DNA of 40,437 nt from Ophiocordyceps camponoti-saundersi (nom. inval.) (Eukaryota; Ascomycota; Sordariomycetes; Hypocreales; Ophiocordycipitaceae): assembly GCA_003339415.1 (NCBI GenBank), contig PDHQ01000302.1, positions 1 to 40,437 of the forward strand. The letters run 5' to 3'. A program made the position numbers and the translations under genes. This document shows, in pieces, positions 1 to 40,437 of the stretch. The notes beneath the pieces are model-generated. The model was not told where the DNA came from, made no database searches, and saw nothing but the letters and a program-made list of their open reading frames with translations. Numbering within the stretch: the first letter of the stretch is position 1; each line of letters begins with the position of its first letter.

Positions 1-1090
1 TATTATAAGTTTTTTATATTCCTTAATAGCTATAAATAGGTAATTTATAAAATTCTTTAATTATAGTTTTTACTATATTCGGAGGTATAAATAACTTCTC
101 TTTTAAATAAGCTAAGTTATTTATTTACTTAATATCTTTATAATTCTTAAGATTAGTATCTTTATAAGCTTCTTTTATTTATTTTAATATAAAATTATTA
201 GCTTTTACTTTAAATATAGCGTTTAAAGTATTTTATTCTAAATTTCCCTTATTATTTATTTTAAGGAAATTAGTTATTATAGGTATTATACTAGTATCTA
301 AATTAGGTTTTTTACTAATAATATCGGCTTTTTTATTCTTACTTCCTTTTTTATATATTATTTCGTAATTATAATCGGTAAGGAATTTAGCTTACCTAAT
401 TTATCGGCTATTTAAGGTTTAACTTATACTAAAATAGCTTATATTTTTATAATTAGTATAAATCTTTAATTTAAATTCGTTTCTTAATATATAGTGCTTA
501 AATTCTTTAATTACTTTAATAATAGCTAAAAATTCTTTATTATAGATAAGATAGTTAATTTCTAAATCTACTAGCTTTTTAGAATAGAAAGCTATAAAGT
601 ATAATATAGTATTATTTTCCTAGCTTAATTAGGCTCCTATAGCGTAATTAGAAGCGTTAGTTTCTAAAATTAAAAGCTATTTCGAATTATAGGCTATTAA
701 TATAGGTGCTAAAATTAGCTTTTCTTTAAGGGAATTAAAAGCTTTATTAGCTTCTTCGGTCTATTTAAAAGGTTCTTTTTTAGCTAATTTTATTACTCTT
801 AATATAGGAATAATTATATTAAAAAAGTTTTTAATAAACCTTTTATAATAATTATAATAACTTATAAATTACTATATATTTTTAATCGATTTAGGTATAA
901 GCTAGTCCTTTAAAGGTTCTAATTTGCTAGGGTCTATTTTAATATTATAAGGGGTTATAATAGTGCTTAGAAATTTAACTTTTTTAGAAAAGAATTCGTA
1001 TTTCTTAGGATTAATATATAATTTAGCTTTTTATAAAGCTTCTAATACCTTTTTTAAGTAAACTTTATATTCTTCTAAAGAATCTAAAAA

Positions 1091-1130
1091 TATAATAATA
1101 TTATCTAAATAAGCTATAATAAATATATCT
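1091..1130 (-). other. Reverse-transcriptase catalytic motif, RIP-altered
   Basis: The reverse complement reads D-I-F-I-I-A-Y-L-D-N-I-I-I. The family motif is F-x-V-x-Y-L-D-D-I-L-I. The second catalytic Asp has become Asn (GAT or GAC to AAT), the G-to-A change RIP makes on the opposite strand. Confidence 0.88.
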
Positions 1131-2560
1131 AAATAGTCTCTTAGAATATAATTTATACGTTTTTAAAAAGTAGCAGGGCTATTATATAGTCCTAAGGGTA
1201 ATACTAAATATTCGTAGCTTTCGTATTTAATTCCGAAAGCTATTTTATATTCGTCTCCTTCCGCTATTTATATTTAATAATAAGCTAATTTTAAATCTAG
1301 CTTAGTAAAATACTATTTCTAGCTTAATTTATCTTTTAGTTCTATAATTAAAGGTATTAGCGTTTTATCTTTAATAATATCGTTATTTAATTTTCGATAG
1401 TTAATTACGGGTTTTAATTTATCTTTTTCTTTACCCGATTTATTAGCAAAGGTAATAGGAGCTTTATAAGGGCTTTTAGAAGGTTTTATATATCCCTTTT
1501 TAATTTATTCTTTTAGATATTTCTTTAATACTTATAGTTATTTTTCGTTACTATTATAAATTCGTGTAAATCGAGGTTCCGAATTAGGCTTTAATTTAAT
1601 TTTATAATCTTATAAGCTTCTTTTAGGTAAGGTATTATTTAGAGGTTTTTTAAATATATCTAAGAATTCTTTTAGAATTTCTTTAAGTATTAATTTATAG
1701 CGTTCTAATTTTTCTTTAGAATAAGAAGCTATTTTTTCCTTATAATCTATATTAAAAATAGTAGCTAATATAGTAGTATAAGGTATTTTACTATAAATTT
1801 TATTACTTTTAGCTTTATTATAAGGTTTTTACTTATAATAATTATATTTATTTCTTATAGTAAATTTCTAATTATTATTAAAGAAGTTTTTCCTTTTTTT
1901 AATTTTTTTAATTAAACTATTTTCGTTATTCGGGCTTCTCGCCTTTTTAAAATTTCTTAAGCTAAATCCTTTATAAAGATTTCTTAGAGCGTTATTAAAC
2001 TTAGTATTTTCTTTTCTATTCGTATAATTATAATAAGGTTAACTTTTATTATAACTATTTATATTTAATTATCTATTCTTATAGTAATTATTTTTTATAG
2101 ATTTAGATTACTTATTTTTTACGCTTAACTTACTTCTATTAGTATTTTTAGAAATTTTATAATAAGGCTTCTTACTATTATTATAATTATACCTTCTTAG
2201 TTTATTTTTCCTTTTAGAATTTATTTAATTATTTTTACTAGTATTACTATTAGAAGTATTAGATATTAAATAATCGTCTATAAATTTAACTTAGCCGGTT
2301 TTCTAGTTAATTTATAGATTATATTTATAAAAAAAAGGATAACCTAATATTATATCGTATTCTATTATTTTAAAAATATCGAAGGTATTAGTAAAAGTAT
2401 AAGGTCCTATTTTAAATTCGAAGTAATTAGTTTCGTATAAAATTAATCCTTTATTAAACTAAAAATTAAATCCTTTAGCGTTTTTTACTATACTAAGCTT
2501 TTTCTTTTTTATATAGCTTAAATTTAGACGTTTTATAGCTATAGGTGAAATATAATTACT

Positions 2561-2590
2561 AGCGGCTCCGCTATCTATAAAGGTAATTAC
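2561..2590 (-). other. Surviving retropepsin active-site motif (DSGA) of the RIPed element
   Basis: The reverse complement reads V-I-T-F-I-D-S-G-A-A without interruption. This is the aspartic protease signature between gag and RT in Ty3/gypsy polyproteins and fixes the element's strand and domain order. Confidence 0.85.
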
Positions 2591-4981
2591 TTCTTTTCTT
2601 TTATATCTTAAAGTAAAAGTTAGTTTAGAAATAGGGATTTTAGTATTATTAGTTTTAATAGTAATAGTATTAATACTTTATAATTTAGGATAGTTAAAAT
2701 AACGCCTTTCTATTTCTAAATCCTTACTAAAATCCTTATTCTTATTAGTTATACCTCTATTTACCCTTTTTAAATAGAGGCTTTCCCTTTTCCCTTAAGG
2801 TTTTCTTTAAATTCCTTAGGCTATGTTAGGAAATCCTACCTTTTAAGGCTATTTTCTTCGGTTAGGGATCCGTTTTTAATAAGTCCCTTAGTTAATAATT
2901 CTCTTATAAAGGTAATTATAGCCTAAATCGTATCTAATTCGATACTAAGAATTTAAGGTTAAAAATCGTAGTTATTTCCTTTATTTTCCTTAAAAATCTT
3001 ATAATTAGTTTCCTAATCGAGAAGGAATTCTATTTCTTTTATAAAAAACCTTTAGTTAATAAAGCTAGCTTCCTTATAAAAGGTTAGTAAGGATAGGTAA
3101 TAATTAGCGTTCTATTTTTCCTATAGGTGAAAATCGTAGTCCTTATTATAGTAAAATTACTAGCTAAGATTATAATACGCTTACTTATACTTATTAAAGA
3201 ATTCTTTTAAGTACCTTAAGTGCTAAAATAATTCGTTATAAGGAAGATAACCGTTATTTTTCTAGTCTTCGAATTCCTTTAAAATTAGTTCCTTTATTTT
3301 AATAAAATACTATATTTTTTCGTCTTCTTCTTTACTATCGGTTTTAATAGTATAAAGATATTCTGCCGTAAAAAAGGGTAATTCTTCTTTTTCCTTCTTA
3401 ATTTTATTTTCCGGAATAAGGCTATTTTCTTTTTCTAAGATAGGTTCGTAGTCTTCCCTTATTCTGTTAAGGTTATTAATATAGTTATTAAGACTAAAAG
3501 TCGAAATAGAGCTTTCTAAAGGGCTATACTAGCTAGGTAAGTTAGAATAATAAGGAATTCCTTAAATTCCTTCTTTTCTATCTTTAAACTATTCTTCCGT
3601 AACCTACTTATAAGTTTTAAAAGGGTTATTTTTACCCGGCGGGTAAAACTCTTTTTTAGAATCGAATTCCGTATTAGCTTCTAAAAGGCTTATAAGCTTT
3701 AGAGGCTTCTTCGTATTCCTAACTATATTCTAGCTATCTAGGAATAGCGTATTAGCTATAAGTTCTAGGTTATATTATTATTTTAGTTCTTCTCGGAATT
3801 CGTAAGCTTCTTAGTTTATATTATCCTCTTTCGTTAGTAGTTTAAATTTCGTACTGCGAATAGCACTCCGTTCCTTCTTATTTAGGCCTAGCGTGTTGCG
3901 ATTAGTAGCTAAGTAGGAAGAAATAATATTAATCGTCTTACTATTCGTAGAAGAGGTTTTTCCTATTCCTTTTCCTTTTCCTTTTCCTATTCCCTATTTT
4001 TTAAAGTAGTTTTTTATAATATAGCCTTCTTTATTATAAAAGAAGTGGATAATAGGCTTCGAGGATACTATATCTAAATCTATAAGGTCTCCTTAATTAG
4101 CGTAATTTTTCTTATATTTTTTATTACTTTTATTAATATAAAAAGAGGTATTTTTACTTCCTTATTTTTACTACTTTCTTTTAAAGAGTCGATCGTCGAT
4201 TTTAATAGCAGAAGCTATATAAGTAGATAGCTCTTTAGGTTTATCTTACTTATATAATTCGTCTTTAACTTCGTCTTTTAGTCCTTCGTAAAAAATAGCT
4301 ATAAGGGCTTCGTCTTCCTAGTCTAACTTACTAGTTATTTATCTAAATTTAGCAGCGTAGTTAGAAGTAGCCCCTTTTTGCCGTAAGGTTCGTAATTTAT
4401 ACTTTATAGTTCTTACTTCGTCTTACTAGCCGAAAACTTCCTATAGTTTTTCTTCGAATTAATCGAAGCTAGTAAAAATAAGCTCCGTTTCTTCTTCTCG
4501 ATTATCCGTAAGTTCTAAATAATTCCTTAGTATAAGTTCGAACTAGTCTAAAGCTATATTTTCTAAATAAATAGAAGTATAAATTACCTTTATAAGTTTA
4601 TTATAAAAGGCGGAAGAATAGAGCCTAAAGTAAGCTTTATTATTAGTTAAAAACGCTTATAAATCGTTATCTTTCCCGCTATAGTATTTAAGTCTCGGGA
4701 CCTTACTAATATTTATAATAGGTCTAGGATTAGTAGTAATATAGGGGGGTGCAGGGGAGGTTATATTAGATATATTATATACTATTAGGTAGCGCCGCTT
4801 ATTTCCTAATTAGGAAAGAAAAAAGTGGATTTTTACCTTTTATTTCTATAGAGATATATACGATTAAAAAAGTACTATTTTTCTATTTTTCTATTTTTCT
4901 AGGAAAGGAATTCTTTAGTATACTCTCTTCTTATTCTTCGTACCTATAGGGTAGTTATAGTAGTAAAGAAGCTTTTAACGT

Positions 4982-5011
4982 ATTACGGATCGTACTTATT
5001 ACGGATCGTAC
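4982..5011. repeat. Short tandem repeat, 16-bp period, in the RIPed block
   Basis: The 14-mer ATTACGGATCGTAC occurs at 4982 and again at 4998. It lies upstream of the gag relic on the element's strand, so it may belong to the leader or LTR. Confidence 0.75.
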
Positions 5012-5387
5012 CCGTAATTACCTAATCTTACCCGTAGCCCTTAATCTAAGCTTCTAAAAATAAAGAGAGAAAAGGGGTAATAAGAAAGTAAGGGGCTTTA
5101 CTTACTTTAACTAGGCAGTAGGTAGCTAAAATAGGAAATTTATAAAATATAAATAAGTAAGAACTTCCTAAATAGGAATATCTTATAAGGCAGGGGAAGG
5201 TTATAGAGAGTAGGCTTTTAAGGTGTAAATTATTTAGATTAAAAGCTTAGAGAAGAAGGAAAGGAAAGACCCTTCGAGGGAAGGAAGCCTTCCTTTTATA
5301 GTTTTCCTTTTCTAAGAAACTATCTAATTATATAAGCTAGCTAGAAAGCTATAGAATATCGTAGAAGCTTTATATTATAAATATACT

Positions 5388-5640
5388 AGCGAATAGAATA
5401 GCTTTATCTTATTCTATTTACTTCTATTATATTCTTTTATTTTAAAATTAACCTTTAATTTTAAATCTACTATATTCCTTAGCGAATAGAATAGCTTTAT
5501 CTTATTCTATTTGCTTCTATCATATTCTTTTTACTTTAAAATTAAATTCTTACTTTAAAATTAACTCTTAATTTTAAATCTACTATATTCCTTAGCGAAT
5601 AGAATAGCTTTATTTTATTCTATTATATTCTATTAGCTTT
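5388..5640. repeat. Three imperfect tandem repeats of about 93-113 bp
   Basis: The segment AGCGAATAGAATAGCTTTAT starts at 5388, 5481 and 5594. Each copy is followed by related TTATTCTATTT and TTTTAAAATTAA stretches. The copies lie upstream of gag on the element's strand, where LTR promoter repeats could sit, but no LTR ends can be proven because the other LTR is outside the window. Confidence 0.7.
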
Positions 5641-6950
5641 TAAGCTAATAATAAATTATAATAGATAATTCTTTATTTATAATAGCTAATATTTCTTTCC
5701 GTTTTTAACCGTCTCTAACCGTTCTTCTTATCCTAGGAATTTTATTCGTTATTTTTATCTTTATTATCTTATCTTATTATCCGGTATTTAACCTTCCGAG
5801 GTTTAGCTATAATTTAAATACTAAATACTAGTATTTTTACTTTATTATATAAAATATATTATTAAGCTATTTATATAATAAATACTGCTTATATAATAAG
5901 AATAGTACTTTTAACTAGTATTTATATCTTAAATTATTATATTAAAGGTAAACTTTTCTTCTAAAGTTATTTATAATAGATAAAAGTTATTAAGCGTAGC
6001 TTTACTTATCCTAATATACTTATAAATATCGTAAAATATAATATCGCTATTTATAAAATTTATAGCCTTACTTATTAAGTTAATATTTATAACCTTAATT
6101 TTCTTATTATAATATTCGGTAACTCCGTTAAGCTTAGTAAACGCTAAGTTAATAGCTTTTAGCTATTAGTAAATATTATTATTACTTTTAAACTTACCTA
6201 TATCTTTATTAGTAAAGGTTTTAATAATTTAGCTATAGCTATTTAAAGATAAGGGCTTATCTATATCTTAGCTCTAGTTTAAGTTTAAGATATCCTTAGC
6301 TATTTAAAAATAAGTATTAGAGAATAAAAGCTACTATCTAAGTTAGAAAGCTATAGTAAATTTAGATAATATAGGGAATAGATTAAAATTAATAAGAACT
6401 AATATAAAGCTTAAATAAGAAAAAGATACTAAATATAATAACTCTAATATATAATTTTAGTATTTCTAATATATATATAAAAAAAAGAGAAGAGAAAAAA
6501 GGGAAGAAAGGAGAGAAAGAGATAGGTTAAGTATTTAATCTAGGTAAGAGCTATCTATATCTATAAGCTAAGAGGTAGGAGGCTAGAACCGTTAGGCCTT
6601 TATAAGTTAGGAAAGAGAAGAACTAAGTAAGGAAAGTTAGGTTTTAGTTAGAAAAAAGGTTTAGGAGGAAAAAGAAATAAAGATAAAGCTTTTAATAATA
6701 TTAGTTAAAAAGGCTAAGTTAGTTAGTTATATAAATCTAATTTATAAAAAATAAAGCGGTCGGCGCTAAAAGCTATAAGCCCCCCTATCTTAGTTACTAA
6801 ATAAATAGCTTTATTACTTAATTATTAAGGATAGCCTTATATAGCTACTAAAATAAGTAAAAGAAAAGGTCCTATATATAGGAAGTAAAGCTAGTATATT
6901 ATATATATTCTAAGAAGGCTCTAGGCTATCTATCTATATCTAAGGTATAA
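5640..6950. other. RIPed sequence without an assignable gene
   Basis: The minus strand between about 5950 and 6160 keeps a near-open reading of roughly 60 codons that includes N-G-V-T-E. That loosely resembles an integrase NG-x-x-E segment, so a second retroelement fragment is possible. This is a weak call. No other coding signal is visible. Confidence 0.4.
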
Positions 6951-7148
6951 GTGTCATATCTGTCTAACTAAGTTAGGTCATATAACCTGTGCCTGCCATC
7001 AACTACCTACCTACCTTTATCCAATCACTTTTCTCATAGCCGGCGAATGATCGGCTAAATCCTCCGCTGACGCTTCCTGGACCGAAGCTCGTCAGCTCTC
7101 TCTAAACCTCCGGGCCCCTCCGATGATGCTTCAGGCCAATCGACCACC

Positions 7149-9597
7149 ATGAGAGCCAGCCTGGCTCGCCATGGCCGGCTCGTCATCATCAGCTCGGCCT
7201 GCGTGTGCCCTCCAATATCGTCCTGCACGTTGTACGCGACTCTCGCCCTTCACAGAACCAATCCCCGTCCCGCCGCTGTACGCAGCTTCCGACGCACCTT
7301 TTATAAGCAGCTATTCGAGGAGCCCCCGCGCGAGGTCCGAAAGCCCAGATACGAGCCAGGATGGCTGGAGATTATGATCTGGCGGGGCCATATGCTCGAC
7401 AAAGTCCGTCCGTCGAAGAATTCGGAGCTCATCGACGCCTGGAGGAAGCTTATGCAGAGCAAGCTTGATCGGAGGATCCCGCTGAACAGCACCCAAGCGC
7501 TGCAGTGTCGTCGTCTGATCGAGTATCTGTGGCCCGGGCAGAAATTTATATCCCCGGAACAGCTCCTCTCGCCCTCTGACCTTAACCTTGCCCGTCGGCT
7601 TCTTCTTGAAGTCGAACCCGATGAGAGGAGCCAGGAACACATTGACTTCGTCAGGAAACTACACAATGCTTGCCTTTATTATGCCGATTCTCAACATGAT
7701 TACTATCTTCGGGGCAGCCTTGCCAGGGCGCTCAGTCACTACGGCTGCGCTGAGGAAGCTGGAAACATGGTATCGACGAATCTTGGCAACCCTGAATATG
7801 TCGCCAAGGCAGCCTTTTTTGACAGGGAGAACGGACTCGTCCAGGTAGTTGCCCGCGGCCTCGCCAGGGAAGGAAAAAAAGCAGTACTGAACCGGCTTGC
7901 CGATCGTGCCGTGACAGCCGACTTCGCGCATAACGCCCGTATGCAGTCCATCATGGTCTGCTTCTTTGCCCAGCGCGACGATGAGCTTGAGACGGAGCGC
8001 TGGTTCTTTAAAAGTGTTGGCCAAGGGCGCCCTCTGCCCGAAGTGTTTCGTGCCATGGCTTCGTGGGCAATGCGAAATGGCCGCAACGAGTTTGTGAAGC
8101 GCCATATCCTTTCCCTGAGCAGGTCACTGCCGCCCAAGAGCTATTGGGATGTCTTACTACAGGCCAGACTGCTGGCAGACCGGAGCCTCGACAAGGTTGA
8201 CGTCCTCATGCGCGAGCGTATGAAAGACGACAATGGCAAGATTGAGCCCGACGAGGACACGCTAAATGGTCTGCTTGGCGTCGCCGTTGAATTAAGAGAC
8301 CCGAAGCTAGGCGAGCAAGTGATGGACATGGGCGCTGTTAGAGGTATCTCGCCCAATAACGAAAGCTGTCTCATCGCCTTGCAGCTACGTCTCGATACTG
8401 GCGACTTGGCCGCGGCAAAGGCCACATACCAGCAGGTCAAGTACCTGGAAGCTTGGCGGAATGAGTCCAAGCCTGAGTTGCTGGACCTTTACCGAAAGCT
8501 GATCAACCAATACCTGCTGCTACTGTCAGACCAGCAGCGGCCCGACTTTGAGCTCATGCGTACGCTGCTCGAGGCCGCTGAGGAGGACCAGGTGCTTCTC
8601 GCCCCCAAGACGGTCGCTGCGCTGTGTTTACGGTTTCTCGAAAATGACGAGCAGATGGAAGTCATGGACATGCTTTCAAATCATTCCTTTTTCTTCAGCG
8701 AGCCGCAGCGGGACCTTGTGCAGCAGGCCCTCATCGCCTTTTGTCAGAACACAGCCACCAGCACGGCCCGCGCCTGGGATACCTACCAGATATTGAGCCA
8801 ATACTTTCAGGAAACAAGTCTCGAGCGGCGGACGGAGATCATGCAGACATTCTTCGACCGTAAACGACCGGACATGGGATCTCACGTTTTTGGCCATATG
8901 CGCCAACACCGGAGTCTAGACTTTCATCCTCGGATGGAGACGTACATCAAATGCTTTGAGGGTTTCGCCCGGCACCCTGACGCCAAGAGCCTTTCCATGG
9001 TACATAACATGCTGAAGATGGACACGACGCTCCAGCCCAACACCAAGCTCAACACGGCCCTGATGCTGGCCTACACGGCACGTGGAAAGCCGCGGATAGC
9101 CTTGGCGTTGTGGAAGGAAATCTCGCAGTCGCCCGAGGGGCCGTCTTACGCAACGCTGGAAGCCGTCTTCTGGGCCCTGGAAAGAACTTCAGGCGGAAGC
9201 ACGCAGGCGCGCGACTTATGGGCGCACATAGAACATCTAGACTTGGAGGTGCCGCCACGACTCTATACGGCGTACGTCGGCGCCATTGCCGGTAGCGGGC
9301 GGGTCGACGAAGTCGCAGGCCTGTTGAAGAGTATGGCGTCCGTGGTAGGTTCGGAGCCGGACGCAATGGCGTAAGTCACTTCACCAGGGGCTTACAATAC
9401 AGATGACCGCTGACGTGAATGCGGAAAGGTTGGCCGTGGCGCACAATGCACTTCCCGGGCAGAATCTTCAGGAGGAGTTTCGGGATTGGGCCACGAGCGA
9501 ATATCCCAAGGCGTGGTCGGAGCTGAGCAAGGTCGGCCGACGAGTCAACCATCATATGCTCTGTCAAATCATGTTTGAGCGTGGCATGAGGGCATGA
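7149..9597 (+). CDS. cia84: CIA84-like mitochondrial PPR-type protein (complex I intermediate-associated protein 84)
   Basis: Two exons, 7149-9370 and 9429-9597, give about 796 aa. The 58-nt intron starts GTAAGT and has a GCTGAC branch site 15 nt before its AG; splicing keeps the frame and adds 55 residues. The N-terminus is Arg-rich with few acidic residues, as in a mitochondrial presequence. It is followed by a conserved-looking block (FRRTFYKQLFEEPPRE, then LNSTQALQCRRL) and helical PPR-like repeats to the C-terminus. I recognise the overall pattern and size as CIA84, a matrix chaperone for the membrane-arm intermediate of NADH:ubiquinone oxidoreductase in Neurospora. The gene is certain; the name is from recall. 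The start has a good context (ACCACCATG). The RIPed block begins only about 200 bases upstream. The gene converges on the bS18m gene with 22 bases between stops. Confidence 0.75.
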
Positions 9598-9619
9598 CAC
9601 AGAGTATTCGATGCAAGGT

Positions 9620-10339
9620 CTATCTGTTGTTTGCTTCGGGTTCCCACACGTTCTTGTCGCCGGACGGGTAGAACCTGGAGCGCAGGAGCTCGGGATGATC
9701 GTGGATAGTGGGATAGATTCCCATGCCCTGAACGCGGCGGATCATCTTCGCAATCTTGCGCTGGTTCACGGGGCGAAGTCCTGTGACGGACGAGGGCTGA
9801 ATCTGGCCAGATGACGTGGTGAAATCCCGGATCAGAGAAAAATTCTGCGGTGAGAGAGCGTCAGCCTCTGTTTCGGAAAAGAAAAAGGACAGCGGAGTGG
9901 GATGACGGACTTTGTACATGTCGAGTGGACGGAGGCCCAGAGCATCAACCACGTCGACGTTGGGCTCGCCTTTGCGACGCATCTTCCACATCTCGACGGG
10001 GCTGAGATCGTGAGGGGAGTAGACTTCGCCCGCTTCCCAGCGACGATGCATGCGTCTTTGAAGTTGTATGGCCTCTTCTCTGATAACTGCGGTTTTGTCC
10101 GTCTTTTCGACTGCCCTCTTCTTTTCGGCATGGCGCTCAACTATAAGATCTGCCATGTATTTATCGGAAGGCCGAACTTTTGGAGTCTTCATGCCGACAT
10201 TGCGCAATCTGCTAGGGGATGAACTTGCGTAGCCTTGCCGAGGTGCTGGGGAGCAGTGGATTTGTCTGGAGGCCAGAAGGGGAGCCGTAAATTGACGGGG
10301 GTGGAAATTCCGCAAGAATGATGGAAGTCGGAGAGGCAT
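9620..10339 (-). CDS. rsm18: Mitochondrial small ribosomal subunit protein bS18m
   Basis: A single exon of 239 aa. The start was taken at MPLRLPSFLRNF because the 66 residues upstream in frame are low-complexity (HRHRHRHR, from a 12-bp DNA repeat) and this ATG gives a typical mitochondrial presequence. The C-terminal third carries the bS18 core: NFSLIRDFTTSSGQI, SSVTGLRP, NQRKIAKMIRRVQGMGIYPTIHDHPELL. In bacteria this corresponds to F-x-x-x-x-G-K-I-x-x-x-R-x-T-G and K-Q-R-x-L-A-x-x-I-K-R-A-R. The long N-terminal extension is usual for the fungal protein. It acts in mitochondrial translation. It is divergent from IMP3 across about 250 bases. Confidence 0.88.
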   Translation of the reverse strand: MPLRLPSFLRNFHPRQFTAPLLASRQIHCSPAPRQGYASSSPSRLRNVGMKTPKVRPSDKYMADLIVERHAEKKRAVEKTDKTAVIREEAIQLQRRMHRRWEAGEVYSPHDLSPVEMWKMRRKGEPNVDVVDALGLRPLDMYKVRHPTPLSFFFSETEADALSPQNFSLIRDFTTSSGQIQPSSVTGLRPVNQRKIAKMIRRVQGMGIYPTIHDHPELLRSRFYPSGDKNVWEPEANNR

Positions 10340-10592
10340 CGTGCCCGCAAGCTTGCCGGCAGACGAGAAGCTGCTGATAGTCTGACGGTGACGATGACGG
10401 TGACGATGACAGAGCCTCGCAGAGGTGATCGGGACGGGACTGGGGAACCGTCTAAAGTTGAGGTTTCGATGGATCGTGGTCGGAACGGAATAACCTATTC
10501 CGAATGTGGCTACTCTCTTAGTCCCTCCCATCTCCAATTTTCCTTGCTAACTCCATCATAACCTCACAAGACAACAGCACCGAGAGCCCGTC
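10340..10592. promoter_or_regulatory. Divergent promoter between rsm18 and imp3
   Basis: The 253 bases between the two start codons must hold both promoters. They include a tandem GACGGTGACGAT repeat (about 10384-10411) with several TGACG cores, the half-site bound by bZIP/ATF-CREB factors. No TATA box is evident. The regulatory role is inferred from position. Confidence 0.5.
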
Positions 10593-11220
10593 ATGGTGCG
10601 CAAGCTCAAGTACCACGAGCAGAAGCTCCTGCGAAAGACCGACTTCCTCACCTACAAGTCAGACAAGAATCATCGGGACAAAATAGTGGTCCGGCGGTAT
10701 ATGATCCAGAAGCCGGAGGACTATCACCGGTATAATCGCATCTGTGGCGTAGGTCGTTGAACTCCTCTCTTTCTCTTTGAAGACGATTCTGATCGGACGG
10801 AGGGAGTCTTTGCCCCAAGAAAAGTCTTTGCGACAGCTGGCTCACCGCCTTTCCCTCCTCCCACCTGACAACGCCGTTCGGCGCAAGATCGAAACGCAAC
10901 TGCTCAACAAGCTGTACGACATGGGCGTTCTGTCGTCGCGTTCCAAGCTCTCGGCCGTCGAGAACAATGTGACGGTCAGCGCCTTCGCTCGGAGACGGCT
11001 GCCTGTCGTCATGACGCGTCTTCGGATGGCTCAGACGGTCCAGGCGGCTACCAAGATGATCGAGCAGGGGCAGGTTCGCGTCGGGACGGATACCATCACC
11101 GATCCGGCTTATCTTGTGACCAGGTCTACTGAGGACTTTGTCACTTGGGTTGTGGGCAGTAAGATCAAGCGAAATATCATGAAGTATAGGGATCAGCTGG
11201 ATGATTTTGAGCTGCTGTGA
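10593..11220 (+). CDS. IMP3: U3 snoRNP protein IMP3 (S4 domain)
   Basis: Two exons, 10593-10748 and 10825-11220, give 183 aa, the same length as yeast Imp3. Exon 1 encodes [15 protein letters not shown], ending YHRYNRICG. The 76-nt intron (GTAGGT...AG) joins in phase 0 to [14 protein letters not shown], which fits the family pattern NRICGxIRxLAxxLSLLPP. The C-terminal half is an S4 RNA-binding domain ([31 protein letters not shown]). IMP3 binds U3 snoRNA and pre-rRNA in the small-subunit processome in the nucleolus. Confidence 0.95.
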
Positions 11221-11406
11221 GGTCGGACAAGATTTGGCGTTTGGGCGTGAAAAGGGGCGTTTCTCATGGGTTCCTGGTCATGATACCAGCTTGTTTGATC
11301 ATATTCTCGGGTCATCAATTGGTCTTGAGGCAATCATTGCTATCCTTGCATGAATTTTATCTCCTCCAGGGGTATCGTGAAGCGCAAAAAAAAAACCCAA
11401 GTCTCA

Positions 11407-14316
11407 CTACAATTCGTCGTCATCGTCATCGTCCGAAATGAGAAAAATCGACGTCCGCTTCGTCGTATCTTCAGCCTTGACATCTACTTCGTCCTTGACT
11501 GGTACCGCAAGCTCGGTCTTGATGGGGGCCGCGAGCTCGGACTCGACCTTCTTGATTTCGGCTTCACACGCCGCGGTTCTCCGCATGCGATAAAAGGTAT
11601 CGAGGCAATTCGTCCTTGCTTCTTGCGACCAGCTCTCGACAACGAGCGCAAACTGCGTCGCCCCGCCAAAGCCGAGCACCCGAGCCATTTCACAGAACTG
11701 CCGCACGCAGACTTCCTCGGGCGGCCGATACACGACCTTTCCGCCATCAACGTCGCCAAATAGCGTGCTCTGTCCCTCGACGTCACCAGCCGTATAAGAC
11801 GTCATGGCTGCCCGGCGCGAGAGCTGCTCTTCTACCTTGGACGAGCCGACAACTTCGGAGTTGTCATGCGTGTATTCTACTCCCGCTGACGTGAGTATGG
11901 CCTGCACGGCGTCTGTTTTAGGGACGGCTGCCTTGTGTGTTTCCAGCATTTTCTCCTGGTTTTCTGCCGTGAGCAGCGCTGCCAATTGGCTGAGCCCCTT
12001 GTCTTCCGCCGACTCCTCCTCCTTCTTCATCGTACCCAGGTCTTCATCTTTGGCCGCCTGCTCCATATCGACACCCGCCAGAAGCACCCCGGCTTTGGCC
12101 TCGGCAATGTTGGTCTGGTTCACAATGTCACGTAACAGGCTTGCGTCACCCTGGAAGGTGAAAATGTTAGAGAGGCCAAATATTTCGCCCTTGCGAGCCT
12201 TATCCTGCTGGACGCCGCGAAAGTATCGACGCTCGGACGAAGCAGTGTAACCGATGTTGGCCTGCTGCTGTTTATATATTTGCCGGGCGTAGACAATCTC
12301 CTCGATAGTGCCGAGGGAGATGAGGCGGAAGACGTCAACATCACGCGTCTGGCCAATGCGATAAGCCCGGTCCTGAGCCTGTAGGTCATAAGACGGATTC
12401 CAGTGAGGATCGAGGATGACCACCTTGTTGGCCGCCGTGATGTTGAGACCCACGCCGCCGGCCTTGGTCGAAATGAGAAAGACAAACTGGGTTGGGTCCG
12501 AGTTGAAGGTGTCGACCACCTCCTGTCGCTGTTCGTACGACAAAGAGCCGTCCAGATAGCTGACGTTGTAGCTCGTGTTGGTGAAGAGATGCTGTAGGAT
12601 GCGCAGCAGACGGACGCTGTGCGAGAAGACCAACACCTTGTCGCCATTTCCGTGCCAGAACTTAAGAAGCTTCTTCAGAATCTTCCACTTACCGCAGAAC
12701 TCGGGATTGACAAGGCTTCCAATTCGGTCCCTTTCCTCGTAGAGCACGCGCCACGTGTCGGGCAAACAGGTTTGAAGCACTGCAAGCTCGGCCTCTTGCT
12801 TTGCCTCTAGGTCCGTTATTGATGGAGCTAGGAGCGTCAGGTGGTTTGCTAGCTTTTGGAGCACGATGATGCTAGGAAAGACGATGCGCTGCCACGGAGC
12901 TCCGCTGGGTAGAAATTTCTGGCAGCACCAGCCCTTTTTGTTGCCGTGAGAGCATTTTTCCGATATGGTCCGTAGGATATGGAGGTCGGCGCTTTCGAGA
13001 AAGTTTTCGTACGCCGTCCTTTGAAGGTCTGTAAGCGGGCAGAAGACAACTCTGTCCGTCTTCTTAGGTAGCTGGTCGGCGATGAGCGTCTTCATCCGAC
13101 GGAGGAAGTAGCGCGGAAGGAGGTTATGAACAAGCTTGTTGGCCGTCTGACGCGCTGAGCTGAGCTGCGCAAAAGTAGCCTCGTGCGACTGGCCGACAGT
13201 GAGGGGTGTGGTGATGGCATCTTTCCACTCGGCGTGAGTGCCGAAGTGTCCTGGATTGGTCCAGTCGAGCAGCGTCCAGAGCTCCTCGTACTTGTTTTGG
13301 ATGGCAGTGCCGGTGAGGCCGATGCGGCAAAGAGTGTTGACCTCGTTGAGTGCCTTGGTCGTGCCCGAGTATCGATCCTTGAGTTTGTGGCACTCATCAG
13401 CAATGACGACGTCCCATTCGACCATGTTGATAACGCTGCGATTGTTCTTGTACGTATCGTAGGTGGTGATCATGATTTCGAGAAGTCCCGAGCGGGCCGT
13501 GCTAAGCACGTCGTCCTTATTCGGTCCATGGAAGACGTCGACGTGCCACCATCCCCACCGAGCGAGTTCACTCTTCCAGTTCATTATGAGGCTCCCGGGG
13601 CAGATAATGAGAACACGAGGATACCAGCGGCCGCTGTAGAGGCGTATTTCCCGCATGCGCTTGGCATCGCGTTCGTCGCCCGTTTTGCCAAAGGCAGCGG
13701 TGAGAAAGGCGACGACTTGAACCGTCTTACCCAAGCCCATGTCATCCCCAAGAATGCCACCCTCCTGGTAGACGAATTTGCGATGGAGGAATCTCACACC
13801 AGATACTTGGTAGTCCCGAAGATATTGAGCGACGGATGCTGGTATCAGTCCCGTGGACTGGGGAAGCTCGATATCTCTGTATGGCCGCCATGGCTTGATG
13901 CCGCTGTTGGCAGGGAATTGCGGCCTTTCGGCCAGCTCACCAAGACGCTGGAAGTCGTCAAAATGAATGTCGCTATAATCGGGAGGCAGCATGAGAGCGG
14001 CCTGGTGATGAGTTTTCTTCTTCGCGTCAAAGATTCGCCGTCGCTCTTGTAGATAGTCGGGTATCTCGCCAGGCTCTATGTCTTCTTCTTCTTGTACTTC
14101 ATCGCCGTGTATCCTGGCTATATTCCGTGGCTTTCTCGACCTGCGTCTCGCCTTTCTTCTCTTGGGCTTGCCCGGCGGGCCGTCCGACTCGTCCGTCCAT
14201 CGGACCTTGTCCTCCACTTTTGCTGTTCTCTTACGATATGAGAGTCTCGCGGCCTGATCTGAGTCTTCGGCATTCAATAATGCGTTCTCGCTCTCCTGAA
14301 AGTCGGCGTCCTTCAT
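11407..14316 (-). CDS. SNF2-family DNA-dependent ATPase, ERCC6L2-like
   Basis: A single exon of 969 aa. The basic region at residues 50-64 is a likely nuclear signal. Motif I is GDDMGLGKT (190-198). The DExH box is DECH (307-310), followed by LTGTAIQNKYEEL (334-346). The C-terminal helicase lobe spans about 545-690 with STKAGGVGLN (616-625) and the SNF2 arginine-finger motif QDRAYRIGQ (648-656). The tail ends in a run of Asp. The DDMGLGKTVQVVAFL variant is typical of the ERCC6/ERCC6L2 branch, linked to DNA repair. I assign that branch by motif only; Rad26-like is the main alternative. It converges with imp3 (186 bases between stops). Confidence 0.88.
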   Translation of the reverse strand: MKDADFQESENALLNAEDSDQAARLSYRKRTAKVEDKVRWTDESDGPPGKPKRRKARRRSRKPRNIARIHGDEVQEEEDIEPGEIPDYLQERRRIFDAKKKTHHQAALMLPPDYSDIHFDDFQRLGELAERPQFPANSGIKPWRPYRDIELPQSTGLIPASVAQYLRDYQVSGVRFLHRKFVYQEGGILGDDMGLGKTVQVVAFLTAAFGKTGDERDAKRMREIRLYSGRWYPRVLIICPGSLIMNWKSELARWGWWHVDVFHGPNKDDVLSTARSGLLEIMITTYDTYKNNRSVINMVEWDVVIADECHKLKDRYSGTTKALNEVNTLCRIGLTGTAIQNKYEELWTLLDWTNPGHFGTHAEWKDAITTPLTVGQSHEATFAQLSSARQTANKLVHNLLPRYFLRRMKTLIADQLPKKTDRVVFCPLTDLQRTAYENFLESADLHILRTISEKCSHGNKKGWCCQKFLPSGAPWQRIVFPSIIVLQKLANHLTLLAPSITDLEAKQEAELAVLQTCLPDTWRVLYEERDRIGSLVNPEFCGKWKILKKLLKFWHGNGDKVLVFSHSVRLLRILQHLFTNTSYNVSYLDGSLSYEQRQEVVDTFNSDPTQFVFLISTKAGGVGLNITAANKVVILDPHWNPSYDLQAQDRAYRIGQTRDVDVFRLISLGTIEEIVYARQIYKQQQANIGYTASSERRYFRGVQQDKARKGEIFGLSNIFTFQGDASLLRDIVNQTNIAEAKAGVLLAGVDMEQAAKDEDLGTMKKEEESAEDKGLSQLAALLTAENQEKMLETHKAAVPKTDAVQAILTSAGVEYTHDNSEVVGSSKVEEQLSRRAAMTSYTAGDVEGQSTLFGDVDGGKVVYRPPEEVCVRQFCEMARVLGFGGATQFALVVESWSQEARTNCLDTFYRMRRTAACEAEIKKVESELAAPIKTELAVPVKDEVDVKAEDTTKRTSIFLISDDDDDDEL

Positions 14317-14765
14317 GTCCCAGCCTGCGGTCGGGATACGCGATGCGACATGACGAGGACGAGAGGCGGAAGAGCGAAGGCACGTGATAGCGCGCTGATG
14401 ATGACGACTCTGATGTCACGCGCTTACTAAATCTTCGCAGGGGTCATGATCTCTAACGGCTCAGATGCATGGAACGACGGACAAAATAAGTGCAGCAAGA
14501 GTCTACAGACATACATACATACATATATACAGTAATACAAATCGTACGGTATGTCTATAATCTCTCATCTTCCGGACCTACTCGTCTAGTAAGCTGACGC
14601 AGAAGGTGAAGAAAAGATGGACAACAGGGCAAGAGTCGTATCATTGTACGAGGTAAGGGACTGCCAAAGTGTTACTGTATAAGTCCGGATTGATCTACCG
14701 TGTAAGGATACTGAATACCTACCTGGTAAGGTAGATCTCGCGTTGAATCTGTTTGATCTCCTTCC
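14317..14765. other. Intergenic, with (CATA)n microsatellite
   Basis: It contains the 5' region of the SNF2 gene and an (ACAT)n tract at about 14508-14530. No ORF or RNA gene is seen. Confidence 0.6.
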
Positions 14766-15506
14766 TTAGCTAGTCTTGCGGCCTTTAATCCCGAAGCCCC
14801 GTACTCTGCCTAGAAAACCGAGCCTATTACTCGTCTGTGATTGAATACTTGAGGACTCCGAAGCTGCCCGAGTTCTCTTTTTCGCGCCTTCGGTGGCCGG
14901 ACGGTGACCCGACTGCACTAGCCGTTGAGTATCACTGACGCCGTCTTTTTTCCAATAATCGGTCTTGACCGCTTTCTTGGCCTCCAGGTCTTTACGGCCG
15001 AATCTAACATCTTGTTGCCTAATATGATCCCAATGAGTCACCCTATCCGCTAGTAAGCCTCTAAATGCTGCGGTCTTTTCCCGATCAATGGTGCTGTAAA
15101 TCGTTCTCTCTCTCCTGAATGAAGGTTTGTGGCTATTTCCATGCACGCCGCGGCCGTTGCCAAAAAAAGGCTGCATATAGATAATCTCTTTGCCGTCTTC
15201 ATGAGAAGTTGGAAGAGCAGCTTTCCGACTCTCGCCCGGGTGTTTCGCTACTCGAGCTACCTGCAGTCCGGTGGCACTTTCTGGCAGAGGTGGCAATGGT
15301 CTTGATTGAATGTCGGAAACACTCTGGCCAGAGAATGATGGTCCAGCATCTGGCTTCGGTGTGCCTCGGATAAAGGGAAGACTGGGGCTGGGAGGCGAGA
15401 TGCCGATTGGTCTCAAGGAGGCCACGTGAAAATTGTAAGCGCAGACTTGATGAAAAGGGACGAGTGAAAGACTGGTTAAAGCTAAGCCGAAATGCATGAG
15501 CATCAT
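14766..15506 (-). CDS. Hypothetical protein with possible signal peptide
   Basis: A 246-aa ORF from the first ATG at 15506. Residues 1-22 (MMLMHFGLALTSLSLVPFHQ then VC) form a short hydrophobic stretch that could be a signal peptide. The remainder is Pro/Ser-rich then strongly basic, has almost no cysteine and no recognisable domain, and ends GRVRGFGIKGRKTS. It stands alone between long non-coding stretches. Length and amino-acid composition argue for a real gene, but no family is recognised and an unseen intron cannot be excluded. Confidence 0.45.
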   Translation of the reverse strand: MMLMHFGLALTSLSLVPFHQVCAYNFHVASLRPIGISPPSPSLPFIRGTPKPDAGPSFSGQSVSDIQSRPLPPLPESATGLQVARVAKHPGESRKAALPTSHEDGKEIIYMQPFFGNGRGVHGNSHKPSFRRERTIYSTIDREKTAAFRGLLADRVTHWDHIRQQDVRFGRKDLEAKKAVKTDYWKKDGVSDTQRLVQSGHRPATEGAKKRTRAASESSSIQSQTSNRLGFLGRVRGFGIKGRKTS

Positions 15507-17899
15507 GTGCAAAGACGTTGGTTGAAGGCACGAGAAACTGTTTGAGACTGAGGGAGATGAATGAACCGTAAATTGAAGAGAATGTGTTGGGTTTCAGCCA
15601 AGGCTGTGAAAAAATCTCCTTCGGTCACTTTGAATACAGATGAGTTATGTCGTTGTAGAGATTGCATGACCCTTTGCGCTAGAGTAGTTGTTACCTAGGC
15701 CGTGTGGCAATGAACGATCTGGATACTTCGACAGGTTGTGAGGGCTAGCCGGGCTCTATTTATTAGGGCTGCAGGGCTGTTGAAGAGAAGGCCTGGGCCC
15801 TGTCCATAGATCCACAGTCCTTTTCTTCATACTGAAAAGAGACTCATTTTACGAACGTCTGGTTGAGAGATGTGACCGGTGCAAAGGGAGTTCACTTTGA
15901 TTACACACACCTGACACACACCTGAATATTATCTGGCCACTTTCATCTTCCAGTCTGACCTACGACTGTCTGTAGCCGCCTTGGAGTATACATACATACA
16001 TACCTAGTGGCAGAGACGAAGGGATTGTGAAGACGATAGACGCATGGATGTGCCATTGTCTGAGACCTCCACCAACAGGTGCGTGCGAACCCAGACAATG
16101 GGACAGAATGGACCACTCAATTTAAGCTGCCAACATTGTTGAAGCTTTTCCGCGCCAGCAGGGATCTCACCTTGCATTTTCTTACTCAAAAACTGCTCAA
16201 AAGCCTAGTAGCGAGGAGAGATTTCTTGCAGCCTACAGTTGCTAAGCCTCGTCGAATCATGTCTACTTACTTGGAGCAGAGGCTTCGTCTCCCTTTGCGT
16301 GAGTTTCTTCCACACTCTACAGACATACATAAAGAAATCCCTGGGGATGTATGCATGCCGTCGAGAAAAGGCTCAATTATGAGTTGAGGCGTCATCAATA
16401 CCTTGACTGAAGAACAGGTTCCGCAAAATCAACCTTGCCCTCGTTGCCATGTAGTTTTCAGCCAAGAGAAAGAGTGCGAAAAAGGCTCATAAGATGGCAG
16501 TTCACATATACCAGGCGTGTTATTTCTTCACTTGTGTCTTCTATTGCCTGCCCTGGGCAAATCAACGTGATATGTCCCTGAGTGGATCAGTGGACGAGCA
16601 GTAGTAGTAGAGTTGCAAGAGCGGGCAACACTGAGCTTTCGAAACTTTGGCGATCAGCGCCCAGTATCTGTGAAGGAGTCTGCTGAAACGAGCTCTTGAA
16701 CAACCGGTTGAGGCGTTGCTAAGTAAAGCGCTCAGTTCGAACACAGCCAGGCGTTCATCTGGCTGCCTTCAACTTTCCGGAGCGAAAGGCTAGATGTCTG
16801 TACAGGCTGTGTATGTATATAATCCCTGCCATTTCATCCCAAGGATGCCTTTTCTACGGTTTTATACGACTCCGTATAGAATGACTCGGGGGCTCGTATT
16901 GACCCGGAATCGAATAACTACCGTAATGTCCTGACTTTCTACGAGGATAATAGGGTCATCAGGGTAGTCACCAATCAGGAAGGTCGAGAGAAAAGAATCA
17001 CATGTAGGAAGTGGGAAGCGTACATACATCAACACACACGCATATGTATAAATACCTAGGCACGTCAGATATCAGGAAGAGATGGAACCAGAAACGAGAT
17101 CTTCATCGCAACAAATGTGCCGACTGTTGGAGAACGCTCCCTATATAGAACTATAATAAATGGTATTAATATATACGAAATGGACCGAGGCTCGAGTGAA
17201 GCACCCGAACAGTCCGAATCGGAGATATTCGAGAACTGCCTCAGATTCCTACTGCAGGTAACTGAATCCTCGATGCCCAAGACGAAATCGAGCAGACTGA
17301 TGCGCCCAAGGCTATAGTTCAGTTCCCGACGTACATACATACATGCGGGAATAACTTGGCGGTGACAAAGGGTAGCCACAGGAGCAACAACGATTCGGCA
17401 AAGATGTAGGATTTGGTACGGGAGCATGTTCCTATGAGGCTAGTAATCAGGGGATTCTTCGAAGACGAAGAAGCGAATCTTGGCATCACGCCGGAAAGGC
17501 TTTGAGGTTTTCGGCAACGCATGAGATCGAGATGCGTTCTAGGCGAAAATAAGAGACTGGCTAATAAGCCCATATGGCATGAAAAGGTGACGCTGACGGC
17601 CTGCCTGGTGACTGAGTACGACAATACAAAGTTGACTGCTCGCGTAAAAGGCTTTTCTGAATCACGGGTACCAGATTTTATTTGCCACGAAATGTCGAAC
17701 AGCTAGAAGTTTGGCATGGGTCAGGATGTTGAGGATAGAAGTATGTTCAGTGTTCTTGATTGAGTGATGCTATGCCTGTGTATTCATTTCATCCATTCTC
17801 TTCCCTTTGCTAACTACCTGATCGCTGCCGATATCCTCACACAGGTGTGAAACCTGTACAAGTCCATACACAGAAAGTTGTAACATCCAATTTTTTTTT
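15507..17899. other. 2.4-kb intergenic stretch without recognisable genes
   Basis: Only short ORFs with implausible composition are present. Microsatellites of the CATA type occur near 15988-16003 and 17334-17345. CpA is not depleted, so this is not RIPed DNA. Confidence 0.6.
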
Positions 17900-19555
17900 T
17901 CACTGACCGGCCGATGACTCTGATCGGGGATAGAGAGTCATCATCAATGGCGCCTTTTCCCATAAGATAAAGTTTCGTTGCGACTGTAGCCAGTCTTCCC
18001 TAGCATGTAGTCGCTTAAAGTCAAAAGCAAAGAGAAATCTGGCGGCGATGAGTCTCATCTCAGCGTAAGCCAGGCTCTGGCCCAGGCAATCTCGCGATCC
18101 GTAGCTGAAGGGCCTAAAGGCAAGTCTGTTGTCGTCATCAAAGACAGCGTCGTACAACGGGTGCGATTTCGGCAACCACCTCTCTGGTCGGAAAAATGAT
18201 GCGTCCCTGAAGTGGGATGGGTTGCGGAACGTGGCTTGCAAGGAAACGAAGATGCGCGTCTATAAAGAGCGTGTCTCAGCAGAGAAAGCTTGTCTAAAGC
18301 GAACAAGTCACTCACTCCGGCGGGAACGTATCGACCACCGACAATAGCTCCTGGGGAAACCCTCGGGGGTAGGTCAGCCACTGGAGGATACAGACGAAGC
18401 GTCTCTTCGATGCAGGCGGACAGATAATGAAGCGAAAGGCAGTCCCGAAGACCAAAGCTTTCGCAAGAGGCGAATCTCGATCGCACTTCGCTGGTTGCAA
18501 GCCGGTATGGTTCCGCGTCCTCGGAAAGAAAGTACAGCAAACCAGAGAGCGCAGTAGCCGTCGTCTCGCTCCCACCGACGAAGAGCGCACCAGATGTGGC
18601 AGAAATCTCCGACTCGGACATAGCTTGCAGGCCTGATCCGCCCATCATGTGAGCCATATAGTCTCGACCTGAAGAATTGCCAAGCCGTCTCCGCGTGTCG
18701 GCCTCTTGGCTGGCAAGGGAGCGGTTATGCGAGCTGCGAGCAACTGACGAGCTGGGCTTGAATATGTTGGTGATCGCCCTGAGTATGGGATAGTGCTCGA
18801 AAAATTGGCGCATAGCCAACCCCTTAGCTCCTTGAATGGTCGACAAAACCCAAGCGTGTTTACTATCGTCTTTCAGACAATTTAGCGACTTGGAGAAGCC
18901 TAGTTGACCGATGATGTCAAATGTGGTGAAGTTGAGCATATTGACCATGTTGACAGGCTGGCGACGCTGGGCGAATTCATCGAGGCAAGACATCAGCTGG
19001 TTGACATGCTTGATCAGAACAGGCTCCTGCGCTGATAGCGAGGTCTCGCTGAAAGCCGGGCTCAGCAGACGTCTCATACGTCGGTGGTCCTCGGACGGCG
19101 CATTAACGATGCTCAGATGGTCAGCAGAGTCAAAGTAGCCGGCTGGCTTGGGAAATTCCTGTTTCCTGCAGCCATAGACAGAGGCCCAAGCTGTTGAACC
19201 GTCTACCATGAGGTAGTTGGGTCCGATACGGACGACAGGGCCGAAGCGCTGGTGAATTTTCGCCGCGTGTTTCCACCATGTTCCTTGAACATAGAGACGC
19301 CGAACGAAGGGCAAGTTGGTGATGGCGTAGAGGAAGGGGCCTCGAAAACTTGACAAGGGATGGAAATAGATGCGATTGATGGCTCTGACCAGATGAAAGA
19401 TGAAGACCTGATGGCTGGATAAGATCCGAGTGACAACGGGTTTGCTCGAGGGAGACTACCTGAACAAGGATGATAAGCAAAATTAAAGTGCAGTGAGCTG
19501 ATGCCCAGTCGACAATTAGATGCCGTCGAATCGACATCACTTCTTTTATGTCCAT
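17900..19555 (-). CDS. Cytochrome P450 monooxygenase, microsomal type
   Basis: Three exons, 19555-19460, 19407-18316 and 18259-17900, separated by 52-nt and 56-nt phase-0 introns, give 515 aa. Exon 1 supplies the N-terminal membrane anchor (ALILLIILVQ-like segment in CTLILLIILVQ). Exon 2 starts VFIFHLVRAINRIYFHPLSSFRGP, the usual linker and proline hinge. Further motifs are I-helix GALFVGGSETTATAL, K-helix EETLR, RYVPAG spliced to TRIFVSLQATFRNP, FRPERW, and the heme loop FSYGSRDCLG with Cys454. All residues needed for activity are present. The pattern resembles the fungal CYP65-type families of secondary metabolism, but the substrate is unknown. No other biosynthetic gene lies beside it. Confidence 0.92.
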
Positions 19556-20451
19556 CTCAGCAGCGGGGAGGATGAAAAAGTTTTGATCAGGGCGGATTAA
19601 ACATAATAATATGATTTATATCTGCTGAATGCCCACCTACCCGGCTATGAGGTATTATAAACAGATCAACGCGGTGCGCGACACATCTGTGCCTAGTGTA
19701 TTAGCTCGCCCAATAAGCATGGTTCGTCGTCAGGGAGAAACATTTCAGTTGCTCATTTGGGCGAGGCCTGCCTCGAGCTGAATTAGATTTGCATGTTGCT
19801 CAACTTCACCGTCGTTTGGGCTTGTGTCGTGCTACAAATATCATGCCACCTTGATAAATTCTTCTCTCATCTTGACGACGGGCTTGAGCAAACATCTTCC
19901 CGCGCTCACGTGTAGATGACAGAGACTGCTCCGAGTGTGGCCGTTATGAGTTCCGACACTAAGGACAAAGGAATGGTCACGGTCAAGTCGAGTAGGACGA
20001 ATGAATACGCAGGTCGCCATCAGCAAGCCGACGCTATTCGAATACGAGATGTATTTGCGAAGTAATCACCGATGGGCGCGCTGTGTCATGCAGTCATCGG
20101 GAGACTTCCGGACCAAGGACTGGTCAATGCTCCGCCACGATCCTGCAGCCACGGGCGGCTACAGTGGTCACTAACAAGGTCAGACACAAGGCGCAGGGTG
20201 AGAAAGGGCATTAATTCCAGGGCATCGTCAGCGTGCTGACTGTCTGAGACTCTGACGTGGGTAAACCGATGGCGCGCATCACCCCTCTCCATCCCAAGTC
20301 GTTTGTCGACAGGTAAAAGAAAAGGACAAAGGAAATAGAAAACATCGCAGAAAGAGGTATCTGAGCCGTTATTCAAAGAGAGAGATATCTCCAACAGGCC
20401 GCCGCGACAACACGCACTCGTCGAGACCTAGTTGATTCCCCGTCATGGCGA
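19556..20451. other. Intergenic between P450 start and PMP3 stop
   Basis: It holds the P450 5' region (AT-rich around 19590-19640) and the PMP3 3' region. Small ORFs here lack any coding signature. Confidence 0.55.
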
Positions 20452-20704
20452 CTATCTCGAAACGATGATGTAAACGGCGTGGATGATGCCGGGAAGATAA
20501 CCAAGAATGGTAAGACCGATGTTGATGAGTAGGTCAACGGTGCAGCCAACCTCGAGGAAGACACCCAGAGGGGGGAGGAAGATGGCGCAAATGAATTTGC
20601 AGATGTCGCTGCCGGAGGGGGAAAGAGGGAAGAGGACGCGTCAGACCTGGTCACTGGCAAAGCACAAAGACGAAGAGGTTTGCTTACCTAGCAGTGAGAG
20701 GCAT
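20452..20704 (-). CDS. PMP3: Plasma membrane proteolipid 3 (PMP3/UPF0057)
   Basis: A 57-aa gene in two exons. Exon 1 is 20704-20688, encoding MPLTA plus two bases; exon 2 is 20608-20452. The 79-nt intron begins GTAAGC, has a GTCTGAC branch site and ends GGCAG. The joined product reads MPLTASDICKFICAIFLPP and continues LGVFLEVGCTVDLLINI, then LTILGYLPGIIHAVYIIVSR. These are the two membrane segments and P-P-L-G-V-F and L-G-Y-x-P-G-I-I-H-A motifs of PMP3. The protein influences membrane potential and salt tolerance at the plasma membrane. It is easily missed because of its tiny first exon. Confidence 0.95.
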
Positions 20705-21857
20705 GATGGGTAGGTAGTTAAAGTGCAGCTCAGGGCGATGATGATGCAGAAAAGCGAAGGGAGCGTTCAGGCGACGATGAGGGATGCAGGATGATGAAGA
20801 GTGCGATGTGAGGGGGAAAAGGGAAAGAAAAAAGAAGGCTGGTCAATAAGAGGATGAGAGAGATGAGGGGGGAGGGGGGGGGGGGGGGGGGTAATGAAGT
20901 GAGCGTAGGAAGGTTACCTAATAAACGGCGACTACCGCTGGTCCTACGGGGAGTGAGACGTTGGCGGCTGCGCCGTCACCCGCTAGCCCGTCACCTTCCG
21001 TCACCAGTAGCCTGAGCCGTAGGATCCGCAAGCCGCGACGCCCGTGGGGGATTGAGCTTGGCCAAGGATGGCGCCTACTGCCTAGCAGTCGTCGTCGCAC
21101 AGGGCACCCTAGTCACAGCCCGCGTGGAAAAGCAGGGAGCTCTCCTCAACCTTGTCCAAGTCGGTCCATCCGGGGTCAAAAAATTTTTTGCAAGGCCGAA
21201 TAACTTGGCTAGGATGGACCCAAAAACCCTCTACGGATACAGGGACAGGAATAGCAGGGTCACGGCACGGCCCCTTTCTCTCCCCAGCCCAGCCACCGCT
21301 CGCCTTTGGCGTTGCGTCATGTCAGATCCGAGCGAGTGCACACATGCTCATGTACATACGTCATATCGACCAAAAGCCCGCTGAGGAGCACCGCCACCGC
21401 CACCGCCGTCTCTCGGCCCTGAGTGGCTCGTGAGTTGTATGTATATGCATACATATGTATGTCTCGACAACAGGCAGAAACGAGCTTCACGAGATCGAGA
21501 TTCTCACCGAGAGAGTTCACATACTCCGTATCCGTAGTAGGCCCTGATTTTTAAAGAAACTACGGACCAGATGCTCCAGGTACCTAGGTAGTCGTTAGTA
21601 CACAGTAGTCGTCAGTTCACAGTTTCATTTGTCCGGACAAGTTTCCTTGATGGATAGAGCTAGGCAGGCAAAATCGTTAAAATCCCAGGGCCCCATGATG
21701 ACTTTCCAGGAATACGGATATACTTTAATCAAATCTTACTCCCCAGGCAACGCAACGACGTCATTATTTATGTAGAGGCAAAATAAACAAAACAAACGCA
21801 ATCCACATTTGGCAGTTCATCAGCTCAAAGACGACTGCGTCTGTCCCTCTTCCCTCG
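20705..21857. other. Long PMP3 upstream region
   Basis: More than 1 kb separates the PMP3 start from the GPI11 stop. It contains purine-rich DNA, an 18-G tract (20874-20891) and a CACCGC triplet run (about 21388-21410). ORFs here have no plausible coding signature; one could be an unrecognised exon. Confidence 0.5.
20874..20891. repeat. Poly-G tract (18 G) upstream of PMP3
   Basis: An uninterrupted run of G on the plus strand, so C on the PMP3 sense strand, about 170 bases upstream of the PMP3 start. It sits in a GA-rich stretch. Confidence 0.95.
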
Positions 21858-22715
21858 TTACTCCTGCTTCCGCTCTCGATCCCCTCCGAGCCTCCGACCA
21901 TAAAACCACGTTCCCGCCAGAGAGGATGACAGCAACGATCCGCCGTACATGCCGATGACAATCGTCACCGGCCACCGCTGCCATTGACGGTCCCAGTCCA
22001 GCGGGATGGGCACCGCGCCCAGCCACGCCCCCGTGACGGCTCCCAAAAGCCCGCCAAACGTCTCGTCCAGAGGTGCCGTCGCGCCCGCCACAGCCAAGAG
22101 GGCATCGCTGTCGACGCCGCGCGCGTAGAAGATGGGAAACAGGCCGAGAAGCGCCAGGTGTGCCGAGCATAGCATCGTCTTGGCCACGTCGTCTAGGAGG
22201 GGCGCACCGAACAGTACCATCAGTGCAAAAGTCACGGGTGTCGCCATGGCCGTGAGCACGAGGGAAAGCACGGCCGTCTATGATTAACACGCCGTGGTCA
22301 GCCCGGCTTCTTCTCTGTCTCTCCACGTTCCAGGGTTCTCTACTACTTCCCCCCCTTCTCTCTCTCATGCGGCTAGCCTCACCGAGACACGACCCGGCCC
22401 ACCCGTCGAGCTCTTCTTTCTCTCTCCTGGGCGGGCCTTCCTAGTTGCCTTGGAGCCTGCTGCGGGGAGACAAACGACGGCGTAGACGATCTGCATCACC
22501 GCTACCACCGGTAGTGCCGACCACAATGTCCCCGCCGGGTCCATGACCAAAGCCTGAAATCGTACTGCAAGAAGCACGAGTAGTAGACCCGGTCGAGCTA
22601 TTGAGATGACCCGCGCCAGTGTCGTGTCGTGTATGGCGATGGTGTCGATACTCACCCTGGCCTTGGCAGCCGCCGTTGAACTGGGTACGGAGGCTGTCTC
22701 TGCTGAGGGCATCAT
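21858..22715 (-). CDS. GPI11: GPI biosynthesis protein PIG-F / Gpi11
   Basis: Two exons, 22715-22383 and 22277-21858, joined across a 105-nt intron (GTGAGG, GCTGACC branch, ATAG) in phase 0, give about 250 aa. Features are several hydrophobic segments, the motif KARPGERKK in exon 1, and in exon 2 VLFGAPLLDDVAKTMLCSAHLALLGLFPIFY and the family signature PIPLDWDRQWQRWPVTIV. Gpi11 stabilises the ethanolamine-phosphate transferases of the late GPI-anchor pathway in the ER. The start was chosen at MMPSAET; an upstream in-frame ATG at 22745 is the alternative. Confidence 0.92.
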
Positions 22716-23304
22716 CGCCGCGTTACAACGAGCTGTGGAGAGCATGTTCGACGAGGGAAGCGAATCCGATAGGCACGCCGGTGGTTGTGGTTTTGCGCAT
22801 TGTCGGCCACCGCCCACGTTGGTCCCAAATTTAGAACTTGAAGACACATTACTGCAAAGGAGGTGTCGTGCTCCAGTCACGTGATTTGACACTGATAGCG
22901 ACGCGTGTCATGTGATGGCAGTTTTCCGGATACTACAAGCATTGCATCACGAATCAGAGCCTCACCCCTGAACACTGCTTTAAACTGCTGTTTGATTATC
23001 AACGCTGCTGCGTCCAACTCATGTTCTTCTGTAAATAGCACCAGTGTCTCGCCGCTCGCGCGCCCGGAACAAGCTGACTCTTGTTTAAGGGAGTAGTCAA
23101 GCCAACACGACCCGGTTCTCACCTCGTCACGATTCTGGCCGGTGCGCCGATTTGATCTCATCTATCCGTTATCTACCTGCTCTCCCTTACTATGCTATGC
23201 AGCGCATGCATGTAATATTTGAAGAATCCAGTCAAAACGCCTTTGCCTCTTGAACTCCACCTGGATAGTTCGCTTGACGCATCCAGCAGTGATCCGGGAT
23301 CATA
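22716..23304. other. Intergenic between GPI11 start and ATG7 stop
   Basis: It holds the GPI11 promoter and ATG7 3' region. No credible ORF is seen. Confidence 0.5.
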
Positions 23305-25518
23305 TCAAAGCATGGCCTCGGCCGCGTCGTCGGACTCCTCCCAATCTACGTCGACTGCCTTCTCCTCCGCGCGCCGTTGCACCTCGGCCAGTCCCGACAG
23401 CTCAACGACGTAGTTTGTCTCCTGTAGCGCCCTCCGTAAGAAGGTCCAATTATCCTGACGATAAGCCTCAATGATCCTGGGGCCGCAGGCGCTGCATTTG
23501 TCGTATGGGTGACCGCGAATCACCAGGTTTTGAAAAGTAGAGACGTGACCGCGGATCTGGTGAGGCACGAGGCCCAGCGGATGCTCCGGCGGATCTCTGT
23601 CCGGCACGAAGCCTGGCGTCGGCTGCGGTGCCGCCGCATGCTTGCCAAGGGGATGCTGCACGAGGCTCGCCAGGATCTCAACCAGGAGAGCTGAGGCAAT
23701 GGCCGCCACACCGGGTCGGGTCACGGTGCATTGCTGATCGAGTGTCTGGTCCCGCATCGACTGTTGCCAACTGATTAGTTCCTTCATCGAGCCACCAGTC
23801 GAGTCTTACTCACATCGGCCGGGGCGACAACGTCATTGCAAAAATAACAACCCAGTTCCGCCTGACTGTCTTCTGTTTTTTCGGCGCCGTGACGCATGAC
23901 GACGTACGAGTCGAAGCCCAGCGCCGCGTTCATGACGATTTTGCCCATCGCCTTTCCCATGACCGTCGGCAGCCAACGAGACTCACGCGTATCCATGAGC
24001 AGGAAGATGACGTCGTGTTCCTGCATCAGGCTCTCGAGCCTGCCCAGATCCGCCTTTGTCTTGGCCTCGTTCGTGGTGGGATGCCCAAGCATGGGCACTG
24101 AAAAACAGTGGCCCTCGCTCTCGACGCCAGGGTAGATCCGTTTGAGCATGGCAGCCGCGCTTATTGCCTTGGGCTTGCCGCCGTCGATACAGTCTTGAAA
24201 CTCGAAAAGAGGTTGGCGCACCGGGTTCGAGTACGACACGCGTCCTGAATCGACAAAGGTAATCTTCTTGACGCCCCAGCCCATCAGATTCCGCGAGACA
24301 TAGCAGCCCAAAGTGCCGGCGCCAAGGAGCAGACATCTGGTGTTCTTGACGCGGTCTAGATCGAGGTCCGGGGCAAGTCGCCATTTCATGAGCTTGAGAT
24401 TCATGTCGACGGCTGAGTCCGCCAGCCGGGACGGATCCATGTACTCTCCCAGGTTGGCCTGTTGCGCCTGCAAGTTTCCATTCCGCGACCTCTCCCAACC
24501 AGTGACTTTTGGCATCTCGACCGTGTGCATATCATCGACTGCGTCCATAACTATGGGAAGGACGACGCTCCGAGCCTCGTGCCTTTTGGCCTGTGTGTCG
24601 CGGTAGCTGAGAATGTTAACCCGGCGAAGACGGAACCGCTGTCGAATTAACACAAGCAGATTCCTCAACGGCCATCCTGGACCCTCGGGGTAGGTTGAAG
24701 GGTCGACGAAGGCGACGTAACAATCTGCTTCCGGCACTCCGCTGAAGAACCCATCTTCGAAGCTGCGCAGGGAAGACACCTCCCAAGTGTAGCCCAGTTG
24801 CTGCGCCAGGTCATCGTCGAGTTCAGGGTCGAGAACCCGCATCTTTTTAGCAAGGAAGAAGCCATGTTCGCGGTTGTCGACGCTGTAGCGCCAGGTGCCA
24901 ACGGCGTCGACAAGCGACGTGCTCTCGTTGGAGTCAAAGTGCTGGGCGGGGCCATCTCGTCTCCACGCGGGGTTGGAGTGGAGGGCGGGGAAGGCGAACC
25001 AGTAGGTGAACTTGTATTTTTTAATGTCGGCGTAAGAGAGGACGACGAAGGAAGCGAGCAGGGACGGAATCGAGTAAATAGTGCCGTCGTTGATGGCGTC
25101 CCATATCTGCACGAGTGAGAAGGGATGGCCAAGAGAAATCGAGAGGTTCAATGTACCTGGCGGGCTGCCGTCTGAAGCATGGCCGACTTGTCTGTGGCCT
25201 TGAAGGCCTCGATGGTATTGAGGTTCTTGATGATACCCTCGGCTCTGGCGGTGCCGAGAGGCGAGCTGGGAAGCTGGGTCAACACTATGTGGGGGCGAGA
25301 AGAAGGGTGACGAAGCACCTCTTGCTCGTCAGGGCGTTGCCCAAGATTTGCATGCGGCAGCTGTCTTCAGGCTTCTCCGCTCGAGGCTCGTAGAGACCCA
25401 GCACATTGCGGGCGGATTCGTCGAGCTTGTCCTTGTCGATTTTTGAGGCGAAGAGGGCCGAGTAGAAGGGCAGCTCGATCTCGGATGTGAAGGTCGCAAA
25501 CTGGAGCGGAGCAGCCAT
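23305..25518 (-). CDS. ATG7: Autophagy E1-like activating enzyme ATG7
   Basis: Four exons, 25518-25319, 25265-25157, 25106-23814 and 23760-23305, give 685 aa, normal for the family. The introns are 53, 50 and 53 nt. For the first, a nearer AG at 25285 would leave a 34-nt intron and the wrong frame. The chosen AG at 25266 gives [22 protein letters not shown], a conserved ATG7 stretch. The nucleotide-binding loop is GAGTLGC (365-371), with [18 protein letters not shown] after it. Zinc-binding cysteines lie in CYFC and CSAC. The catalytic Cys545 is in [13 protein letters not shown]7 activates Atg8 and Atg12 for conjugation during autophagy. A 97-nt poly-C tract (sense strand) ends 29 nt before the start codon. 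Confidence 0.96.
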
Positions 25519-25588
25519 GATGGCGAAGGAGGCCCCTTTGGACGCGAGGGGGGGGGGGGGGGGGGGGGGGGCGGGGGGGGGGGGGGGG

Positions 25589-25646
<58 letters not shown>

Positions 25647-26153
25647 TATCTTCTTTGCTCGGAACGGCAGCCAAGAAGCGTCGTTGCGGGTGCGTGGACG
25701 TTCGAGCTTCTTGCGGCTTTGCTATCTGAAGCGGGAATGAGGCGACAAGAGAACGAGTCGCGGGAAAAGCATGCGCCGAGAGAAATACACAGCAGTCGGG
25801 GCGCACAGTCGTCGGTCGCGAAGAGAAAGATGAGGAGGAGGAGGAGGAGGATGATGAAGAATGATGACGCTTATCACGAGCTCGGAGCAGCGAAGGCCAG
25901 CTGACGATGGCGGGCTGCTGATAAAATTGCCCCGCCGCGGGGTCGCCGTCGCCCTGCAGCTGTTAGGCGAGCCGAGCAGGTACCTACCTAACTACCTACC
26001 AGCAGCGTCCTGCAGCAACAGGCGTTTCTAGGTATGCTCGCCTTGGTTACCTTCTTATTGAAACAGATTTTTGCTGCATGAGAAAGAAACGCGAGATTCA
26101 AGTCTGCAAGTGATAGTAGCTAACAGCAGTTGAAAACCTTGTCTAATAAGACG
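25519..26153. other. ATG7 upstream region
   Basis: It contains the G/C homopolymer, a GAGGAG-rich tract (about 25829-25860) and TACCTACC repeats (about 25980-26000). No gene is seen before the tRNA. Confidence 0.55.
25548..25644. repeat. 97-nt poly-G tract (sense-strand poly-C for ATG7)
   Basis: All G on the plus strand except single C at 25572 and 25589. It lies in the presumed ATG7 5' UTR or core promoter. True length is uncertain because such tracts are error-prone in sequencing. Confidence 0.93.
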
Positions 26154-26233
26154 TCCGGTATGGTGTAGTGGCTAACATCGCTCGCTCTCACGACCAGCGC
26201 CGAGCAGCCCTGGGTTCGATTCCCAGTACCGGA
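26154..26233 (+). tRNA. tRNA-Glu (anticodon CTC) with a 9-nt intron
   Basis: The acceptor arms TCCGGTA and TACCGGA pair over 7 bp. The D stem is GTGT/ACAT around AGTGGCTA. The anticodon stem is GCTCG/CGAGC and its loop opens CT-CTC-A. Nine extra bases between A37 and position 38 are the intron at the canonical site. The variable region is AGCC and the T arm is CTGGG-TTCGATT-CCCAG. A T5 pol III terminator follows at about 26239-26243. The mature length is 71 nt before CCA. Confidence 0.93.
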
Positions 26234-27033
26234 GTAGCTTTTTGCACATTATTCCGCTTACCCTTGAGACAGAGTGCATTGCGAAACTTTTGTTCTTGAC
26301 CGATTCTCGTCCCAATTTTTCAAGACGTTTGTGCCGTTGTTGCGCTCCTCACCTTAACCTTACTACATGTCTCCTTTGTGGCGAATCACTTATTCAATTA
26401 GGGCCGGTGAGGACCATACCAGGACGTTCGTAACGATTTCCGAGATGCAGAGCCCCTGCGCCTTACTCACCCTGACAGCCATCATGGGTGTTAGTACTGA
26501 GGGTTGCCATAGTCAATATTCCGTAGGAGAGGCAGAAACGAGCCGGAGGGTTCTCCATTAAGAAATTCCTCTAAACTCCATGTTCTAACGACTCCAGTGA
26601 TACATTAGATACGTGGAAGCGTGTATGTAGGTACATATGTAGGTATGAATGTAGGTGGTTGGAAATAAATGTATGATTAGGGAAACGGAGGATTTCGGGA
26701 ACGACTAGATAGCAGGACACATACACACATGAACCTCTCCATCAGGCCAGAACGATAGTGAGCAGTGGCGGTGACGAGTAGTCACAAACTCGTGGGTGCA
26801 CCCGAGATGCAGTGGAAGAGACTAAGGAGTCGTAATGATATCTACACGTAAATAGAACCTTCTCTATTCCAGGAGAAATTTACCGGCCGGCTCAATCAAT
26901 CATTTGTTTTCTCCTTTCACTCTTCCAACTATCTACAGACTTACAGCATGTTGTGTGTGATGTTTGTATGTGTGTGTGTTAGATTGTTACATGCGGCAGA
27001 AAGCGCGTGTACGAGTAACTCGACTTCACTGCC
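26234..27033. other. Intergenic between tRNA and GPI16 stop
   Basis: It contains a TATGTAGG-type low-complexity stretch (about 26621-26657) and a GT-rich run (about 26955-26980). No credible gene is seen. Confidence 0.55.
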
Positions 27034-28846
27034 TCAGGATTCCCCTCCCGCACGAGTCTTGAGCATCCCCAGAAGCCGCGCCAGCTTAGTCTTCAGCATG
27101 GTGTTGGGAGCTTCGTCAACGCCTACCAACCGTCTGACAAGAATGTTGTAAAGGCCCCCAAATGTCAGTGCGATTGCCGTGGACGTGAAGATGATAACAT
27201 TGTACGGCATGCTAAAATCCGGTGTCGGTAGGTACAGAAGGAGGCTAGTAGTGCGCAGGTTGAGGCCGGCGCGCGGCGCGCGGGTGGTGATGACGGCGGC
27301 CGCCACGTCGAAGCCGCGGTTGGCGTCCGGAGGGTACTCTGTATAACGCAGGATCGACTTGGAGAAGTCGTATGTCAGGAAGACAGTGCAACGGGCAGGG
27401 ATGCGCATCAGAAGCTCAAGTTGGGTGCCGCGGGCGCGATCGAGGGCCGGGCGGTAATATATCTCCTCTATAATGCGTGACGAAGAGTTGGTGGCGACCG
27501 AGGAAGACGAGATGCGTGTCGACAGCGTGTGCAGGTAGATGCGCATGAACCATGGAAGCGACTCCATGTAAACGAATTCAACCTCGCTGTCGCCAGGGTT
27601 GGTCAGTATGGCCTGAACACCGCCGTGCTCCTGGCCGTGGCCCATGAAGCTGCGCTCTGCAAACAGCAGTGGCGTCTCCGGCTCGACGAGGTCGCGAGAT
27701 GCCGCCGCTTCGACGGCACTGGGCTTAGTTAGCTCCAAGTCGAACTCGGCATCGTCCACGTCCGGAATATAGCAACGGGACATTCCACTCGGGTGTTTGA
27801 TATCACTCGACGAAGCCCTGGTAACGGAGACGGTACGTGAATCGGGGACCTGCAAGCATATAGGTGGCGTTTTGCCGTCGGTCAAGGGGCATACGCCTTT
27901 CATGGCACGACCAAAGATCTCGGACAGTGCCCAGTGTTGGCCATGTAGATGGTCGGCGGGGAAGCAGGCGCCTTCACCATTGTATGGCTTGGACTCGTCG
28001 CAGAGAAGGTCCTGGCTCGGCGGCGGTCGCGGAATAGGGTTGTCTTCGAGGAAAAGGTGAGTTCATCTGTCATAATTCGCACAGGACGAAAGACGCACCT
28101 CTTGGCCTCTTCGAGCGCTCGACGTCAAGTACCATGTCGATAGTCTGCTCCATCTGGAGGACACAATCGCCGGATAGGTCACAGATGGGCCTCACATCGA
28201 TGGCCATGCTCTGAAATGAGGCGTCAAAGAGCTTGTGCCCATCGAGTAGACTGGCGATGCCGGCCTTGCCCTTACAGGGCAGCAGCTTGAGGAAAGGGGT
28301 CAGATTCTCGGTACAGACGACCTCGTGCGGGAGAACGCCATGGAGCAGACTAGTCTTCTCGAGTGTGGCGTAGGGGTGATGGCCCTCTGGTTGAAAGGAC
28401 ACGACAGGGCGGGTGGTGCGCGTCGAGTCGATGAAGTTGAGCGAGGCGCAAAACAGGCCAGAGAGAGCATTGGTTAGCGTCAGCCAATTCTCGTCGGCGT
28501 CCCTATCCAACCACGCCCAGAGCTCGACGCCTGTGCCGCCTTCACGAGCGCCTCCCCAAGGGCGAGCGCCCCAACGCTCGGCATCCCAGCGACCGAGGGT
28601 GAAGCGTAGATGCAGCTCGCGCGTGCCGGCGTGCTGCAAGATCTGGCCCAGTGACCGAGGGAAGAGTCGGAAATTATGCGCCTCAAAATCGGCAAGAGAC
28701 GTATTGGATCGAAAGTTGAAGCTCGCGAGTAGAGCCGAAAGAGGAAGCGGCCGCAGGCTAAGCTGCTCGTGGTAGTCGGAAGCGGCCGCGGCGAGACCGG
28801 CGACGAGACTCGCGATGAAGAGAAGCGTCGTACGGTGACGCATCAT
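27034..28846 (-). CDS. GPI16: GPI transamidase subunit Gpi16 / PIG-T
   Basis: Two exons, 28846-28099 and 28043-27034, with a 55-nt intron (GTGCGT...CGAAG), give about 585 aa. Splicing joins SKRPR to DNPIPRPPP, restoring the frame; a nearer AG would give only 32 nt and the wrong frame. The N-terminal signal peptide is RTTLLFIASLVAGLAAA. Then come SDYHEQLSLRPLP, LFPRSLGQILQHAGTRELHL and GGTGVELWAWL, all characteristic of PIG-T. Near the C-terminus is one membrane segment (NVIIFTSTAIALTFGGLYNIL). PIG-T holds the catalytic Gpi8 in the ER complex that attaches GPI anchors to proteins. The first ATG of the frame was used; a second follows directly. Confidence 0.95.
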
Positions 28847-29225
28847 GAGCAAGGAGAGACGATGTGGCAGGATACGATCTTCATCTCATCAAATATTCCT
28901 TCATATCGCCGGTCCGGTAGTTGGATGGCTATGAGAGGTAGAGGAAGATAGTGTACGGAGAGGAGGTCTGTCTGTACGGACCTCTCGGCATGTGTGTCCT
29001 GACTTACGAGGTTCAGCGGGAGGCCACCTCTGGCTGATGCTGTCGGCGCTTACGTTAATCCGATTAGAGGTGGCCGGTACTTACCTCATCAGCCTCCAGC
29101 CTGATAGGCTATAGCTAAATGCCGCGAGCAATCCCAGCAATCCCTCAGGCGGTGAGCAATTGCCGTTGGTTGATAGGGAAATTCTGCCAGTCCTGTCAAC
29201 CAACAGACGAAATCGTCATCCATCA

Positions 29226-29227
<2 letters not shown>

Positions 29228-29300
<73 letters not shown>
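29228..29300. repeat. 73-nt poly-C tract upstream of LUC7
   Basis: An uninterrupted C run ending exactly at the N gap, so its real length is not resolved. Confidence 0.95.
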
Positions 29301-29310
29301 NNNNNNNNNN
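29301..29310. other. Assembly gap (10 N)
   Basis: Ten N directly follow the 73-C run, which suggests the assembly or read broke inside the homopolymer. Confidence 0.98.
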
Positions 29311-29365
29311 GGTGTGGAGGGAAATTTCTCCCGTCCCGTCACACACCAAACACAACCTCTCACCA

Positions 29366-29391
29366 CCCCCCCCCCCCCCCCCCCCCCCCCC
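29366..29391. repeat. 26-nt poly-C tract, 5' of LUC7
   Basis: It lies 63 bases before the LUC7 start on the sense strand. Confidence 0.95.
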
Positions 29392-29454
29392 TTCAAAGTT
29401 CGTCCCCTCACTTATCCTCGAGACACACCCGCCTTTCCACTTTGTGTCATCAAT

Positions 29455-30316
29455 ATGGCAGCGGAGCAGAGGAAACTGCTGGAGCAGCTTATGGGCAGCT
29501 CCTCGACCTCGCGGGAAGCCCAACTCTCTCTTGACGATCCTAAAGTTTGCCGTTCGCATATCGCTGGCAGCTGCCCGCACGACCTGTTCATCAACACCAA
29601 GCAAGACTTCGGCCAGTGCCCAAAGGTGCACTCTGAATCGCTCAAGGCTGAATACGAGGCCCTCTCGGATCGCGAGAAGCAGAGGCACGGCTTCGAATAT
29701 GACTACGTCCGCGACCTTCAAAAGTATATCGACGATTGTAACCGCCGTATCGAAGGTGCCCAGAAGCGTCTCGAGAAAACTCCGGAAGAAATACGACAGA
29801 CAAATGATCTGGTAAACCGGCTCTTTGCTTTCAACGACTTATTTCTGACTTCTTCACCAGCTCGAAAGCATTGCCGACCTCGAGGGAAACATTAAGGCAG
29901 GACTGCTAGAGATTCAGCTTTACGCCGAGCAGGATTTAGTCTCAGCAGCCATCGATGAGTGGTTTAACCTGAAAATAATGGTGCAGTCAAAGGCAGAAAA
30001 GGAGCGGGACCTCAAGTCGCTCTCAGATACGTCTGGCCCCTCTGGTCATCAGAAACTTCAGGTGTGCGACGTCTGCGGCGCCTACCTCAGCCGTCTTGAC
30101 AACGACCGTCGGCTTGCCGATCATTTCTACGGGAAAATGCACCTAGGCTACGCGCAAATGCGCAAGGCCCTTGACTCTTTCCCCAAGGAAATTAGGAGTC
30201 GCGCGCGTCAGCTGCCGGCTATGGATAGCGAAGGTCTCGGTGGTTCCCGCGGACCTAAGGGATCGGGCGGCTATAGGGCCTACAAAGGTGGCGGCAGAAG
30301 TCATCGCAACGGCTAA
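29455..30316 (+). CDS. LUC7: U1 snRNP-associated splicing factor LUC7
   Basis: Exons 29455-29811 and 29861-30316, with a 49-nt phase-0 intron (GTAAAC, TTCTGACTT branch, CCAG), give 270 aa. It begins MAAEQRKLLEQLMG. The first zinc finger is CCCH with Cys32, Cys40, Cys55 and His59. The second is C2H2 with Cys188, Cys191, His207 and His213, within SGHQKLQVCDVCGAYLSRLD. A coiled coil lies between them. The tail is Gly/Arg-rich. Luc7 helps U1 select 5' splice sites. The in-frame reading continues upstream through the poly-C tract, but that extension is rejected as artefact. Confidence 0.95.
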
Positions 30317-30619
30317 AGTCTCAACGACGACTGAAGGCCGTGAAGTTCGCGGAGGACTACTTGGGGTTTGGCGTTTTACGGACTTTTCTGTTTGAGGGCA
30401 AAGAAGGAGCCAGATACCCTTGGAATGTGACATGTTTGCTATGCTCTGCTTGAGACGTATGTAGGTTACGTCCTACTCGAGTGCATTCCGCCGTACCTGT
30501 TTCATCCAAACCTGCTGCTGAATTCAGGCCTGTAGTTTTCCTTTGCCACGCTATTTGTACATTTGCAGATAAAAACCATATCGATATTGAGCGTACGCTG
30601 TATCTTCCAGTGTCAGTGT

Positions 30620-31645
30620 TCATGACGTGTCTTTCTTCAGGTCCAGCGCCTCCATCTCGTCGTCCCACTTACCGCCAGCCGGCGGGGTTAGAAGAGGTGG
30701 GATGACAGGCGCCTCTGCCTGGTTCCTGTTCGGCGCTCCTAGTGGCAGCGCTGGAAATTCGTCGATGGTGAGAGCTGGGGCCGCGTTGCTAGCTTGCGTT
30801 GTCGACGCCGAATCCTTGGTTCGGCCCTGGGATGAATGAGCACCACCTCGAGGTACTGAATCGCGGCCACTGAAGCGGCGAGGCTCAAGGAAGCGGTCAA
30901 CGTCAGGTCGATCGACGACATCTCGTCCGCGAGGGGCCCGAGGCCGCGAGGCAGCCGCGGTGACGTCCTTTACCCCCCTAACGCCACCATGGGCACTTCT
31001 GAACCCCCTGCGAGCTTCCTCCTCAGCAGCCGCAGTCTTACCCTCGTCCCAGCCACCATCCTTGGCACTCATTGCCTTCAGTTTCCTCTCGCGGTTGCGG
31101 GCACGTTCGTCATCGAGCTTACGCTTATCATCCTCGGCGCGGCGACGACGAGCGGCCTCATCAGAACGACGACGACGATCCTCCTCCATGCCGCGAGCGT
31201 ATGATGCCGCGTGCTGGCGCTCGTCCTGCTCGGCTACCAGAAACTTGCGTGTTTTCTCCGCAGCCAGAAGTTTCATCTTCTCCATCTTGGCGGCAAGCTC
31301 CTCGTCAGTCAACTTTTGCCGTGGGTTGGATCCGGATTTTAGGCGCGCTTCAGCGTTGGCCGCTGTATTGCGTGAGGGCATGCGGTCTGACTTGCGGTAT
31401 CGGTTGTCCCGGTGGGAGGGAGCGGAGTTTGCGGCATCAGTCGGCGCGACGACGGTGTCCCCGGGCGGTTGGGAATTATCGGCGAAGATGGAGGAGGCGA
31501 GGGATCGAGATGGAGGTGGAACGTCATGCCCTGCATGTTCTGGGGCGCGTTGGTTCTCGACGAGGATGACGGCTGCGCTGTCGACGGGCTCGACGTCATC
31601 GTAGAAAAGGTCATCGTCGGTGCGTCCGCCGAACTGATCGTCCAT
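30620..31645 (-). CDS. Disordered, charged coiled-coil protein of unknown function
   Basis: A single exon of 341 aa, with an acidic N-terminus (MDDQFGGRTDDDLFYDD). A long Glu/Arg/Lys/Ala-rich helix spans about residues 108-200 (LTDEELAAKMEKMKLL, then EEDRRRRSDEAARRRR), followed by an RG-rich region. Near the C-terminus is the short motif LTIDEFPALPLG, which looks like a conserved linear motif. The composition suggests an RNA-associated or ribosome-associated cytoplasmic or nuclear protein, but no family is recognised. It converges with LUC7 (303 bases between stops). Confidence 0.8.
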   Translation of the reverse strand: MDDQFGGRTDDDLFYDDVEPVDSAAVILVENQRAPEHAGHDVPPPSRSLASSIFADNSQPPGDTVVAPTDAANSAPSHRDNRYRKSDRMPSRNTAANAEARLKSGSNPRQKLTDEELAAKMEKMKLLAAEKTRKFLVAEQDERQHAASYARGMEEDRRRRSDEAARRRRAEDDKRKLDDERARNRERKLKAMSAKDGGWDEGKTAAAEEEARRGFRSAHGGVRGVKDVTAAASRPRAPRGRDVVDRPDVDRFLEPRRFSGRDSVPRGGAHSSQGRTKDSASTTQASNAAPALTIDEFPALPLGAPNRNQAEAPVIPPLLTPPAGGKWDDEMEALDLKKDTS

Positions 31646-33375
31646 GGCGGGCGGTTTCTCTTGCTAGACGGATGTGAATTATAGGTATGTATGTATATCA
31701 GGTTAAACGCTGGGGAGGGAATTTGTCGACACTTTGCTCGGGCGTAGTAGATCCGTGGTGGCAGGTTGGTTAGCATTACTAAACGCACAGCACGCATTGC
31801 TATTCATACACTTATCGTGACTCGCGGGTCGCGGCACCATGATGCCCCACGCATGTGGATCAATCCACCCCCATTTTCTTTAGTCAACTAAGGCCTCGCG
31901 GATAATCTGCCAGTCTAGGTCGACTCCCTACGACAACACGCTTCACTCATAAAGACCAGTCAACGTGAATAAAGACCAGTTCGCGTGATGTATCACTGTC
32001 GAGGATGTCAAAGTCACGGGCACAACCAAACGGGAGGGAAGTGACTTTTTCCCCTTCTGATGATCGTGAATGGAAGGCACTGTTGCGAACGCGAGTGAAA
32101 GACTTGACGGACATTCAAGAGTTACGACCAGATGATTATGCGCTCTCAACATATCCAAATCTCAGTAGTCGAGTAATGGGGCTAATCAAAGACTCCGAGA
32201 CCCAAAGTGGCTAAAGGTGGTGCACCTGAGAAGTGGTTCGAGTGTGATACGCTTTACACCTTCTTCCGCCGGGGAAAGGTGGCATATAATATCTACCTCT
32301 AACTCTCGCCTCATCTGCCGTTTGACAGTCCTGAATCGTGAAGAAGAAACGGAACGATCACGTCGCTTGGCATTCCGATGTCCTAGGCAAAGAAGCTAGC
32401 TGCAAAGCTTGACCAGTTACCAAGAAGTCAAGAACCAAGCCGGGATAAGTGGAAAACGAGGATGCCTCTCGATGATGGTAATTATTCGTATGCAGCGATA
32501 ACGTCTCTAGATCAAGGATCGAACAATAAAGACTAAATTCTCGTAATTGAGATACCAGTCGCATACATCACCGATGTCTTAGGCTTGCATCATAGTCCTA
32601 TCCAAGTCAGGCAAAGGATACGATGTAGGGCGGGCGTGCGGGCTCCTGAAAGTGAACGCAGAGCGATGTTCAAACGCCCGTCGGTCAATGCAGTGGTAAC
32701 AGGCTTACTTTTAACCGAGTTTTTTGCCCTGATTGCATACCTAGGACTCTGGGTCGAGAGCTTGACATGAGGAAATTAAGTCTGCTAAACGAAAACCGTA
32801 TTCCTTGACGAATGGCTCAGTATCATAAACAGAAAAGCCAGTCCACGCTTCGTATCGTTCAATTACCCCCGTTCCTGATTGCTACGATGCCTGTAACGCC
32901 ATTGGATCATTGCAACTTTATTTCTGGAAGCCGTTCAATAAGAGTAAATGGAAAACTTGCACATGGTATGCCGAGCCGTCTTGCAGGAAGGCAATTACAG
33001 GCATTTAAGCCCAAGATTGAGTCTCAGCAGAACAAAGGTTTCTCTTTAAGGCTGTACCATACTGTTCTGCTGGCTATAGGTTCTCCCTCGCGGTCGCACT
33101 CTGCCCGGAACTCTGATACTTTCCGGTCGTGAGCCTCTCACAGTACGTGCATAGAAATATCATCCTTTCCATAATTGTAAAATCTTCAGCTTTGCGATTG
33201 CCTATAGGCGACTGTTGATTCTTGTGCTGAACGTCTTCTGACTGCGAGTGAAAGTTAATAAAAGCTGCAATTGCTCTACTCACATAAAGTAGGAGTCCGG
33301 ACACCATCAAGGGAACGACGCGGTCAACCATTGATCCCTCTACTCCGTATTGCGTTCCGCGATTCAGTCGGCAAG
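31646..33375. other. 1.7-kb stretch without a supported gene
   Basis: GC content is lower than in the neighbouring genes but CpA is not depleted. Only ORFs of about 60-105 codons without domains occur. A decayed gene or small secreted-protein gene cannot be excluded. Confidence 0.45.
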
Positions 33376-33996
33376 ATGAAGCTCGCTATCGGGATAATCT
33401 CCTACCTGGCCGGAGCAGCTGTAGCGGCGCCAGCAATAAAGGAAAAACCTGGCGATAAGCGCGTGGTGTTTAACCACAAAACCGGCGAGTTGGAGACGCA
33501 GAGTGTACCGCCACCGAAAACCACCATGACTGAAATCGCGGTGCATTCACAAGTGATGTCGAAGAGAGCCTCTTCATTAAATGTCACGCACAAGCAATGT
33601 TCACATGTATGTACGCATTTATCACCTCGTAGGTACGCGGCTACCGTCAAGGCATTTGTTCAGTTACCCAGGTCCGCCACTCCAGACGACGTTGGCGTGG
33701 GCGAAGACACCAGTCTGAAGGCAAGGAAGCCGTTTCGTCAGACATACAAGAGTCCGAGCCGACCAAACAGTGTTTACACAGACTGCTGCTACGCGAACAT
33801 ATTACCGATCCGATTCAGGGATGAAGCAGACGGTGCGGCCGCGTATGGATCATTACCCTACAGTTCAATTAGCAGCCGCTCCATTCCCAATGTCGATGCG
33901 AACGAAGATGCTGATCCTTTCATCTCGATAATAACATTGCAAAATACATATCGTAGCAGATTTCAGAGGATAGAGAAAAGCACTTTCTTACTATAG
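33376..33996 (+). CDS. Small secreted protein, effector-like candidate
   Basis: The start at MKLAIGIISYLAGAAVAAP gives 206 aa with a clear signal peptide; the 35 residues upstream in the frame are ignored. Dibasic Lys-Arg sites at residues 28-29 and 63-64 suggest Kex2 processing. Four cysteines occur, in KQCSHVCTH and DCCYAN. No domain is recognised. Isolated position and composition are typical of lineage-specific secreted proteins. An unseen intron is possible near 33607-33632. Confidence 0.5.
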   Translation: MKLAIGIISYLAGAAVAAPAIKEKPGDKRVVFNHKTGELETQSVPPPKTTMTEIAVHSQVMSKRASSLNVTHKQCSHVCTHLSPRRYAATVKAFVQLPRSATPDDVGVGEDTSLKARKPFRQTYKSPSRPNSVYTDCCYANILPIRFRDEADGAAAYGSLPYSSISSRSIPNVDANEDADPFISIITLQNTYRSRFQRIEKSTFLL

Positions 33997-34255
33997 AACT
34001 TACAGACAAAGTCTTTGACAAGAGCCTAATGAGAGGACGACTCTCCGTCTTCTACTCCGAGCCTCGCAGACAGAGCCATGGGGGCGGAGAAGATAAACGA
34101 AGCTGCGGCTGGACCTCCACGTGACGGAACACCGTATAATGGGCGGCACATCGCAGCACACCTCCTCTTCTCATCCCTCTCTTCATCTCCTGTTAAAAAG
34201 CCTCGAGTCAAATAGGGAGAAAAAAAAACAGCCGGTTGTCTCTCAGATAGCGGAA

Positions 34256-35236
34256 ATGGGCGCGGCCCCACATCTCCGGCCCGAGCCGGCCTCCCCGGCA
34301 CGGGACCCACCCTTCCCGCTCGAGCATGAACTCGTTGCGGGCAACTCCACTCCGGCCGGCACGCTTCCCGGGTATCCCCAGCTCTCCATCGGCGACCCCC
34401 CCCAGCTGTGGGCCTTTCTCAACTCGGAGCTCTGGGCAACGGATCTCGAAGCCATCGCGCCCAGGCTCTGGTGGATGTCCAAGCCCGACAGCGCCAACAT
34501 CTCACCGCTTCACCGCCAGATCATCAAACGCCGCACCATCGTCATCACCGAAGATCCGCGTCTGCACCTCGTCTGGATCGACAACCGCATCTTCATCAAA
34601 CCCCTGCCACGATATCTTCTTTCGCACTCCTCCTGGCACCATCACCTTTGCGCCGAAGCGAGCAATGCCGATGAGCGAAGGGATCGTCTTGCCCGCGCTG
34701 CTTTGGGTTATCTACGCTCCTTTCGATACCTGATACGATACGAGTCGGACCTGCGTATCGCCCAGCAATCGAATCTTTGCCTCGTCCCTCTTGACGTCTC
34801 GTGGGCTCAGTTCTCGCGCTTCGCCTTGGATATCGCTTCCATCGTCGACGACGACGTTAGTCCGCGCTATTACTTCGGCGAGATACGACTAACGAGACTC
34901 AATTTCTACGCGCCTTTCCTCCTTGGAAAGTCCCACTATCAGCGCGTCGAGTACCAGTACGCCTCCTACTTCGCTCGCTCGTATGCGCCTCTCCTGTTCG
35001 TCATCGGCGTCACATCTGTCATCCTCGCCGCGCTGCAGGTCGCCGTAGCCGTCGATCAGGACCAGGTCAAAAGCGGACGCGTGATAGCGAGTCTGGGCCT
35101 GTGGCTGAGCGTCACTGTCATGGTGATATTCTGCAGTCTTTTCTTCGGCCTTGCGATTCTATTGGTCTACAAGATAGCGAAGGAGTGGCACTTTGCCGTC
35201 CGTCATCGCCGTCGACTACTGAAATCAGGTCCCTGA
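34256..35236 (+). CDS. Two-TM fungal protein of unknown function (DUF6601-like)
   Basis: The start at MGAAPHLRPEPAS gives 326 aa; earlier in-frame ATGs give a low-complexity leader. The soluble N-terminal domain contains LWAFLNSELWATDLEAIAPRLWWMS, PLHRQIIKRRTIVITEDPRLHLVW and PRYYFGEIRLTRLNFYAP. Two membrane helices follow at about residues 244-266 and 276-306. The pattern matches a fungal-specific family I recall as DUF6601, role unknown; the family name is from memory. Confidence 0.82.
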   Translation: MGAAPHLRPEPASPARDPPFPLEHELVAGNSTPAGTLPGYPQLSIGDPPQLWAFLNSELWATDLEAIAPRLWWMSKPDSANISPLHRQIIKRRTIVITEDPRLHLVWIDNRIFIKPLPRYLLSHSSWHHHLCAEASNADERRDRLARAALGYLRSFRYLIRYESDLRIAQQSNLCLVPLDVSWAQFSRFALDIASIVDDDVSPRYYFGEIRLTRLNFYAPFLLGKSHYQRVEYQYASYFARSYAPLLFVIGVTSVILAALQVAVAVDQDQVKSGRVIASLGLWLSVTVMVIFCSLFFGLAILLVYKIAKEWHFAVRHRRRLLKSGP

Positions 35237-35733
35237 TTTTCGATGATCGGGGCTCAAAGGCCGACAGAGCTACTTCATAGGAACAGTTTTGTGAGTGGTA
35301 TCTGCCGACGGCAAAGGGCATTACAATAAGCAAAGCGGGATCAATCTGTATGTGATGCTGAGCCGAGAGAAGGGCAGAGCACAGGGACTGAAAGGGGAGA
35401 ACAGGAGGGGGGGGGCTTGCCTATGTGATTACGCGTTATACTTGGTCCTGACAGGCGGTACAGCCCCTTTCCCACAAGATGGCTCTCACTTTGCTTCTTG
35501 TCATGCACCTTCGCAGTTGGCAGACGCGCACTATAGTTTCAATGACACGTACTCTCATGGTTGTGTGTGTTCCGGCTCTGAGATACTTTGAAACATCTAA
35601 GCAAGACCCGTTTGAGTGTACCCATGTGTAAACAGAAGTATTTGAAATGCAAGAGGACAATAACGTTCGTGTAGGTAGGTAAATGGATGACTATCTATCT
35701 TACTCACATCTCCTGTTGACTTGATTGATCCGG
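35237..35733. other. Intergenic, 3' ends of two convergent genes
   Basis: It contains a nine-G run (35407-35415) and no ORF of note. Confidence 0.55.
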
Positions 35734-38700
35734 TCACTCGTTATACTCGATGATAAATCGCGGTGACTCGGCAACGTCCCAGTCATCCGTCTTGTTCGCA
35801 TCACCAAAGATCCGCAGAGCCCGGAGGACAATCCTGTACGCCCCCTTGGGCGGGTACGTCCCCGAATCGAGTTTGCCATCCCAGATAAGGTCAGTCAAAT
35901 CGCTCGCTATCCAGGCTCCCGGAGATCCATGTAATGAACCGGTGATATTAATTTCATAGCTGCGGATAGGACTTCCACCAGACTCGGAAGATACGAGACT
36001 GGCCCGAAGCAGCGGTATGCCGAGCGAAGCGTTTACAACCAATTCGAACGGAGACTCCTCAGGTAACGGGGGCAATCTTAGACTGAGGCCATCGTAGACC
36101 ACTTCATCCCGATAATTAAGCATGATGCTATCCTTGGAGGCAAGAACTTGGTGATCTCGCAAAAATCCGGCTACGCCTTGATAAGGGATAGAGAGAGATG
36201 AGCCATCAGAGCCGTTGACAGCAATCCAGCCGGACCATATAGGGAGACGGCTAGTATCGAGACCTTCAGGGGGAGATGCCGATACATGAATGGTAGCTGA
36301 ATCACCCGGTTCCAACGCCAGTGTGGTCTCATCGAGCTCGATGGGAGCTGAGATATTGACCGTTTCGATAGCTCCGTGGTACTTGGAACGCGAGCCGTCG
36401 GCCGTGAAGGCGTAGACGGTAATAGCAGGAACATTCGAGAGCCGGTAGCTGACTTTCCTTAAGCCTTCATTCTTCAGAGTCAAGTTGAGCGTGGGATAGA
36501 TGCCATGCTCATCGGCCTGCTTGAAGTTCAGAGCAGCCGGCTTGACGAATGTTGTGGCATGCGCAGCGTCAAAAGCGCGGATCAAACCTCCTCCCTGTTG
36601 AGAGACAGGGGCAAGGTAAGGTTGAAAGCTCACGGTATCATGGTAGAGCTGCGGATGCGAGTGCGACACCAAGAGGTTCTCGATAGAGGACGCATCGAAG
36701 ATGCGTCCGTCTCTGGCATATTTTTCGCGGATGAGAGCAACGATACCGGCAAGGAGAGGCGCAGAGGAAGATCCTGACCTGTACAAACTACCTGTGTGTC
36801 TGGCTGTCGTTGATACGACCCCATTTCCGATAACACATAGAGAAGGCTTGAGAGCAAGATCCCAGGTCGGGCCCCAGGAGCTGAAGTAGGCGACGGCACC
36901 GGCCATGTCTTCTGGATACTCATAGTAAAGCTGAGGAGCCTCGCTGTTCGGATAAGGTGCGGTGATCTGGACTTTGCGGCCGGCTCTAAGAGCCTCGAAT
37001 ATCGTCATGGCAGTTTCTTGCTCAACCATGCCGATGGCTTCGACACTCATAGGCCAAGTTTCGATGTAGAATGAAGTCGGAATTTCCGAATACAGGAGGA
37101 TGTATCTGGCGCCTTGGTCGGCAAGGGCTTTGACATGAAAAGACGAGCCAGAGCCAGTGGTATTGTGGCCATCGCAAGCCCCCAGGCGAGCCATGACAAT
37201 TTTGTTGGTCAGATCCGGCATCTTATCCGGCCATTCGCCACAGGGCTCATCGCCATTAAGACCAGGGGTAAAGACGTCCATGGGTGTGTTGGTGAAGTTG
37301 TGCGGCGGAGAAGCCGGGAAGAGACGAAAGAAAACCTTCCCATCCCCGTCAACGCTATAGTGAGCGCGAGTCACAAGTTCCGGCAGGGCTTCGTTGTTCA
37401 TTATGCCGACCGAGATGACCCCTTCGTCCGAGGCCGGATCGATGTTGGAGAAGAATCCTTCGGAGCCGAAATTACCAGCTGCTTGGACGAAGACTACCCC
37501 GGCGGCGACAGCCTCTTGCGCGGCTTTCGAAATCACGCTCTGGGACCAACCACCCTCGATGCCGGCAGTCGAGACGATGACGTTTGCGCCATCGTCGACG
37601 GCTCTGCGAATGGCCTCGACCATAACTTGGCTAGGAAGCTCGCTGTCGCAGGCGACGCGGTAGACACCTAGTTCGGCACCAGGGGCAACGCCTATGAAAC
37701 CGAGTTCGTTGTCCTGAGCGGCGATGAGGCCCGCAGCAAAGGTGCTATGGCCATTGGGATTGCAGTCCTGGGGTGTCGGCCGGTTTCTCACAAGGTCGGC
37801 CCCGAACGAGACGAGGCAGCCGGGTCCGAAACAACCGCCGAGGGCAGGGTGTAGAAAGTCAACCTAGAAAACACATGTATATTACACCCCGGTTCATCAT
37901 CGTCTTAGCTTCTGTCACTCTTTGGTCCGTATAAAATTCCCAGACAGACAAAACACAAGCACTCGTCTTTGTTACACTTTTCTTTCCCACATCTATTCAA
38001 TCAACTCCAGTAATTCCCTCCCTTTACCCACGTCCTCGGAAAGAAGAGTTTCATGTACGTACACCCGAGCCAATGATGGCGATCTTTGAGCCTTTGCCCG
38101 TGAGGCCCTCGTGATGAAGCTTGTCAATCTGCATCATGGAGAGAGGCCGCTTCACCTCGGCCGACTTCTCAAGCGACTCGTCGCGGCGTATCAGTGAGGA
38201 TCCGTCGTCGTCGTCGTCGTCGTTGCCAAACTCGTCGTCGACAAGAGCAGGTGGTCTGTTGCCTCCCCTTTTCTCAAGCTTGTCATCAACGAGACTCATC
38301 GCAGGCGGCCGGACGCCTCCCCTTCTCATGATGGCACGAGGTTCAGAAAGCTCGTCATCGACAAGAGCAGGGGGTCGATTACCTCCCCTCTTCACGAGGC
38401 CGTCGTAAATAAGGGTGTGTGCTGGCGGTCGGCCACCTCTCTTCACGAGCTCATCATCGACCAGGGCAGGTGGTCGGCCACCTCCTCTTTTCACGAGCTC
38501 GTCATCGACAAGACCATACGCAGGTGGTCTGTTGCCTCCCCTCTTCACAAGCTCGCCATCAACAAGGGTATAAGCAGGTGGTCGTACGCCTCCTCTCTTC
38601 ACGAGCTCATCATCGACCAGGGCAGGCGGTCGGCCACCTCCTCTTTTCACGAGCTTGTCATCGACAAGACCGTACGCAGGTGGTCTGTTGCCTCCCCTCT

Positions 38701-39377
38701 TCACGAGCTCGCCATCAACAAGACCGTATGCAGGTGGTCTGTTGCCTCCCCTTTTCACGAGCTCGTCATCAACAAGGGCGGGAGGACGGACACCTCCCCT
38801 CTTCACGAGCTCGTCATCAACAAGAGGGTGTGCTGGCGGTCGGATACCCCCTCTCTTGACGAGCTCGTCATCGACAAGAGTCTTCGCTGGCGGACGTATG
38901 CCTCCCCTTTTCACGAGCTCGTCATCGACAAGGCTGTTGGCGGGGGGTCTTACGCCTCCCCTTCTCATGATAGCCAAACGTTGAGCAAACTCATTGTCGA
39001 ACAAGGTAGGGGGTCGGATGATGCCCCGTCTCAATATCGTCATGTCGGTGTCATCTTGTGCACCTTCCTCGAGGACCACAGGCCCAACAGTGGGCTGCCG
39101 TTTCTCAAGCAAGGCCGCTTCGGTTGGGGAATCGCTGTTGCTGATACTCCCCAAGGGATTTCTCCCGGCTGACGGCGCTCGTCTCGCCTCACCATGATCC
39201 CTGACATTCTGAAAAAGGAAAGAACGAATCTTAGCTGTATGTCCATTCCAAGCTTGTTTGTCCTCAGGTTACACTTACAGTCTCGGGCTGGGATAAGAGC
39301 TTCCTGTTGATGGAGGTAGCCTCAGAAAGGGAGGAAAAGGCGACAGCAAGCGCCGTCACAACTTGTAGACTTCTCAT
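35734..39377 (-). CDS. Secreted Kex2-repeat precursor fused to a degenerate S8 subtilase-like protein
   Basis: Exons 39377-39279, 39208-38063 and 37863-35734 (introns 70 and 199 nt, both phase 0) give 1124 aa. Exon 1 is a signal peptide (MRSLQVVTALAVAFSSLSEA). Residues 95-375 hold 15 tandem GGxRPPA units with dibasic ends, where subtilases usually have an I9 inhibitor propeptide. Exon 2 ends LTGKGSKIAIIGSG and exon 3 continues VDFLHPALGG, a normal Vpr/Pr1C-type continuation. His454 (NPNGHSTFAAG) and oxyanion Asn546 (AAGN) are present. The catalytic Asp position is Gly (IIGSG for IIDSG), and the Ser loop is SGSSSAPLLAG (Ser781), one residue short of SGTSxATPxxAG. A PA insert (about residues 590-720) and Fn3-like C-terminal domain follow. 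It is likely secreted; proteolytic activity is doubtful. Confidence 0.85.
37864..38062 (-). other. 199-nt intron between repeat domain and subtilase domain
   Basis: It starts GTACGT and ends TTTCTAG, and is longer than any other intron in the window. If retained, the frame reads V-R-T-stop. Confidence 0.75.
38183..39025 (-). repeat. 15 tandem Lys-Arg-delimited peptide units
   Basis: Units are 54 bp (18 aa, e.g. GGNRPPAYGLVDDELVKR) or 48 bp (16 aa, e.g. GGGRPPALVDDELVKR). Edge forms are 22-28 aa and end in Arg-Arg. The G-G-x-R-P-P-A start and L-V-D-(D/G)-E-L-V-K-R end are conserved, while the residue after GG (V, I, N, G) and the pair after A (NS, KT, HP, YG, YT, HT, MS or none) vary. Kex2 and Kex1-type trimming would release 14-16-residue peptides. 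Confidence 0.95.
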
Positions 39378-40309
39378 GATTTTTCAGAAGAACCAACTAG
39401 ATTGGGAAGGAGTGAAAGAAAAGGGTAAGAGTGAGAGGATCGTATCGAGAAAGAGTTGGGGAGCTGAATGTTGAGGACAAAAGGTCTGCAAACACCCATT
39501 ATATATACTCCAGCGGACGATGAGTGGTGTGGACCAGCCCGACAAGAGAGAGATGAGAGAATACATATGATTGGAAAGGGAAAGAAAAAACTAGAATAAG
39601 GGATTGAGAGAAAATGGGAAAAAAGGAGCCTCCTCCCTTGAGATGGTGGTTGCCTTCGTAACTCGCAATCTCTGCGGGATGTCTGGATAATGCTATTGCT
39701 AGGTACGATACGTGTGTATGCATGTATGTATCTACATACATACATAATACGCAACTCGGTAGCAGGACCTCGATTTTGCAAGTCTGTCATTATAGCTCCA
39801 GATAATCGCAGGGGTTAGACGATGTCGATGACGACGGAAGTGGAATGCAACCCTCGATCCCAATCCCAACCACCGGACGAACGCCTGGAGCAAGTCGATC
39901 CTGATGGATCCTGATTATCAGTAAATCGATTATGAGGCTACAAGCAAACCGCACCAAAGTGAGTTACTTTCCCATGTTTTTTGCTTTATTTTTCTTTCCC
40001 CTTAATCTTGTAACGGAACTCGTTCTCTCCTCACAACTCACGTCTCCAGATCTCAGGAGTTGGAACGCTATTCCAAACCTTGTCCATCTTGGAGGGATGA
40101 CAATAGTTCGAATGCTACTCCTCGGCTCGACCACGGGCTGGAATCGTCGGTTCTTTTTAATTGCTCCAATGAGCCCTCCAGAGACACGAGAATCAGGCGA
40201 TTGGGAGAAAGCATATATTAGCAGACTTTTATGTAGAGTATTCATATTTGCCACGGCACCTATTCCTATTAGACACGACATTCTGAAATTAGCGGTACGT
40301 ACCTGATAA
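39378..40309. other. Upstream intergenic region to the right-hand repeat
   Basis: It holds the promoter of the repeat-subtilase gene and a TATG/CATA microsatellite (about 39715-39748). A 124-codon ORF (39932-40306) has no recognisable feature and is not called. Confidence 0.5.
39499..39507 (-). promoter_or_regulatory. TATA box of the repeat-subtilase gene
   Basis: TATATATAA on the minus strand, about 120 bases upstream of the start codon, followed by a pyrimidine-rich leader typical of strongly expressed fungal genes. Confidence 0.55.
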
Positions 40310-40437
40310 CAAAGATAATTTTTTTTGCCCGGTATAAAGTCGTAGGACGCCTAAAGTTACTCGTAATCTATAGGTATCTATCTTTTCTGCCTACCTCTAC
40401 CTACTTTTACGTTTCTATGCCTAACTAAGCCTACCTA
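40310..40437. repeat. Start of a second RIP-like repeat at the right edge
   Basis: In the last roughly 120 bases CpA is absent, and TpG occurs only as TGCC. This is the same signature as the left block. The element type cannot be told from so little sequence. Confidence 0.6.

What the first reader, a model, noticed from the sequence alone, without database searches (positions are those of the whole stretch)
35734..39377. Kex2-type multi-peptide precursor fused to a subtilase-like protein
A signal peptide is followed by 15 Lys-Arg or Arg-Arg-delimited GGxRPPA units, and the same spliced reading frame continues into an S8 subtilase with PA and Fn3-like regions. Repeats with KR ends are known from fungal mating pheromone precursors and dikaritin-type RiPP precursors (ustiloxin, phomopsin, asperipin), which are stand-alone proteins. 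Here the array takes the place of the usual subtilase propeptide. The protein could release many 14-16-residue peptides while delivering a subtilase fold. I know of no described example of this architecture.
Basis: partly seen in the sequence, partly recalled or inferred. Interest (0 to 1): 0.92.

Follow-up and report, generated by a model that had tools for sequence, protein, structure and literature searches.

The report
Peptide array on a dead protease
In three ant-infecting Ophiocordyceps fungi, one predicted secreted protein joins 12 to 20 repeats of a short peptide, nearly all bounded by paired basic residues that the Kex2 enzyme likely cuts, to a protease-shaped domain that lacks two of its three catalytic residues, so a single gene would likely deliver many small peptides plus an inactive protease-like protein.

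Summary
The window is a contig of Ophiocordyceps camponoti-saundersi, an ant-infecting fungus. Three predicted exons (39377-39279, 39208-38063, 37863-35734, minus strand) give 1,124 residues: a signal-peptide-like start, 15 KR/RR-bounded units that all hold RPP, then a subtilase (S8) plus Fn3-like domain. The same fusion occurs in O. camponoti-leonardi (20 units) and O. polyrhachis-furcata (12), and in no other candidate scored in two array searches. Units differ synonymously (pS 0.53) but little in protein (pN 0.08), so the array looks translated and constrained. The junction intron has the position and phase of an intron in a triad-intact subtilase gene of the same genome, which supports one gene.

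In a 43-row tree they fall in a set of 14 rows, all without the His. No I9 propeptide is found. Most likely Kex2 cuts the array into linear 14-16-residue peptides secreted beside the released pseudosubtilase. Cleavage, secretion and target are untested. The closest printed precedent found is a mushroom GH128 protein with one Kex2-bounded peptide. New variant of a known kind.

The parts
39279..39377 (-). exon 1, 33 codons; residues 1-20 signal-peptide-like
   Evidence: hydropathy rank 2 of 1,109 windows and a like start in relatives
39209..39278 (-). intron 1 (70 nt, GTAAGT..CAG), phase 0
38063..39208 (-). exon 2, 382 codons, no stop in frame
38183..39025 (-). array of 15 KR/RR-bounded units, core GGxRPPA then (xx)LVDDELV, residues 95-375
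37864..38062 (-). intron 2 (199 nt, GTACGT..TAG), phase 0, between IGSG and VDF
   Evidence: same position and phase as the intron at IDTG/IDY of the triad-intact paralog in L005
35734..37863 (-). exon 3, 709 codons plus stop, most of the subtilase fold and Fn3-like part
36658..38098 (-). Peptidase_S8 domain, residues 404-817 (interrupted by intron 2)
38069..38071 (-). catalytic Asp position, Gly here (residue 413)
37738..37740 (-). catalytic His position, Phe here (residue 457)
36181..36504 (-). fn3_5 domain, residues 869-976

Best explanation
One predicted gene of Ophiocordyceps camponoti-saundersi encodes 15 GGxRPPA-type units bounded by KR/RR, followed in the same frame by a subtilase domain that lacks the catalytic Asp and His; Kex2 would likely cut the array in the Golgi into linear peptides of mostly 14-16 residues, which are predicted to be secreted beside the released, likely inactive, subtilase-shaped protein. 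Shown from sequence: the array, its frame, its presence in three species' deposited proteins, the replaced residues, a confident subtilase fold in a model, and no I9 match. Inferred: splicing, entry into the secretory pathway, Kex2 cleavage, Kex1 trimming of the basic residues, and release of two kinds of product. The I9 propeptide is thought to chaperone folding and inhibit the enzyme (PMC5371821 passage); a dead subtilase no longer needs an inhibitor, which would have freed this slot for a peptide array. Most likely both products work outside the cell, against or within the ant host. In 39 of 47 units the only basic residue before the dibasic site is the Arg of RPP, and trypsin-like proteases cut Arg-Pro poorly (recalled), which would suit life in haemolymph. 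The target is not known.
For: Same architecture in deposited proteins of three species, with 15, 20 and 12 units (15 by the model here). RPP occurs in 47 of 47 units, and 46 of 47 are followed by KR/RR. Between 13 full units, pS 0.53 and pN 0.076; without the variable third residue pN is 0.033. At all 46 dibasic sites directly before a Gly P4 is Leu or Ile: 15 of 15, 20 of 20 and 11 of 11. Dibasic [KR]R sites 19 in 395 residues of the N part, 1 in 729 of the C part. Asp to Gly and His to Phe in all three fusions; 14 of 14 rows of their set in a 43-row tree lack the His. In the model, 377 of 957 residues have pLDDT 90 or more and 273 have 70-90, while residues 1-223, which hold the array, are under 50. 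Intron 2 shared with the triad-intact paralog. A gene with S8 and P domains, as in kexin, is in the same genome. No I9 match on this contig while nine lie elsewhere.
Against: No transcript, peptide or cleavage datum was seen. The Kex2 matrix in PMC2515848 scores Leu (0.09) and Ile (0.28) low at P4, and its abstract reports recognition of negatively charged residues at P1', P2' and P4', where these units have Gly, Gly and mostly Arg. So efficient cutting is not assured. Unit number and the third residue differ between species, which a sharp receptor ligand might not allow. Kex2 sites could serve only to remove a prosegment. Loss of activity rests on alignment; the Ser is aligned in place and its motif is one residue shorter.
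Confidence: 0.62

Rival explanations
1. The array is only a prosegment or spacer: Kex2 sites serve to strip it and free the pseudosubtilase, the peptides have no function of their own, and the repeats grew by tandem duplication.
For: The array lies where a propeptide would be cut off; copy number varies 15, 20, 12; Metarhizium relatives with a propeptide also carry dibasic sites before the fold; one of 30 pairwise comparisons hints at propeptide remains.
Against: A spacer need not keep GGxRPPA: pN 0.033 against pS 0.52 outside the variable residue, RPP in 47 of 47 units.
Confidence: 0.2
2. A surface-active or structural repeat peptide like Ustilago maydis Rep1, acting on hyphal surfaces and not on the host.
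For: Rep1 and Ece1 also have Kex2-bounded repeats and a longer terminal fragment (PMC2515848 passage).
Against: The units are short and 12 of 15 here are net negative, not the longer hydrophobic repeats I recall for Rep1; the terminal fragment here is a whole folded domain.
Confidence: 0.1
3. A dikaritin-type precursor whose units are cyclised by UstYa-type enzymes.
For: UstYa-family matches exist in the genome (11); 5 of 15 units here hold Tyr.
Against: None of the 11 matches is on this contig; 0 of 20 and 0 of 12 units in the relatives hold Tyr, no Cys in any unit. The contig ends 1,060 bases upstream of the start codon, so the far side is unseen.
Confidence: 0.05
4. Two separate genes, an array protein and a subtilase, joined by a wrong gene model.
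For: If intron 2 is retained, the array frame stops at the fourth codon of the intron; the deposited model for this species differs from mine within the array.
Against: No start with a signal peptide for exon 3: its frame has a stop at the end of the intron and its first Met is residue 81 of the exon. Three species' deposited proteins cross the junction, and a triad-intact paralog has the intron at the same place and phase.
Confidence: 0.03

Closest known systems
Kex2-processed repeat proteins (KEPs; PMC6339444, PMC7329392)
   Same: signal-peptide-like start, at least three similar units between dibasic sites, unit size mostly 14-16 residues
   Different: carries a 700-residue folded domain after the array. 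By the results wording of PMC7329392, proteins with separated sequences over 100 residues were left out (its methods wording speaks of repeated sequences); PMC6339444 set the C-terminal fragment aside at first (passages and sections read)
Coprinopsis cinerea protein 365456, GH128 with a Kex2-bounded peptide (PMC9769878, passages)
   Same: signal peptide, Kex2-bounded short peptide, C-terminal enzyme-type domain; its peptide was detected by mass spectrometry
   Different: one peptide and no repeats; a glycoside hydrolase; Basidiomycota; the authors do not class it as a KEP
Rep1 of Ustilago maydis and Ece1 of Candida albicans (PMC2515848, passage)
   Same: Kex2-bounded repeats with a longer terminal fragment
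   Different: the terminal fragment is not described in that passage as a folded enzyme-type domain; repeats of other sequence
Pr1C/Vpr-type S8A subtilases with Fn3-like domain
   Same: S8 and fn3_5 domains, 29-49% identity to the other 117 listed proteins, shared intron; best solved match Bacillus Vpr
   Different: no I9 propeptide found, catalytic Asp and His replaced

Membership tests
KEP (Kex2-processed repeat protein) | at least three similar units of 8 or more residues between dibasic sites | tested here: met
   15, 20 and 12 units in three species
KEP (Kex2-processed repeat protein) | signal peptide | tested here: inconclusive
   hydropathy and conservation only, no dedicated predictor at hand
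KEP (Kex2-processed repeat protein) | units fill at least 15% of the protein (PMC6339444) | tested here: met
   15 x 14 of 1,124 residues is 18.7% here; 12 x 14 of the deposited 1,183 residues of O. polyrhachis-furcata is 14.2%, just under (lengths)
KEP (Kex2-processed repeat protein) | no separated sequence over 100 residues (results wording of PMC7329392) | tested here: not met
   about 730 residues follow the array; the methods section of that paper words the rule differently
KEP (Kex2-processed repeat protein) | peptides released by Kex2 | not testable with these tools
   needs peptidomics or in vitro cutting
Active S8 subtilase | subtilase fold | tested here: met
Active S8 subtilase | Asp-His-Ser triad | tested here: not met
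   Gly and Phe at the Asp and His columns; Ser aligned in place
Active S8 subtilase | I9 propeptide | tested here: not met
   no I9 hit in the protein at E 0.001 and none on the contig
Dikaritin precursor | UstYa-family gene close by | tested here: inconclusive
   none of 11 genome matches is on this contig, but it ends 1,060 bases upstream of the gene
Dikaritin precursor | Tyr in the core unit | tested here: not met
   5 of 15, 0 of 20 and 0 of 12 units

The most novel reading that the evidence does not exclude
A dead virulence-type protease was rebuilt into a two-product weapon: its propeptide slot became a hormone-style array that releases a dozen or more RPP peptides into the ant, while the pseudosubtilase itself occupies host protease inhibitors and so shields them. 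This would be the first known peptide-array/pseudoprotease gene, confined to one group of zombie-ant fungi.
Probability: 0.25. Interest if true: 0.88.

Novelty: new variant of a known kind. Interest (0 to 1): 0.68.

Why it matters
Which molecules Ophiocordyceps uses on its ants is an open question. This gives a candidate limited, as far as searched, to three species, with exact predicted peptides that can be looked for in infected ants. It also suggests a route by which an enzyme that has lost catalysis can be turned into a peptide precursor, and it names a blind spot: one KEP survey says it dropped proteins with long separated sequences, another set the C-terminal part aside at first, and a fungal subtilase survey removed genes that align badly around the triad as pseudogenes (PMC7329392, PMC6339444, PMC5371821; passages and sections read). 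Other such fusions may be hidden.

Tried and rejected

Stand-alone version of the array: a search with residues 1-431 (candidates 237-754 residues) gave no protein at E up to 1 among 7,991 scored; with the full length and region 1-395 (618-1,967 residues) only the three fusions among 7,991 scored. Both lists of candidates were capped. A script showed that the method scores the three fusions strongly. Proteins under 237 residues were not covered. Some deposited relatives lack their N-terminus (P0004, P0009, P0010), so an unannotated array there is not excluded. I did not establish which Ophiocordyceps genomes the protein collection holds.

Other arrays in this genome: with a 73-residue array query the best match outside this contig has E 0.097 (C279), so no clear second array of this sequence.

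P4 argument: I recalled that Kex2 likes aliphatic P4, but the matrix in PMC2515848 does not score Leu or Ile high, so the uniform P4 is told as a regularity and not as proof of cutting.

Motif scan of the 30 subtilase loci of the own genome by loose patterns gave many chance matches; I used from it only the lines for L005, L009, L016 and L018.

Literature: ten searches; 5, 13, 60 and 71 aimed at the fusion, the rest at KEPs, Ophiocordyceps or inactive subtilases. None listed a Kex2-repeat/subtilase fusion. Papers in which I saw passages found by term search: PMC7329392, PMC6339444, PMC9769878, PMC5371821, PMC4625970, PMC5624889, PMC7341126, PMC4859500, PMC2515848, PMC11057048. Whole named sections read: PMC6339444 (6, 10, 24, and its outline with abstract), PMC7341126, PMC2515848. 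Subscription papers and supplements were not seen.

Full report
What the window is. The best match to the C-terminal part is the deposited protein CP533_3356 of Ophiocordyceps camponoti-saundersi, 100% identical, on a contig of 40,437 bases, the window's own length. The window is the whole of contig C225 of a 45.7 Mb genome held in 733 contigs. The species is in Ophiocordycipitaceae, Hypocreales, and is treated as part of the O. unilateralis complex, a group of ant pathogens known for changing ant behaviour (abstracts in the listing; passages of PMC11057048).

The gene. On the minus strand three exons (39377-39279, 39208-38063, 37863-35734) join into 1,124 codons plus a stop with GT..AG introns of 70 and 199 bases. 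Residues 4-18 are the second most hydrophobic of 1,109 fifteen-residue windows, as a signal peptide would be. The deposited model for this species is different: it starts at residue 89 of the model here, without the signal-like start, and skips 79 residues of the array. The deposited proteins of O. camponoti-leonardi (partial, 1,189 residues) and O. polyrhachis-furcata (1,183, with extra residues before the signal-like start) agree with the model here in order: signal-like start, array, subtilase. Gene prediction for O. polyrhachis-furcata used RNA-Seq transcripts among other evidence (PMC4625970, passage); I did not see reads for this gene.

The array. Cutting after KR/RR gives 15 units here, 20 in O. 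camponoti-leonardi and 12 in O. polyrhachis-furcata. All 47 hold RPP; 46 of 47 are followed by KR or RR (the last unit of O. polyrhachis-furcata is not). All 46 dibasic sites directly before a unit Gly have Leu or Ile at P4. The third residue is V in all 32 units of the two relatives but N, V, I or G here; a unit with LFD near the start and long acidic units at the end recur in all three, as in arrays whose interior turns over. Among 13 full units pS is 0.53 and pN 0.076, and pN is 0.033 without the third residue; the mean share of minor bases is 0.284 at third codon positions against 0.083 and 0.053 at first and second. Copies of an array exchange sequence, so this is not a standard dN/dS, but it points to old copies held to one protein sequence. 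Fourteen distinct peptides are predicted here, 12 of 15 units 14-16 residues long, 12 of 15 net negative, none with Cys. Identity between species is 72-82% over the N part and 81-87% over the subtilase part.

One gene, not two. The intron at IGSG/VDF is phase 0. The triad-intact paralog in L005 has its intron at IDTG/IDY, phase 0, the same place; the paralog in L018 (P0023) has no intron there. Exon 3 has no usable start: its frame has a stop at the end of the intron, and its first Met is residue 81 of the exon. If the intron is retained, the array frame stops at the fourth codon of the intron.

Where it is found. A search with the subtilase part listed 120 of 168 proteins; of these 120 only P0001-P0003 hold three or more similar dibasic-bounded fragments. 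A search with the array gave the three fusions only. The own genome shows no clear second array. It has a gene with S8 and P domains (kexin-type) and nine I9 matches, none on this contig. Eleven UstYa-family matches lie elsewhere, none on this contig.

Surroundings. To the left, ten long frames were scanned: eight match known families (S18-like, ERCC6L2-type helicase, P450, ATG7, two pieces of Gpi16, LUC7, DUF6601) and two match nothing; I saw no sign of a peptide-modifying cluster. To the right the contig ends 1,060 bases from the start codon.

How it likely works. Inference: after entry into the secretory pathway, Kex2 cuts at the KR/RR sites and Kex1 trims the basic residues, as described for KEPs (PMC9769878, passages). 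Linear peptides and the pseudosubtilase leave together. Against easy cutting: the matrix of PMC2515848 rates Leu and Ile low at P4, and it reports recognition of acidic residues after the cut, while here Gly-Gly follows. Caution from the same field: kep knockouts in C. cinerea gave no phenotype (PMC9769878 abstract passage). The peptides' target is unknown. Context only: in O. camponoti-floridani six S8A genes were up during manipulation, some without I9 domain (PMC7341126, section 26); whether any is related is not known.

Novelty. Arrays of Kex2-bounded repeats are known, and a single Kex2-bounded peptide before a GH128 domain is known with its peptide detected (PMC9769878). An array of repeats on a pseudosubtilase was in none of my search listings. 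I rate it a new variant of a known kind.

Noticed in passing
window 33262-33993: An open frame with a short secreted-looking start (MKLAIGIISYLAGAAVAAPA) and no Pfam match lies near the fusion gene on the plus strand; a possible small secreted protein.
   Followed up: partly
L018 and L009 (own genome): Two further subtilase-type genes of the same genome lack the catalytic His (Ser and Ala in its place), so this genome holds at least three likely pseudosubtilases of this type beside a triad-intact one in L005.
   Followed up: partly
P0004-P0010, P0050, P0116, P0120: Deposited relatives from Metarhizium, Beauveria and other fungi lack the catalytic His; some are named 'subtilisin-like protease' or PR1C, which suggests an active enzyme.
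   Followed up: partly
window 25548-25644 and 29228-29391: Long single-base runs (97 G, 73 C, 26 C); translations across the second show unresolved bases (XXXX), so a small assembly gap may lie there.
   Followed up: no
deposited protein CP533_3356 (P0001): The deposited gene model starts upstream of the array at residue 89 of the model here and skips 79 residues of the array, so it lacks the signal-like start and several units.
   Followed up: yes
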